NCBI GenBank assembly: GCA_016285265.1
Contig: JAEEQL010000004.1
Span: 1-58,031 of the forward strand
Reading direction: 5' to 3'
Source: Lachnospiraceae bacterium
GTDB taxonomy: Bacteria > Bacillota > Clostridia > Lachnospirales > Lachnospiraceae
DNA length: 58,031 bases
The notes under the pieces: generated by a model
What the model saw: the letters and a program-made list of their open reading frames with translations, nothing else
Told to the model about the DNA's origin: nothing
Databases searched by the model: none
Shown: piece by piece, positions 1-58,031 of the stretch
Layout of the letters: the number at the start of each line of letters is the position of its first letter
Numbering within the stretch: the stretch's first letter is position 1
Translations under genes and position numbers: made by a program

Positions 1-73
1 GCTTTCTCATATCCCGCACATATTGTATAATAAGGCAGTAACTATATTAACATAGTTTATGAGGGAGCGTAAC

Positions 74-1600
74 ATGAAACTGTCCGATCTTCTCAAGTTC
101 GACAATATCGTCATCCAGTGCCACGACAACCCCGACGCAGATGCCATTGGTTCCGGCTTTGCCCTCTATTCTTTCTTTAAGGAAAAAGGAAAAAAAGTCC
201 GCTTCATCTACTCGGGTAAGAAAAAGATATCGAAGTCCAACCTCGAGTATCTAATCAGCGCTCTTGAGATCCCCATCGAATTCGAAACATCCAACATAGG
301 TAATCCCGACCTGCTCTTAACCTGCGATTGTCAGTACGGCGAGAGCAATGTTACCATGTTCGATGCCAAGGAGATCGCCATCATCGACCATCACCAGGTC
401 GCTCCCGGCAAGAGGCTTCCCAAGCTCCATGAGATCAGATCCGGAATCGGCTCCTGCTGTACCGTCATCTGGGACATGATGAAAAAGGAAAAATACCAGC
501 CCGGACCGGAAGTATCATCCGCAATGTATTACGGGCTTTTCACCGATACCAACTCCCTGTCCGAACTGTTCCATCCCCTGGACAAGGATATGCTTGAAGA
601 ATTATTCGTCGATCAGGTCCTCCTCAGAAGACTGAACGGAATGAACATCTCCCTCGAAGAGGCCAAGATCGCAGGCGTTGCACTTCTCGGTGTCGAATAT
701 CATCAGGATCACAATTATGCGATCCTTGAAGCTCAGCCCTGTGACCCCAACATCCTCGGACTCATAAGTGACTTCTTCCTGGCCGTCGATACGGTCAATG
801 TATGTCTCGTCTTCTCGGTACTCGATTACGGCGTAAAGTTCTCCATCAGAAGCGACTATGCCGAGGTCCGTGCCGATGAGCTTGCTGCTTACATCTCAGA
901 AAAGATCGGAAGCGGCGGCGGACACGTCAACAAGGCCGGCGGATTCATCCAGAACGAGCTCCTTGAACAGGAATACAAAAGGTATGCCGAATCTTCCGAC
1001 AAGGAAAAAGCCGCAGCGGTCACTTCCATTCTCCGCGAAAGACTGCATGATTACTTCACAAGCGTGGATGTCATCTATGCAGGAAAGACCAAGGTGCCCA
1101 CAAAGGGAATGAAGGAATACGTCAAGATGCCCATCAAACAGGGCTATGTGATCCCGAAGGAATTCCTTCCCATCGGTACCAAGGTCCTCGTCAGAACACT
1201 GGAGGGCGATATCTATCTGACAGTCGAAGAAGACACCGTCATCATGATCGGAATAAGAGGCGAGGTCTATCCTTCCACCCAGACCGTATTCAAAAAGAAT
1301 TACAAAAAGCTCAAAGGCAAATATGACCTGAAGCTTGAATACTCACCCACCGTAAGGATCCTTTCTACCAGTGAGATCATCAATCTCATCCCCGTAGCAA
1401 AAATGTGTGTATCCACAGGCGGAAACCACATCCTTGCAAGACCGCTGAAGAGAAGGGCCAAGGTCTTCACCAAGTGGCTCAAGAACGATTACCTTAACGG
1501 AGAGATCGGCGATTATCTTGCAATGAAAGCTTCCGATCAGGACGATGTATATATCATCGGCAAAGATCTCTTCAAGGAATCATACGAACTCGTAAAGTGA
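74..1600 (+). CDS. DHH family phosphoesterase (nanoRNase/pAp phosphatase-like)
   Basis: DNPDAD and IIDHHQ motifs, and GSGGGHVNKAGG of the DHHA1 domain; RBS gagggag precedes the ATG at 74 rather than the ORF start at 59. Confidence 0.85.
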   Translation: MKLSDLLKFDNIVIQCHDNPDADAIGSGFALYSFFKEKGKKVRFIYSGKKKISKSNLEYLISALEIPIEFETSNIGNPDLLLTCDCQYGESNVTMFDAKEIAIIDHHQVAPGKRLPKLHEIRSGIGSCCTVIWDMMKKEKYQPGPEVSSAMYYGLFTDTNSLSELFHPLDKDMLEELFVDQVLLRRLNGMNISLEEAKIAGVALLGVEYHQDHNYAILEAQPCDPNILGLISDFFLAVDTVNVCLVFSVLDYGVKFSIRSDYAEVRADELAAYISEKIGSGGGHVNKAGGFIQNELLEQEYKRYAESSDKEKAAAVTSILRERLHDYFTSVDVIYAGKTKVPTKGMKEYVKMPIKQGYVIPKEFLPIGTKVLVRTLEGDIYLTVEEDTVIMIGIRGEVYPSTQTVFKKNYKKLKGKYDLKLEYSPTVRILSTSEIINLIPVAKMCVSTGGNHILARPLKRRAKVFTKWLKNDYLNGEIGDYLAMKASDQDDVYIIGKDLFKESYELVK

Positions 1601-1624
1601 TCTTCGCATTATCAATTCATATAA

Positions 1625-1656
1625 AAAGCCGGAAGGTTTTCCTTCCGGCTTTACTT
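1625..1656. terminator. Bidirectional rho-independent terminator
   Basis: AAAGCCGGAAGG-tttt-CCTTCCGGCTTT, perfect 12-bp stem between convergent genes. Confidence 0.85.
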
Positions 1657-1666
1657 ATTATACTTT

Positions 1667-4600
1667 CTATGAGATTCCGTACATATTCTTCATCTCTTCA
1701 CTGAGAGTTTCGCTTCCGACGTATTCAACTCCCCTTTCGATCATTTCCTCTACGGAAAGTCTGTCATAATACAGGACTGCCGAGGTTCCGGGAAGATCCA
1801 TGTATGACTTTACGTAAAATCTTCCGTTTTCACGGTCGAAACACTTAAGTCCGTACAGGGTGGTCCGCATCTCAAATTCTTCCATATCTACCAGATTGCT
1901 GCATTCTCCGCAAGTAACAATCAGATCATCTTCCGTAAGTGAAAGAGAAGAATTATCGTAGGTGACGGAGGGATTACCTTCCAATTGAATGCTGCCGTTC
2001 ATGTTACCATCGAGATCATACAGCATCAGGATACCGGTCTGTGAGCAGACGATCAGTCCCTTATCGCAAAAGAGTATATTCTCTATCTCCGAATCCCCCT
2101 TGGGGATCGTAAGGAATATTCCGTCCGTGATATCATACATATTTACATAGTTTCCGCATCCTATCGCATATTTTTCCGAAGCCTCATCCCAAACGGCAAA
2201 AGAGCCGTCGGCACATGCGGTTTCCGTGTACGAGCCGCTTTCAAGATCGATGAAATAAGCAGTCTCATTATCTGCCATAAAATCGCCGCAAATATATATT
2301 GCTTTCTTTCCGTCCGGAGACACGGCCAGTCTTCCCAGACCGTATTTTATGGCTTCATCATCTGCGACCTCCACTCTCTCGGAAGTGTGCGCAATACAGT
2401 CATATATATATATGCCGGAAGGAAGATCACCGTATCCGATCGCAGAAATGAACATCTTATCGTCCACGCAGCATTCCGTGATAGTGCCTGAGCAGGGGAT
2501 TCCCTCAACCCGGCTGATCGTTCCGTCGGACGTATCGACCATAAACAATTTATCGCCCAAGAAATCGTCCTCCGAAAGTGAATTTCTGTTTACAAAATAT
2601 GCTTTGCCATCCGAAGCTGCATATATCAGCCTTACCGACACGTAAGAATCTCCGTCAACAACAGTCTTCCATTCGATCTTTCCCGCGGAGGCATCGTAGC
2701 AATACAGATTCATGCTGCTGCCTAAAAACAGGATCTTATCACCGCACTGAAGCGCCTGTCTTATCTGGTCGCCTTCCTCAATCCCCTCTATGGTGTGAAA
2801 ACCTGTGTCATAGAACTCTGAATCATACTCTATTATCCCTGTATCATCCGAATAATTTACCAGGAAATGAACATCATCTTCTTCTTCGGAATAACATGCC
2901 GCCACATCACCGAGCCCATCCTGAAAATAATCGTAGGAGACAATGCCGAGCCCATCTGAGGAAAACGGAGCATAGACGTATTTTCCGCTTCTTAATACAA
3001 GCACGATCCCTTTGCCGTTATCGGTCAGGTATGAGTAAACATTCTCGCCCAGCATCTCTGTGTCAAACAACACTTTTCCAGTTGCAAGATCAAACATGTA
3101 CAGCTTGTTGGAGAAAACGGCACAGACAGCCGGGATCATTTCTCCGGATTTGTCGAAATCACAAAAATGGATCTGCGTGTTTGCGTATGATAAAGTATAA
3201 GGAACATCAGCTTCCCACTCTTCTTTGCCGGTAGTTACATCGAATTTCGCCGTTGTGCGGATACTGCTGGTGAGAAATGCAGCCGAGCCTATCTGAAAAG
3301 ATCCTAAGTCCGAGCTTTCCTTTTCGTAGGAGATGATAAGATCATTATCCTCAGTAAATCTCATGGAAAAAAACTGACCGAACGTTTCGGAAAGCGGTGT
3401 AAATTCGGATGCATTACGATCATATACCGATATTACAGGCGCTTCCTGGTATTTGGAGGATACTACAGCTATAAGGTGTCCGTCCTTGGATGCCTTCAAT
3501 GCGGTTATGTAAGGCACGTAGATTGAAAAGCTGTTTTCTTCCTCTTCGCTTCGGATGTTCAAATCTAATTCGACCGATCCTGTAAGTACATCAAGGACCA
3601 TTGCATGAGTCTGTCCGGCAAAAAGAATTTCCTTACCTTCGGTGATCATCTGCAATGATTTCTTCTTGGAATAGCATACATGATCTTCATCTAGTTCCAG
3701 ACTCCAGAGCACATTTTCATATGAAGCGTCATAGGCGATCAGTTTTTTTTCATAGTTTATCACCAGAATACCCTCTCTGTTTATGGCAATATCCTGGGTT
3801 TCCCTGCCTTCGCGGGGGATCACCTTATAAACACTGTGGTCAGAGAGGCTCCATATCGTGACATCACCGCAGGCATCAAGCGCGATCAGTTTGGTCTGAT
3901 CCTGAGTGACAAAATATTTCTCAATCGGATATGCTGTGGAGTACCTCCATACAGGCTCCATGGCAAAGGCTCCCGGAGTAAGATAACAGCTCAGAGCATT
4001 GGTCAGCGCATACTCCGCCCTGGTTGTTACAGGTCTGTCATTACCTTCGGAAGGAAGTGCTGCAAGCGCAAGAAGAACTGCATTTACTCTGTCATCTTTA
4101 GCAAGAAACTGGCCCGATACTGTCGCAAGGTACTCGGACTGATTCCTGAGAGATTCCTCATAATTCGCCTGGGCAGTCTCGTAATTGGCCTGGGCGAGCA
4201 TATAGTTATCCTGGGCCAGCTGGTAGTTCTGCTGGGCCAGATCATAGTTCATTCTGATCTGCATAAGACTCCACACAAGGTATGCCATTACGCAGAGACC
4301 GGCACATGTGGAGATTGTTCCGATTATCGCATTTCTTCTTCTTTCATACTGTCTTCTTCTCTGTACAAGCTCATCATACGAGCATCCCAGAAGCGAAGCC
4401 GCAAGTCTGGGCAGTTCCACCTTGCGTGCCTTCTTGATGCCGATCCTGTAATCACAGCTGAGGGGCTCAATGAGTGCCTCTCTTGTCTCGGTGGTTCCGT
4501 CGGCCTTCTTTATGGTGATCGTATCATGCTGCAGGATGTCAGGGATGACATCCTCGGGCTCACCGTCTACAAGAACGGTGAAGATCTCTTTTTTCGTATG

Positions 4601-4900
4601 GTACTTAAGGAAGGTCTCGATCTCCTTCCTTACCCAGATGGATTCACTCGTCCTGGTCGAGCAGATGACGATCAGGTTATCCGAATTCTTGATAGCTTCA
4701 TCTATATCATCGTTAAGATCCGCAGTGATGGGAAGTTCTTCCTTATCGCGGAATACTCTCTCGAATCTCTTGATCCCCGTCTTCTGCTGGATGGCAGGCG
4801 GGATCTTGAACCTTTCAAGCGATCTCTGCACTTCCGAAGCAATCTTTATGTCTTCGGGAGCATGTCTGTATGAAATAAATGCATTGTACTTATTTGCCAT
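1667..4900 (-). CDS. TIR domain protein with one transmembrane helix, coiled linker and C-terminal beta-propeller (WD40/PQQ-like)
   Basis: N-term MANKYNAFISYRHAPEDIKIA..., WVRKEIE; TM NAIIGTISTCAGLCVMAYLVWSL after RRRQYERRR; repeated propeller-like blades; RBS cggagg before ATG at 4900. Confidence 0.85.
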   Translation of the reverse strand: MANKYNAFISYRHAPEDIKIASEVQRSLERFKIPPAIQQKTGIKRFERVFRDKEELPITADLNDDIDEAIKNSDNLIVICSTRTSESIWVRKEIETFLKYHTKKEIFTVLVDGEPEDVIPDILQHDTITIKKADGTTETREALIEPLSCDYRIGIKKARKVELPRLAASLLGCSYDELVQRRRQYERRRNAIIGTISTCAGLCVMAYLVWSLMQIRMNYDLAQQNYQLAQDNYMLAQANYETAQANYEESLRNQSEYLATVSGQFLAKDDRVNAVLLALAALPSEGNDRPVTTRAEYALTNALSCYLTPGAFAMEPVWRYSTAYPIEKYFVTQDQTKLIALDACGDVTIWSLSDHSVYKVIPREGRETQDIAINREGILVINYEKKLIAYDASYENVLWSLELDEDHVCYSKKKSLQMITEGKEILFAGQTHAMVLDVLTGSVELDLNIRSEEEENSFSIYVPYITALKASKDGHLIAVVSSKYQEAPVISVYDRNASEFTPLSETFGQFFSMRFTEDNDLIISYEKESSDLGSFQIGSAAFLTSSIRTTAKFDVTTGKEEWEADVPYTLSYANTQIHFCDFDKSGEMIPAVCAVFSNKLYMFDLATGKVLFDTEMLGENVYSYLTDNGKGIVLVLRSGKYVYAPFSSDGLGIVSYDYFQDGLGDVAACYSEEEDDVHFLVNYSDDTGIIEYDSEFYDTGFHTIEGIEEGDQIRQALQCGDKILFLGSSMNLYCYDASAGKIEWKTVVDGDSYVSVRLIYAASDGKAYFVNRNSLSEDDFLGDKLFMVDTSDGTISRVEGIPCSGTITECCVDDKMFISAIGYGDLPSGIYIYDCIAHTSERVEVADDEAIKYGLGRLAVSPDGKKAIYICGDFMADNETAYFIDLESGSYTETACADGSFAVWDEASEKYAIGCGNYVNMYDITDGIFLTIPKGDSEIENILFCDKGLIVCSQTGILMLYDLDGNMNGSIQLEGNPSVTYDNSSLSLTEDDLIVTCGECSNLVDMEEFEMRTTLYGLKCFDRENGRFYVKSYMDLPGTSAVLYYDRLSVEEMIERGVEYVGSETLSEEMKNMYGIS
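4158..4250 (-). repeat. 21-nt (7-aa) coding tandem repeat xNYxLAQ
   Basis: Protein NYDLAQQNYQLAQDNYMLAQANYETAQANYEES; DNA units such as 'ctgggcca.ntngtagttnt' recur every 21 nt. Confidence 0.8.
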
Positions 4901-5104
4901 GTAATGATCCTCCGGGCGTAAATCCGCACATACATAATTATTATACCACGTGACCGGCATGATTTTTATAACTCTGAGTGATTATTTATCCGCAAAATAT
5001 AACCTATGCCGTATGGAATCTGTATTTTTCCTTCTTTACCATCTATATAGACGGTCAAATCTGCCGTTTCGTCACATTGAAATGTATATACAGGGGGATA
5101 CCAT

Positions 5105-5575
5105 ATGGATTTTATTGTGAACGGAATACTATGTGAAACCCGTCCGGGAAGGACAAAAGAAGAAAAGCTCCGGGAGATCATGACTTTTCTCGACCTTAAA
5201 TACTCCGCGCAGGGAAGCTCGGAAGCGTGGCCCGGACCGAAGGACGCGAGGATCATTCTCGGAAACAGCGTAAGGTCGGTTCGGGAAAGGATAAAGCATA
5301 CGCAGGATGAACTCGCAATGATCCTCGGAATCAGGCAGGCCGAGGTTTCATATATAGAGAATGGATGCAGAATGATAACCACCCAGGAGATCCTCAAGCT
5401 CTTCGATTATGTACCCGACATTAACAAAGAGATCTTCTTCGGAGGAAAGAGCAGATTTACGAGACCGACGGATCAAAAATACATCTACGCCTGCTCACTT
5501 CTGAACTCATACGGATTCGACTGTCTGAGCGACCAGCTGGATCTCCTTATAGGCCAGCTCAGATACCACATATAA
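5105..5575 (+). CDS. XRE-family helix-turn-helix protein
   Basis: VRSVRERIKHTQDELAMILGIRQAEVSYIENG is a canonical HTH_3 segment. Confidence 0.75.
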   Translation: MDFIVNGILCETRPGRTKEEKLREIMTFLDLKYSAQGSSEAWPGPKDARIILGNSVRSVRERIKHTQDELAMILGIRQAEVSYIENGCRMITTQEILKLFDYVPDINKEIFFGGKSRFTRPTDQKYIYACSLLNSYGFDCLSDQLDLLIGQLRYHI

Positions 5576-5590
5576 AAGAAAGGAAAGAAT

Positions 5591-6439
5591 ATGCGCTTTG
5601 AAAACAGGGAAGACCCCATGCTGTGGATAAACAGGGCAAAGAACGGATATTACGATATACGGGGAAGCCTGTGCGTAACCGGCTCCGAAACAAAAGGAAG
5701 ATCTGTCCCGGGCATCACGGAAGTATCAATGGTAAGAAAAGGAATAACGGTAAGACTTAACAGATATGCATACCAGGACGGAGAGCATCTGCTGATCCCG
5801 GTAAGTCGTGATGAAGCCGCAAGCTGGAATGTTCCGCTGAATGCAGTCTTCAAGGATGCCATAGCCAACACTTCCCTCCTGTTCCCGCCCAGGATATACG
5901 ATCTGAAAACAGGATGCTATATTGACTATCCGCCCGAAGCACTTGTCCCGCCGGATCTGTACGACTACGAAAGAAGCGTGCCGGAATCCATGGCCGCGGA
6001 AGATGTGCCGGAAGATGACTCCGGTCTCAGGCTCATTGTCAGTACCTCTCCCATTGTCGGTAATACTCCCATCCTTTATCCGGACCTGCTTTTCATACTC
6101 GGAAGGACAATAAAAAAGGATCCGACGATCCTTATCTGCGAACCCGGAAAGATGTTCGTGTTCGACGGCGCGGACAGACACTCGATTGAAAAGTACATAG
6201 ACAGATACAAAAAGAGATTCGGTATAACCTCGCCGGATCCCCGCATCTACAAATACCTCCGAAAGAATAAGCAGCTTTTGGACAACACTTCCGTTAAGGA
6301 AGAACCTGATACGGAGTTTCCCAAAGAATCAAATATCCCCCGTGGCAGCATAGCAAGTGCCTGGGGGGATATTGAAAGCAGAAACAGATTACTTGATTGG
6401 AAAAGAAGATACGGCAAAGGCGATGATACGATCAGCTGA
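5591..6439 (+). CDS. Hypothetical protein, 282 aa, co-oriented with the XRE gene
   Basis: Good RBS (aaagaaagg) and 15 bp after the XRE gene; no recognised domain. Confidence 0.7.
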   Translation: MRFENREDPMLWINRAKNGYYDIRGSLCVTGSETKGRSVPGITEVSMVRKGITVRLNRYAYQDGEHLLIPVSRDEAASWNVPLNAVFKDAIANTSLLFPPRIYDLKTGCYIDYPPEALVPPDLYDYERSVPESMAAEDVPEDDSGLRLIVSTSPIVGNTPILYPDLLFILGRTIKKDPTILICEPGKMFVFDGADRHSIEKYIDRYKKRFGITSPDPRIYKYLRKNKQLLDNTSVKEEPDTEFPKESNIPRGSIASAWGDIESRNRLLDWKRRYGKGDDTIS

Positions 6440-8246
6440 AAGCTTCAAGCTGAGATTCGCAGAGCCTTCTGTAATTGCCGTTTTCTATCTTCATGAGTTC
6501 CTCGTGGGTTCCCTTTTCCTCTATCATTCCGTGGTCGACATACATGATGCAGTCGGCATTCCTGATGGTGGAAAGTCTGTGTGCGATGATGAACGAAGTC
6601 CTTCCCTTGAGCATCCTTGCAAGACCTTCCTGAAGGAGGATCTCAGTCTCCGTATCTATCGCTGCGGTAGCTTCGTCAAGGATAAGTATCCTGGGATCCG
6701 CAAGAACCGCTCTTGCAAAGGAGATAAGCTGCCTCTGGCCGGCTGACAGTCTCGAGCCTCTCTCATTGACCTCGGTATCATAGCCCTTCTCAAGTGACAT
6801 GATGAAGTCGTGAGCACGTACGGTCTTGGCTGCCTTTATTACATCCTCATCCGATGCATCCTTGTTGCCGTAGCGGATATTATCCATTATCGTTCCCGAG
6901 AAGATAAAGGAATCCTGCATCATTACACCCATCTGTGTTCTGAGGGACTTTATCGTCACATCCTCTATGTTTACTCCGTCGATGAGTATCTCTCCCGATG
7001 TGACGTTATAGAACCTGCTGATCAGGTTTACGATGGTGGTCTTGCCGGCTCCGGTGGGTCCGACTATCGCATAGCTTTCTCCGGGCTTTACCTTGAAGGA
7101 GACGCCGTGAAGAACCTCAACACCATCCTCGTAAGCAAACTTGACATCCTTGTATTCGACCTCGCCCTTGATCTCGGGCATCTGTCCGGCGCCCTCTTTG
7201 TCCTTTACAAGAACAGGTGCATCTATTGTTTCGAATATTCTCTCGAGATATGACACCGCTGTCAGGAGCGAATTGTAGAAGTTCGCAAGTGTCATGATTG
7301 GCTGCCAGAACCTTGAAGCATATCCGGCAAAAGCAATGAGAAGTCCTGCGGTTATAGTTACGTTTCCTTTTGCAAGCCAGCCTATTCCGAGGACATATAT
7401 AATGCTGGCAGAGATAACGTTTATGTTGTTGATGACGGGCCAGAGTATGAAATTGTACTTGACTGCGGTAAGCCAGGATTTCTGTGCTTCCTTATTGAGG
7501 GTGTTGAAATAGTCGGTATTGTAATCCTCTCTTACGAATGACTGGGTTACGCGGATCCCGTTTACGGATTCCGCAATATAAGCGTTCAGGTTGGACTGCT
7601 TGTTGGACTGGATCTGCCATGCCTTGTGCTGTCTGCTCTTGATGAACACTATGATGAATACCAGTACCGGCATTCCGCACAAAACGATCAGAGTGAACCT
7701 TACATCGAGATACAGCATGTAGACCACGATGAATATCATGGAGAAGATATCAGTGATCGTATTGACGATACCGTTCGACAGAAGATCCGACAGGTTGTTT
7801 ACATAATTGACCACCCTGACCTGAATCTTGCCGTGGGGCTTGTCGTCGAAATAGGAAAAGGGCAGCTCCTGCAGGTGGATGAACAGTTCTCTTCTGAGAT
7901 TGTAGATGACTCCCTGTCCTACCTGGGAAGTGAGTTTGATCTTGGCCCTTGTGATAAGTGCGCACACAACGGTGATCAGGAAAGTGACTGCCGAATAGAA
8001 GACTATCTTCTTAATGGCATCACTTTCGCTCAGTCCGGTTCCGAAATTCGATTCGGTAACAACATCCATGACATTCTTCATGAAAATGGGAATGAGCATC
8101 GAAAGTCCGCTCGATACGATCATGATCCCGACCGCGAGCGAAAGCTTTCCCTTGAAGGCACCGACATACTTTCCCAGCCTCTTAAGCTGTTCCAGGTCAA
8201 ATGACTCCTCTAAATATTCATCTTCGTTAATCTTATTTCTTGCCAT
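6432..8246 (-). CDS. ABC transporter ATP-binding/permease protein (exporter)
   Basis: Walker A GPTGAGKTT, signature LSAGQRQL, Walker B ILILDEATAAID, N-terminal TM domain. Confidence 0.95.
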   Translation of the reverse strand: MARNKINEDEYLEESFDLEQLKRLGKYVGAFKGKLSLAVGIMIVSSGLSMLIPIFMKNVMDVVTESNFGTGLSESDAIKKIVFYSAVTFLITVVCALITRAKIKLTSQVGQGVIYNLRRELFIHLQELPFSYFDDKPHGKIQVRVVNYVNNLSDLLSNGIVNTITDIFSMIFIVVYMLYLDVRFTLIVLCGMPVLVFIIVFIKSRQHKAWQIQSNKQSNLNAYIAESVNGIRVTQSFVREDYNTDYFNTLNKEAQKSWLTAVKYNFILWPVINNINVISASIIYVLGIGWLAKGNVTITAGLLIAFAGYASRFWQPIMTLANFYNSLLTAVSYLERIFETIDAPVLVKDKEGAGQMPEIKGEVEYKDVKFAYEDGVEVLHGVSFKVKPGESYAIVGPTGAGKTTIVNLISRFYNVTSGEILIDGVNIEDVTIKSLRTQMGVMMQDSFIFSGTIMDNIRYGNKDASDEDVIKAAKTVRAHDFIMSLEKGYDTEVNERGSRLSAGQRQLISFARAVLADPRILILDEATAAIDTETEILLQEGLARMLKGRTSFIIAHRLSTIRNADCIMYVDHGMIEEKGTHEELMKIENGNYRRLCESQLEAFS

Positions 8247-8291
8247 TATTATTCTCCGTCATACCAACGGTTCCATATACATTCAAATGCC

Positions 8292-10070
8292 TTATGCGGT
8301 CTGCGCCTTCAGATTGCCCAGCTGGTGCTCGTAAACGGTCCTGTAGTAGCCTTCCTCTTCCACCAGTTCCTTATGGGTTCCCTGCTGGGTGATCCTGCCG
8401 TTTTCGACGACAAGTATCATATCCGCATCCTTGAGCGAGGATATACGCTGCGCGATTATGAACACGGTCTCATTCTCAAGCAGCTTAAGATCCTTCTGGA
8501 TCTGTGATTCGGTTTCCATATCTACCGCCGATGTGGTGTCGTCAAGGATCACGATCGCAGGCTTTTTGAGGATCGCCCTTGCCAGTGCTATCCTCTGCTT
8601 CTGACCGCCGGAAAGTCCGATACCTCTTTCTCCGACAACCGTGTCATATCCGTCGGGCATCTCATTTATGAATCCGTCGGCATCGGCCATCTTCGCTGCC
8701 CACTTAACCTGATCAAGCGTACAGTCCGGATCTCCGTATGCGATATTTCCCTCTATCGTATCCGAGAAAAGAAATACATCCTGCATCGCAAGACCTATTC
8801 CGTCGCGGAGCGTGTGAAGTTCCATATCCCTTACGTCTATTCCGTCGACAAGAACTGCTCCGTCCGTGACATCATAGAATCTGCATATAAGATTCATTAT
8901 CGTGGTCTTGCCCGATCCGGTAGCTCCGAGTATTCCTATCGTCTCGCCCCGCTTGACCTTGAACGAAACGTGGTCCAGTATCGGCTCACCTTCGACATTG
9001 TAGGAAACATCCTTAAACTCGACCTCGCCCTTTATCTTCTTTTCATTCCTGGGCTTTAAAGGATTGGTGATCTTCGGCTTTTCGGATACAGTCGTATAGA
9101 TCTTGACCACTGATGTCGTGAATCTCTGATAGTCATTGATAAGCCATCCGAACATCCTCAGCGGCATGTTGAGCATCCACAGGTATGAATTGACTATGAC
9201 CATGTCTCCGAGAGTCATCGCGCCCTTTACACACATTATTCCGCCGACCAGCATCAAAATGACCGTAAGGAATGATGCGCACACTTCGAAAACGGGAACG
9301 TACTTGGTCCAGACCTTCGCCGCATCAAGCTCCGCATCACGGTAAGCCGCATTCTCGACATCGAATTTCTCAATCTCGTAATCTTCCTTGGCAAATGCCC
9401 TTACAACGCGGTTTCCGCTGATATTCTCCTGGGCAAATGCATTGAGCGATGAGAACCTGTCCCTGATCTTCATGAACTTAGGCTTGATGGACTTGGACTG
9501 AAGATAGGTGACGAACGCACTGATGGGAAGAACCGTCATCATCGCGATTCCGATCCTCCAATCGACCGAGAAGATCATCACAAGAGCTATCACGAAAAGA
9601 AGGACGTTTTCATAAATGGAATAGATGACGTAAGCGACGAAATGCCTTATCGCCATCATGTCACCTGTCTGGCGGCTCATCAGATCGCCCGTCCTGTTCC
9701 TGTTGTAAAAGGAAAAATCCTTCTGAAGGAGACTTCTGTAAACACCGTCCCTCATGTCATAGAGCATGTCCTGGGAGCAGGTCTCAAAAAGCCACTGTGA
9801 AATAAGCCTGATGACAGCTCTGACAAACTGACAGCCTATCATCAGTGTAATGGCAAGAGGAAGGATTCCCATCCTCTCGGCAATTCCCTCACCGTCTCCG
9901 ATGACATCATCGACTATGAAGCCCATGATCTTGGGATTTATTATATTGAGGACCGCACAAACAGTCACAAGAACCAGTCCCACCGCTTCCTTCCATTTAT
10001 ATTTGGTAAGGTAACGGTAGAACCATTTCATGGCTCTCTTCCATTCGGGATCGTTAAGTCTGTTTTTCAT
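8292..10070 (-). CDS. ABC transporter ATP-binding/permease protein (exporter)
   Basis: Walker A GATGSGKTT, signature LSGGQKQR, Walker B IVILDDTTSAVD; likely heterodimer partner of the preceding gene. Confidence 0.95.
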   Translation of the reverse strand: MKNRLNDPEWKRAMKWFYRYLTKYKWKEAVGLVLVTVCAVLNIINPKIMGFIVDDVIGDGEGIAERMGILPLAITLMIGCQFVRAVIRLISQWLFETCSQDMLYDMRDGVYRSLLQKDFSFYNRNRTGDLMSRQTGDMMAIRHFVAYVIYSIYENVLLFVIALVMIFSVDWRIGIAMMTVLPISAFVTYLQSKSIKPKFMKIRDRFSSLNAFAQENISGNRVVRAFAKEDYEIEKFDVENAAYRDAELDAAKVWTKYVPVFEVCASFLTVILMLVGGIMCVKGAMTLGDMVIVNSYLWMLNMPLRMFGWLINDYQRFTTSVVKIYTTVSEKPKITNPLKPRNEKKIKGEVEFKDVSYNVEGEPILDHVSFKVKRGETIGILGATGSGKTTIMNLICRFYDVTDGAVLVDGIDVRDMELHTLRDGIGLAMQDVFLFSDTIEGNIAYGDPDCTLDQVKWAAKMADADGFINEMPDGYDTVVGERGIGLSGGQKQRIALARAILKKPAIVILDDTTSAVDMETESQIQKDLKLLENETVFIIAQRISSLKDADMILVVENGRITQQGTHKELVEEEGYYRTVYEHQLGNLKAQTA

Positions 10071-10222
10071 CGAAAACCCCTTAAAACAAATCTCCGGGCC
10101 CTGCTCCCGGATATATCATCTGTTTTCATATACATTTGATATTAAGGCAATCTATCATAAATACAATGATTTAATGTGCTTTATACTTGACTTTTTCTGC
10201 TTTGGAGTGCCAGAATCAGTGT

Positions 10223-11035
10223 ATGATAAAGATTCCCTATGCAGGCTACAATTACTATCACGAAAACGGCTGGGAGATAAACCGTCCGAACGGGACCAGC
10301 TTCTACAGCATCGTCATGATAAGGAACCCGTTCTATTACGAAGCGGACGGCGAGACGCTCTATGTCGACCGGCCTGCTTTTCTGTTCTTCCGGCCCTCAG
10401 ATCCCGAGCACTTTTATTTAAGGAACGTTCCTTATACCGATGACTGGGTCCATCTCCAGGGTGATGACGGAGAAATTGACGGGCTATTTGAGAAAATGGG
10501 CCTTACCTTCGCACGCGCCCTTACCGTCTACGATCATTCCGAAGCTTCCGCGATAATGCAGAACATCGCAGCGGAGGTTCGAAGAACAGGCGGCAACCAC
10601 GATATGATCATGGACAGTCTCGCAAGGCTTCTCATATACAAGATCAGTGACCTCAGCAAGGTGAAAGAAGAACCGGACTTTAAGTCGGGAACCCTCGAAT
10701 CCTACAGAAGCAGGTTCAATGTCCTCAGGGGACGCATCTACCAGGGCGGCGAAGCCGCAAGGATAGGGGAAGTATCCGAACTCGCATCGGAAATGAACAT
10801 GAGCGTTTCATATTTCCAGCATATCTACAAGGCACTCTACGGAGTACCCGTGACAAGGGATCTGATCATAGCAAGGATCGAATACGCCATCTACCTTCTG
10901 AGGAGCAGAAACCTGTCGATCGCGGAGGCCGCATCCGTTTGCGGTTACGAAACGATCGAGCATTTCAACAGACAGTTCAAAAAAGAAAAAGGGTGCTCCC
11001 CCACGGATTACATGAAGGAGCACCGTAACTCTTAA
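10223..11035 (+). CDS. AraC family transcriptional regulator
   Basis: C-terminal double HTH: ...LSIAEAASVCGYETIEHFNRQFKKEKGCSPTDYMKEHR. Confidence 0.9.
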   Translation: MIKIPYAGYNYYHENGWEINRPNGTSFYSIVMIRNPFYYEADGETLYVDRPAFLFFRPSDPEHFYLRNVPYTDDWVHLQGDDGEIDGLFEKMGLTFARALTVYDHSEASAIMQNIAAEVRRTGGNHDMIMDSLARLLIYKISDLSKVKEEPDFKSGTLESYRSRFNVLRGRIYQGGEAARIGEVSELASEMNMSVSYFQHIYKALYGVPVTRDLIIARIEYAIYLLRSRNLSIAEAASVCGYETIEHFNRQFKKEKGCSPTDYMKEHRNS

Positions 11036-11091
11036 CCTTTCAGGGATACCGGTAAGGCAGCCGGAATGCCGCATCCTCATCCGGACGGGCA

Positions 11092-11952
11092 TCAGATGAT
11101 ATTCTTGATGCCGTCGCAGATCCTGCGCGCAGCCGTGGGATTGTTCATTGTATAGATATGAACTCCGTCCGAGCCTGTCGCGATAAGGTCTATTATCTGG
11201 CTTATCGCATAATACAGTCCGGCATCAAAAAGTGCTTCTTTCTTTTCACCGTATTTATCAAGTATTCTCTTAAATCTCTCCGGAAGCCTTGCCCCGCAGG
11301 TGGTGACCATCCTGTTTATGGTCTTGGCGGAAAGACAGGGCATGATCCCGGGAGTTATGGGAACGTCTATTCCTGCAATCCTCGCATCCTCCACGAATCT
11401 GAAGAAATCCTCATTATCGAAGAAAAGCTGGCTGAGGAGCACCTCGGCTCCCGCTTCGACCTTCTTTCTGAGGGCTGCCATCTCTGCGATGCGGTCCGGT
11501 GAATCGGGGTGGTTTTCGGGATAGCATGCACCGGCTATGCAGAAGTCTGTTTTGGGTCTTATATAGGTGATAAGGTCGGATGCATGGGCAAACACTCCCT
11601 TTGCCGGAGCGTTGGGGTTGGCATCACCTCTGAGGGCCAGGATATTTTCGATCCCGTTATCCTGCAGTTCCCTGCAGAATTCGTCGATCTCCTTTTCGTC
11701 ATAGCAAAGGCAGGTCAGATGGGCGACAGCTTCGGTGTGATACTTCTCACGGATCTTCCTGCAGATGGCTATGGTCTTGTTATTGTTGGAGCTTCCGCCG
11801 GCACCGAAAGTTACGCTGATATAGTCCGGCTTAAGGTCACAGAGTATCTCAAGGGTCTCGTCGATGTTCTCGAGCTCCTCCGCCGCCTTGGGCGGAAATA
11901 TCTCAAATGACAGGACTCTGTCTTTATTATTGTAGATTTCCGTAAGTTTCAT
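11092..11952 (-). CDS. metF: Methylenetetrahydrofolate reductase
   Basis: VLSFEIFPPKAAEE, YISVTFGAGGSS, QLFFDNEDFFRFV motifs. Confidence 0.95.
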   Translation of the reverse strand: MKLTEIYNNKDRVLSFEIFPPKAAEELENIDETLEILCDLKPDYISVTFGAGGSSNNNKTIAICRKIREKYHTEAVAHLTCLCYDEKEIDEFCRELQDNGIENILALRGDANPNAPAKGVFAHASDLITYIRPKTDFCIAGACYPENHPDSPDRIAEMAALRKKVEAGAEVLLSQLFFDNEDFFRFVEDARIAGIDVPITPGIMPCLSAKTINRMVTTCGARLPERFKRILDKYGEKKEALFDAGLYYAISQIIDLIATGSDGVHIYTMNNPTAARRICDGIKNII

Positions 11953-12010
11953 AGTTTTTTTCTCCTAAACAAGCATTACTATATCACGTTCCTTGGGCAA
12001 AATACCAATA

Positions 12011-12039
12011 TTGACTTAAAACCCCTCACAAATTATTAT
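12011..12039 (+). promoter_or_regulatory. Sigma-70-type promoter of fba
   Basis: TTGACT-N17-TATTAT upstream of fba. Confidence 0.75.
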
Positions 12040-12092
12040 TGATACATACGAGTCTTTTCGTAAAACATTCACTTTTAAGGAGGTTTTTCGTT

Positions 12093-13061
12093 ATGGCATT
12101 GGTAACAACCAAAGAGATGTTTAAGAAAGCTTACGACGGCGGATATGCTGTAGGTGCTTTCAACGTCAACAACATGGAGATCGTTCAGGGTATCACCGAA
12201 GCGGCAGGAGAGCTTGAGAGCCCTGTTATCCTTCAGGTTTCCAAGGGTGCGCGTGCTTACGCAAATCACACCTATCTTGTAAAGATGGTAGAGGCAGCTG
12301 TTCAGGAGAATCCCCAGATTCCCATCGCTCTTCACCTTGATCACGGTGATACTTTCGAGCTCTGCAAGTCATGTATCGACGGCGGATTCACTTCCGTTAT
12401 GATCGACGCTTCTTCCAAGTCCTTCGAGGACAACATCGCTCTTACCAAGCAGGTAGTTGAGTATGCTCACGATCACGGCGTAGTTGTCGAGGCTGAGCTC
12501 GGAACTCTCGCAGGTATCGAGGATGAGGTTCAGGTTGAGGCAGGCAAGGAAGCTTACACCAGACCCGAGGAAGTTGAAGAGTTCGTAGACAGGACCGGAT
12601 GCGACTCCCTCGCTATCGCTATCGGAACCAGCCACGGAGCATACAAGTTCACTGCTGCACAGTGCACCAGAAATGCCGACGGCATCCTTGTTCCCCCTCC
12701 GCTCCGCTTCGACGTTCTCGAGGAGTGCATCAAGAGGCTTCCCGGATTTCCCATCGTTCTTCACGGATCATCATCCGTTCCTCAGGAATTCGTTAAGATG
12801 GTTAATGAGTACGGCGGAAATATGCCTGATGCTATCGGTATCCCCGAGGATCAGCTCCGTCAGGCAGCTAAGCTTGCAGTATGTAAGATCAATATCGACT
12901 CCGATATCCGTCTTGCAATGACCGCCAACATCCGTAAGTACTTCGTTGAGCATCCCGATCACTTCGATCCCAGACAGTATCTCAAGCCCGCTCGTCAGGC
13001 CGTTAAGGATATGGTCGCTCACAAGATCGTCAACGTTCTCGGATCCGATCACAAGATCTGA
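12093..13061 (+). CDS. fba: Class II fructose-bisphosphate aldolase
   Basis: GAFNVNNMEIVQGI, HLDHG, VVEAELGTLAGIEDE, VLHGSSSVP; RBS aaggagg before 12093. Confidence 0.95.
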   Translation: MALVTTKEMFKKAYDGGYAVGAFNVNNMEIVQGITEAAGELESPVILQVSKGARAYANHTYLVKMVEAAVQENPQIPIALHLDHGDTFELCKSCIDGGFTSVMIDASSKSFEDNIALTKQVVEYAHDHGVVVEAELGTLAGIEDEVQVEAGKEAYTRPEEVEEFVDRTGCDSLAIAIGTSHGAYKFTAAQCTRNADGILVPPPLRFDVLEECIKRLPGFPIVLHGSSSVPQEFVKMVNEYGGNMPDAIGIPEDQLRQAAKLAVCKINIDSDIRLAMTANIRKYFVEHPDHFDPRQYLKPARQAVKDMVAHKIVNVLGSDHKI

Positions 13062-13074
13062 TAAGGATAATACG

Positions 13075-13103
13075 AAGCCCCGGCTCATCGCCGGGGCTTT
13101 TTT
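13075..13103 (+). terminator. Rho-independent terminator after fba
   Basis: AAGCCCCGG-ctcatcg-CCGGGGCTT followed by T run. Confidence 0.9.
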
Positions 13104-13137
13104 CAATGCTTGATCTTTTCGGTACATCCGAAGAGTT

Positions 13138-13797
13138 TCAGTCCATCTTCCAGTTTTTGAATTCCTTCTTTTCGCCTCTCCAGTATGCGGTGAAATCATC
13201 CCTCGTTCCGTGGAAGAACAATCCTTCCGTAAATCCGCACCAGTTCTCGCCTTCGAGTCCCGTCTTAAGACCGAACAATGCGCTTGCAAGTATGACCACA
13301 TGTCCGTCGTGAGAGCAGATGATATCGAGCTTTCCGTCGGATGACGGGATATCGAATATTGCATTCAGTATCGGAAGAGCTGCCTGATCCAGTGTGTAAC
13401 CCGCGGTATATTCGGGAATACCGTTCTGGAGTCCGTAGTAGAATTTGTACCAGCCTATTCCCTGCTCCTGTGCGGGGCCGAGTCCTTCGATATGTGCAAA
13501 GGCCTGAACCCTTTCAATCCCGGGCTCTTCTATTCCCATTCCCCTTGCGACCTCGGCAGCTGTCTGGACACACCTTTTAACGGGACTTGCATAAAACCTT
13601 CCGACCGGAACATCGAGATTCCTTCCGATCCGGTTTGCGATCTCGATGCCCTCCGGCGTAAGGAGCAGATCCGAATAATCACCGTCTACGGGATTGTCAA
13701 ACCTGATGGAATGCCTCATATAAACCTTTACATTGGTATCCTTGGGAAGTTTGAGAGCATCCTCCTTCATAAGAGGACAGATCGAATCAAAGATCAT
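13138..13797 (-). CDS. Histidine phosphatase family protein
   Basis: VYMRHSIRFDN, RFYASPVKRCVQTAAEVA, CSHDGHV. Confidence 0.8.
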   Translation of the reverse strand: MIFDSICPLMKEDALKLPKDTNVKVYMRHSIRFDNPVDGDYSDLLLTPEGIEIANRIGRNLDVPVGRFYASPVKRCVQTAAEVARGMGIEEPGIERVQAFAHIEGLGPAQEQGIGWYKFYYGLQNGIPEYTAGYTLDQAALPILNAIFDIPSSDGKLDIICSHDGHVVILASALFGLKTGLEGENWCGFTEGLFFHGTRDDFTAYWRGEKKEFKNWKMD

Positions 13798-15377
13798 TTT
13801 ACTTTTCTCCGGCTTTTTATTTTGCTTTGTTTCTTATCTGATGATAATACATCGGCGGAAAAATCAGAACCGTTTTTTTCTTTTCCTGCCCTGATGAGCG
13901 GAAGATGAAGTGTCACGCAGGTTCCTTTGTTCACATCGGATTCGATATCCATACCGTAGTTTTCGCCGAAAAGCACCTCGATCCTTTTTCTTACATTAGC
14001 CAGCGCTATGTGATCAAGACTTCCGCGCTCCGTACCTTCCCCGCTTTCCGTTTCGTTTCTTAACTTTTCCAGTTCACCGGCATCCATTCCCTTTCCGTTA
14101 TCGGTGATCGTTATGAACAGGTCTTCATTCTCCGGGCGGGCATCTATCTCCAGATTTCCGCCCTCTGCGGAAAGTCCGTGCATGATCGCGTTTTCGACAA
14201 TGGGCTGGATCAGCATCCTCGGTATGAGTATATCGCTGAAGGAATCATCTTCCCCGAAGCATACATTTATCATATCGGGGTATCTTGCCTGCATTATCTC
14301 CGTATACTGCTTCAGAACATACAATTCCTCAAGAAGGGAAATGTACTCATCCGAGGCATTGGCATATCTTAATAGGACGGAGAGTTCTGTGCAGATCCTC
14401 GCGGCCGTTTCCCTGTCACCCTTTCCTATAAGCGCCCTTACGATGTTCAGCGTGTTGACCGTAAAATGTGCGCTTATCTGTTTTTTCAAAAGAGTGAGGT
14501 TGGTTCTTTCAAGTTCAAGATCGATGCTTGTCCTTATGAACCTTCTCATGACCATTTCAAAAATAAATGCGGCGATAACGAGTATCAGGATCGTTACCGG
14601 AAGTGCGATGGTGAAAAAGCGGGAGACATCCTTCGAAACTGAATCTACGCAGTACACAACAACCCTGTATCCGGTAAAGCCGATAAACCTCTCGCTTACA
14701 TAGATTGCTTCGGAAAGTCTGCTTTCCACATCCTCCTTGCCGATCCCGCCTCCCGCGCAGATGAGCCTGTCTTCGTAGTAGAGCGCCGCACCTATATAGT
14801 CCGGATCGTTATATGTCGAGAGAAGCTTTTCCACCTTTCTCTGGTCGATCAAAAGAAGAACATAGCCGGTGATCTTGTTTTCATTTTCTATGACACGGTA
14901 TATACCGACATAATTATCCGAGCCCGAGGATACCGAAACCATCCGGTCGCTCTTTCCTTCACTGATGATATGGAAGGAGCTGACAGCTATCGTGTTCGGC
15001 GCAGTCCCTTTAAGCCTGTAAAAATCCCCGTCCGTATTATATACGATAACGTTGTCGGCATTTACAACGCTTTTGAGAACGGGAGCAAGAACATCCTGTG
15101 TGGCACGTCCCATGGCATAGAAATCTTCTCCGAAGTCCAGTGCCGACAGTTTTTTCACGCTCTCATCAATGGCAAGGATCGACGAGCATTCTTCCATCAT
15201 GACAAGTTCGTTTCCGACATCGTTCATAATGGTTCCGACTGCGCTCATCGCATGACGTTCCATATTCTGCCTGATGATCCTGACCGTGAGCTGATAAAAC
15301 ACTACCCAGAGCAGTACTATCCCCGCTCCGAACAGCATCACTCCGATCGTTCTCTTTTTTCCGGAATATTTATACAC
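13794..15377 (-). CDS. Sensor histidine kinase, YesM/LytS (His_kinase) type
   Basis: LLKKQISAHFTVNTLNIVRAL, IPRMLIQPIVENAIMHGL, ITDNGKGM; N-terminal TM and extracellular sensor; 4-nt ATGA overlap with the phosphatase gene. Confidence 0.9.
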   Translation of the reverse strand: MYKYSGKKRTIGVMLFGAGIVLLWVVFYQLTVRIIRQNMERHAMSAVGTIMNDVGNELVMMEECSSILAIDESVKKLSALDFGEDFYAMGRATQDVLAPVLKSVVNADNVIVYNTDGDFYRLKGTAPNTIAVSSFHIISEGKSDRMVSVSSGSDNYVGIYRVIENENKITGYVLLLIDQRKVEKLLSTYNDPDYIGAALYYEDRLICAGGGIGKEDVESRLSEAIYVSERFIGFTGYRVVVYCVDSVSKDVSRFFTIALPVTILILVIAAFIFEMVMRRFIRTSIDLELERTNLTLLKKQISAHFTVNTLNIVRALIGKGDRETAARICTELSVLLRYANASDEYISLLEELYVLKQYTEIMQARYPDMINVCFGEDDSFSDILIPRMLIQPIVENAIMHGLSAEGGNLEIDARPENEDLFITITDNGKGMDAGELEKLRNETESGEGTERGSLDHIALANVRKRIEVLFGENYGMDIESDVNKGTCVTLHLPLIRAGKEKNGSDFSADVLSSDKKQSKIKSRRKVK

Positions 15378-15410
15378 GCTTCAGATTCCAGTACACCATT
15401 CCAAAAGTTT

Positions 15411-16817
15411 TCAATGCAGGATTTCCTCCGCCCCCGAAACATATTCTGTCCAGATGCTGTCGCTCAGAATATCCTCTTCACCCGATACGAATGCGATCAT
15501 ATGACGGTCAAGATACTCCGAAAGCTCCGCATTTCTTGCGGGAAGCTCCCCGTCCGGCTCCGCAAAGCAGCCAATATATGCCATCTGCGCTCTCGCATCA
15601 ACATACTCTGCATCGGAATCAGGTCCGTTCCACGTAACACCGTAAATGTATTTTTCGGGTACCGCCATAGGACCGACACCGTTCAGATTCTTATTCTGTA
15701 CGGCATCGCGGATGTAATTCTTTACAGTGACAGTGGAAGGAGTCATGTAAATGCTTATGTCCTTTCCGTCCGAATAATCCCAGTCGACTCCGGGTTCTCC
15801 GAATCTTGCGATGAGCGATGCTTCTTCGCTCATCATTGTATCCAGCAGAAGCTGTGCGGCTTCCTTCCTTTCGCTCCGTGACAGGATTATCGCTCCGATC
15901 TTTGTTTTGTTTTCGGGGATCATGGCATAGGATATTCCGTTCGGACCGGCAAGCGGAGGAACATACACATACCTGTCCATCACTTCGGGATTTCCGCGGT
16001 ATATGACATCACAGATCGAAGAAGAAGTGAATGCTCCGACTATCGGTAACGGACTGTTTACCATTTCACTCAGCTGTGCATGGGAACAGTCGAAAATTCC
16101 TTTATCCATAAGTCCCTTTTCATACAGTCCGTTACAGTACTCAAGCCCGTCACGGTACGCGGGATCCGCCCATATGCCCTTTCCGTCCGCGGTCATTCTT
16201 GAATGATACGGATCGTTGACGGCAAAGGAACCCATGAGGAATTCCATGGGATTTAAGTCATATTCATCGGCAGAACCCGCAAGCGGTATCTCGTCACGGA
16301 TACCGTTTCCGTTGGGATCTCCGGTTTTAAACGCTTCAAGCACAGCCTCGAATTCCCCGGTGGTTTCGGGGATCTCCATCCCCAGGTTCACCAGCCATTC
16401 TTTGTTTATCCACAGTACCGTTCCCGCACCGGCAGGAGCATCCCAGCCTTCCGACACATATTTAAACTCCCCGTCCGGAAGATAAATATCTCCGCTTGAT
16501 ACATATCCTTCCAGGACTCCGTCACCCGGAACAAAGCTCCCGCCGAACAGCACGACATCGATCTCCGCCCTTGAATCAAAAAGCACTTTAAGATATTCGT
16601 CGCAGCTTTCTATCTTGACGAATGAAACGACTATATCGATCCCCGTCTTTTCCTCAAGATAGTTTATGTAATAATTTGTATCGATATCGGGAATGTTGTC
16701 GGAATAAGGAATCGCGACATTCAAGATCTCGGGCTGCGGTCCGAAACCGCAGCCCGGTATATACAGAAGAGATATTGCAAGAAAAATTGTCAGAAGCTTA
16801 CAGATCTTCCTGTTCAC
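15411..16817 (-). CDS. Extracellular solute-binding lipoprotein (family 1-like)
   Basis: Signal peptide with lipobox YIPGC; DPNGNGIRDEIPLAG typical of clostridial sugar-binding proteins. Confidence 0.85.
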   Translation of the reverse strand: MNRKICKLLTIFLAISLLYIPGCGFGPQPEILNVAIPYSDNIPDIDTNYYINYLEEKTGIDIVVSFVKIESCDEYLKVLFDSRAEIDVVLFGGSFVPGDGVLEGYVSSGDIYLPDGEFKYVSEGWDAPAGAGTVLWINKEWLVNLGMEIPETTGEFEAVLEAFKTGDPNGNGIRDEIPLAGSADEYDLNPMEFLMGSFAVNDPYHSRMTADGKGIWADPAYRDGLEYCNGLYEKGLMDKGIFDCSHAQLSEMVNSPLPIVGAFTSSSICDVIYRGNPEVMDRYVYVPPLAGPNGISYAMIPENKTKIGAIILSRSERKEAAQLLLDTMMSEEASLIARFGEPGVDWDYSDGKDISIYMTPSTVTVKNYIRDAVQNKNLNGVGPMAVPEKYIYGVTWNGPDSDAEYVDARAQMAYIGCFAEPDGELPARNAELSEYLDRHMIAFVSGEEDILSDSIWTEYVSGAEEILH

Positions 16818-17535
16818 CGGGACTCCTCATCTCTTTCGGAGAAACTCCGTAATAATTCTTGAACACTTTGAAAAAATGATAATAGTCGGTGTAGCCGCAC
16901 CTGACACCGATCTGCTTTATCAGAAGAGTCTTATCTTCAATCAGTTCTCCCGCATACTTCATTCTTTTTTCCGTAAGATACATGCTGAGGGACTGGTTGT
17001 AATATTTCTGGAAAAGTGCACAGATATAATTTCTGCTGAATCCGAATTTCTCGGCAAGCATAGACAGGGTTATCTTCTCCCTGAAATTCTCATCGACATA
17101 CTGAACAAGGCTGTTAAAGCCGGGATTGTCCGTTACGCTTCCGCCTTCGGCTGACCTGTTTTTGGACAGCACCGAATTTAGTTTTTCGAGTACGATGCGG
17201 ACATCATCGATATCGACGGGCTTAAGAATATAATCAAAACCGCTCTGCCGGTAAAATGTACGTACATTTTCAAAATCGTCATATGCGGAGATCACAACGA
17301 ACTCCGCTTTGCAGCCGCTCTCCCTTAGCTTTGAGATCAGCTCGTTTCCGTTCATCTTGGGCATCTTCATATCACAGAACACCGCATCGGCATCAAGCTC
17401 TGTGATCTCTTCTATCGCCTTTTCGGGATCGGTATTGCTTCCTATGACCTCAAAACCATTCTCCATCCAGGGAATGATCTCCGTCAGTTCCTCCAATATG
17501 AAACGATCGTCATCGACCAGATATGCCCTGTACAT
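16798..17535 (-). CDS. Response regulator with AraC-type DNA-binding domain (YesN-like)
   Basis: REC domain MYRAYLVDDDRFILEEL...DAVFCDMKMPKMNG; C-terminal AraC HTH. Confidence 0.93.
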   Translation of the reverse strand: MYRAYLVDDDRFILEELTEIIPWMENGFEVIGSNTDPEKAIEEITELDADAVFCDMKMPKMNGNELISKLRESGCKAEFVVISAYDDFENVRTFYRQSGFDYILKPVDIDDVRIVLEKLNSVLSKNRSAEGGSVTDNPGFNSLVQYVDENFREKITLSMLAEKFGFSRNYICALFQKYYNQSLSMYLTEKRMKYAGELIEDKTLLIKQIGVRCGYTDYYHFFKVFKNYYGVSPKEMRSPGEQEDL

Positions 17536-17669
17536 ATACTCCCCCCCAAAAGCTTATTTTGTTAGATTTTATCATATTTCCGTACATTTTCGAAATACAT
17601 GGGATCAAACAGGTGCAAAAGGACAAAAAAATGGATAAAATACGCGAAATACAGTAAAATAACCTATGT

Positions 17670-18854
17670 ATGGGCAGTTTTAAAGAAGACCAAAACCACA
17701 TACCCGTAACAAAAGAAAAAAAGAGCCTTGTTCAGAGGTTAAGGGATTCGCACATCGCGATGATCATATTCATCCTGACAGTGGTTCTTTTGGTCTGTTA
17801 TGCATGTTATGAACTCGGCGGGGCAAGGGAAGAAGGACTTACCTTCATCGATGTCATCATATACAACCTGCTCGCCCTCGCCGGTAACGACTACGAATTT
17901 ACCGGAACTCCGGGAGGAAGGATACTCGGACTCATAGTCCTCTCACTGGGAGTCCTCGGGCTTTCAACCATCACAGGTTACATCTCATCCGCCCTCGTGG
18001 CCAGCAAACTGAATGCGGAAAGAGGAATCAGAAAAATGCAGAATATGAAAGATCACATCATCGTATGCGGCTGGAAAAACGACATAAAGAGCCTCATCAC
18101 CGGAATCCTCCGCAAGAACAGGAATCTCTCCGTATCGGACATCATCCTCATAACGGGAGCCGATGATGTCAAGGTCCAGGCTCTCAAAGACGATCCCGTT
18201 CTCAAGGGGCTCAACCTTCTTAAAGGGGACTTCACCGAGGAGCAGACTCTCAAAAATGCCGCCATCGGTTCAGCCGCCAAGGTCCTGATCGTCGGAGAAA
18301 ACGGGGACAACCTCGATGATGAGCTGATCGACTCAAGAGTATTCGTCACCGCACTTCTTGCAAGAAATCTCAATTCCAAATGTCATATCTGCGCCCAGAT
18401 CCGAACGGAGCGCTATCGCAACTATCTCGAAGCACAGGGGTGTGCGGAGATCATCTACACCGAAGAATACACAAGACACATACTCACAACATCAACAAAT
18501 TACAGCGGAATGAGCAAGGTCATGAGCTCGCTCCTCGATAACGGCGACGGCATCTCCGTCCAGATAGAGCCCGTAACCGAAAAGTGGATCGGCAGGAAAT
18601 ATTCCGAACTCTTCGACAGCTACAAGAAGGAAAAGAATATCCTTCTCCTCGGCATTCTCGAGAACATGGGTGTTGAAAAAGAGATCAAGCACAGCATACT
18701 TTCCGAAGCACAGAAATCTACCAATTACGGTGAGATCATACAGCGTCTCAAGACCGTTAAGACAATGGAAACAAATAAACCGCTCCTCAATCCCGGCGAC
18801 GATTATGTGATCCCCGCCAATTCCGGAGCGATAATACTCGGAGTGGAGGTCTGA
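17670..18854 (+). CDS. Two-TM ion channel with TrkA-N/RCK domain and non-canonical filter
   Basis: TM1-pore-TM2 ...NLLALAGNDYEFTGTPGGRILGLIVLSLGVLGLSTITGYI..., then RCK DHIIVCGWKNDIKSLI. Confidence 0.85.
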   Translation: MGSFKEDQNHIPVTKEKKSLVQRLRDSHIAMIIFILTVVLLVCYACYELGGAREEGLTFIDVIIYNLLALAGNDYEFTGTPGGRILGLIVLSLGVLGLSTITGYISSALVASKLNAERGIRKMQNMKDHIIVCGWKNDIKSLITGILRKNRNLSVSDIILITGADDVKVQALKDDPVLKGLNLLKGDFTEEQTLKNAAIGSAAKVLIVGENGDNLDDELIDSRVFVTALLARNLNSKCHICAQIRTERYRNYLEAQGCAEIIYTEEYTRHILTTSTNYSGMSKVMSSLLDNGDGISVQIEPVTEKWIGRKYSELFDSYKKEKNILLLGILENMGVEKEIKHSILSEAQKSTNYGEIIQRLKTVKTMETNKPLLNPGDDYVIPANSGAIILGVEV

Positions 18855-19336
18855 TGGAATACACGGATAAACTGAAACAGTTCCCTCTTTTCAATTCCCT
18901 GTCGGAAAAGGACCTTGAGGATTTCGCATCGCTTTTGAAGGTATCGAAGGCATCCGCGGGAGAAAACATCATAACCGAAGGCGCGACGGGAAACGATATG
19001 TATTTCCTTATCGACGGAAGCGTCGACATCATCAAGACAACCGTCTTCGGCGACAAATTCGTATGCGCGAGCCTCGACAGTGCGATGCACTGCGTGTTCG
19101 GTGAGATGGCACTCATCGACAGCGACACAAGATCGGCTACCGTGAAGGCAAGAACCGACTGCGTATCCCTCAGCATATCCAAAAAGGATTTCGATGCATT
19201 TGCGGATTCCCATCCGGCTGCGGGAGTATCGCTCCTTCGCTTCATCGGGATCAATCTTGTCCGCAACATCCGGAAAGAGAACGAGAACCTGAACCTGGTC
19301 TACCAGGCGCTTATAGAAGAGATAGAATCAAACTGA
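18854..19336 (+). CDS. Cyclic nucleotide-binding domain protein, no DNA-binding domain
   Basis: GENIITEGATGNDMYFLIDGSVDI...FGEMALIDSDTRSATVKARTD; start codon overlaps channel stop (TGATG). Confidence 0.85.
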   Translation: MEYTDKLKQFPLFNSLSEKDLEDFASLLKVSKASAGENIITEGATGNDMYFLIDGSVDIIKTTVFGDKFVCASLDSAMHCVFGEMALIDSDTRSATVKARTDCVSLSISKKDFDAFADSHPAAGVSLLRFIGINLVRNIRKENENLNLVYQALIEEIESN

Positions 19337-19365
19337 TCATTATTCTTACAGGAGTTACGAAAGCC

Positions 19366-21846
19366 ATGTACAGAACAGACGAACTGCTTTTGATCGAACA
19401 TCTTACCTATATTCCCGACATTCCGCCATTCTTCTCCATCCTTAAGGGAGAAGGAATGACCGTGGGCGATTTCCTTGCAAAGACCGATATGGACGCACTC
19501 GATCCGGAAGTCACATACACAACGCAGATGAACGGAACAGATTTCCGTAACGTCTTCCTTGCAATGAAGAAGAACTCCTCGATCACAAACGCGAAGATTG
19601 CGGAAGCTCATCTCGACAACGCGTTCGGTGCGGGCGGCGGAATATCCATAGTCTTGATCAACGAATCGGATGAACCCGGAGAAAACGGCAAGCATGAAGC
19701 CGTCGTCGCATTCAGGGGAACCGCAGAGAACGAATGGACCGACGATTTCGAGGGTGCGGGACAGGTGGACTCCCTCCAGCAGATCAATGCTCTCGAATGG
19801 TACAAGCAGGTCTACGAAAAGTACGAGCTCGAAAAGTACAATGTCACCGTCATCGGCCACTCCAAGGGCGGTAACAAAGCAAAGTACATCACAATACTGA
19901 ACGACACTCCCTTCCGCTGTGTTTCCTTTGACGGACAGGGCTTTTCCGATAAGTTCATCGATCACTACCGCAAGCGTATCATCGCACGTCAGGGCATAAT
20001 CGAAAACCACAACATCGATTTCGACTATGTAAACATCCTGATGAACGATATCGGTGAAAAGACATATTACATCGGCTACGATTACGGAAAATTCGGATTC
20101 ACCGAATCGCACGCTCCCAACACTTTCTTCGATTTCGGCGAAAACGGTGAATACAATATCCGCGTCAATCCCGGCGGACAGCGCCCCGAGATGCAGATCA
20201 TCGACCAGTTCATAAACAGCATGATCCGCTCCGCCGTCAGTGAAAAGGAAAGCTCAGAAACAAACCACCTTGTCGGAATGCTGGTCGAAAAGGCATTCTC
20301 ACTGTCAAGCGGCTGCGATGTTTCGGAATTCATCACATTCCTCTGCGATATGATCGGAGATCCCAAATATTCCGACAATGTCGCATACCTTCTTGCGTAC
20401 TGCATCCTTTACTCACGCAAGAATCCCGATCTCCTCAAATCGATGAGGAGCATCATGACCGCATTCAGGGCTGACGGTGTTCTTAAGATAATCGACATGG
20501 TCGACGACCTTGTAACCTCCAAAAAGCTCAACGCTCTTCTCGGTGTTACCGATTTCCTTGTCGTTCACGTCAACCGCCCCATCACCAAGAGCATCCGGTC
20601 CTTCGCAAAAAAGAAATACGATGTCGACCTTAAGCCCGATCAGGTAAGCAGCATACTGCGTATCGCTTCACTTACAAGGCAGATGGTGCACTCTCTGGAA
20701 CTCAACATGGACGGATCCGATCTCGTCGTCGAAGAGGTACGCCTTTCGGAGGACGATCTCAGGGAATTTGTTCTTCCCGGAAATCTCAACATAGTGGTTC
20801 TCGCAGGCGGTCTTTCCAACGAAAGAAACCTTTCGCTCAAGACCGGGGTTACGGTTGCGGACATTTTAAGGGGCAGGGGAAACAGCGTAATACTTCTCGA
20901 TGCATTCATGGGTTACGGAGACACGGAAGAGCTTCTTCCCGACAATGTATTCGAAGCTCCCTTCAAATATTCACTCTCACCCGGCGATATCCCCGATGAG
21001 ATACCCGATCTGTGGGCTACAAGAAAACGCCGTCCCGACCAGTCGGGTGCATACTTCGGACCTAATGTGCTCCAGATCTGCAGACAGTCCGACCTCATCT
21101 TCGTCGCACTTCACGGAGCTAACGGTGAGAACGGCAAGGTCCAGGCCGCATTCGACCTTCTCGGTCTCGACTACACCGGATGCGATTACTTCTCATCCGC
21201 AATATCATCCAACAAGGCTGCGGCAAAGCAGCTCATGCAGACCCTCGGAGTTCCGGTGCCGAGCGGATATACCATCAAGAAGGCATCCGACATACCCGAT
21301 CCTGCGACCATGGGACTTAAGCTTCCCGTTATCGTAAAGCCCAATAACGGAGGAATCGGCGTTGGAATTTCCGTAGCTACAGACCTGACCGCATATGAGA
21401 AAGCCGTAAGAGCCGCATTCAGATGGGATACCGAGATCCTCGTCGAGGAATACTTCCCCGGACGTGAATTTGCCGTATGCACGATCGAAGGAAAGGCACT
21501 TCCCGTCCTTGAAAAGCTCCCCATGGAGACAAGCGACAGGGAAAAAGGCCTTACGCTTTCCGGAAAAACAATCAACAAATGTCCCGCAGACATCCCCGAA
21601 GAGCTTGCAAAGGCACTTCAAAAATCGGCAGAGGATGCCGCATTTGCTCTCGGCGTAAACGCATATGCGAAATTTGACTTCATTGTGGGACAGGACGGAA
21701 AATCCTTCGTCTGCCTCGAGTGCGACTCGCTGCCGCAGCTCTATCCCGATTCGGACCTCGTCATTTCGGCCAAAGCGGCGGGAAGAAGCTTCGGAGATCT
21801 GTGTGACAAGATCATGGAGATCAGCCTGGTAGGCAAGTCAAACTGA
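19366..21846 (+). CDS. Fusion protein: N-terminal Mbeg1/DUF2974-like lipase-fold hydrolase and C-terminal D-Ala-D-Ala-ligase-like ATP-grasp domain
   Basis: N-term AFRGTAENEWTDDFEGA, VTVIGHSKGGNKAKY; C-term VVLAGGLSNERNLSLKTG, LPVIVKPNNGGIGVGIS, LECDSLPQLYPDSDLVISAKAAG. Confidence 0.85.
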   Translation: MYRTDELLLIEHLTYIPDIPPFFSILKGEGMTVGDFLAKTDMDALDPEVTYTTQMNGTDFRNVFLAMKKNSSITNAKIAEAHLDNAFGAGGGISIVLINESDEPGENGKHEAVVAFRGTAENEWTDDFEGAGQVDSLQQINALEWYKQVYEKYELEKYNVTVIGHSKGGNKAKYITILNDTPFRCVSFDGQGFSDKFIDHYRKRIIARQGIIENHNIDFDYVNILMNDIGEKTYYIGYDYGKFGFTESHAPNTFFDFGENGEYNIRVNPGGQRPEMQIIDQFINSMIRSAVSEKESSETNHLVGMLVEKAFSLSSGCDVSEFITFLCDMIGDPKYSDNVAYLLAYCILYSRKNPDLLKSMRSIMTAFRADGVLKIIDMVDDLVTSKKLNALLGVTDFLVVHVNRPITKSIRSFAKKKYDVDLKPDQVSSILRIASLTRQMVHSLELNMDGSDLVVEEVRLSEDDLREFVLPGNLNIVVLAGGLSNERNLSLKTGVTVADILRGRGNSVILLDAFMGYGDTEELLPDNVFEAPFKYSLSPGDIPDEIPDLWATRKRRPDQSGAYFGPNVLQICRQSDLIFVALHGANGENGKVQAAFDLLGLDYTGCDYFSSAISSNKAAAKQLMQTLGVPVPSGYTIKKASDIPDPATMGLKLPVIVKPNNGGIGVGISVATDLTAYEKAVRAAFRWDTEILVEEYFPGREFAVCTIEGKALPVLEKLPMETSDREKGLTLSGKTINKCPADIPEELAKALQKSAEDAAFALGVNAYAKFDFIVGQDGKSFVCLECDSLPQLYPDSDLVISAKAAGRSFGDLCDKIMEISLVGKSN

Positions 21847-21906
21847 CATCGAGGATCCGTGGACGGTGTAAGTCCGGCTCCCGGAACATAAATGACATAC
21901 TTTCAA

Positions 21907-21941
21907 CAGGACCCGTCTGATAAAGGCGGGTCCTGTTTTTT
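21907..21941 (+). terminator. Rho-independent terminator
   Basis: CAGGACCCG...CGGGTCCTG followed by TTTTTT. Confidence 0.85.
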
Positions 21942-21992
21942 GCCGTTTTTCGGGCGTTTTCCGGGTTTTTAAAAATTTTTTTGAGATCGGTG

Positions 21993-22021
21993 TTGACAAC
22001 CTACGACTGTCGTAGTATATT
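21993..22021 (+). promoter_or_regulatory. Promoter with operator palindrome filling the spacer (padR operon)
   Basis: TTGACA-N17-TATATT; the last 15 nt of the spacer are the perfect dyad CTACGACTGTCGTAG (22001-22015). Confidence 0.85.
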
Positions 22022-22029
22022 TACCGCAT

Positions 22030-22076
22030 CAGACATAGTACGACTGTCGTAGTACGGCAGACATAGTACGTCTGAC
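22030..22076 (+). promoter_or_regulatory. Secondary operator cluster
   Basis: TACGACTGTCGTA at 22039-22051; direct repeat CAGACATAGTACG at 22030-22042 and 22058-22070. Confidence 0.65.
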
Positions 22077-22167
22077 AAAGTAATTCAGTAACACGGTATA
22101 CCCGGCAAAACCCGATATCCGGATCTGAAGCGCACAGATCACAGGGATACGGAAACGGAGGACACAT

Positions 22168-22506
22168 ATGGTAGAAATAAGCTCAGATGTGATCCGCGGT
22201 TATAACGATACGATGATCCTTTTCATCCTGCTGAACGGCCCCTCCTACGGATACGAGATCTCCAAGCAGATCAGGAACATCTCGGACGGGAAATACGTCA
22301 TCAAGGAAACAACGCTCTACTCGGCTTTCACGAGAATGGAGAAAAACGGACACATCGAATCCTTCACCGCAGATCAGGACGAAAGCGGTAACGGTAAAAA
22401 GAGAACCTATTACCGCATCACAGACTTAGGCATGCAGTACTACAGAGCAAAATGCGAAGAATGGGATATCACCCAGGAAGTCGTTGCCAAATTCATCAGG
22501 CATTAA
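22168..22506 (+). CDS. PadR family transcriptional regulator
   Basis: MILFILLNGPSYGYEISKQIRN...IKETTLYSAFTRMEKNGHIES...RTYYRITDLGMQYY. Confidence 0.93.
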   Translation: MVEISSDVIRGYNDTMILFILLNGPSYGYEISKQIRNISDGKYVIKETTLYSAFTRMEKNGHIESFTADQDESGNGKKRTYYRITDLGMQYYRAKCEEWDITQEVVAKFIRH

Positions 22507-22516
22507 GGAGAAAAAC

Positions 22517-23482
22517 ATGGAAACAATAAAAAACTATCTCGAGGCAATGTTTGCCGCCATGCCCAATACCGCAGAGGTAAGAAAGGCAAAGGCCGAACTG
22601 CTCCAGATGATGGAAGATAAATATAACGAGCTCATTGCGGACGGACAGAGTGAGAACACCGCAGTCGGAACCGTTATATCGGAGTTCGGCAATCTCGACG
22701 AACTCGCCGAAAGTCTCGGTCTTGTGAAGGTAGTCGAGGAAACCCGTACCAGAGAAAGCGAAGAATCCCGCAGGAACGTGGGAATGGACGAGGCGAAAGG
22801 ATTCATAGAGAACAGAAGAAAGAAGGCCCTGCTTCTGGCACTCGGTGTATTCTTCTGCATCATCTCGGTAGCCTGCCCCATTCTTCTGGGAGTGATGTTT
22901 GAAGCATTATCGGTATTATTCATGTTCATCTGTATCGCACTGGGTGTGGGTCTCATCATATACAGCAGCTATGTGGATTCAGACTGGAAATATCTCAGGA
23001 CCGAGCTTTGCAGAATGGATATGGCAACCGCAGATTACGTCAAGGAAAAGCTCCGCAGCTTCGCACCCGTCAGAGCACTCTGCGTATCTGTCGGAGTCAT
23101 CCTCTTCATCATATGCTGGGTACCCAACCTGTTCTATATTGACGGAGGATCTTTCGGACCGGCACTTATGTTCTTCTTCGTCGGACTCGGAGTATTCCTG
23201 ATCGTTTACTCATCCAAGATACTCAGCGGGTTTGAGATACTTCTCCAGCTCAATGATGTGAACACCATAAGCGGAACATATGTCAATCAGAACGTAAAGC
23301 CCATTAAGTATAAGAACAAGACCGCACAGACAATAGTTGAGATCTACTGGCCCGTGGCAACATGCCTTTATCTCATACTCAGCTTCGTGACCTTCAGATG
23401 GGATCTGACCTGGATCATCTGGCTGGTAGCGGGCATCATGCACAGAGCGGTTGTCATCAACTGCCGCGCAGACGAATTATAA
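22517..23482 (+). CDS. DUF1700-type / permease-prefix membrane protein
   Basis: IKNYLEAMFAAMPNTAEVRKAKAELLQMMEDKYNELIADGQSE... plus four TM segments; RBS taaggag. Confidence 0.8.
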   Translation: METIKNYLEAMFAAMPNTAEVRKAKAELLQMMEDKYNELIADGQSENTAVGTVISEFGNLDELAESLGLVKVVEETRTRESEESRRNVGMDEAKGFIENRRKKALLLALGVFFCIISVACPILLGVMFEALSVLFMFICIALGVGLIIYSSYVDSDWKYLRTELCRMDMATADYVKEKLRSFAPVRALCVSVGVILFIICWVPNLFYIDGGSFGPALMFFFVGLGVFLIVYSSKILSGFEILLQLNDVNTISGTYVNQNVKPIKYKNKTAQTIVEIYWPVATCLYLILSFVTFRWDLTWIIWLVAGIMHRAVVINCRADEL

Positions 23483-23494
23483 TAGGAGGTCATC

Positions 23495-24256
23495 ATGACT
23501 ACAGCATCCAAGATAATAATAACCATACTTTCCATTGTAACCGTACTCGTAATATTATTTGCCCTGTTCTTCCGTGGGTTCAAAAACCTGGTATTCGATT
23601 CAGGTTCCAGCCTGCACATCGAAGAAGGAAACGAAGAACTTGACGGAACCCCTTCCGGGATCGATATAAATGTATCCTGTGCCGATGTGACCGTAAGATA
23701 CGGCAGTGAATTTTCCGTAGATTATTCCATGCCACGGGACCTTGTTCCTACCGTGAAGTTCGAAAACGGAATCCTTACTGTCAAAAACGGCGGCGCCAAT
23801 GTGCGCATCCCCGTTAATTATTCCGGAAAACTCTACATAAACGTGACGATCCCCGAAGGAACCGAACTCGACAAAGCAAGCATCAATGTAGATGCGGGTA
23901 ATATAGATATTTCGGGTATCAAGGCAGACACACTGACACTGGATATCGATGCGGGAAATATAGATGTAAAAGATATCGAAGCGGAAAAGATCGAAGTTGA
24001 CTGTGACGCCGGCAACCTGGATGTGGAAGGATGCATCACGGATAAATTCATCATCAAGCTCGATGCGGGAAATGCCGATATCGATGATTGCACCATCGAC
24101 ACCATCGATGCCAATGTGGATGCGGGCAGCCTTGACGCAAATCACTGCACCATTAACGGCGGAACCTGCGATGTCAGCCTCGGCAACATATCCCTTTCCG
24201 GCAACATCGGAGATGTCAAGACCAATGCAAGTCTCGGCAATGTGGAAATACACTGA
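23495..24256 (+). CDS. DUF4097-family beta-strand repeat protein
   Basis: Repeated VDAGNIDI/DIDAGNIDV/CDAGNLDV/LDAGNADI; N-terminal TM. Confidence 0.85.
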   Translation: MTTASKIIITILSIVTVLVILFALFFRGFKNLVFDSGSSLHIEEGNEELDGTPSGIDINVSCADVTVRYGSEFSVDYSMPRDLVPTVKFENGILTVKNGGANVRIPVNYSGKLYINVTIPEGTELDKASINVDAGNIDISGIKADTLTLDIDAGNIDVKDIEAEKIEVDCDAGNLDVEGCITDKFIIKLDAGNADIDDCTIDTIDANVDAGSLDANHCTINGGTCDVSLGNISLSGNIGDVKTNASLGNVEIH

Positions 24257-24273
24257 TAACCCAGACAACAAAG

Positions 24274-24300
24274 AAGGGAAGCCGTAAGGCTTCCCTTTTT
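24274..24300 (+). terminator. Rho-independent terminator
   Basis: AAGGGAAGCC-gtaa-GGCTTCCCTT followed by T run. Confidence 0.88.
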
Positions 24301-24308
24301 TGAACCGG

Positions 24309-24329
24309 GTGAAACAGGGGGACGGTTCT
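24309..24329. repeat. Solitary 'GTGAAACAGGGGGACGGTTCT' motif resembling REP/transposon-end sequences of Firmicutes
   Basis: Sequence read directly; GAACCG (24302-24307) and CGGTTC (24323-24328) form an inverted repeat around it. Confidence 0.55.
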
Positions 24330-25524
24330 AATCTATCAGCATCCTGACCCTGTTGAAGTAATTCATCTTCGATCCGCTCATATCCGGCTCAACCACTGAG
24401 ATCGAAGCCTCGGGATACTGCCTCTTAAGATAAGGATAAAGTCCTCTCCCCTCACACACATTCGGCATGCATCCGAACGGAGCGATGCAGACAACCTTCT
24501 TAATATCATTATCTATATAATCTATGACCTCGGCTCCCATCAGCCATCCGTCACCTATAAGAAGATTATGCGATACTGCCTCCCTCGAATTCTCATCCAG
24601 CTTTACGTATGAACTGAGAGCCTTGAAGCCGTACCTTGTCATGGTCTCTCTCATGGAATCCTGAAGATTTATCATCATCTTTTTTACGAATTCAAAACCC
24701 GCTCTTTCGAGATTCTTTTGGGCCGGTTTATGGGAATCGATGTAATAAAGTATGTACCAGGAAAGACCGTTAACATATGCTTCGCAGTTATTCTCTTCCA
24801 GATAATCGATCAGATCCCAGTTTCCGAGTGAACAGTACTTGACGTAGAATTCCCCGACCACTCCTATAACCTGGCGTTTTTTTCCATCCCTTTTGATCGC
24901 GGCGAAGGATTCTGCGATCTTCGCAAAATTCTTCTTCATTTTACCGAGGGTGAGATTCCTGCCCAGCTTAAGATCCTCGGAAAGCACTTCTGTCCAGTGA
25001 TCCAGCAATGCATTGGTTTCGCCCTTGTTCACCTCGTAAGGTCTTACCTGATTGGCAAGCATCATCAGGATATCACCGTAGAACATTCCGAACAGGCCGC
25101 GTATAGCGGTATCGAGATTTATCTTGAGGGATATGTCGTCACGAACGTGACGTACATTGATCGTCATTACACGGACATCGTCCAGACCCGCTTTTTTCAG
25201 GGTCCTTGTCATAAGGCCTATATAACATGCTCCCCTGCAGGCATCACCCGCAGTGGGCATAAGAATGAATGTCTTCTTCAGATCGTACTTTCCGGTTCTC
25301 AGCGCCCTGACAACCTGTCCCGCCATCAGTATGAACGGATAACAGATATCGTGGTTGGCATACTTCATGCCTTCCTGTCTGATGACGAACTCGTCCTTCT
25401 CATCAAGAGGGATGCATCTGAAGCCCTTGCTCCAGAACATATACTTGAGCAGAGGAAAATGGCTGTCCAGCGTTGCGGGCAGCAGGATGGTATTTTCCTC
25501 GTTGTCACTCAGTATCTTATACAT
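24328..25524 (-). CDS. Acyl-CoA dehydratase activase-related protein (DUF2229/HgdB-like, standalone)
   Basis: CYPFILMAGQVV, AGDACRGACYIGLM, IAPFGCMPNVCEGRGLYPYLKRQYP with conserved Cys residues. Confidence 0.7.
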   Translation of the reverse strand: MYKILSDNEENTILLPATLDSHFPLLKYMFWSKGFRCIPLDEKDEFVIRQEGMKYANHDICYPFILMAGQVVRALRTGKYDLKKTFILMPTAGDACRGACYIGLMTRTLKKAGLDDVRVMTINVRHVRDDISLKINLDTAIRGLFGMFYGDILMMLANQVRPYEVNKGETNALLDHWTEVLSEDLKLGRNLTLGKMKKNFAKIAESFAAIKRDGKKRQVIGVVGEFYVKYCSLGNWDLIDYLEENNCEAYVNGLSWYILYYIDSHKPAQKNLERAGFEFVKKMMINLQDSMRETMTRYGFKALSSYVKLDENSREAVSHNLLIGDGWLMGAEVIDYIDNDIKKVVCIAPFGCMPNVCEGRGLYPYLKRQYPEASISVVEPDMSGSKMNYFNRVRMLID

Positions 25525-25527
25525 TGA

Positions 25528-26223
25528 TCACTTAACCTTCAGTGACTTCAGATATTCCTTATGCTCCGGAGTTACGCGGTTGCTCTCTATGGATTTCTGT
25601 ATTGCTTTGTTGTGTGTCCACGCGGGAAGTTTTTTCTTTTCGATATAGGGGATCACAGCATCGTACTGCTTGGCGAGAGCCGTGGCAAAATACCATGCGA
25701 CCATCATATTGATGTAATATTCTTCGGACTTTACGCCCGCAACCATCTTCGGATATGCCTTATCGAAATCCTCATCGAGAAAATGCTCCATCAGCATTCC
25801 TATTCCGAATCTGACGGTATATGTATCATCCGACGCTATCCATGCCTTTATTCGTTCGAGGAGTTCCTTTCGATGCTTTTTTAATACCTTGGGTGACATC
25901 TGGTCGCAGGTTGCCCAGTTATCAACATAGGGAAGAAATACTTCAAGTCTGTCCATGCACTCATCAAAATCCTTCATTCCTGAAATAATGAAAGCATGAA
26001 GCTGATCTTCGTCAAAATACTTGTGGGGAAGATCATCAAGGAAAAGACTGCAGTCGTAAGTTTTCAGAAGTTCCTTCGCAAGGTCCCTGAGCTGCGGTGT
26101 CCTTGTTCCGATGATACGTTTCGGATCTACGGTCGGGATCAGTTTTGCCTGGAAGTCCCTGTATTCCTTATCCTGCATCGCAAGGAGTTTTTCTCTTATC
26201 TCTTTTACTTTTATCTTTTCCAT
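25528..26223 (-). CDS. DNA alkylation repair protein (AlkD-like HEAT repeat)
   Basis: GTRTPQLRDLAKELLK, NWATCDQMSPKVLKKH, RFGIGMLMEHFLDEDF. Confidence 0.88.
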   Translation of the reverse strand: MEKIKVKEIREKLLAMQDKEYRDFQAKLIPTVDPKRIIGTRTPQLRDLAKELLKTYDCSLFLDDLPHKYFDEDQLHAFIISGMKDFDECMDRLEVFLPYVDNWATCDQMSPKVLKKHRKELLERIKAWIASDDTYTVRFGIGMLMEHFLDEDFDKAYPKMVAGVKSEEYYINMMVAWYFATALAKQYDAVIPYIEKKKLPAWTHNKAIQKSIESNRVTPEHKEYLKSLKVK

Positions 26224-26228
26224 AGCGG

Positions 26229-27596
26229 TTATGCAAAGATGCTGTTCAGATTTTCGGTGCGGTTCTTCTTTTCGGAAACGATGATGACCTTGTCTCCGGG
26301 ATTGATGCTTGTGCTTCCGTCGGGGATTATGACCTCACCGTCACGGATTATCGAAGCGACTATGATATTCTTCCTGAGCTTGAAGGAAGGCTCCTTAAAC
26401 TGCACACCGCTCTTTGAAAAGCCTTCGTTTGCGGTAAACTGAAGAACCTCCGCCTTGTTCTCCGCAACCGAAGCATACTTCTCGATATCGTTGGGAGCAT
26501 CGCCCGCTTCCTGGTTGTGCACGAAACGGATGAGCTTGTTTACTGAAATCTCGGAAGGAGAAAGCGTTATATCAAGGTTGATACGGTGGAGCAGAGTGAG
26601 ATGTCCGGGTGCTTCAATCCTTGTAAGAACGGAAGGAATGTTTCTGGACCACGCATACATACTGGTAACGAGATTGGTCTCATCGTTATCGGTCAGTGAA
26701 ACAAGCGCGTCCATCGAACCTATGCCTTCGTCCTCGAGTATCTCGCCGGTCTCACCCTTCCAGAAGGAAACCTTTATATCCGGATAACGCGCCATCAGAT
26801 CCGAGCATCTGTCAAGATCCGCCTCAATGACGGTGATGTCCTTCTTTTCTTTAAGGAGCATTTCGATAAGGTACTCAGCGGTGATTCCTCCGCCCACGAT
26901 CATGACCTTCTTGGCGGCACGCTTGACGATACCGATCTTCTGAAGGATCTTCATCATGCGGTCCTTCCTTGCAGCGATGCCGATGCTGTCGCCCGCTTCG
27001 ATGATGAACTGTCCGTCGGGAACATAGAGCTTGCCTCCCCTGAGAACGGTTGCGATAAGGATCTCGTCATCGAGCTTCTTTCTTATCTCATACAGTGACA
27101 TTCCTTTCAGAGGCGAATCATCAAGCATCTTTACGGTCGCCATCTGCATCATATCCCCGAACAGTCCCTCGGGCTTTACTATGCCGGGAAGCCCGATGCT
27201 GAGGTCGGATGCCTCGGCCATGTCGTATTTGGGATTGAATATGTAATCTATGTTCTGTTCTTTTTCGAGAGTCTTGCGCTCTGCGGCAAAGTCGGGCTGG
27301 AATACCCTTGCAACGGTGCGTAGCGTTCCCACGGCCTTGGCCTGCACGCAGCTGAGCAGGTTGATCTCGTCAACCGGTGTGAGTGCGATGAGGATATCCG
27401 CGGTATCGGCACCTGCCTTGTACAGGGTTTCCTTTGAAGCGCCGCTTCCGACCACTCCGCTTACATTGTATCTGTCCGTCACTTCATCGACGAGCTCCTT
27501 TCGCTTGTCAATGATGGTGATGTCATAATTTTTCTTGGCGAGTGCTCCGATCAGTGAACAGCCGGTACGACCCGCGCCTACGATGATGAGCTTCAT
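26229..27596 (-). CDS. trkA: Trk system potassium transporter regulatory subunit TrkA
   Basis: Two TrkA-N (MKLIIVGAGRTGCSLI; KKVMIVGGGITAEYLIE) and two TrkA-C domains. Confidence 0.9.
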   Translation of the reverse strand: MKLIIVGAGRTGCSLIGALAKKNYDITIIDKRKELVDEVTDRYNVSGVVGSGASKETLYKAGADTADILIALTPVDEINLLSCVQAKAVGTLRTVARVFQPDFAAERKTLEKEQNIDYIFNPKYDMAEASDLSIGLPGIVKPEGLFGDMMQMATVKMLDDSPLKGMSLYEIRKKLDDEILIATVLRGGKLYVPDGQFIIEAGDSIGIAARKDRMMKILQKIGIVKRAAKKVMIVGGGITAEYLIEMLLKEKKDITVIEADLDRCSDLMARYPDIKVSFWKGETGEILEDEGIGSMDALVSLTDNDETNLVTSMYAWSRNIPSVLTRIEAPGHLTLLHRINLDITLSPSEISVNKLIRFVHNQEAGDAPNDIEKYASVAENKAEVLQFTANEGFSKSGVQFKEPSFKLRKNIIVASIIRDGEVIIPDGSTSINPGDKVIIVSEKKNRTENLNSIFA

Positions 27597-27630
27597 ATGA
27601 TATCCTTTCCGAAAACCATGGCCGGCAAGC

Positions 27631-28923
27631 TTACTGCTTTCTGTCTGCGGTCATTCTGTTCGTTTTGTGTTTTTCAAGTGCAAAGTAAACATTCTTTACG
27701 GTGAGTCCCTGTACGAGCACCGTGAAGAATATGGTTATATAGGTAACATTTATGAATATGTCGTAAACATCCGGAGGAAGGAATTCCTTGGTCCCGAATG
27801 CAAGTGCCAGCGAAAGACCGCCCTTAAGCGCAGACCAGGTCATCAGCATCACGTATTCACCGATGCTGTAATTTCCGGGGATATTTCTTTTTCCGGTAAG
27901 AAGACTGCTGATCGATACTCCCAGTCCTCTTGCGAGCACATTTATCAGGATTGCAGCGGGAGCAATGATCAGGATGTACCTGCTGACATCGATATTCAGG
28001 ACAAGAAGTCCTATCATGATGAAGAGAATGGAATTGAGAAGGCTTTCGACTATCTCCCAGAAATCCTTGTAGAGCTCTCTTCTGTCGATGACCATCGCCC
28101 TTCTTTCGATCTTGGAATATGCACCGGAGAAATACATTCCGCAGACAACGGATGCGATGACACCGGAGAATCCGAGATGCTCGCAGATTATATAAACGAG
28201 GGAAACATCGAGAAGTGAGATAAGGATATATTTGATGGGATCCCTAGTGATCTCCATGAGCTTAAAAAGAACAAAGGAAACGACGAGTGCGACTGCAACC
28301 GCACCAACGATCTCCTTTAACATCAGCACGACGAAATTGCTGTCACCGCTGTGGATGACAAGGCTTCTTACAAATATGAAAAGCGTGACGCCGGTTCCGT
28401 CATTAAAGAGTGATTCGTTCTCGATGACAGAGCAGACATTCTTGGAAAGACCTATCTTGTTGAGTATTCCGGTAGCAGCAATGGGGTCAGTGGGAGATAC
28501 AACGCATCCGAGAAGGATGCAGGTGAGGATATCCATTCCGAGGCCGAAGACAAATGATACGAGATAGAACAGGCATCCGTAGATGACGGATGAGATCATT
28601 GTCGTAAGAAGTGCAAGAAGGCTTATGGCTCTCACGTTCTGCCTGAACTTGCGCATATTGACCTTGCTCGCTCCGGAAAAGAGCATAAAGCACAGAACGC
28701 CGTCCATAAGATATTCTTCAAAACCGAAATCACCGAGCTCGGTCACAAATTCTCTGACTGAATCAATCCCGAGAAGCCTTCCGGCTGCCAGGAGGATCAG
28801 TGACAGGATAAGCGAAAACAGGATAAGGGCGATATCGCTCTGAATATGGAAATACTTCTCATTCAATATTCCGATCATCACTATCATCATCAGAATGATG
28901 ATCAGAAAATACAATACACTCAT
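27631..28923 (-). CDS. Cation:proton antiporter (NhaP/CPA1 type)
   Basis: Multi-TM; GCVVSPTDPIAATGIL, ENESLFNDGTGVTLF, SALKGGLSLALA. Confidence 0.9.
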   Translation of the reverse strand: MSVLYFLIIILMMIVMIGILNEKYFHIQSDIALILFSLILSLILLAAGRLLGIDSVREFVTELGDFGFEEYLMDGVLCFMLFSGASKVNMRKFRQNVRAISLLALLTTMISSVIYGCLFYLVSFVFGLGMDILTCILLGCVVSPTDPIAATGILNKIGLSKNVCSVIENESLFNDGTGVTLFIFVRSLVIHSGDSNFVVLMLKEIVGAVAVALVVSFVLFKLMEITRDPIKYILISLLDVSLVYIICEHLGFSGVIASVVCGMYFSGAYSKIERRAMVIDRRELYKDFWEIVESLLNSILFIMIGLLVLNIDVSRYILIIAPAAILINVLARGLGVSISSLLTGKRNIPGNYSIGEYVMLMTWSALKGGLSLALAFGTKEFLPPDVYDIFINVTYITIFFTVLVQGLTVKNVYFALEKHKTNRMTADRKQ

Positions 28924-29215
28924 GCGGATCCTTTCGGGTTCTTTCAGGAAGTTTCATCTGTCCGAACCGTATATATTATCCTCTATATTTTAAAGAATTC
29001 GGCATATTCAGTCAAATATCCACCATCCTCCGGACTGCTCAACCCAAGGTTTATATATATTTAAGGCAAAAAAGGGTATAATATCGTAAAACGCCCTGTC
29101 CCGGCGGTATCAGAGCACGAAAAGCCCGCTTTCCGGAATTATTGCAGATATGACGCAGCCGTTATCTGAGGCTGGCAGACCGGTAAAGAACGGACTTCGT
29201 AAAAAGAGGTAAGTT

Positions 29216-30139
29216 ATGATAGATAAGTTACGCACACAGATAAATGAATATTTCGTCGGAAAAGAAGACGCTGTCGAAAATGTCCTCATATGTCTCCTGG
29301 CAGGCGGACATGTACTCATAGAGGATGTTCCCGGTGTGGGAAAGACAACCCTCGCCAGGGTTCTGGCAGGTTCGGTCGACATGTCGTTCGGACGCATCCA
29401 GTTTACACCCGATACGCTTCCCGGCGATGTCACCGGCTTATCCGTTTATAATATGAAGACCGGTGAATTCGAATACAGGGAAGGTGCGATAATGCGAAGC
29501 ATACTTCTTGCGGATGAGATCAACAGAACCTCTCCCAAGACCCAGTCCGCACTTCTCGAAGCAATGGCCGAGGGAAGCGTTACGGTCGACGGCACGAAAT
29601 ATGATCTTCCCGATCCGTTTATGGTGATCGCGACCCAGAATCCAACCGAGTTCATCGGAACCTATCCTCTCCCCGAGGCATCTGTCGACAGATTCATGAT
29701 GAGACTCAGCATCGGTTATCCCGGAAAAGAAGAGGAAATAAAGCTTGCGCGAAATCACATCGAAGGCAGGACCGCGGATAAGGTAAAGCCCGTATGCTCC
29801 GCTTCCGAAGTGCTTGAAATGAAAAAGAAGGTCCGCGATACGATCGTTTCGGACAATTGCCTTGCATATGCAAGGGAGATCATCGAACTTACCAGAAGCG
29901 AATCCCGCTTCATTCTCGGCGCATCGCCCAGGGCGCTCCTTTCCCTGATCAGTGCATCACAGGCGAAGGCGTATTTATCCGGAAGGGATTTCGTAAAACC
30001 CGACGACATCAAAGCCGTTGCCGTTAACGTTCTCATCCACAGACTTGTGCTCACTCCCGAAAGCCGCATCGCCGGCGAAAAGAAGGATGCGATCATAAGG
30101 AGCATCATACTCAAGGTAAAAGTTCCCACGAAAGAATAA
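29216..30139 (+). CDS. MoxR family AAA ATPase
   Basis: GHVLIEDVPGVGKTTLARVLA, LADEINRTSPKTQSALLEAM, ATQNPTEFIGTYPLPEA. Confidence 0.95.
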   Translation: MIDKLRTQINEYFVGKEDAVENVLICLLAGGHVLIEDVPGVGKTTLARVLAGSVDMSFGRIQFTPDTLPGDVTGLSVYNMKTGEFEYREGAIMRSILLADEINRTSPKTQSALLEAMAEGSVTVDGTKYDLPDPFMVIATQNPTEFIGTYPLPEASVDRFMMRLSIGYPGKEEEIKLARNHIEGRTADKVKPVCSASEVLEMKKKVRDTIVSDNCLAYAREIIELTRSESRFILGASPRALLSLISASQAKAYLSGRDFVKPDDIKAVAVNVLIHRLVLTPESRIAGEKKDAIIRSIILKVKVPTKE

Positions 30140-30140
30140 T

Positions 30141-31304
30141 ATGACAGCTCGCAGGATCGTCTTAATACTATTATGGATCCTATCCCTGGTCGGCATAACC
30201 TATTACGGCGGCCCCGTCAGTTACGGCTTTTTTGCGGCCGTAACCCTCGCTCCGTTAATATCGCTTCTCTACACGCTCATCGTGCTCATCCGCTTCAAGA
30301 TATATCAGGATGTAAACAGAAAGAATGTCACGGCGGGAAGCATCTCCGATTTCTACATAACGCTTCAGAATGAGGATCCGTTTACATATTCGGGAATCCG
30401 GATCACCTTCTACAGCCCTTTTTCAACAATAAGCGGAATAGACGAAAATGCGGAGTATGAGCTTCCGCCGCATTCCGGCATCAAAAAGGAAACATCCCTC
30501 TTTTGTAAATACCGCGGTGAATATGAAGTCGGAGTCAGGAAGATCATCATCAGGGATTACCTTAAGATCTTCAGACTCACCTTCAAAAACAGAGAACCCT
30601 TCCGTGTAAACGTGCTACCCGCAGTTTACAGACCGGTCGCACTCAAAACACTTGAAAATATCGATTCCGCATCGGTCGATTCGCCCGGAGGAAACACCGA
30701 GCCGGATGTCACGGTAAGGGAATATGTTCCGGGAGATGATATAAGGAAGATCCACTGGAAGCTGACCGCGGCAAACGGAAAGCTTCTTGTCAGAAATACA
30801 ACGGGCGAAGAAAAACAGGGTATCGGCATCATCATGGATCCGGAAAGGTATTCACAGGACCCCGGCAACTATCTTCCTCTTGAAAACAAGATAACGGAAA
30901 CCGTGATAGCACTCCTGCAGTTCTTCCTCGCAAATTCCGTAAACGCAACAGCTTATACATGGCAGACCGCTCTGAGAACAGATATTGTAAAGGACGCGGA
31001 TGCATTCAAGGAATTCTATACCTTTCTTTCCGGTTACAGATTTGAAAAGGATACATCCGCTAAGGAAATGCTTTCGCAGCTGATCTCGGAGGGAACTCTT
31101 TTCTCACACAGGATAGTCATTGCGGTCCTGCATACGATAAGCGCCGATGCACTTGATGCGATACGTATCATGGAGCTTAACGGTGTTACCGTCATCGTAT
31201 ATTTGATCACGGATAACGAACATGAAGCCGAAAATGCAAGGACACTGCTTCACGGCAGATTCTTCCGTATCGGAACGGAAGAAGATCTGAAAGAGGTGCT
31301 GTGA
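30141..31304 (+). CDS. DUF58 domain-containing protein
   Basis: TVREYVPGDDIRKIHWKLTAANGKLLVR; follows MoxR. Confidence 0.92.
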   Translation: MTARRIVLILLWILSLVGITYYGGPVSYGFFAAVTLAPLISLLYTLIVLIRFKIYQDVNRKNVTAGSISDFYITLQNEDPFTYSGIRITFYSPFSTISGIDENAEYELPPHSGIKKETSLFCKYRGEYEVGVRKIIIRDYLKIFRLTFKNREPFRVNVLPAVYRPVALKTLENIDSASVDSPGGNTEPDVTVREYVPGDDIRKIHWKLTAANGKLLVRNTTGEEKQGIGIIMDPERYSQDPGNYLPLENKITETVIALLQFFLANSVNATAYTWQTALRTDIVKDADAFKEFYTFLSGYRFEKDTSAKEMLSQLISEGTLFSHRIVIAVLHTISADALDAIRIMELNGVTVIVYLITDNEHEAENARTLLHGRFFRIGTEEDLKEVL

Positions 31305-33529
31305 TGATCGCGTTCGTATATGACATCATATATCTTATATCTCTTTCACTTATTCCCACACTGTGGGCTGTTTCCCATGCATACGAGGATGTCCGCACGC
31401 TCCCTGTGTTCCTCGTCTCATTTACCGTATCCGCGATCATACTGATCTTCATACATATCAAAAACACCGGAAAAGTAATACTGGGAGGTGTGCTTATCAC
31501 CATCGCTGCAGCCTCCGCTTTTCTTATTCCGGAAGATATAAAAGCATCATTCATCGAAGGTCATCCCTGGCTGGCCACTGCCATTCTTATCCCTGCGATC
31601 GTTACCGTCATCGGAAAGGTGCTGTGTTCATTCAGATTCGTCCGTCCCGTGATATCGGGCATCCTCGCTGCGGCTCTCGCATACGTAATGTACAGGGGGA
31701 TCGATATTCCGAAAGCGGTCGTCTCATTCGTTTTCTTTTTCGTGCTCTGCACTTTTGCCGATGAGATACAGATCGGGTGGAAGAAGCTCGGAAAAGCCGA
31801 CAGCAAAAAGCACCTTGTCTTCATTTCACCTTTTCTTGTTCTGTTCCTTGTACTGATGCTCATATTCCCGGCAAAGGAAGAACCGTATGACTGGGCTCTC
31901 GCAAAGAAGATCGCACAGACGGCATATGACAACTATTACAGGATCAAGGAATATCTTCTCAGTCTGGGGCAGAGCGACAGCGCGGATTCATTCCTCGGAT
32001 TTTCGGAATATGCTTCGATCGGAGACGGCTCCGGTGAAAACGATAAAAAGGTCCTCGAAGTGACACAGATAACCGGAAATTCTTCCTATGCCTATCTTGC
32101 GGGCAAGACCTTTGATACATTTGAGGACCTTGAGTGGAAGAAAACCTACGAAGGTTCCGATACGGATTCCCTTACGGACTGCCTTGAAACCCTGTATGCC
32201 GCAAGGCTTTATTCCGGCGAGCTTTATACCGATTATATAAGACACGGCCAGCTCGACATACATATTCTCAACATGTACACGACGCATTTATTCACGCCCC
32301 ATAAATACTATAACTTCATGTATATGGGCGATGATATTCCGTACGTTTCAAACGGCGGGGATCCGCTTTCGGAAGAACGTATGACATACGGTGATGTTTA
32401 TTCTGCGGAGTATTTCAGATTAAACACCGACAGTCCCGAATTCGAAGGATTCCTTGAAAGCGGATTACCCGATGATGAGAATGAATGGCTGCGTACCCAG
32501 AATTCATTCTACTTAAAGAACATTCCGTATATCTCCTTCGAAGAACTCGAAATGTACAGAGAAAGAATGAATGAGGTATACCTAAGCGATACCGATATCT
32601 CTCCCGAACTGAAAGAATATCTTGATGAGTTTTTCGAAGACTGCACCACCGATGCGGAAAAACTCAAAAAACTCGAGAAGCTCTTTAATTCCATGAGATA
32701 TAACATCCGTGTAGGTGCGCTCCCGGACGATATCGATACCACACCGGAATTCCTGGATTATCTGATCTTCGAAAAGCAGGAGGGTTACTGCGTTTACTAT
32801 GCCAGCGCATTTGTCCTGATATCCAGATACATCGGCATACCTTCCAGATTCGTACAGGGTTACCGCATAGAGCTTCATAACCGAGGTTCGGAAGTGATCA
32901 CGGAAAACAGTGCCCATGCATGGCCCGAATGTTATATTGAGGGAATCGGATGGATAGCGTATGAACCGACTCCGGGCTTCAGAATGTCGAACAGATGGAA
33001 AACCTCCGCAGAGCTTGCCGAAGAAAAGGAACACGCATCCATAGTAAATGAAGATTACGTTTATGAACCCGAAGTGGAGCTTCCGGATATAGAGCTCGAA
33101 GAACATGAAGAAGCAGATCCCATCGACTGGAGATATCCCGCACTGATCGCCGCAGTTTCTCTGTCCGCAGCGCTCCTTCTCCTCATCATGATAAAACTCA
33201 TAGGGCGCATCAGATACGCTCTCAGCAGCGATGAGAAGAAATACGACATTTACTTTGCAAGGAACATGAAACTTCTCAAAATCACCGGATTGTCTAAGCC
33301 TGATGGAGAAACCTTCGAAGAATTCAGAAAAAGGGCGGAAAAAGAAATCCCCCGTAAGCATCTGGCTTTCATTGAAACTTACGAAGCCTGTGCTTACAGG
33401 GGAGATGATATAACAGGTAAAGATGTGGCTGTAATACATGATAATAACAGTGGCATCATCGATCACATAAAGAAAACCGGACTCAGGGGAAGAATATCCC
33501 TTATGGGTTATTACCTGTTCATGACATAG
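31301..33529 (+). CDS. Transglutaminase-like membrane protein
   Basis: EGYCVYYASAFVLISRYIGIPSRFVQGY, NSAHAWPECYIEGIGWIAYEPTPGF; N-terminal TM cluster. Confidence 0.93.
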   Translation: MMIAFVYDIIYLISLSLIPTLWAVSHAYEDVRTLPVFLVSFTVSAIILIFIHIKNTGKVILGGVLITIAAASAFLIPEDIKASFIEGHPWLATAILIPAIVTVIGKVLCSFRFVRPVISGILAAALAYVMYRGIDIPKAVVSFVFFFVLCTFADEIQIGWKKLGKADSKKHLVFISPFLVLFLVLMLIFPAKEEPYDWALAKKIAQTAYDNYYRIKEYLLSLGQSDSADSFLGFSEYASIGDGSGENDKKVLEVTQITGNSSYAYLAGKTFDTFEDLEWKKTYEGSDTDSLTDCLETLYAARLYSGELYTDYIRHGQLDIHILNMYTTHLFTPHKYYNFMYMGDDIPYVSNGGDPLSEERMTYGDVYSAEYFRLNTDSPEFEGFLESGLPDDENEWLRTQNSFYLKNIPYISFEELEMYRERMNEVYLSDTDISPELKEYLDEFFEDCTTDAEKLKKLEKLFNSMRYNIRVGALPDDIDTTPEFLDYLIFEKQEGYCVYYASAFVLISRYIGIPSRFVQGYRIELHNRGSEVITENSAHAWPECYIEGIGWIAYEPTPGFRMSNRWKTSAELAEEKEHASIVNEDYVYEPEVELPDIELEEHEEADPIDWRYPALIAAVSLSAALLLLIMIKLIGRIRYALSSDEKKYDIYFARNMKLLKITGLSKPDGETFEEFRKRAEKEIPRKHLAFIETYEACAYRGDDITGKDVAVIHDNNSGIIDHIKKTGLRGRISLMGYYLFMT

Positions 33530-33555
33530 ATCCACAGGCTTTTCTTTTCGCTTTA

Positions 33556-34449
33556 TCAGTGTCCCATAAGATCATTTACCTCGCTCAATGTCGGAGGATT
33601 GAGAGGAAGCGGGAAACGGGATATGGCAACTCCCGAACATGCGCTTGCAAACCTTACCGTCTCCTCATCGTTCATACCGTGTAACAGTGCATATACACAT
33701 CCTGCCTTGAAGGTATCTCCGGCTCCGAGCGTGCTCCTTACCTCTACGGGGCAGGGCTTCATACGATGTATCTCTTCACCCTTTCTCGCATAGAGCATAT
33801 CTCCGCCGCCCTGAGTTATGATAGTAAGTCCACTGCTCTCTGCCTGCATGAGCTTCATTATCTCTTCGGCGCTCATTCCTTCATAGGTTTCGGTGCATTC
33901 CTTTGAAACAACATTGATGGCGGCATTCTTATGAAGAAATGAATCGTGCTTTGAATCGATCGTCACATAAGGGATTCCCGCCTTTATGCAGATCTCGGCG
34001 GCTCTCCGGGTTTCATCACCGAAAAACGGATCGATGGCGACGACCCTGCTCGACAGGATATCTTCCTCCTTCGGAATGCTCCACCATCTCTTTCCCGTTG
34101 AAAAGAGAGTCTGGAAACGTCCCATGGGTGAGCGTACAAGACCCGCGATCACGACATAATCCATAACTCCGTCATCATCCGTCACGAAATTCATGGATGA
34201 CAGGTCGACATTCTTATTCTCATAGAAGGACTTCAGCATCGGTGCAACCTCTGTTCCGATCCACGTTCCGTCCATCTTGACGGACACGCCGAGCGAATCG
34301 AGCACCGTGGCAGCCGTTCCGGTCTCTCCGCCGGGCAGGAAATAATGCTCCTTTATCTCCGAATATTCGTCGGGCTTCAGGAAGCCGTCCTTTAACAGAA
34401 ATGAATGAGTTCCGAGTATCTGACCGAACAGATAAGCATCATGCGCCAT
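33556..34449 (-). CDS. PfkB family carbohydrate kinase
   Basis: YFLPGGETGTAATVLDSLG; STLGAGDTFKAGCVYALL. Confidence 0.9.
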   Translation of the reverse strand: MAHDAYLFGQILGTHSFLLKDGFLKPDEYSEIKEHYFLPGGETGTAATVLDSLGVSVKMDGTWIGTEVAPMLKSFYENKNVDLSSMNFVTDDDGVMDYVVIAGLVRSPMGRFQTLFSTGKRWWSIPKEEDILSSRVVAIDPFFGDETRRAAEICIKAGIPYVTIDSKHDSFLHKNAAINVVSKECTETYEGMSAEEIMKLMQAESSGLTIITQGGGDMLYARKGEEIHRMKPCPVEVRSTLGAGDTFKAGCVYALLHGMNDEETVRFASACSGVAISRFPLPLNPPTLSEVNDLMGH

Positions 34450-34470
34450 AGATTCTTAACCCCCTTTTTG

Positions 34471-34521
34471 CGGTCACATGTGACCGTTCTATTGGAATAT
34501 TATATCACTGAATACAGTGAT
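34471..34521 (-). promoter_or_regulatory. pfkB promoter region with two palindromes
   Basis: CGGTCACATGTGACCG (34471-34486, perfect); ATCACTG-aata-CAGTGAT (34504-34521); -10 TATAAT on the minus strand at 34499-34504. Confidence 0.7.
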
Positions 34522-34535
34522 CATACCCATACAAA

Positions 34536-34568
34536 ATGATCCCTCCCGTTCGTATGGGGAGGGATCAT
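34536..34568 (-). terminator. Terminator-like hairpin after the MerR-methyltransferase gene
   Basis: ATGATCCCTCCC (34536-34547) pairs with GGGAGGGATCAT (34557-34568); short T run on the minus strand. Confidence 0.65.
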
Positions 34569-34626
34569 CATAAAGGATTTAAGGATTATTGTTTTCGAAC
34601 CGTATATTGATAAAAACGAAGGAGCA

Positions 34627-35808
34627 TTACTTATAGCAGTGCCAGAAAAGCGATCCTACGGTTATAACGACTTCGCCGTCCGCTTTGATCTTCTTATCAA
34701 AATATGATCTGATCTTCTTTTCGTTGTCGGAAATGATCTTTTCATTTCCCTCGAAGGAGCTCTTCATCTTGCGGATGAGATCGTCCGCATCATCAAAGTG
34801 CCAGTTATTTGTGATCTCGGTTTTCTCAACGCGGTCAAAAAGTTTTTCGAGCATCTGCCTGCATTCTTCCTGGGCCTTGATCTCTTCATCAAGGATCGCA
34901 TCTATTCCCGATGTGTTAACACCGATATCATCCAGTACATCCCTGAAATACTTTCTCCACCTGTTTACCGCGGCACCGTTAAAGGAAAACCTTCCGCCCT
35001 TAGCCACGGCCCCGCTTGCTCTTTCCACAAACTTTGCGGGATCCTTAAGTTCGAAGTTGATGTAGTGTGCGATGACGAGCGAGAATTTCTTTTCCTTGCC
35101 GATCTTCTTCCAGGCCTTGTCACCTTCAAGATCTTCGAATTCAAGATCAATGGATACACCCTTGGGAAGTGATCCTTTGTTCTCATTAACATACCATGCA
35201 AATTCATCCGCCCAGCTTCCGTGGATGTCGTAGCCTGTTATCTTACTGCTCTCCGGAATGCGGGACCAGTTGTTTCTCCAGAGCTTTGCATATCCGAATC
35301 CGAGATCGAGTATTCTTTCGCTGCTTCCTATCTCAAGCGATTCGAATATCTTCTCGTACCAGTCCTTTTCCTGTGAAGTGTGCCTGAGCGCATCCCAGTG
35401 ATGCTCGTCCGCTTTCTGGTCGAGGCTGATGTTCCGCACCATATCCGCAACATCATCCCAGTCAAGCTTTCCTTCTTTTCTGCTGAGGGTTCTGTTTATG
35501 GCATCGATAACCTTCTGGGTCTGATACTTTCTGTCCTCCATCTCCTTAAGCTGGATACGGAGAGCGTCCTCAATATCCACGGCATCACCTGCGACAAGAT
35601 TATCCCTTATCTCTTCAAGTGAAAAACCGATCGTCTTGAGAGCAACGATCTTCTCGAGGATCACAAGGGATTCTTTATCGTAGAGCCTGTAATTGCCCTC
35701 GGAATAATCTGCGGGCTTAAGGAGCCCTTTTTCATCATAGAGTCTTACTGCTTTCTGTGATACGCCTGCCTTTTTGGCGATCTCACCGGATGTCATTTTC
35801 TTTTCCAT
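34627..35808 (-). CDS. MerR family regulator fused to a SAM-dependent methyltransferase-like domain
   Basis: MTSGEIAKKAGVSQKAVRLYDEKGLLKPADYSEGNYRLYD; RILDLGFGYAKLWRNNW; AVAKGGRFSFNG; RBS aggagg before ATG at 35808. Confidence 0.85.
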   Translation of the reverse strand: MEKKMTSGEIAKKAGVSQKAVRLYDEKGLLKPADYSEGNYRLYDKESLVILEKIVALKTIGFSLEEIRDNLVAGDAVDIEDALRIQLKEMEDRKYQTQKVIDAINRTLSRKEGKLDWDDVADMVRNISLDQKADEHHWDALRHTSQEKDWYEKIFESLEIGSSERILDLGFGYAKLWRNNWSRIPESSKITGYDIHGSWADEFAWYVNENKGSLPKGVSIDLEFEDLEGDKAWKKIGKEKKFSLVIAHYINFELKDPAKFVERASGAVAKGGRFSFNGAAVNRWRKYFRDVLDDIGVNTSGIDAILDEEIKAQEECRQMLEKLFDRVEKTEITNNWHFDDADDLIRKMKSSFEGNEKIISDNEKKIRSYFDKKIKADGEVVITVGSLFWHCYK

Positions 35809-35836
35809 ACAGGAACCTCCTTTCCTTGATAAGACC

Positions 35837-35867
35837 ACCTTAAGGGGTTCCCCAAGGGAAGAGTCAA
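35837..35867 (-). promoter_or_regulatory. MerR-type promoter with 19-bp spacer and dyad
   Basis: Minus strand TTGACT-N19-TAAGGT, spacer containing CTTGGGGAACCCCT. Confidence 0.7.
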
Positions 35868-35905
35868 CACATATTTAAAAAAAATTTTTCTGATATTCCG
35901 GATCA

Positions 35906-35949
35906 AAAAAACAACCCTGCATTGCCTTGGACGTCGGCTCTGCAGGGTT
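35906..35949 (-). terminator. Rho-independent terminator of the fatty acid synthesis operon
   Basis: AACCCTGCA (35913-35921) / TGCAGGGTT (35941-35949), followed by TTTTTTT on the minus strand. Confidence 0.8.
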
Positions 35950-35952
35950 TGA

Positions 35953-37602
35953 TTATATCACAGAATGATCGGCTCTGCGTATCGCGGCTCTTGATATCTT
36001 GCCGTTGGAAGTCAGGGGGAGTGCTTCCGTAAACACGATCATTCTCGGATATTTATATATTGCTGCTCTTTCTTTCACGAAATCCTGTATTTCGGTCTTG
36101 AGGGAATTGTCACCGGTATAGCCCTGCTTAAGGACTATGCTTGCCTTTACTATCTCTCCGCGTTTTTGTGAAGGATATCCCGTGACCGCACAGGCAAATA
36201 CGGCAGGGTGCTGCATAAGGATATCCTCCACCTCGGAGGGGCCGATCCGGTAACCGCTTGATTTTATTACATCATCATTTCTTCCAAGGAAGAAAAAGTT
36301 ACCTTCTTTATCTTTGTAAGCTTTGTCCCTGGTATGGTATACACCGCCTTCCCAGACACCCGCGTAAAGCTTCTCATCGCACAGATAGCCTTTGAAAACT
36401 CCGAGCGGGATCCTTCCGTTTTCGGGGACCAGGACTATCTCTCCTTCTTCACCGGCTTTTACTTTATTGCCGTCTTCATCAACAAGCTCTATATGATACA
36501 AAGGAGAAGCTTTTCCTATTGAACCCTGTACGGGATCTGCGCCGACCGGAGTGCATATCTGGAGTGCGGTCTCGGTCTGTCCGAAGCCTTCCCTTATTAC
36601 AAGACCGGTCATCCTGGTAAACTTTTCCGAAACGGAAGGCGGCATCGGTTCTCCCGCTGTGGTGACCGCTTTCAGGCTGCTCAGATCATAGGAGCCGAGA
36701 TCCTCCAAAAGAAAATACTTATATATTGTGGGAGGGGCACAGAATGTGTTTACCCTTTCTTCCTGTATCAGCCTGAGCATATCCGATGCATAGAAATTGT
36801 CATAGTCATAGACCATGATAGCCGCACCGACAAACCACTGTCCGTAAAGCTTTCCCCATGCAGACTTGGCCCAGCCGGAATCGGCAACGGTAAGATGAAC
36901 ATCTCCTTTTGAAGACCCGTGCCAGTTTCGGGCGGTGTATATATGTGCTACCGGATATGAATGATCGTGTATTACCGCCTTGGGAGATCCGCTCGTTCCC
37001 GAAGTGAAATAATAGAGCATATCATCGCTTGCTTTTGTCTTCACCCTTTCGAAATCTTCCGAAGCTTTATCTGTAAGTTCATCAAGATCATATGCATCTT
37101 TGAATCTGTCGCCGGTAACTATCTGAAGTATGTCTCTTCCCGCGATCGCTTCTTTTACCTTTTCACAGATATTTTCGGAATTGACACAGATGACCGCCCT
37201 GATCCTGGCGGCGTCGCATCTTTCCCTGATGTCCTCCGCTGATACCATATGGGATGTAGGCACCGCAACCGCCCCGAGCTTATGGAGTGCAAGTATGGAT
37301 ATCCAGAACTGATACCTTCTTTTCATGAGGAGCATCACGGCATCGCCCTTTTTAAGACCGAGCATGCTGAAAGCATTTGCAGCCTTATCACTGAGCGTTT
37401 TCATATCACCGAATGTGAACACTTTCCTTATTCCGCCCGAGCTTCTGTGGATAAGTGCAGTCTTTTCCGGCGAGGTACGTGCATATTCATCAACCACGTC
37501 ATATGCGAAATTGAAATTTTCACCGAAGGAGGTTTCAGTCTTTATGACCCTCCCGGTTCCGTCCTTTATCTCTTTATAATATCGTTCGTATATTTCAGAC
37601 AT
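35953..37602 (-). CDS. AMP-dependent acyl-CoA synthetase
   Basis: YYFTSGTSGSPKAVIHDH, YHTRDKAYKDKEGNFFFLGRNDDVIKSSGYRIGPSEVE, LPLTSNGKISR. Confidence 0.9.
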   Translation of the reverse strand: MSEIYERYYKEIKDGTGRVIKTETSFGENFNFAYDVVDEYARTSPEKTALIHRSSGGIRKVFTFGDMKTLSDKAANAFSMLGLKKGDAVMLLMKRRYQFWISILALHKLGAVAVPTSHMVSAEDIRERCDAARIRAVICVNSENICEKVKEAIAGRDILQIVTGDRFKDAYDLDELTDKASEDFERVKTKASDDMLYYFTSGTSGSPKAVIHDHSYPVAHIYTARNWHGSSKGDVHLTVADSGWAKSAWGKLYGQWFVGAAIMVYDYDNFYASDMLRLIQEERVNTFCAPPTIYKYFLLEDLGSYDLSSLKAVTTAGEPMPPSVSEKFTRMTGLVIREGFGQTETALQICTPVGADPVQGSIGKASPLYHIELVDEDGNKVKAGEEGEIVLVPENGRIPLGVFKGYLCDEKLYAGVWEGGVYHTRDKAYKDKEGNFFFLGRNDDVIKSSGYRIGPSEVEDILMQHPAVFACAVTGYPSQKRGEIVKASIVLKQGYTGDNSLKTEIQDFVKERAAIYKYPRMIVFTEALPLTSNGKISRAAIRRADHSVI

Positions 37603-37615
37603 ATATATACCGTCT

Positions 37616-38398
37616 TTATCTGTAACCGACCTTTCTGAATCTCTGATATCTTGCTTCGATAAGATCATCGGTTTTCATCTGCATCAGCTTTTTGAATTCA
37701 TCCTTGAGGTTATCCGACAGCTCCTTCAGTTTTCCTTTTCTGCAGATACGGTCTATAAGACCGAGTTCAAGGAGCTTATCCGCGGTCAGGCAAAGTGCCT
37801 TCGCAGCTTCATCCGCTCTCGCGGTATCCTTCCAGAGGATATTCGCACAGCTCTCCGGAGAAACCACGCTGAAATATGCATCCTCCGTCATCCATATCCT
37901 GTCGGAATGACAAAGTGCCAGTGCGCCTCCGCTTCCGCCTTCCCCGATCACAACGGAGATGATGGGAGTTTTCAGGTCAGACATCTCTGCCAGGTTATCG
38001 GCTATCGCTTTTCCCTGTCCGCGTTCCTCAGCATCCACCCCGCAGAAAGCACCTGCCGTATCGACAAAGCACAGTACCGGACGGGAGAACTTCTCAGCCT
38101 GTTTCATAAGTCTTAATGCCTTACGGTATCCTTCGGGATGTGCACTTCCGAAATTCCTGAATATCCTCTCCTCGGTGTTTTTTCCTTTTTCGATACCTAT
38201 TACCGTAACGGGCATATCGCCCAGATAACCGATCCCTGCGATGATCGCTTTGTCGTCACCGTACAGTCTGTCTCCGTGCAGCTCGGTGAAGTCATCTATG
38301 AGTGCACTGATGAGATCGACCGCTGTGAGTCTTTTCTCGCTCCTTGCACCGAGCACAGTGGAATAATCTTCATTTGTCCTGACGGTAGTTTTGTTCAT
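37616..38398 (-). CDS. accA: Acetyl-CoA carboxylase carboxyltransferase subunit alpha
   Basis: DFTELHGDRLYGDDKAIIAGIG, NFGSAHPEGYRKALRLM, GEGGSGGALAL. Confidence 0.95.
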   Translation of the reverse strand: MNKTTVRTNEDYSTVLGARSEKRLTAVDLISALIDDFTELHGDRLYGDDKAIIAGIGYLGDMPVTVIGIEKGKNTEERIFRNFGSAHPEGYRKALRLMKQAEKFSRPVLCFVDTAGAFCGVDAEERGQGKAIADNLAEMSDLKTPIISVVIGEGGSGGALALCHSDRIWMTEDAYFSVVSPESCANILWKDTARADEAAKALCLTADKLLELGLIDRICRKGKLKELSDNLKDEFKKLMQMKTDDLIEARYQRFRKVGYR

Positions 38399-38416
38399 AA
38401 GCTTTACGTAAATTAT

Positions 38417-39250
38417 TTACATCCCATGCATCTTAAGCAGCCCGGCGATCATTTTTTTCTGTTCGCATCTCGGAACTATGGCATCGATAAATCCGCATTC
38501 AAGAACTCTCTCCGCTCTCTGGAAATCCTTGGGAAGAGTTTTGCCGAGACTTTTTTCGATGACTCTCGGTCCCGCAAATCCTATCCTTGCTCCGGGCTCC
38601 GCAAGTGTGATATCACCGAGCATTGCGAAGCTTGCATCAACTCCTCCCGTTGTAGGATTCGTAAGAAGCACAATATATAAATTGCCGGCATTGGAGTGAC
38701 GTTTTACCGCAGCGGACACCTTGGACATCTGCATAAGGGATATCATTCCCTCCTGCATTCTTGCACCTCCGGACACCGTTATTCCGAGTACCGGAAGATG
38801 TCTTACTGTCGCGTATTCAAAGAGCCTCGTTATCTTCTCACCGACCACGGCGCCCATGGAACCCATCATAAAATTTGAATCCATGGAAAAAAGACATATT
38901 CTGTGCCCTTCTATCTCTCCCTCGCCACAGATGACACCTTCCGTCTCCCTGCTTTTTTCAGCGGCGGCTCTGAGCTTATCGTCATATTCCGGAAAGCCGA
39001 GAATGTTTTTGGAAGAAAGCTCCCTGTCGGTTTCGATAAAGCTTCTTCTGTCAGTGAGCATCAGTATCCTTCTTCTCGCCCTGACCTGGAAATAATGACC
39101 GCATTCCGGACAGACAAAATGATTGTTCCTGATCCTTGATACGGCGATCCGCTTTTTGCATTTCTTACATACGATCTTTCTTGCGCTGCTTTTTCCGTCC
39201 GCGGATTCAAGATCGTTATTTGCTTTTAGAAATAATCTCTTCAGATCCAT
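38417..39250 (-). CDS. accD: Acetyl-CoA carboxylase carboxyltransferase subunit beta
   Basis: C4 zinc ribbon CKKCKKR...CPECG; MGSMGAVVGEKITRL; SGGARMQEGMISLMQM. Confidence 0.95.
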   Translation of the reverse strand: MDLKRLFLKANNDLESADGKSSARKIVCKKCKKRIAVSRIRNNHFVCPECGHYFQVRARRRILMLTDRRSFIETDRELSSKNILGFPEYDDKLRAAAEKSRETEGVICGEGEIEGHRICLFSMDSNFMMGSMGAVVGEKITRLFEYATVRHLPVLGITVSGGARMQEGMISLMQMSKVSAAVKRHSNAGNLYIVLLTNPTTGGVDASFAMLGDITLAEPGARIGFAGPRVIEKSLGKTLPKDFQRAERVLECGFIDAIVPRCEQKKMIAGLLKMHGM

Positions 39251-40579
39251 TTAAAGAACCTTTTCACATATTCCCGCATCATATGTTCCGAGCGCGAACC
39301 TTACATCCTCAAGGAATCTCATGTGCATCTCCCTGTTATTGTCCACACCGACGAGAACAAATTCCGACAGTGCACTCTTCATCTTACGTATCGCACCGTC
39401 CCTCGTATCCGCACATACGACGAGCTTTCCGAGCATCGAATCATAAAAAGGAGTGATCTCAAAATTCTGATAAAGTGCGGAATCAAATCTCACATCAACT
39501 CCGCCCGGAATATGAAGAAGCTCAACCTTTCCGACCGCAGGTGACATGTCACCCGGGTGTTCGGCACAGATCCTGCATTCGATCGCATGACGACCGGTGT
39601 TTATATCCTCCTGCGTAAATGGGACAGGTATCCCCGCAGCTGTTCTTATCTGCCACTCCACGATATCAATGCCACAGACCATCTCCGTTACGGAATGTTC
39701 AACCTGCAGCCTTGTATTCATCTCAAGAAAATAATATTCTTCGCCCTTGACAAGAAACTCTGCGGTTCCAACGGTCACATATCCGACTCCCGATGCAAGC
39801 TTCTTCGCGGATTCATACATCCTCGTTCTTACGTTATCGCTCAGTACCGGTGCGGGACATTCCTCGATAAGCTTCTGGTTTCTTCTCTGAACGGAACAAT
39901 CCCTGTCCCCGAGAATTATTACGTGCCCTTCCTTATCTGCAAGTATCTGCACCTCGACATGCTTTACATGCTCGAGATATTTTTCCATGAAGATCCCGTC
40001 GTCACCGAATGAACTTTCCGCTTCTTTCTTCACCTCGGAAAAAGCTCCTTCCAGTTCATCCTTTTCCCTTACGATACGGATGCCCTTTCCTCCGCCTCCG
40101 GCCCTTGCCTTTAAGATCACGGGATAGCCTATCCTCTCCGCGTATTCCGTAACTTCATCCATCGAATCAAGTATTTCGCTTCCGGGAATGACCGGAACTC
40201 CGTTTGCTGTAGCAATGCTCCTTGCGGTCTCCTTCTGTCCCATCTTCTCCATTACCGAAGAGGAAGGTCCGATAAAAACAATTCCTTCTTCCTCACAGGC
40301 TTTCGCAAAAGACGCGTTTTCAGAAAGCATTCCGTATCCCGGATGTACGGCCTCGGATCCGGTTTCCTTGGCGATCGTGATAAGAGCGCTTATGTTAAGA
40401 TAGCTGTCCCTTGCAAGAGGGCCGCCTATGCAATAGCTTTCATCGGCCATATTCACATGCAGGGCATCTTTATCGGCTTCGGAATAAACCGCAACCGTCT
40501 CTATTCCCATTTCCTTACATGCCCTGATCACACGTACCGCAACTTCACCGCGGTTTGCTATGAGGATCCTGGAAAACAT
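39251..40579 (-). CDS. accC: Acetyl-CoA carboxylase biotin carboxylase subunit
   Basis: FSRILIANRGEVAVRVIRACKEMGIETVAVYSEAD; RDCSVQRRNQKLIEE. Confidence 0.96.
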   Translation of the reverse strand: MFSRILIANRGEVAVRVIRACKEMGIETVAVYSEADKDALHVNMADESYCIGGPLARDSYLNISALITIAKETGSEAVHPGYGMLSENASFAKACEEEGIVFIGPSSSVMEKMGQKETARSIATANGVPVIPGSEILDSMDEVTEYAERIGYPVILKARAGGGGKGIRIVREKDELEGAFSEVKKEAESSFGDDGIFMEKYLEHVKHVEVQILADKEGHVIILGDRDCSVQRRNQKLIEECPAPVLSDNVRTRMYESAKKLASGVGYVTVGTAEFLVKGEEYYFLEMNTRLQVEHSVTEMVCGIDIVEWQIRTAAGIPVPFTQEDINTGRHAIECRICAEHPGDMSPAVGKVELLHIPGGVDVRFDSALYQNFEITPFYDSMLGKLVVCADTRDGAIRKMKSALSEFVLVGVDNNREMHMRFLEDVRFALGTYDAGICEKVL

Positions 40580-40583
40580 ACCG

Positions 40584-41009
40584 TCATTCCTTTCCGCCCA
40601 TAAGGGCAAATGAAAAATCACCGCCCATACATCTCTTTCCGTCCACGCTCACTTCTCCGTGAAGAAGATACAGCGGGTGACATCCGTTCAGGATCTTCGT
40701 ATCGATCTTTACAAGATCTCCCGGTTTGATCATATTTCTGAAACGGATCTTATCGAGTCCCGTATATACGGGTGTAACACCGGCTTTCATCCTGTCCTTG
40801 AAAAGAACGCATGCCGACTGCGCCATCATCTCGCACTGTATCACTCCCGGAACTATCGGATTGCCGGGGAAATGACCCTGCAGGAAAAACTCATCTCCGC
40901 GGACCCTGTAATAGGCCGTAGCACTTCCGTCTTCATTCAGCTCCGCTTCATCCACGAGCAGCATCGGTTCGCGGTGCGGAAGTATCTGTTTTATCTCTTC
41001 ACGATTCAT
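40584..41009 (-). CDS. fabZ: 3-hydroxyacyl-ACP dehydratase FabZ
   Basis: ILPHREPMLLVDE; GHFPGNPIVPGVIQCEMMAQ. Confidence 0.95.
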   Translation of the reverse strand: MNREEIKQILPHREPMLLVDEAELNEDGSATAYYRVRGDEFFLQGHFPGNPIVPGVIQCEMMAQSACVLFKDRMKAGVTPVYTGLDKIRFRNMIKPGDLVKIDTKILNGCHPLYLLHGEVSVDGKRCMGGDFSFALMGGKE

Positions 41010-41076
41010 GAATTATCGCTCTCTTACGATCCTTATCTTTTATGCTTTCTTATCGTTTGTATTTTTATATGATCGT

Positions 41077-41532
41077 TTAACCGATCATAAAAAGCGTCTG
41101 GTGATATTCAACAAGTGCTCCGTTCTCCGCAGACACTTTGATCACTTTTCCGGAGACAGGTGACTTTACTTCATTCATCATTTTCATCGCCTCGATGGTG
41201 CAGAGAACGTCACCCTTCTCAACGGCATCTCCTTCTTTGACCGGAGTTTCGTTTGCATAGAACACTCCGAGTATCGGCGCCTTCACTTCCGTTCCGCTGA
41301 TGGCGGCGTCCTCACTTGATGCATCCGTATCACTGCCGCTTTTTTCTTTCACATCTTCGAAAGCTTCTTCCCTTTCCGGCTGAGGCTTCTTTACACCTGT
41401 ATATGCGGAGGTTTCACCCGGGACAATCTTTATCTCTTTTTTCAATGTGAGCTTAAGATCTTTTTCCTCAACCGAAAGTTCCGTCAGTCCGAGCCTTTCG
41501 AAAAGATCTCCGTATTCTTTTATAGAGCCCAT
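41077..41532 (-). CDS. accB: Acetyl-CoA carboxylase biotin carboxyl carrier protein
   Basis: Biotinylation motif CTIEAMKMMNEVKSPVSG. Confidence 0.95.
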   Translation of the reverse strand: MGSIKEYGDLFERLGLTELSVEEKDLKLTLKKEIKIVPGETSAYTGVKKPQPEREEAFEDVKEKSGSDTDASSEDAAISGTEVKAPILGVFYANETPVKEGDAVEKGDVLCTIEAMKMMNEVKSPVSGKVIKVSAENGALVEYHQTLFMIG

Positions 41533-41546
41533 CTTCCGCCTTCCTT

Positions 41547-42779
41547 TCAGATCCTCTTAAGCGCGATGACGGCATTATGTCCGCCGAATCCGAGAGAAGA
41601 ACTTATCGCATATTTCACATCAGTCTTAACAGCAGTATTCGGAGTATAATCAAGATCGCATTCATCATCTTTTTCCCTGTAATTAATCGTGGGAGGAATG
41701 ATGCCGTCCTTCAGTGCAAGTGCCGAGGCGATCGCCTCTACCGCACCCGTCGCCCCCATCATATGTCCGGTCATTGATTTGGTTGAACTGATGTGAAGGT
41801 CATATGCTTTCTCTCCGAACACCTTCTTAAGTGCCTTGGTCTCCATTGCATCATTTAAATGGGTTCCGGTTCCGTGGGCATTCACATATATATCATCACC
41901 GGGTTCTATTCCCGCTTCCTCACATACGGATTTGATCGCCCTGACCGCTCCGTCGCCCTCGGGATCGGGGGCAGTTATGTGATACGCATCGGAGGTATTC
42001 GAATATCCGACCACCTCCGCGATGATCTCAGCACCACGTGCCTTTGCATGCTCATACTCTTCCAGCATAAGGACTCCCGCGCCTTCGCCCATTACAAAGC
42101 CTCCCCTTCTCTTGTCAAAAGGAAGACTTCCTTCGCTCGGTTCATCGGACAGATTCAGAGCCTGACAGTTTATGAAGCCTGCCATCGCAAGTTCGTTTAT
42201 CGATGCCTCACTTCCGCCGGCAAGGATCGCATCCGCGTATCCGTGCTTTATGGTCCTGTACGCTTCGCCTATACAATGGGTTGATGTTGCACATGCAGTT
42301 ACGATGGGGAGTGTGGGTCCTTTCGCACCGAATCTGATGGACACGGATCCCGATGCCATGTTCGATATCATCATCGGAACAAAGAAAGGTGAAACCATCT
42401 CGGGTCCTTTTTCATCAAGCTTTCTTGTTTCCCTGAGAGTTGAGGATATGCCTCCGATCCCGGAACCGATGTAAACGCCGAAGCGTTCCTTATCGAGATT
42501 GCTTTCAAGAATCCCGCTCTTTTCGACTGCCTGCTTTGATGCCGCCATCGCATACTGCATATACAGATCGGATTTTCTTATCTCCTGAACCGTGTCATAA
42601 ACTTTCTTGGGATCGAAAGCCTTAACCTCAGCATCAAGATTTACTTTCAGTCCCGAGGCATCAAATCTCTTTATCCTGTCGATACCGCATACACCGTTCG
42701 TTATATTCTTCCAAAATGTTTCGATATCATTTCCGACGGGAGATACGACTCCCATTCCGGTGATTACAACTCTACACAT
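41547..42779 (-). CDS. fabF: Beta-ketoacyl-ACP synthase II
   Basis: RVVITGMGVVSPVGNDIETFW; TACATSTHCIGEAYR; NAHGTGTHLND; SSSLGFGGHNA. Confidence 0.96.
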   Translation of the reverse strand: MCRVVITGMGVVSPVGNDIETFWKNITNGVCGIDRIKRFDASGLKVNLDAEVKAFDPKKVYDTVQEIRKSDLYMQYAMAASKQAVEKSGILESNLDKERFGVYIGSGIGGISSTLRETRKLDEKGPEMVSPFFVPMMISNMASGSVSIRFGAKGPTLPIVTACATSTHCIGEAYRTIKHGYADAILAGGSEASINELAMAGFINCQALNLSDEPSEGSLPFDKRRGGFVMGEGAGVLMLEEYEHAKARGAEIIAEVVGYSNTSDAYHITAPDPEGDGAVRAIKSVCEEAGIEPGDDIYVNAHGTGTHLNDAMETKALKKVFGEKAYDLHISSTKSMTGHMMGATGAVEAIASALALKDGIIPPTINYREKDDECDLDYTPNTAVKTDVKYAISSSLGFGGHNAVIALKRI

Positions 42780-43512
42780 ACATTCCTCCGTCAACCTTTA
42801 TGACCTCACCGGTTATATACCTCGAGCCCTCACCTGCGAGGAAAAGTGCAAGTTCCGCAACATCCTCCGGCTTGCCGAGTGTTCCGAGCGGGATCGCTGC
42901 GGTAATTGCTTTTGCATATTCTTCGCCGAGCGAACCTGTCATGTCCGTTTCGATATAACCGGGTGCTATGGCGTTACATCTTATCTTCCTGCTTCCGTAT
43001 TCCTTGGCCACGGTCTTCGTAAATCCGATGATGCCGGCTTTGGATGCCGCATAATTCGCCTGACCTTTATTTCCCATCAGACCGACAACGGAACTGATAT
43101 TGATGATGTTTCCACTTCGCTGTTTTACAAAGCTTCTGATAAAAGCTTTGGTCATATAGATGGTTCCCTTAAGGTTTACATCAATGACATCATCTATATC
43201 CGAATCCTTTAATGCCGGAAGAAGATTATCCCTTGTGATACCGGCATTGTTGACGAGAATGTCAGTATGTCCGAAATCCGCAAGGATCTCCTCCGATACA
43301 TCCGCTACATCCTTCGAATTGCTTATGTCGCAGATATAGAATCTGACTTTTCTTCCGGTCTTCTCCAGAGCGCTCATTGTTTCCTTTGCGGCATCCGAAT
43401 CGCTCGTTGCGATGAGGGCAATATCCGCTCCGCAGGATGCAAATTTCTCAGCAATGGCTCTTCCTATTCCTCTTGTTCCGCCCGTTATGACGGCAACCTT
43501 TCCATCAAGCAT
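42772..43512 (-). CDS. fabG: 3-oxoacyl-ACP reductase FabG
   Basis: LDGKVAVITGGTRGIGRAIA; NNAGITRDNLL; QANYAASKAGIIGFTK. Confidence 0.95.
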   Translation of the reverse strand: MLDGKVAVITGGTRGIGRAIAEKFASCGADIALIATSDSDAAKETMSALEKTGRKVRFYICDISNSKDVADVSEEILADFGHTDILVNNAGITRDNLLPALKDSDIDDVIDVNLKGTIYMTKAFIRSFVKQRSGNIINISSVVGLMGNKGQANYAASKAGIIGFTKTVAKEYGSRKIRCNAIAPGYIETDMTGSLGEEYAKAITAAIPLGTLGKPEDVAELALFLAGEGSRYITGEVIKVDGGMYV

Positions 43513-44434
43513 ATTTAAGTGCCTCCAAAGCAGTTCCCAGAGTTTCCGTGTCACTTACATTAAATATCTTTGCCCCGGGACAGGTTCTCTTTACAAATCC
43601 CGAAAGAACATTTCCGGGTCCGCATTCTATGAAGGTATCCGCACCTGCACCGGCCATATTGCGGAGAGTATCCTCCCATCTGACGCTGTTTGATATCTGT
43701 CCCGAGATAAGATCGATTATCTCTCCTTTTTCCTTCGGATAAACTGATGCTGCTTTGTTCGAGTAGATATCCGTGTCGGAACTTTTGATAAAATATCCTC
43801 CGCCTTTAAGTTCATCCCTGAGACTGTTTGAAGCGGACTTCATATACGGCGTGTGGAAAGGACCGCTTACGGCAAGCGATATGCATCTTACTTTTTTGAG
43901 AGACAGTGCGATCTGAAGCTCCGATATCTTATCTGCCGCACCGGAAACAACGATCTGTCCGGGGCAGTTATAATTGACGGGATACACACCGATCTCTTCA
44001 CACATCTCTTCAAGCTCACCCGCATCCATTCTCAGGACAGCAAGCATTCCGCCGTCTATTCTCCTTGCTGCCTCATCCATAAGGAGGCCTCTCTTGATGA
44101 CCAGCCTGAATGCCGACATCTCATCCATGATCCCGCTGAGTGCAAGTCCCGCAACCTCTCCGAGCGAAAATCCGGCGATCATATCCGGTGCCACACCGTT
44201 TTCCCTGAGAGAAAGAGCCGCGGCAAGATCGGCCAGAAAAAGGCATGGCTGTGTGTTTGATGTGCGCTTTAATTCCTCATCGCTCCCTTCGAACATCTGC
44301 CTGAGTGTTCCGGGCCGGATCTTTTCCGCTTCATCAAAAACCTCACGTACGGCCTTGCTGCTTTCATATAATTCTCTTCCCATGCCGGGATGCTGGCTTC
44401 CCTGTCCCGCAAGTAAAAATGCTGTCTTTCCCAT
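43505..44434 (-). CDS. fabD: Malonyl-CoA:ACP transacylase
   Basis: TAFLLAGQGSQHPGMGREL; GFSLGEVAGLALSG. Confidence 0.95.
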   Translation of the reverse strand: MGKTAFLLAGQGSQHPGMGRELYESSKAVREVFDEAEKIRPGTLRQMFEGSDEELKRTSNTQPCLFLADLAAALSLRENGVAPDMIAGFSLGEVAGLALSGIMDEMSAFRLVIKRGLLMDEAARRIDGGMLAVLRMDAGELEEMCEEIGVYPVNYNCPGQIVVSGAADKISELQIALSLKKVRCISLAVSGPFHTPYMKSASNSLRDELKGGGYFIKSSDTDIYSNKAASVYPKEKGEIIDLISGQISNSVRWEDTLRNMAGAGADTFIECGPGNVLSGFVKRTCPGAKIFNVSDTETLGTALEALKYA

Positions 44435-44457
44435 TTATGTCTTTTCCTGTTTCCGGG

Positions 44458-45390
44458 TCATTCTTTTCCCATTAATCTATATGCATCCCTGCAGATGCCC
44501 GTGATTATCTCTTCGCAGGTTCCTTCACTGTTAACGAGACCCGCGATCTGTCCGCACATACAGGATCCGTTCCTTACATCCCCTTCTATCGCAGCTCTTC
44601 GGAGTGCGCCTGCACCGAGCTTTTCCAGATCCTCCGGTTTTGTGTTCGGATCCTTCTCCAGTTTGTCAAACTCCCTGCTCATACGGTTCTTGAGAGCGCG
44701 GACCGGATGTCCCAGAGTTTTTCCGGTAACTATTGTGTCGCGGTCTTTTGCCGAGAGAACTTTTTCCTTGTAATTTTCGTGAACACCGCATTCCTTGGCT
44801 GTAAGGAATCTTGTACCCATCTGAACGGCCGAAGCTCCGAGCATGAATGCGGCTGCCATTCCTCTTCCGTCCGCGATTCCTCCCGCAGCGATCACGGGAA
44901 TGTTAACCGCATCGGCAACCTGGGGAACCAATGCCATTGTTGTGGTCTCACCGACATGTCCTCCCGATTCACAGCCTTCGGCTATGACAGCGGAAGCACC
45001 CATGTCCTCGACCATTTTCGCAAGTGCAACACTTGCAACGACGCAGATCACCTTAACACCGGCGTCCTTAAGCTTTTCCATATACTTGGCAGGATTTCCC
45101 GCGCCTGTCGTTACGACCGATATCTTCTCTTCGCATACGACATCGACCGCTTCATCTATATACGGGCTCATGAGCATAAGATTCACACCGAACACCTTGT
45201 CCGTAAGTTTTCTCGCTTCATGTATCTGGGCGCGCAGCTGTTCTCCGTTTGAGTTCATTGCCGCGATAAGTCCGAGGCCTCCCGCTTCGGACACAGCCGA
45301 TGCCAGCTTTGCATCCGCTATCCATGCCATTCCGCCCTGAAATACCGGATATCTTATTCCGAGCATTTCGCAAACCGGATTCTTTTCCAT
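44458..45390 (-). CDS. fabK: Enoyl-ACP reductase FabK (FMN-dependent)
   Basis: LGIRYPVFQGGMAWIADAKLASAVSEAGGLGLIAA; EGCESGGHVGE. Confidence 0.93.
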   Translation of the reverse strand: MEKNPVCEMLGIRYPVFQGGMAWIADAKLASAVSEAGGLGLIAAMNSNGEQLRAQIHEARKLTDKVFGVNLMLMSPYIDEAVDVVCEEKISVVTTGAGNPAKYMEKLKDAGVKVICVVASVALAKMVEDMGASAVIAEGCESGGHVGETTTMALVPQVADAVNIPVIAAGGIADGRGMAAAFMLGASAVQMGTRFLTAKECGVHENYKEKVLSAKDRDTIVTGKTLGHPVRALKNRMSREFDKLEKDPNTKPEDLEKLGAGALRRAAIEGDVRNGSCMCGQIAGLVNSEGTCEEIITGICRDAYRLMGKE

Positions 45391-45409
45391 CTCTTCTCCT
45401 TATGTCAGG

Positions 45410-45631
45410 TCACTGCTTCTCGATATACTCGGCAAGTTTCTCGATGGAAGTGATATCCTGTGAAAGCTCGATCTTGCAGTCAAGCTCCTCCTGAAGCTGC
45501 ATAACAAGCTCCATGATGTCGAGTGAATCCAGTCCGATCTCTGCGAAGGTATCGGTAGCCTTGAACTCGGATTCGTCCTTGTCAAGGTAGCCTGCGATAA
45601 CACGGATGATGGTTTCGGTAACGTTTTTCAT
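45410..45631 (-). CDS. acpP: Acyl carrier protein
   Basis: Phosphopantetheine site IGLDSLDIMELVMQLQEE. Confidence 0.95.
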   Translation of the reverse strand: MKNVTETIIRVIAGYLDKDESEFKATDTFAEIGLDSLDIMELVMQLQEELDCKIELSQDITSIEKLAEYIEKQ

Positions 45632-45678
45632 TCTCTTTTCTCCTTAATCCCTTTACGGGTACATTGATTCTCGCATCA

Positions 45679-45709
45679 AGGATATACTTGGGGGTAACTC
45701 CCAAGTCAA
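45679..45709 (-). promoter_or_regulatory. Promoter/operator of the fatty acid synthesis operon
   Basis: Minus strand TTGACT (45704-45709) followed by dyad ACTTGGGGGTAACTCCCAAGT (45686-45706), then TATATC (N17) or TATCCT (N19). Confidence 0.75.
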
Positions 45710-45795
45710 TAAAAATTTCATAAACCTGATTCTTCGCTGTCTAAGTACATTTCAGTGTTAAGGCTGGTCATATATTTCCCGAAAGATAATAAAAA

Positions 45796-45817
45796 ACCTT
45801 GGGGTTAACCCCAAGGT
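45796..45817. promoter_or_regulatory. 22-bp perfect palindrome in the merR promoter
   Basis: ACCTTGGGGTTAACCCCAAGGT, 16 bp before the merR ATG. Confidence 0.85.
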
Positions 45818-45833
45818 GTGATAAGATACCTGT

Positions 45834-46682
45834 ATGAACAAAAATAATAAAGACAATCCCGCAAACCGGGAATATACATTACGGGTCTCGGACTTTGCGA
45901 GCCTGTGCGGCACCACAAGAGATACTCTCAGATATTACTATGAACAGGATATCCTTGTTCCGTGGACGGATCCCGCTAACGGATATCATTATTATTCCGC
46001 GGCCCATATAAGCTCATTCTTTTTCATAACAACGCTGAGGCAATCGGGATGTTCAATAGAAGAGATCCGCGAAATAATCCATAATCTCTCAAGAAGCGGA
46101 ATAGAGGATCTTGCCCATTCCAAGATCCGTGAAATGGAAAGAGAAGCATATCTTATAACCAAGAAGATCTCGGCTCTAAAGCTTGGAATGTGGATACTGG
46201 GAAAATACAATTCCCACAAACCCGGAACGCCCTTCGTTGACATGATACCTCCGATGAGCGTATATAAAAGTCCCATTGCCGAGAAGGACTCTTCCTTCCA
46301 CGCTGCAGATATAGCCGGTGAACTGTCATGGCATCTTGCCAGAACAACCGAAGATGATTCGTTACCTGTATTCCCTGCCGGTGTCACCATCGATTACGAT
46401 GACCTGGTGGCGGGAAAGTATGTGTACAACAATATAATCAGTCTGTCGTTTCTGCCCGCAGACAATATAGGTACCTTCCCTGTTCCGGGAAGCAAGGCGG
46501 TGCTGTGTTATCACGACAACAATTCACCGGACATCGAAAGATCCTATCGCAAGATGCTGTCGCTTATCACTCGCAATAACCTTAAGCCTATCTCAGACCT
46601 GTACTCCATAAGCCTGTTCAATCTCTATGACAACAGCAGGAACCATACCTACTTCAAGTATCTGTTCATATGTGTTGAATAA
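45834..46682 (+). CDS. MerR family transcriptional regulator with C-terminal putative effector-binding domain
   Basis: YTLRVSDFASLCGTTRDTLRYYYEQDILVPWTDPANGYHYYSAAHIS. Confidence 0.9.
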   Translation: MNKNNKDNPANREYTLRVSDFASLCGTTRDTLRYYYEQDILVPWTDPANGYHYYSAAHISSFFFITTLRQSGCSIEEIREIIHNLSRSGIEDLAHSKIREMEREAYLITKKISALKLGMWILGKYNSHKPGTPFVDMIPPMSVYKSPIAEKDSSFHAADIAGELSWHLARTTEDDSLPVFPAGVTIDYDDLVAGKYVYNNIISLSFLPADNIGTFPVPGSKAVLCYHDNNSPDIERSYRKMLSLITRNNLKPISDLYSISLFNLYDNSRNHTYFKYLFICVE

Positions 46683-46695
46683 AAAGTGCTGTGTA

Positions 46696-48060
46696 TCAGA
46701 AAAATGAAAATCTGTCCAGCACTCCGGCTTCACTTAATGTGACCAGGCAGGACGATACCAACACAGCCACGATTATCAGACCGGTAACGATCCTTCTGAG
46801 TCTGATAAGTGTTCCCACGTTTTTCATCTCATATATTACCCAGTCATTCTTTTCCTGATCATATTCCGTACCGCAGTAGGGACAGGTTCTCGACTTGAAT
46901 GCATCGAAGCTTCCTCCGCAGGAGGAGCACTGTATGTTTGTTATGGAGAAATTGTTCTCGTACGGAATATCCGTCCTTCTTCCGGCCTTGATCCTGTAGA
47001 CCTCATCCCGTGTTTTTATCTTATTTCCAAGATCCCTTGAATTTTCAAAATACAGATCGGCGGTGACATTTACCATATTGCCTGTAGCACGGACACTTTT
47101 ACATGCAATATAACCCTTTGATGCCACATCCACGATATTATCGAATTCTTCCCCGTTTCCGGATCCTCGGTAGAACGGAAGTTCCGCGCGTTTATCCGAG
47201 AACACGAATATCTTGAAAAGCGACATCATTTTTGCGGCGAAATATTCCAGGGTAAACTCCGGAGATATGACCGACATATGGGATTCAAACCTGGTACGGG
47301 AACCGATCACCTCAAACAGGGACGGCATCACCGTAAAAGCCCTGCGGAAACAATCAAGGAACCATCCGAAAAATCCTATGATAGGTATCATGATAACTGT
47401 AGTAACAAGTGCGGTAAAAAGAACCCGGGGCGAAGCAAGTGCCCCCAGTCCGCCATAGGTTTTGGCAATTACGGAAAGGCACATAAGGATATTGACCGGC
47501 AGAAGATAAAGTCCGTACTCCACTACGGTCTTAAACATTTTCTCCGCCTTACCGCTCATGTCAAATACGAAATAGTAATTCTTGACCTTCGGATACAGTT
47601 CGGACATTTCAAAATGTGTTCCGCAGTGAGCACACCCCTCCTGAAGCTCCGCGATGGTTGATACGGACCCGCAGTTAGGACAGCTGTATCTGTCACCGCT
47701 GACATCTTCTCCGTCACGCACTCCGACCACAGTTTCATAGATCGATTGCGGCACGCTCTTCCGGTATGTTTTCATACCGTCTCTCTGTATCGTCCTGTTA
47801 TGAGTGATAAAATCCACGGTCCAGGAGGTGTCATAATGGCCGTCTTTCCATGACCTTACTCTGCTAAGTCCGTTCGGAAAAGGTCCTCTGTGGATCATTT
47901 CCTCCTTATACCTGAGATTCCTTTTTTCGAGACGATCTCTCTGGAGTTCAAGACAATAGCGAAGTTCCCTGTCCGCTGACATAACCTTTGCACCGGGCTC
48001 AAAAGCATGGCTTATCTCATTACGAAAATCGGCCGCAACTTTCTCTCTGTTATCAGTCAT
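46696..48060 (-). CDS. Membrane protein with two zinc ribbons and Tim44-like C-terminal region
   Basis: CPNCG...CAHCG and CSSCG...CPYCG pairs; two central TM segments plus a C-terminal TM. Confidence 0.65.
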   Translation of the reverse strand: MTDNREKVAADFRNEISHAFEPGAKVMSADRELRYCLELQRDRLEKRNLRYKEEMIHRGPFPNGLSRVRSWKDGHYDTSWTVDFITHNRTIQRDGMKTYRKSVPQSIYETVVGVRDGEDVSGDRYSCPNCGSVSTIAELQEGCAHCGTHFEMSELYPKVKNYYFVFDMSGKAEKMFKTVVEYGLYLLPVNILMCLSVIAKTYGGLGALASPRVLFTALVTTVIMIPIIGFFGWFLDCFRRAFTVMPSLFEVIGSRTRFESHMSVISPEFTLEYFAAKMMSLFKIFVFSDKRAELPFYRGSGNGEEFDNIVDVASKGYIACKSVRATGNMVNVTADLYFENSRDLGNKIKTRDEVYRIKAGRRTDIPYENNFSITNIQCSSCGGSFDAFKSRTCPYCGTEYDQEKNDWVIYEMKNVGTLIRLRRIVTGLIIVAVLVSSCLVTLSEAGVLDRFSFF

Positions 48061-48178
48061 AACAACCTCCGATCACGAATCAGAATTTTATGAACAAACT
48101 CTATGGGGATACATATACTATACCCTTACAAAGCTCTTTTAACAACGTAAGAATCGGATCTTACAGTTCAAATATCAT

Positions 48179-49387
48179 TTATTCCGATACGGTCTGTTCA
48201 AATATATGCCTGGTCACATACATCCTGTCACCGGCTGTAACTATCCCATAAACATTCTTCGCATAGGAAACAACCGGCGGTATAAAGATAAGATCCTTTA
48301 TCTCATATTCCCCATACCGGATGGGAATATCCGCTCTGGTCAGGTTGGTGATGCTGATGTCACGCACCTTGGTCCCATAACCCAAAAGCTGTGCCAGATA
48401 TGATGAAACCCTGCCGGAAAAGCATCCCGCATGTTCCAGATTCAGGGCGTCCTTCAGAGTAGGGTCCAGCGCACCCATAAAATTCAAGACAAAAAACTTA
48501 TACCTGTCGTCGGAAAGCTTTCTGTTCATCAACGCATGCACTGCTTTGGCATTTTCTTCGAACGGCTTTCCCGGCACATATCTGTACCCAACGGAAATAC
48601 CGGTTGCCTGGTTCCCCATGGATCTGTTACCGTCCGTTCTTCCGTCTACGGCAAGTCCGATGTCTGTTTTTTCATTGGAATCCCTGATCATGTCCGTGAT
48701 CAGAAGCGCCGTCATGGATACACCGATCTTTCTGGCAGATTCAAGCAGACTGTTCCAGTCATCCTTTTCATATTTTGTGACGGTGACCTTTGTTTTCCTG
48801 CCTGTCCAATAATCCGAATATGCGTCATCCATATCCCCGAAGGTGAAAACACGCTTTTCCCTGCTCCACTTTTTGTTCCAGTGTTTTGTCAGCATTTTAT
48901 AGACCGGGGGCAGACCGGCATCATCCGGAATGCTCTTCAGATCGAGCGACCTGAAAGGCCGGAATTCACACGCTACTCCGCTTAAGCATTTCATGAACGT
49001 TTCTATGAAATACAATAGGGATTTCCCGTCTCCGCCCAGATGGTGCATCATAAACACGATCCCGTCATGTGATAAAAAGCCCCTGATGAATTCGCCGTCT
49101 TCTATCCTGAACCTGTGTCTTTCATTGTCATATATCAGCTCATTAAGGGAAAGACCGCTCTGAGTGAATGTATTGGAACACGTCCCTTTTTCCGCGTCCG
49201 TGTAATACGCTTCCCCGTTCTGTTCGATCACTATTTTCGAACGAAGCACCTCATGATATGTACAGGCTTTATCAAAAGCATTTTTGAGAATATCAAAAGA
49301 GACATCCCCTTCAAGCTTCAGGCACATGGTGATGACAATGCTTACATCAAAGAGGTCGGCCCTCTCGGTTTCAATCCTGTATCTCAT
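48179..49387 (-). CDS. Condensation-domain-like acyltransferase (HHxxxDG)
   Basis: VFMMHHLGGDGKSLLYFIETFM; ATG overlaps the SDR stop (ATGA). Confidence 0.75.
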   Translation of the reverse strand: MRYRIETERADLFDVSIVITMCLKLEGDVSFDILKNAFDKACTYHEVLRSKIVIEQNGEAYYTDAEKGTCSNTFTQSGLSLNELIYDNERHRFRIEDGEFIRGFLSHDGIVFMMHHLGGDGKSLLYFIETFMKCLSGVACEFRPFRSLDLKSIPDDAGLPPVYKMLTKHWNKKWSREKRVFTFGDMDDAYSDYWTGRKTKVTVTKYEKDDWNSLLESARKIGVSMTALLITDMIRDSNEKTDIGLAVDGRTDGNRSMGNQATGISVGYRYVPGKPFEENAKAVHALMNRKLSDDRYKFFVLNFMGALDPTLKDALNLEHAGCFSGRVSSYLAQLLGYGTKVRDISITNLTRADIPIRYGEYEIKDLIFIPPVVSYAKNVYGIVTAGDRMYVTRHIFEQTVSE

Positions 49388-50142
49388 ACGTATTTTCCTA
49401 TTATCGCCACCCACAGATCCATGACTATTCTTGTGGGTGTGACCTTTGAATATATTCTGAAATATTTGGCAAAAAATCCCGGAACAGACATATCCCTGCC
49501 TTTCGCACTGTCCTTAAGTGCTTTATCAACCACTCTTTCAGGCTTTATCATCCCGGCGAAACGGATCTTCCTGCCATTTACCTCTTTGGGGAGCATCCCG
49601 GTATCCACCCACCCCGGACATACGCTTGTGACCGTGATGCCGCGTGACCTCAGCTCTTTGTTAACGGCTCGGGAAAGGTTCTTCAGAAATGCCTTGCTCG
49701 CACTGTATATGGCAAGATAAGGATTCGGCTGAAAAGAAGAAGCGGACGAAATGTTGATCACTCTTGATCCTTCGTTCATATACGGAAGAACTGCGGACAT
49801 TATCACCGCAGGCGCGGTGCAGTTGATATTGCAGACCTGAAGGATATGTTCCACAGGCATTTTGTCGAAGGCTTCCATAAATCCGACTCCGGCATTATTG
49901 ATAAGGATCCTGACATCCGGTGCACTGCTTTTAAGCATGCCTGATAAAACTTCGCACTTTCCGTCCGAAAGATCCGTGACCACCGGTACCACCTTGGGAT
50001 ACGCGGATTCGAGAGCTTCCATTTTACCGGGATTCCTGCCCACTGCCCATATCTCATCTATATCCTCCATAGCGGATATCCTGTCCGTAAAAATACTACC
50101 GATACCGCCCGAAGCGCCTGTGATTATTGCAATCCTGGCCAT
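49384..50142 (-). CDS. SDR family oxidoreductase
   Basis: IAIITGASGGIGSIF; LINNAGVGFM; YSASKAFLKNLSRA. Confidence 0.92.
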   Translation of the reverse strand: MARIAIITGASGGIGSIFTDRISAMEDIDEIWAVGRNPGKMEALESAYPKVVPVVTDLSDGKCEVLSGMLKSSAPDVRILINNAGVGFMEAFDKMPVEHILQVCNINCTAPAVIMSAVLPYMNEGSRVINISSASSFQPNPYLAIYSASKAFLKNLSRAVNKELRSRGITVTSVCPGWVDTGMLPKEVNGRKIRFAGMIKPERVVDKALKDSAKGRDMSVPGFFAKYFRIYSKVTPTRIVMDLWVAIIGKYV

Positions 50143-50143
50143 G

Positions 50144-50719
50144 TCACACCTCCAGCAGATGACACAGTGTTGCTTTATCGATCATCCGAAACTCCTTGAT
50201 AAACAGTTTCTTAAGGGCATAAAGATATACGGTTCCCCAGTACAGATCTGCAAGCATAAGAGGGTCGCCCTTGCGCACGGTGCCTGCTTTCTGGCCCTTT
50301 TTGATGATCCCCGCAAGCGCTTCATACATATCGCTTTTATACAGACCGCTGTCCTGTTCCAGAAGAAGCTGCGTGTAGATTGTTATCTTGACCGCATAAT
50401 CCTCGTCCTCAAGGCTTTTGATCACTTCTTCGGAAATCTTCTCTATTTTGGATGAGGAAGAAACCGGAAGTTTGGCAAGAGCTCTGATCTTCTTCACCTC
50501 AATCGAATTGTCGGCATTTTTACGGATCTCTTCGAAGAGTTCCTCCTTGGATCTGAAATATAGATATATCGTACCCTGACCTATTCCAATATGTCCGGCC
50601 AGATCACTGATCTTAGTATCACCGAATCCGTTCTTGGCAAAATAAAGTGATGACTCCCTGAGGATCCTGGACCTCATATCATCGCGCATCTGTCTGAACT
50701 GTTCTTCCGTTTTGGGCAT
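50144..50719 (-). CDS. TetR/AcrR family transcriptional regulator
   Basis: RSRILRESSLYFAKNGFGDTKISDLAGHIGIGQGTIYLYFRSKEELF; RBS aaaggagat before 50719. Confidence 0.92.
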   Translation of the reverse strand: MPKTEEQFRQMRDDMRSRILRESSLYFAKNGFGDTKISDLAGHIGIGQGTIYLYFRSKEELFEEIRKNADNSIEVKKIRALAKLPVSSSSKIEKISEEVIKSLEDEDYAVKITIYTQLLLEQDSGLYKSDMYEALAGIIKKGQKAGTVRKGDPLMLADLYWGTVYLYALKKLFIKEFRMIDKATLCHLLEV

Positions 50720-50739
50720 GAGCGATCTCCTTTTATGAC

Positions 50740-50788
50740 TGAATGAATATTCACTCATAAATCATATCACACATACCCGCTTTGTCAA
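50740..50788 (-). promoter_or_regulatory. Promoter and TetR-type operator of the tetR-SDR-acyltransferase operon
   Basis: Minus strand TTGACA (50783-50788)-N16-TATGAT (50761-50766); near-perfect dyad TGAATGAATATTCACTCA at 50740-50757. Confidence 0.85.
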
Positions 50789-50939
50789 TCATTACGTTAC
50801 GATGTGCGGGCAGGCACAAAAACACACCGATTATACCGCTTGGGATATGCTTATGTACCGCTTGGTAGCGGAGCTATTGAAGACAGCAGAAAGGGCAGAT
50901 ACTATGTAGTCACAAAGCAAACCCAAGGAGGTAAATCAT

Positions 50940-51596
50940 ATGACTACATTAACACTCAGCAAAAACGATCTCAGAAAAAAAGTGCAGGATTTTTCCTGCA
51001 CGAAGAATCCGGAATGTGAATTGACGGAGCAGTCGTCCGGCCGCATCAGCGAATATACGGAAGGTCTGAATGCTCTCCGGAAAGACGCATCGGTGACGCA
51101 GAGAAGGGGACTTCCTTTTATGATGGCATCGGTCGTTCTCTGGACAGGCATAATGCTTTCAAGGATCTTCATGAAGGATATCCATTCGATGAATCTCTTC
51201 GTATTCATGACTTCAGCCTTCCTGATGCCTGTAGCCACAATATTTGGAAAGATCATAAAAGCGGACATCTACAAAAAGACTTCCAATCCGGTGAATAAGC
51301 TGGGATTTTTGTGCAATATCAACCAGTTCCTGTATCTTCCGATCGCCATGTGGGCATTCAGCGCGCACCCCGATTCGATGCTCCTGATCTATGCGATCAT
51401 TTTCGCAGCTCACCTGCTTCCCTTCTCATGGGTATATGACAGTAAGATATATTTTTACGGTTCGATCATCGAATCCGTCGGCGTGATCTTCGTAGCTTAT
51501 GCCTTCGGTTATCCCGTAGCCACAGCATTCATCGTGATCATGCAGCTGATAGTATGTATCGGACTTATCAGAGACATTCGAAGAAACGATATTTAA
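50940..51596 (+). CDS. Hypothetical integral membrane protein (DUF7010-like)
   Basis: RBS aaggaggtaaatcat; several TM segments; family call from memory. Confidence 0.65.
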   Translation: MTTLTLSKNDLRKKVQDFSCTKNPECELTEQSSGRISEYTEGLNALRKDASVTQRRGLPFMMASVVLWTGIMLSRIFMKDIHSMNLFVFMTSAFLMPVATIFGKIIKADIYKKTSNPVNKLGFLCNINQFLYLPIAMWAFSAHPDSMLLIYAIIFAAHLLPFSWVYDSKIYFYGSIIESVGVIFVAYAFGYPVATAFIVIMQLIVCIGLIRDIRRNDI

Positions 51597-52997
51597 TCAT
51601 TCCTTTTTCCTGATATTCGTTTCGAAGGTATCTTTATCGATATACACTCCCGCTTCGGGATGATCTGTGACATTGATGACACAGTCAAAGGTTTCGATCA
51701 TCCCCTCAAGGGGCTGTACCATACCGTCCCATCCTTCGGACTCGGGGAATTTCTCACGCAGTCTCTTCCAATCGGTGTAAAGATGTACCGCGGATCTGTC
51801 TCCCTTTCCCGCCTGCATGGCAAAAGAGATCGTGGTTCCCTGCTTTAATGTTACATTTCCGGATCCGTCGGGTTTTCCGATGTCACCTTTAAGCTTCATG
51901 GGAACAAGGAATCTGGCATTTCCGAGTTCACGGAACAGATGCGTGTAAAGTATCGAGAGCACGTTTTTCTCTTCATCGTTTGCGGGAGGATTCAGCTGAC
52001 CGATCATAAGAAGCCATCTTTCCAGATCCGGATTGGTCACGGGAACCTGCACCTTCGGAACATCCTTATACTCGGGCTTGGGAACAAACATGGCCGCATC
52101 TATGACCAGCCTCTCATAGATGATCCCCACTCCGCAAGCACCGTTTAGATAGAAAGCACTACCCAGGAAATTATAGATCCCATTTCCGTCAGGTCCGTTT
52201 TCAACCTTAAGAAAATCGTATTTCGACGGATCGTAATTCTTTTTCCATATGCCGGAATAAGCCTGCGTTACAATGAGCAGATTCGGAGGAGTGGTGACAT
52301 AGCTTCCGTTCTCCGCTTTGTAGGTATACGACATCATTGCAGGCTCACCGGTCCTTCTGCTCATCAGTACATATATCTCTTTGGATGAGAGAACCTTGCT
52401 GCAGATCTGCTTTGCAAAGGTATTTGAGATCTCGTTCCTTCGGGATACGAGCTTATCGGAAGCATCATTTGCATTTGTCTTGCAGTAGTTAAGATAAAGC
52501 TGGAACAATTCCACAATATCCGTCACGGACATACTGTCGTAATCTGCCTGTCCCAGTTCCAGTTTTCTGAAGGATATATAACCGTCACCGAGCGCATTAA
52601 CATAAGCATCATGAACATCCTTAAGACTTGCTTCCCTTGAATGGATTACGGTGCCGGTCTTAAGCAGGCATTTGCTTCCGTTCTCGATAACTATGGAGAC
52701 ATTGGTATTTTCCGCGGTCTCCACGGACGTTTTACAGACCATAAGATCTGAGGCGATACCGATAGCCACTTCCGAATCGTCCGTGCCGGGATTTGATATA
52801 TAGATTGCATCTCCTTTGTTGATGCGTCCGAACACATATCCTACAACAACCCTGTCTGCGGAATCATTCAGATTAAAAACATCCGCAACGGCAAAACAGA
52901 ATCCTGCCCCGGAATTACCCTGCGCCGCTCCTACGGCGTTTTGAGCTGATGCGGTTTCGGTGTTCTTTTTTCCAAAGAGCTTATCTTTCAGTCCCAT
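51597..52997 (-). CDS. SseB-domain protein with N-terminal EF-Tu domain-2-like barrel
   Basis: FCFAVADVFNLNDSADRVVVGYVFGRINKGDAIYI; C-terminal GTTISFAMQAGKGDRSAVHLYTDWKRLREKFPES; RBS before ATG at 52997. Confidence 0.65.
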   Translation of the reverse strand: MGLKDKLFGKKNTETASAQNAVGAAQGNSGAGFCFAVADVFNLNDSADRVVVGYVFGRINKGDAIYISNPGTDDSEVAIGIASDLMVCKTSVETAENTNVSIVIENGSKCLLKTGTVIHSREASLKDVHDAYVNALGDGYISFRKLELGQADYDSMSVTDIVELFQLYLNYCKTNANDASDKLVSRRNEISNTFAKQICSKVLSSKEIYVLMSRRTGEPAMMSYTYKAENGSYVTTPPNLLIVTQAYSGIWKKNYDPSKYDFLKVENGPDGNGIYNFLGSAFYLNGACGVGIIYERLVIDAAMFVPKPEYKDVPKVQVPVTNPDLERWLLMIGQLNPPANDEEKNVLSILYTHLFRELGNARFLVPMKLKGDIGKPDGSGNVTLKQGTTISFAMQAGKGDRSAVHLYTDWKRLREKFPESEGWDGMVQPLEGMIETFDCVINVTDHPEAGVYIDKDTFETNIRKKE

Positions 52998-53084
52998 ATT
53001 TTCTTCTCCTTTAGTGAGAGCGGTGTTCACCTCACATTGTATCTTATACGGGATGATCCCTCAACCGGATAGGATCCAAAAAAT

Positions 53085-53108
53085 AAAGCCTCCGTTACCG
53101 GAGGCTTT
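53085..53108 (-). terminator. Terminator downstream of the glutaminase-less GMP synthase gene
   Basis: AAAGCCTCCG-ttac-CGGAGGCTTT, followed by ATTTTTT on the minus strand. Confidence 0.8.
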
Positions 53109-53109
53109 A

Positions 53110-53340
53110 AATGTCCCCGGACAATCTGAAATATACCGAGTAGGGCAAAGTCTTTTATACCTTCACCACTCAATACCTTCATTAGTCCGCCTCCTAGAAT
53201 GGTTCGAAATCTGCAATACTTCCAAGGTCCCTACCTTCCCTAGGACATAAAAAAACCTTGCAACCGTTTTAGGGTTACAAGGTTTATAAGTTTGCCTCTT
53301 TTAAAGGTTTTGAGGGTATTTAAGTTTGTCCGGGGACATT
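53110..53340. mobile_element. 231-bp inverted-repeat-bounded element (MITE- or REP-like), no transposase
   Basis: AATGTCCCCGGACAA at 53110-53124 and its exact reverse complement TTGTCCGGGGACATT at 53326-53340; internal hairpin with T run on the minus strand at 53253-53285. Confidence 0.7.
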
Positions 53341-53346
53341 AAATAA

Positions 53347-54330
53347 TCATTCGTATTCAACGGTTGCCGGAGGCTTCGGTGTGTAATCGAAGAGTACTCT
53401 GTTGATCCCGGGAACCTCGGAGATGATCCTCTTTACAAGATGATCGATCAGTTCGTCGGAGAGATGTTCGACAGTAACCTCCATAACATCGGTGGTATTG
53501 ATCGCACGGATGATGCAGGGCCAGTCGAAGGTCCTCTTTCCGTCCTTTACACCGGTGGACTTGAAATCGGGAACAACGGTGAAGTACTGCCATACCTTGC
53601 CCTCGAGGCCGTTCTTGGCAAACTCCTCACGAAGGATCGCATCGGATTCGCGTACTGCTTCAAGTCTGTCTCTTGTGATCGCACCGGGGCAGCGGACACC
53701 GAGTCCGGGACCGGGGAACGGCTGACGGTAAACCATGCCTGCGGGAAGTCCGAGGCGCTCACCGACTATACGTACCTCATCCTTGAAAAGGATCTTGACA
53801 GGCTCAACAAGTTCAAACTTCATATCCTCGGGAAGACCGCCTGCATTGTGATGAGCCTTGATGCCTGCTTCGCTCTCCAGAATATCGGGCCAGATGGTTC
53901 CCTGTGCGAGGAATTCGATTCCGTCGAGCTTTCTGGCTTCCTCAGCAAATACCTCGATGAACTCACCGCCTATTATCTTACGCTTGGTCTCGGGATCGGA
54001 TACACCTGCAAGCTTATCCAGGAATCTGTCGGTAGCATCCACATAGATCAGGTTTGCTTTCATCTGATTACGGAATACCTCGATAACCTGCTCGGGTTCA
54101 CCCTTGCGGAGCAATCCGTGATTAACGTGAACACAGACAAGATTGTCGCCGATAGCCTTGATGAGCATTGCGGCAACTACGGATGAATCAACTCCTCCGG
54201 AAAGTGCGAGCAATACTTTCTTGTCTCCGATCTGCTCCCTGAGTGCCTGAAGCTGCTCCTCAATGAAAGCATCGGCAAGCTCGGGTGTGGTGATCCTTAC
54301 CATGTCGTCCGGTCTTCTGTCGTATACCAT
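53347..54330 (-). CDS. GMP synthase ATP-pyrophosphatase/dimerisation subunit without glutaminase domain
   Basis: [52 protein letters not shown]; 327 aa starting just before the PPase domain. Confidence 0.93.
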   Translation of the reverse strand: MVYDRRPDDMVRITTPELADAFIEEQLQALREQIGDKKVLLALSGGVDSSVVAAMLIKAIGDNLVCVHVNHGLLRKGEPEQVIEVFRNQMKANLIYVDATDRFLDKLAGVSDPETKRKIIGGEFIEVFAEEARKLDGIEFLAQGTIWPDILESEAGIKAHHNAGGLPEDMKFELVEPVKILFKDEVRIVGERLGLPAGMVYRQPFPGPGLGVRCPGAITRDRLEAVRESDAILREEFAKNGLEGKVWQYFTVVPDFKSTGVKDGKRTFDWPCIIRAINTTDVMEVTVEHLSDELIDHLVKRIISEVPGINRVLFDYTPKPPATVEYE

Positions 54331-54354
54331 ATTCTTCTCCGTTTCTTATGTTTA

Positions 54355-55980
54355 TTAATATCCGTTTACAGCTATCATCCTGTAAACAAAATATGCAAAT
54401 TCAGCGCCTGTAACAGCTCCGTGAGGATCAATGAACTGCTCGGCTTTTGATGATCCCGGCGCTCCCCTTCCGTCCATGATCTCCCATGTGACGGCCCAGG
54501 TCATGCCTTCCCAGGCATAATAATCTATATCAAAATAATCGATGTAATCATCGGTCCTGCCGTAATCAAATGCGCTCTTGAGTCCCGCATACTCCGAATA
54601 TCTCTGAAGCATGAACGCCAGATCCTGCCTGGATACCGGAATTCCGACTCCGAATGTATCGGAAGACACATAAGGATATCCGACGCAGATGTCATTTTTC
54701 TCAGCCCAGATCACAGCTTTTTCATATACGCTTCCGGGCACGACATCCGTATAACCGGAACGCCCTCTCACGGAAGGACACCCTGCCATGTTATAAAGAA
54801 GAAGGACCGCAGTCTCCCTTGTGATAAGGTCTCCCGCGACAGACGGATCATAATGAACATCTGTAAACGAAGGCATCACTCCCGTTGTGGGAACCATCGT
54901 CAGCAGCACTCCGTCATCGAAGCAAAGGAAATAAAGAAGATCCTCTCCGTAATCTATCGACCATGAATGTCCCCTGCAGACCGCATACTCAGCCTTCACG
55001 GTTCCGGAAGTATAGGTCTTGATAAGGAAGGGATTGTTTCCGATATTCAGAGTTACGAAGTTGTTCGTAAATGCCTGTAAAAAGAAAACATCGGGGTTAT
55101 AGGACAGATCAAGTGCTGCAAGCTGATTGCATGCGCAATCAAGATATGCGAGCTTGGGATTATGCGAAAGGTCAAGCGCGCTTATACAGTTATAACTGCA
55201 GATGAGCTTTTGAAGTTCCGGGTTGTGACTTACATCGATCGAAAACACACCGTTATGTGCGCAGTTGTAATACTGAAGTTCCGGACAGCGGCTGACATCA
55301 ATGCTTCCCAGTCCCATATTATCCCAGATATCAAGTCTCTTCAGCTTGGGATTATGAGTGACATCAAGCGTGGTCAGATGATTTCTGAACGCATCCAGAT
55401 GAGTGAGTTTGGGATTGTGCGATACATCCAGAGTGTACAGCTCGCAGGATCCGCAGGTCAGATGCTCAAGTTCCGGATTGTGGCTTACATCAAGAACCGG
55501 AAGAGGATTGGTATTGCACTCGATGAATGCCATCTTGGGATTGTTCGAAACATTGAGTGAGACCAGGTTGCAGTCATAGCAATAAACCCATACCAGTTCG
55601 GGATTGCCCGAAAAATCCAGTGAGTTAAAGAGATTGTTGGAACACCATACACCGCGAAGATCCTTATTGTTACTGAGATCCATCGAAGTAATATAGTTAT
55701 CTTTGCACCAGAGTCCCTGAAGTGCGGTGAAATACTCAACGCCCTTTACGGATCTGATTCCCATTCCCTCGCAATAGATATTCAGAGTTGTGGCTATCTC
55801 ATAGTCATCAAGAATGCCGTTCCTGTTCGCATCACAGCTCGATGATATAACCGCCCTGAAATTAGCATCGGGAAATGTGGCACTATTTATAGGAACCGCC
55901 GCATCGGCCTTAAAGCTTATAACAAACGGCACAGCTACCACAGCAGCCAGTGCCAGTATCAGTTTCTTAAAAATCTTCAT
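54355..55980 (-). CDS. Secreted leucine-rich repeat protein with S-layer homology domains
   Basis: Signal peptide; DANRNGILDDYEI; about 10 repeats of LDVSHNPxLxxLxCxxN; C-terminal SLH-like FTDVHYDPSVAGDLITRETAVLLLYNMAG. Confidence 0.85.
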   Translation of the reverse strand: MKIFKKLILALAAVVAVPFVISFKADAAVPINSATFPDANFRAVISSSCDANRNGILDDYEIATTLNIYCEGMGIRSVKGVEYFTALQGLWCKDNYITSMDLSNNKDLRGVWCSNNLFNSLDFSGNPELVWVYCYDCNLVSLNVSNNPKMAFIECNTNPLPVLDVSHNPELEHLTCGSCELYTLDVSHNPKLTHLDAFRNHLTTLDVTHNPKLKRLDIWDNMGLGSIDVSRCPELQYYNCAHNGVFSIDVSHNPELQKLICSYNCISALDLSHNPKLAYLDCACNQLAALDLSYNPDVFFLQAFTNNFVTLNIGNNPFLIKTYTSGTVKAEYAVCRGHSWSIDYGEDLLYFLCFDDGVLLTMVPTTGVMPSFTDVHYDPSVAGDLITRETAVLLLYNMAGCPSVRGRSGYTDVVPGSVYEKAVIWAEKNDICVGYPYVSSDTFGVGIPVSRQDLAFMLQRYSEYAGLKSAFDYGRTDDYIDYFDIDYYAWEGMTWAVTWEIMDGRGAPGSSKAEQFIDPHGAVTGAEFAYFVYRMIAVNGY

Positions 55981-56002
55981 TCAATATCCCCCCGAATAAA
56001 GA

Positions 56003-56311
56003 TTAAAATGCGTATACAAATCCTACAATAAAAAACATAAGAGCTACAAAGCACCAGCCTAATATGAAAAAAGTTTTCCAAATATTATCCAAGGTTTCGC
56101 TTGGTTCAAGTTCTTTAAAACCTATTCTTGTAAAGATAGATATAGACGAAGCTACAAATGATAAAGAAAACAAAAACCAACCAGCTTTTTCGCGATCGTG
56201 AAAAGGATTGACCAAAACTAGACTGACCAAAACTAAAAGAAACGATATGCTTGGAATCGATAAAATGGCGAAAAAAACGAATATCAATAAAGTTCTTGTC
56301 GATTTTTTCAT
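56003..56311 (-). CDS. Hypothetical small membrane protein, 102 aa, AT-rich
   Basis: Three hydrophobic segments; fits the gap; composition differs from neighbours. Confidence 0.55.
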   Translation of the reverse strand: MKKSTRTLLIFVFFAILSIPSISFLLVLVSLVLVNPFHDREKAGWFLFSLSFVASSISIFTRIGFKELEPSETLDNIWKTFFILGWCFVALMFFIVGFVYAF

Positions 56312-56329
56312 GCGTTCAATCCTATAAGA

Positions 56330-57961
56330 TCACTCAAGTTCCACGGTCCCGGGAGGCTTCGATGTAAGATCGTAGAGTACGCGGTTTACTCCCCTTACTT
56401 CATTTATGATGCGGTTCATAACCTTCATCAGTATGTCATAGGGAATCTGTGCGGACTCTGCGGTCATGAAGTCGACTGTTTTTACCGCACGCAGTGCAAC
56501 GGCGAAATCGTAAGTTCTCTCGTCACCCATTACACCTACGGAACGCATATTGGTAAGTGCCGCAAAATACTGGTCGGGCATCCATGAAGGCCAATAGCTT
56601 CTGAGAAGCGCATGGTCGGGCTTTTCCCTGTCTATCTTAACGCCTGCTGCCTCGGCTGCTTCATAAGCATACTCGTTGGCTGCGGCCTCAACCTCTTCGC
56701 GGTAGATCGCATCCGAATCCTGAACAATTTTTACTTTCTCAGCGGAAACATCTCCTATGATACGGATACCGAGTCCGGGTCCGGGGAAGGGCTGTCTGAA
56801 TACGAGCTGATCGGGAATGCCGAGTTCAAGACCAACCTTACGCACCTCATCCTTGAACAGATTTCTGAGAGGCTCGATTATCTCCTTGAAATCAACATGC
56901 TCGGGAAGACCGCCTACGTTGTGGTGTGATTTGATGACTGCGGATTCACCGCCGAGACCGGATTCTACAACATCCGGATAAATGGTTCCCTGTACAAGGA
57001 AGTCTACGCGTCCGATCTTCCTGGCTTCTTCCTCGAATACTCTTATGAATTCTTCGCCGATGATCTTACGCTTTCTTTCGGGCTCTGCGATTCCCGCAAG
57101 CTTTACGTAGTATCTCTCTGCGGCATTTACTCTTATGAAGTTAAGATCGTAGGGGCCATCCGGACCGAATACGGCTTCTACCTGGTCTCCCTCGTCTTTC
57201 CTCAAGAGACCGTGATCTACGAATACGCATGTGAGCTGCTTTCCGACCGCCTTGGACAGAAGTACCGCGGCAACGGAAGAATCAACTCCTCCCGAAAGCG
57301 CACAGAGAACTTTTCCGTTTCCTACTTTTTCCCTGATGAGCTTTATCTGTTCCTGTACAAAGGAATCCATCTTCCAGTCGCCCGCGCATCCGCAGACATT
57401 GTAGAGGAAATTACCGAGCATCTTCGTTCCCTCGGGAGTATGAAGAACCTCGGGATGATACTGGAAACCGTATAATTTCTTTTCATCATTAGCGATCGCT
57501 GCATAAGGACAATTGTCGGTCACTGCGATCGACTTAAAACCCGGAGCTATCTTCGAGATATAATCATTATGGCTCATCCAGCAGGTTGTGTTTTCCTTTA
57601 CCCCCTCGAATACGGGTGAGGATGTGTCCACCTTAAGAGCTGTGTGACCGTATTCCCTTACGGGGGCCTTCTCGACATTTCCGCCGAGCACAAGACTCAT
57701 AAGCTGTGCTCCGTAGCAGAGGCCGAGGACGGGAACTCCCATTTCGAAGAGCTCCTTATCACACGATGCGGCGCCCTCTTCATAGCAGCTTGCGGGTCCG
57801 CCGGTGAGGATGATGCCCTTGGGATTCATTGCCTTGATCTGTTCGATCGGAGTCCTGTAAGAATAGATCTCACAATAGACATTATTTTCTCTTACTCTTC
57901 TTGCGACCAGCTGGTTGTACTGTCCGCCGAAATCTATAACCAAAACGAGTTCTTTATCCAT
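56330..57961 (-). CDS. guaA: GMP synthase (glutamine-hydrolysing), full length
   Basis: Glutaminase [49 protein letters not shown]. Confidence 0.97.
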
Positions 57962-58031
57962 TTTCCCTTCCTTTCAACGAACAAAATTATATATGAATTT
58001 ATTCCATAATAAAAGAAAACAGGCCTATTAT

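Follow-up and report, generated by a model that had tools for sequence, protein, structure and literature searches.

An MthK-type channel of gut bacteria with a GND filter, probably a cAMP-linked cation channel

Does an RCK channel whose pore reads GND where TVGYG is expected still belong with the potassium channels? Few elements of ion channels are as conserved as the TVGYG filter, and families that in nature have rigidly kept another one are rare test cases for how selectivity arises. The gene that raised this question lies in a 58,031-nucleotide stretch of Lachnospiraceae bacterium DNA (contig JAEEQL010000004.1), the whole of which we call the window. The original prediction described a compact two-transmembrane (2TM) RCK channel, related to the pore of plant CASTOR/POLLUX channels, whose selectivity for K+ could not be assumed. 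On re-checking, the open reading frame lay exactly at the stated coordinates, with the pore segment as quoted, and the gene and its parts were as follows.

17670..18854 (+): channel gene; 394 aa, ATG start, MthK-type 2TM plus RCK with GND filter
17754..17816 (+): TM1, residues 29–49; a helix in the AlphaFold model, with a matching helix in the second model
17844..17879 (+): pore helix, residues 59–70; F59 in 41 of 42 family rows, D61 in 41 of 42
17880..17894 (+): selectivity-filter region, A71-G72-N73-D74-Y75
17910..18041 (+): TM2 and RCK linker, residues 81–124, placed by AlphaFold and conservation
18042..18458 (+): RCK_N Rossmann lobe, residues 125–263; PF22614 over 125–241, PF02254 over 130–263
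18558..18851 (+): RCK_C-like lobe, residues 297–394, placed by strand/helix pattern and alignment with canonical relatives
18675..18782 (+): RCK_C insert, residues 336–371, 36 residues, EKEIKHSILSEAQKSTNYGEIIQRLKTVKTMETNKP

The predicted RCK domain was confirmed by two Pfam matches above cut-off in the RCK_N lobe, Slo-like_RCK (1.7e-10, residues 125–241) and TrkA_N (1.6e-7). The same search reported no TrkA_C over the RCK_C-like lobe and no match over the pore of the window's channel, Ion_trans_2 included; Ion_trans_2 was found in 5 of 33 family members, with a best E-value of 0.084. NCBIfam gave nothing beyond a potassium channel model matched below threshold. AlphaFold models, monomeric and of moderate confidence, covered two members, the window protein and a 56% identical relative, L046 (mean pLDDT 72 and 75, rising to about 80 in the pore; pTM 0.45–0.47). 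Both contained TM1, a short pore helix (59–70), a non-helical loop (71–80) and TM2; the pore loop on which the original prediction depended was thus present in each. In a Foldseek search with the whole model, MthK ranked first (1.6e-14) and the CASTOR gating ring came only 40th (4.8e-10), a ranking that runs against CASTOR/POLLUX kinship. With TM1, pore loop and TM2 followed by RCK_N and RCK_C, the domain matches and predicted folds showed a 2TM-RCK protein of MthK architecture, and the prediction of a compact two-transmembrane RCK channel with a non-TxGYG filter was upheld. The window's genome carried a single copy.

A one-genome-per-species scan returned 43 loci, most of them in Lachnospiraceae metagenome-assembled genomes from ruminants and a few labelled Acholeplasmatales, Erysipelotrichaceae, Bacillales or Anaeroplasma. 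The family alignment comprised 42 full-length GND rows: that of the window and those of 40 further genomes, with one genome entered twice. The channel gene heads a conserved cassette, and this cassette is rare: close relatives of the channel occurred in 2 of 295 genomes of an order sample and in 2 of 200 genomes of a family sample, the latter both from the window's genus. No relative of the channel was found on viral contigs and no copy on plasmids, where the sole match was a distant RCK on one Tsukamurella plasmid. Residues G87, L91, S99, G103, S106, S107 and V110 of TM2 and the linker were invariant in the alignment. The 36-residue RCK_C insert was nearly invariant, ranking among the protein's best-kept stretches, and had no counterpart in the canonical or CASTOR-like relatives compared.

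Neither TxGYG nor TxGFG was found in the window protein or in any of the 42 family rows, so the predicted loss of the canonical filter was borne out throughout. Instead, G72-N73-D74-Y75 was invariant in all 42 rows, down to about 55% identity, and for this reason the GND filter is not a chance feature. Preceding positions held A/T/S (69), V/L/I/M/T (70) and A/T/I/S/L (71), and position 79 was acidic in 31 of the 42 rows. A sequencing or assembly artefact was ruled out because 40 other genomes agree. We also rejected a displaced filter, for which the TM2 segment 'STITGYISS' ('TITGYI') was the candidate, because TM2 aligns throughout with canonical TM2.

Outside the filter the pore is, judged by profile alignment, that of a canonical channel. 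Comparison of TM1-pore-TM2 with 20 canonical 2TM-RCK K+ channels in hhalign gave 97.6% (P 2.7e-12, 105 columns), with the filter as the main gapped region. The pore-helix Asp and the filter Asp were 13 residues apart in all 42 rows, versus 16 in the canonical relatives (D...TVGYGD); the loop past the filter Asp was one residue longer than canonical in most rows, and the GNDY pore loop was a net two residues shorter. Two registers are possible: a letter match that equates GND with YGD, and an ungapped pore-helix alignment that equates GNDY with TVGY. The latter, in which two residues would be lost at the outer end, is favoured because both AlphaFold models keep the pore helix at its canonical position and have the filter in the loop that follows. 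Given this helix position and the ungapped alignment, D74 would lie within the filter. The caution that K+ selectivity cannot be assumed was upheld. We found no account of the GND filter or of the cassette in the open-access literature; the filter is a new variant within the MthK-type class, and the channel-CNBD-hydrolase/ligase cassette is conserved and apparently undescribed. Its two further genes in the window are:

18854..19336 (+): gene 2, cyclic-nucleotide-binding-domain (CNBD) protein, 160 aa; PF00027 3.1e-17
19366..21846 (+): gene 3, hydrolase/ligase fusion, 826 aa; PF11187 5.3e-9, PF01820 6.4e-17, PF07478 2e-22

The start of gene 2 overlaps the channel's stop by 1 nt, and a CNBD gene followed the channel in 42 of 42 rows, 0–233 bases away. 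Conservation analysis showed an invariant phosphate-binding cassette (F82-G-E-M-A...R93-S, including E84 and R93). The cAMP-type pocket is intact, and the protein would probably bind cAMP; a domain search found no DNA-binding domain in it. Gene 3 joins an Mbeg1-like serine hydrolase (GHSKGG, with S166 invariant) to a D-Ala-D-Ala-ligase-like ATP-grasp domain. It was present in 39 of 42 rows; two of the three gaps were short loci, leaving L050 as the sole apparent absence. The ligase-type E-x-N motif of gene 3 reads E-C-D, which suggests an altered substrate. The notion that this ligase is the genome's only Ddl was rejected, as a stronger stand-alone Ddl match lies on another contig.

The cassette stayed intact although its flanking genes differed between clades, and metabolic flanks were syntenic within clades. 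Directly upstream of the channel, the window carries divergently encoded genes for a histidine kinase, a solute-binding protein and an AraC-type response regulator (13794–17535, minus strand); we place these outside the cassette because they are retained in the closest relatives only. In 11 loci (L002, L021–L028, L038, L042) a 231-aa gene stood between genes 2 and 3, and its product matched no Pfam family (best DUF7698, E 0.14). Solo relatives of the hydrolase domain (L086–L101, about 27–46% identical) occurred in other Lachnospiraceae and order members, with no channel or CNBD within about 1.5 kb and no ligase nearby.

As a source of cyclic nucleotide, the window's genome holds a single class III cyclase, a CHASE2-cyclase fusion of 607 aa (L102; contig C92, 1462–3285, minus strand; CHASE2 1.1e-41, cyclase 1e-25). 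Class III cyclases were present in 36 of 40 carrier genomes versus 47 of 295 in the order sample and 40 of 200 in the family sample (16–20%), giving an odds ratio of about 50 in a naive Fisher test that ignores kinship. Most of the cyclase-bearing relatives sampled lack the cassette, and the link shows association but does not prove a pathway. The catalytic motifs F-x-D, K-F-x-G-D and T-A-I-G-D were largely kept in the 31 aligned cyclases, and because of this conservation we infer that cAMP is the product.

The explanation that we favour, tentatively and with somewhat less than even confidence in it as a whole, is a cation channel without strict K+ selectivity that is gated by its RCK domain and by a CNBD protein in trans. 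By analogy with the MthK-type superfamily, four subunits would form the pore and an octameric RCK ring would gate it. Because a shorter GNDY-containing loop takes the place of TVGYGD, the chain of K+-coordinating carbonyls cannot form as it usually does, and the pore would most likely conduct Na+, K+ and possibly Ca2+. Opening would be set jointly by the RCK ring and the cAMP-type CNBD protein of the overlapping next gene, making a split cyclic-nucleotide-gated channel that reads cAMP from the CHASE2 class III cyclase. The family-specific RCK_C insert might offer a docking site, and gene 3 would be a probable downstream, envelope-related enzyme; the CNBD protein could also regulate gene 3 and not the channel. 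A fuller version is conceivable but doubtful: a two-component CNG channel in which a stand-alone cAMP receptor docks on the RCK_C insert, gates the GND-filter RCK channel and is coupled to the hydrolase/ligase as an envelope enzyme, so as to carry cAMP signals to the membrane in rumen Firmicutes.

We weighed this split cation channel against four other accounts, beginning with the proposal that the protein is akin to the Ca2+ channels CASTOR/POLLUX of plants, in a compact bacterial form whose filter is of the ADSGN type. Both groups lack TxGYG and share a G-N pair, and the RCK domain matched CASTOR chains weakly (E 0.021). However, pore and RCK profiles were far nearer to canonical K+ channels. 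The pore and TM2 profile matched bacterial CASTOR-like proteins at about 10% (P 0.003, versus 2.7e-12 for canonical channels) and the RCK profile at P 1.5e-7 (versus 9.8e-33), the CASTOR-like profile being a thin one of five or six sequences whose own pore also matched the K+ set poorly. A tblastn search with a CASTOR fragment that served as bait only found these CASTOR-like proteins in Deinococcus, Streptomyces and Nonomuraea. The proteins (L063–L068, from Deinococcus, Streptomyces and Nonomuraea plasmid records) are tandem-RCK channels, annotated, where at all, as NAD-binding protein, NAD-binding lipoprotein or potassium transporter TrkA, and have filters such as LDSGALGGD (ALDSGALGGD) or LKIGGEVGP in place of TVGYG. 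They are about 640 aa long with two RCK units, whereas the window protein has a single RCK_N/RCK_C in 394 aa. The plant CASTOR filter reads AD265S(A)GNHA, and D265N abolished activity (PMC6697748). The equivalent position in the GND family holds L/V/I/M/T with no acidic residue, so that no ADSGNHA-type filter is present. The 'GN' that had been equated with ADSGN lies about three residues nearer the pore-helix start than the CASTOR-like D-S-G, and the 'T..GR' taken for a CASTOR-like motif is the ordinary GGR that opens TM2 in K+ channels.

A Castor_Poll_mid (PF06241) search likewise failed to link the window protein to CASTOR, giving nothing above cut-off there and weak matches in 3 of 33 family members (best 0.089). 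We rejected this profile as a CASTOR detector for its lack of specificity in the phylum sample: its Firmicutes matches L053–L062 consisted of canonical TVGYG/TVGF/TVGY channels together with other RCK/TrkA proteins, and because ordinary TVGYG-type RCK channels match, it is a poor marker of CASTOR kinship. In a 42-row tree the GND proteins formed one clade and the CASTOR-like proteins another, each fully supported and on a long branch, with the K+ channels as one side of the deep split at 76/73. With branches of this length, AU tests rejected none of the alternative placements (p 0.18–0.54), a grouping of GND with CASTOR-like proteins (p 0.54) among them. Chance or convergence best accounts for the 'GN' that the two groups have in common. 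The predicted kinship is not supported by these comparisons; we consider it improbable and would abandon the CASTOR/POLLUX reading unless a deeper tree speaks for it. Two other accounts stay closer to the MthK-type frame, and we judge each unlikely. A non-conducting, membrane-anchored RCK sensor, which on meeting its ligand would signal to the CNBD protein or to gene 3, would agree with the loss of the canonical filter and the strong conservation of RCK_N, RCK_C and the 36-residue insert, but a decayed pore would be expected to drift, and GNDY, G87, S99, G103, S106 and S107 are invariant. A channel that is K+-selective after all, the GNDY loop supplying carbonyl sites good enough for K+, has a similarly small chance: the remaining pore parts and the RCK are all canonical, but it must accommodate N and D in the filter region, a loop shortened by two residues and the lack of T-x-G-[YF]-G. 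Hydrolases and channels are typical anti-phage effectors, and the CNBD protein matched the Pycsar TIR-effector CNBD profile (8e-19), as would suit a defence system in which a cyclic nucleotide serves as the alarm and the CNBD protein, on sensing it, sets off the channel or the hydrolase. That match reflects the generic CNBD fold, however; the channel and gene 3 had no meaningful defence-model match, the cassette contains no cyclase, and the lack of viral or plasmid copies and the syntenic metabolic flanks also make an anti-phage role very unlikely.

We concluded that this gut-bacterial GND channel is probably a cAMP-linked cation channel, distinct from ordinary potassium channels. With its invariant GNDY loop shortened by two residues within a frame that is otherwise MthK-like, the effect of the change is directly measurable. 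To our knowledge, cAMP targets in Firmicutes are poorly known, and the CNBD pairing together with the strong cyclase co-occurrence suggests a route from cAMP to an ion channel in these bacteria.

Among known systems, plant CASTOR/POLLUX/DMI1 and the bacterial CASTOR-like proteins resemble the GND channel as RCK channels without TVGYG, the plant filter also having the letters G-N. Unlike it, they have tandem RCKs, an acidic filter residue and another register, and the plant proteins have extra N-terminal transmembrane segments. The nearest sequence relatives found were canonical bacterial 2TM-RCK K+ channels (e.g., L070 and L003), homologous in pore and RCK; these have TVGYGD, with 16 and not 13 residues from Asp to Asp, and no cassette partners were found around L003–L009. 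MthK, a Ca2+-gated 2TM-RCK K+ channel and the best Foldseek match, shares the order TM1-pore-TM2-RCK_N-RCK_C, whereas the GND channel has the shorter GNDY loop for TVGYG, the RCK_C insert and a CNBD partner gene. NaKTs of Tsukamurella paurometabola, a non-selective, Ca2+-activated cation channel with the filter LPMGNGPLSP, is likewise a prokaryotic 2TM channel with a non-canonical G-N filter, but its filter is full-length with prolines, it belongs to another family, and no CNBD/hydrolase cassette is described for it (PMC5052707). NaKTs is thus a precedent for lack of selectivity in a bacterial 2TM channel whose filter has an unusual G-N. NaK and prokaryotic CNG-type channels with a C-terminal CNBD resemble the proposed channel in relaxed K+ selectivity, and control by a cyclic-nucleotide domain would be the parallel (5v4s was a weak match); in the present cassette, the CNBD has a gene of its own and the RCK is part of the channel.

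What the first reader, a model, noticed from the sequence alone, without database searches (positions are those of the whole stretch)
17670..21846. Three-gene operon: unusual channel, standalone cyclic-nucleotide-binding protein, hydrolase/Ddl-like fusion
Seen: same strand; channel stop and CNB start overlap (TGATG at 18852-18856); the third gene begins 29 bp later with its own RBS and ends at a terminator at 21907. Established: CNB domains gate many channels, usually in cis. Inference: the CNB protein is a split gating subunit, and the third protein may be an effector acting on lipid or peptide/cell-wall substrates. This is the best candidate in the window for an undescribed system.
Basis: partly seen in the sequence, partly recalled or inferred. 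Interest (0 to 1): 0.75.

Follow-up and report, generated by a model that had tools for sequence, protein, structure and literature searches.

The report
Conserved cAMP-receptor, ion-channel, lipase-ligase operon
Rumen gut bacteria carry a conserved three-gene unit that probably lets the messenger cAMP control an unusual ion channel through a separate receptor protein, together with an enzyme that joins a toxin-like lipase to a cell-wall-type ligase; no description of such a combination turned up in the literature searched.

Summary
The three genes, the TGATG overlap, the 29-bp gap and the terminator are all real. The order channel-CNB-fusion recurs in about 23 loci while flanking genes change, all three genes are under strong purifying selection, and the parts also occur together in Anaeroplasma (another class). 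The channel is a 2TM-pore-RCK protein (MthK-like) whose TVGYG filter is replaced by xAGNDY, with a near-invariant insertion in the RCK C-lobe. The CNB protein keeps its phosphate-binding cassette and is the only CNB protein above cut-off in its genome, which has exactly one CHASE2 adenylyl cyclase. Cyclases occur in 68 of 397 family genomes but in every channel-bearing lineage examined; two fusion carriers without the channel also lack the cyclase. The third protein joins a hydrolase, 38-39% identical to TslA-like proteins of type VII secretion loci, to a Ddl-derived ATP-grasp domain that has lost D-Ala-binding residues. Most likely: a cAMP-responsive channel gated in trans, with the fusion as an intracellular enzyme of unknown substrate. 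cAMP binding, CNB-channel contact, ion selectivity and enzyme chemistry are inferred, not shown. New variant of a known kind.

The parts
17632..17660 (+). promoter-like -35 TGGATA / -10 TAAAAT, 9 nt upstream of the channel ATG (probably leaderless transcript)
   Evidence: -10 region ATACAGTAAAATA conserved in relatives down to 77-79% channel identity while surrounding upstream DNA diverges
17670..18854 (+). channel, 394 aa: TM1 (res. 29-49), pore helix (59-70), TM2 (81-113), RCK N- and C-lobes
   Evidence: Slo-like_RCK 1.7e-10, TrkA_N 1.6e-7; profile hits BK and MthK; model resembles MthK along its length; low confidence
17880..17894 (+). selectivity-filter region A71-G72-N73-D74-Y75, in place of VGYGD of the closest canonical relative
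   Evidence: G72 and D74 invariant in 16 homologues; canonical relative G620 has TTVGYGD
18660..18731 (+). near-invariant insertion in the RCK C-lobe (ENMGVEKEIKHSILSEAQKSTNYG, res. 331-354); candidate CNB docking site (inferred)
   Evidence: absent from the canonical relative; N332 M333 G334 E336 K340 H341 Q348 S350-I356 invariant
18854..19336 (+). stand-alone cyclic-nucleotide-binding protein, 160 aa
   Evidence: (PF00027 3.1e-17); only CNB protein above the Pfam cut-off in its genome
19094..19144 (+). phosphate-binding cassette VFGEMALIDSDTRSATV (E84 and R93 invariant)
19244..19327 (+). conserved C-terminal helical stretch of the CNB protein (INLVRNIRKENENLNLVYQALIEEIE)
   Evidence: 18 invariant columns in this stretch
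19366..21846 (+). fusion protein, 826 aa
   Evidence: relatives in 30 loci
19366..20760 (+). hydrolase half with helical middle region (res. 1-465); GHSKGG nucleophile S166 at 19861-19863
   Evidence: Mbeg1-like 5.3e-9; 38-39% identical to hydrolases of T7SS-type loci
20773..21843 (+). Ddl-derived ATP-grasp half (res. 470-826)
   Evidence: Ddl fold; D-Ala-binding residues changed
21905..21942 (+). intrinsic terminator
   Evidence: -26.2 kcal/mol, z -6.9, U6 tail

Best explanation
A cAMP-responsive ion-channel module in which the cyclic-nucleotide sensor works in trans. An envelope sensor elsewhere in the genome (FecR protein beside a CHASE2 adenylyl cyclase) makes cAMP. The CNB protein, the only predicted cAMP receptor of the cell, binds cAMP and docks on the RCK ring of the channel, perhaps through its conserved C-terminal helix and the channel's near-invariant RCK insertion, and so opens or closes it. 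The filter is not that of a K+ channel; a permissive or divalent-preferring cation pore is likely. The fusion is an intracellular enzyme made from the same transcript: a TslA-like lipase domain whose C-terminal helical tail has been replaced by a Ddl-derived ATP-grasp domain; it probably makes and breaks an acyl or amide bond on a lipid or peptide in response to the same signal. Shown: gene order, conservation, selection, cassette and catalytic residues, co-occurrence, homologies. Inferred: cAMP binding, CNB-channel contact, direction of gating, ion, enzyme substrate, co-transcription.
For: Conserved three-gene order with changing flanks. Coupled channel/CNB genes (TGATG or ATGA in most loci, Anaeroplasma L133 included) and correlated divergence, r 0.93-0.96. 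Intact FGE...R cassette. One cyclase and one CNB protein above cut-off in G000 and in its 99%-complete sister G116. The cyclases carry metal-binding, K/D adenine-specificity and N/R catalytic motifs and CHASE2, with a FecR protein as neighbour. Cyclase background 68/397 against 16 of 18 fusion-bearing genomes; the two without it also lack the channel. In Anaeroplasma the channel-CNB pair, the fusion and the cyclase are all kept although at three separate loci. A TIM-barrel gene sits beside channel-CNB in G320 and Anaeroplasma and beside the cyclase in other carriers. In G320 the cyclase is about 4 kb upstream of channel-CNB on the same strand. Filter and RCK insertion. Hydrolase and ligase relatives.
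Against: No binding, contact or current was measured. The cyclase also occurs in genus members without the channel, so cAMP has other uses; one channel-bearing genus genome (G411, 83% complete) shows no cyclase. Within the genus co-occurrence is phylogenetically dependent; only about six lineages are independent and several genomes are incomplete. Fusion exists without the channel (L037, L038) and channel-CNB without the fusion (G320). In L017 the channel has lost its first 310 residues while CNB and fusion stay open, and in G418 the channel lies in two frames, unless these are assembly faults. The channel model has low confidence (pLDDT 65).
Confidence: 0.5

Rival explanations
1. The CNB protein gates or chaperones the channel but answers to another ligand (cGMP, another cyclic nucleotide or none), and the channel is governed mainly by its RCK domain (Ca2+, nucleotide or c-di-AMP).
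For: RCK domains bind many ligands (general knowledge); the cyclase is also present in genomes without the channel.
Against: Intact, invariant E84/R93 cassette; K/D adenylyl-specificity residues in the single cyclase; lineage-level co-occurrence.
Confidence: 0.2
2. The CNB protein regulates the enzyme (fusion), not the channel; the channel is a separate sensor or ion-balance part in the same operon.
For: CNB and fusion genes are adjacent; L017 keeps CNB and fusion with a broken channel.
Against: In Anaeroplasma and G320 the CNB gene stays with the channel and is separated from, or lacks, the fusion; channel-CNB is the tighter pair.
Confidence: 0.12
3. A cyclic-nucleotide-triggered defence (Pycsar-like) or toxin module: the hydrolase is a membrane-damaging effector and the channel depolarises the cell.
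For: CNB protein resembles CNB domains of PycTIR; the hydrolase half is related to hydrolases of T7SS-type loci, and DUF2974/lipase domains occur among antibacterial effectors.
Against: No Pycsar cyclase was seen among the neighbouring genes examined; the cyclase is a CHASE2 enzyme elsewhere; no phage match for the channel and no full-length plasmid match for the fusion; strong purifying selection.
Confidence: 0.1
4. Three unrelated housekeeping genes that merely share a transcript.
For: Fusion and channel-CNB can be separated.
Against: Order held while flanks change; the parts are kept together in a distant class.
Confidence: 0.08

Closest known systems
MthK / Slo-type RCK-gated channels
   Same: 2TM-pore followed by an RCK; best PDB profile hits are BK (5e-7) and MthK (9e-6); Foldseek top hits are MthK along the full length
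   Different: TVGYG filter replaced by xAGNDY; near-invariant insertion in the RCK C-lobe; a separate CNB protein is coded in the same operon
Plant CASTOR/POLLUX/DMI1 Ca2+ channels
   Same: RCK channels without TVGYG; filter AD[S/A]GNHA shares the (A)GN core (PMC6697748)
   Different: no Castor_Poll_mid domain; acidic residue two after the Gly rather than two before it; only 394 aa
Prokaryotic cyclic-nucleotide-gated channels (SthK, MloK1)
   Same: cyclic nucleotide expected to gate a tetrameric cation pore; SthK and MloK1 CNB domains match the CNB protein
   Different: there the CNB domain is in cis; here it is a separate protein and the channel has an RCK
TslA (type VII-secreted lipase with reverse domain order) and its immunity lipoprotein TilA
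   Same: N-terminal GxSxG hydrolase; T7SS-locus hydrolases 38-39% identical to the hydrolase half, each with an upstream partner homologous to the gene that precedes the fusion in some loci (PMC10730906)
   Different: C-terminal helical tail replaced by an ATP-grasp domain; no WXG/LXG neighbours seen by the operon; the partner near fusions lacks a lipoprotein signal or is absent
D-Ala-D-Ala ligase (Ddl)
   Same: fold and ATP-grasp core; close to the ddl-murF Ddl of the genus
   Different: D-Ala-binding residues changed; fused to a hydrolase; a canonical Ddl is coded elsewhere in the genome

Membership tests
RCK-gated 2TM channel (MthK/Slo type) | two TM helices with a pore loop, then an RCK domain | tested here: met
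Canonical K+ channel | TVGYG-type filter | tested here: not met
   xAGNDY in Lachnospiraceae and Anaeroplasma orthologues, GQDF in G320; closest canonical relative has TVGYGD
CASTOR/POLLUX family | Castor_Poll_mid domain (PF06241) | tested here: not met
   absent, although present in the long channel of G307
Prokaryotic CNG channel | CNB domain in the channel polypeptide | tested here: not met
   CNB is a separate 160-aa protein
Prokaryotic CNG channel | opening or closing by a cyclic nucleotide | not testable with these tools
   needs flux or patch recording
Cyclic-nucleotide-binding protein | phosphate-binding cassette with Glu and Arg | tested here: met
   E84 and R93 invariant; ligand binding itself not tested
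CHASE2 adenylyl cyclase (partner) | metal Asp, adenine-specific Lys/Asp, catalytic Asn/Arg | tested here: met
   CHASE2 by Pfam in the window genome
Ddl (D-Ala-D-Ala ligase) | D-Ala-binding residues (E. coli numbering E15, S150, Y216, R255) | tested here: not met
   E15 kept in most; S150, Y216 and R255 positions changed; N272 is Asp (role assignment from general knowledge)
TslA-type reverse T7SS lipase | C-terminal helical targeting domain with helical partners and immunity lipoprotein | tested here: not met
   C-terminus is Ddl-like; no such neighbours by the operon
TslA-type reverse T7SS lipase | N-terminal GxSxG lipase domain | tested here: met
   GHSKGG invariant; homology to T7SS-locus hydrolases; lipase activity not testable here
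Pycsar defence system | adjacent PycC cyclase with CNB effector | tested here: not met
   no cyclase among the ORFs around the operon or shared flank clusters; CNB protein only matches the CNB domain of Pyc effectors

The most novel reading that the evidence does not exclude
The first cyclic-nucleotide-gated channel whose cAMP sensor is a detachable subunit, conducting something other than K+, working with a domesticated T7-type lipase that gained an ATP-grasp ligase: a complete bacterial circuit from envelope signal to cAMP to ion flux to lipid or peptide remodelling.
Probability: 0.3. Interest if true: 0.85.

Novelty: new variant of a known kind. Interest (0 to 1): 0.62.

Why it matters
If true, a bacterium uses cAMP not for transcription but to gate a channel through a separable receptor, which would give a minimal system for trans gating and for testing what an xAGND filter conducts. 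It would also tie an ordinary second messenger to an enzyme that seems to have been assembled from a secreted-lipase domain and a cell-wall ligase, and would assign a role to cAMP in rumen Lachnospiraceae, where one CNB protein and one cyclase make the wiring directly testable.

Tried and rejected
Plain K+ channel: filter not canonical. CASTOR/POLLUX member: domain absent, acidic residue displaced. Ddl activity: D-Ala-binding residues changed. Distant channel in G620 as an independent test of CNB linkage: it is a canonical TVGYG channel without a CNB neighbour. The 761-aa second CNB hit in the window genome was read and lacks the cassette. Viral-contig scans gave no answer twice, so viral carriage was tested only in the phages and plasmids collections. 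Literature searches for CHASE2/FecR cyclases and for stand-alone CNB proteins with channels gave no description of this system. The hydrolase half alone was not compared by structure, since Foldseek hits of the whole fusion are dominated by Ddl. Rfam: no hit.
Full report
OBSERVATION. Three ORFs on the + strand, 17670-18854, 18854-19336 and 19366-21846. Channel stop and CNB start share TGATG; the fusion starts 29 bp after the CNB stop. A 14-bp stem with a U6 tail follows (21905-21942; -26.2 kcal/mol, z -6.9), while the CNB-fusion gap folds no better than shuffles. A -10 TAAAAT ends 9 nt before the channel ATG and is conserved in relatives whose upstream DNA has diverged, with no Shine-Dalgarno site, so the transcript is probably leaderless.

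CONSERVATION. A scan with the fusion found 30 loci in Lachnospiraceae and in Anaeroplasma, an Acholeplasmatales genome and Minthosoma. In about 23 loci, the window included, channel, CNB and fusion follow in the same order, while flanking genes differ outside close relatives. dN/dS is 0.01-0.14 for the three genes. Pairwise distances of the three proteins correlate at 0.93-0.96. In Anaeroplasma the channel-CNB pair is still coupled but lies apart from the fusion. For all three proteins the Anaeroplasma versions are closest, or nearly so, to the clade L027/L028/L040, whose loci share with Anaeroplasma a fourth gene just upstream of the fusion. This fits transfer of the module between classes; a tree was not built.

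CHANNEL. Slo-like_RCK and TrkA_N. The profile finds BK and MthK, and the low-confidence model matches MthK over its length. The filter is xAGNDY; G72 and D74 are invariant. The closest canonical relative (G620) has TTVGYGD and lacks an insertion, ENMGVEKEIKHSILSEAQKSTNYG, that is near-invariant in this family. Plant CASTOR has AD[S/A]GNHA, is Ca2+-selective, and needs its filter Asp (PMC6697748); the resemblance is in AGN only and the Asp is elsewhere. Castor_Poll_mid is absent here but present in a long channel of G307.

CNB PROTEIN AND CYCLASE. The cassette VFGEMA...DTRSATV is intact, with E84 and R93 invariant. In the window genome and in its 99%-complete sister it is the only CNB protein above the Pfam cut-off; a second, weaker hit lacks the cassette. 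Each of these genomes has one class III cyclase. The window genome's enzyme is a CHASE2 cyclase; cyclases of carriers bear adenylyl-type motifs. The Anaeroplasma and window cyclases sit beside FecR-domain genes (the Anaeroplasma and G320 FecR genes were recognised by eye). Cyclases occur in 68 of 397 family genomes, but in 16 of 18 fusion-bearing genomes examined; the two exceptions also lack the channel. If five lineages outside the genus are taken as independent, the chance of all having one at the background rate is about 0.17^5, or 1.4e-4; this is a rough figure, and the Anaeroplasma background was not measured. Within the genus the cyclase also occurs without the channel, and one incomplete genome (G411) has the channel without a cyclase hit. 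In G320 cyclase and channel-CNB are about 4 kb apart on one strand. A TIM-barrel gene lies beside channel-CNB in G320 and Anaeroplasma and beside the cyclase in other carriers.

FUSION. Residues 1-465: Mbeg1-like hydrolase with GHSKGG. Unfused proteins in three genomes are 38-39% identical over this whole part. Their loci carry WXG100 genes in G006 and G166 and an EssC-like gene in G166; for G147 no such neighbour was seen in the piece read. Each has a C-terminal helical tail in place of the Ddl half, and upstream of each lies a gene homologous to the fourth gene (weak for L172). This layout recalls TslA-TilA, a phospholipase A with reverse domain order and an immunity lipoprotein (PMC10730906). 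Residues 470-826 have the Ddl fold and resemble the ddl-murF Ddl of the genus, which keeps the canonical motifs, but here the residues equivalent to S150, Y216 and R255 are changed. A canonical Ddl exists elsewhere in the genome. So the fusion probably acts on another substrate, and inside the cell, since by eye it has neither an export signal nor the helical tail.

MECHANISM AND LIMITS. The best reading is a cAMP-responsive channel gated in trans plus a lipid- or peptide-remodelling enzyme. Nothing biochemical was measured. Against: fusion without channel in two lineages, channel-CNB without fusion in G320, a channel remnant in L017 with open CNB and fusion, and a channel in two frames in G418, unless assembly faults. 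Plasmids gave only partial matches to the fusion, chiefly Ddl genes, and phages none for the channel; viral contigs could not be searched.

Noticed in passing
L170, L171, L172: Hydrolases homologous to the fusion's N-terminal half, with helical C-terminal tails and an upstream partner gene (lipoprotein-like in several); L170 and L171 are in WXG100 loci. TslA/TilA-like candidates in Lachnospiraceae.
   Followed up: partly
L132:3837-4625; L133:4865-5638; L134:2494-3261; also L100-L105, L091, L118, L123, L124: AP_endonuc_2 TIM-barrel gene beside channel-CNB in some genomes and beside class III cyclases in others.
   Followed up: partly
L135 (G307): Tandem-CNB protein gene overlapping a class III cyclase gene, with a Castor_Poll_mid channel and a sugar ABC system nearby.
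   Followed up: no
L017:4798-5480; G418:C27:35113-36187: Channel missing its first 310 residues (L017) or lying in two frames (G418) while CNB and fusion are open; real decay or assembly faults.
   Followed up: partly
L028:5285-5980, L041:5274-5984: Uncharacterised fourth gene just upstream of the fusion in some loci; no Pfam or NCBIfam match; not found in the window.
   Followed up: partly
window 22001-22060: Repeated ACGACTGTCGTAGTA-like palindrome before a PadR-type gene (22168); likely operator of the next operon.
   Followed up: no
window 13794-17535: Divergent response regulator with AraC-type domain, histidine kinase and a lipoprotein resembling a sugar-binding protein on the - strand (read by eye).
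   Followed up: no
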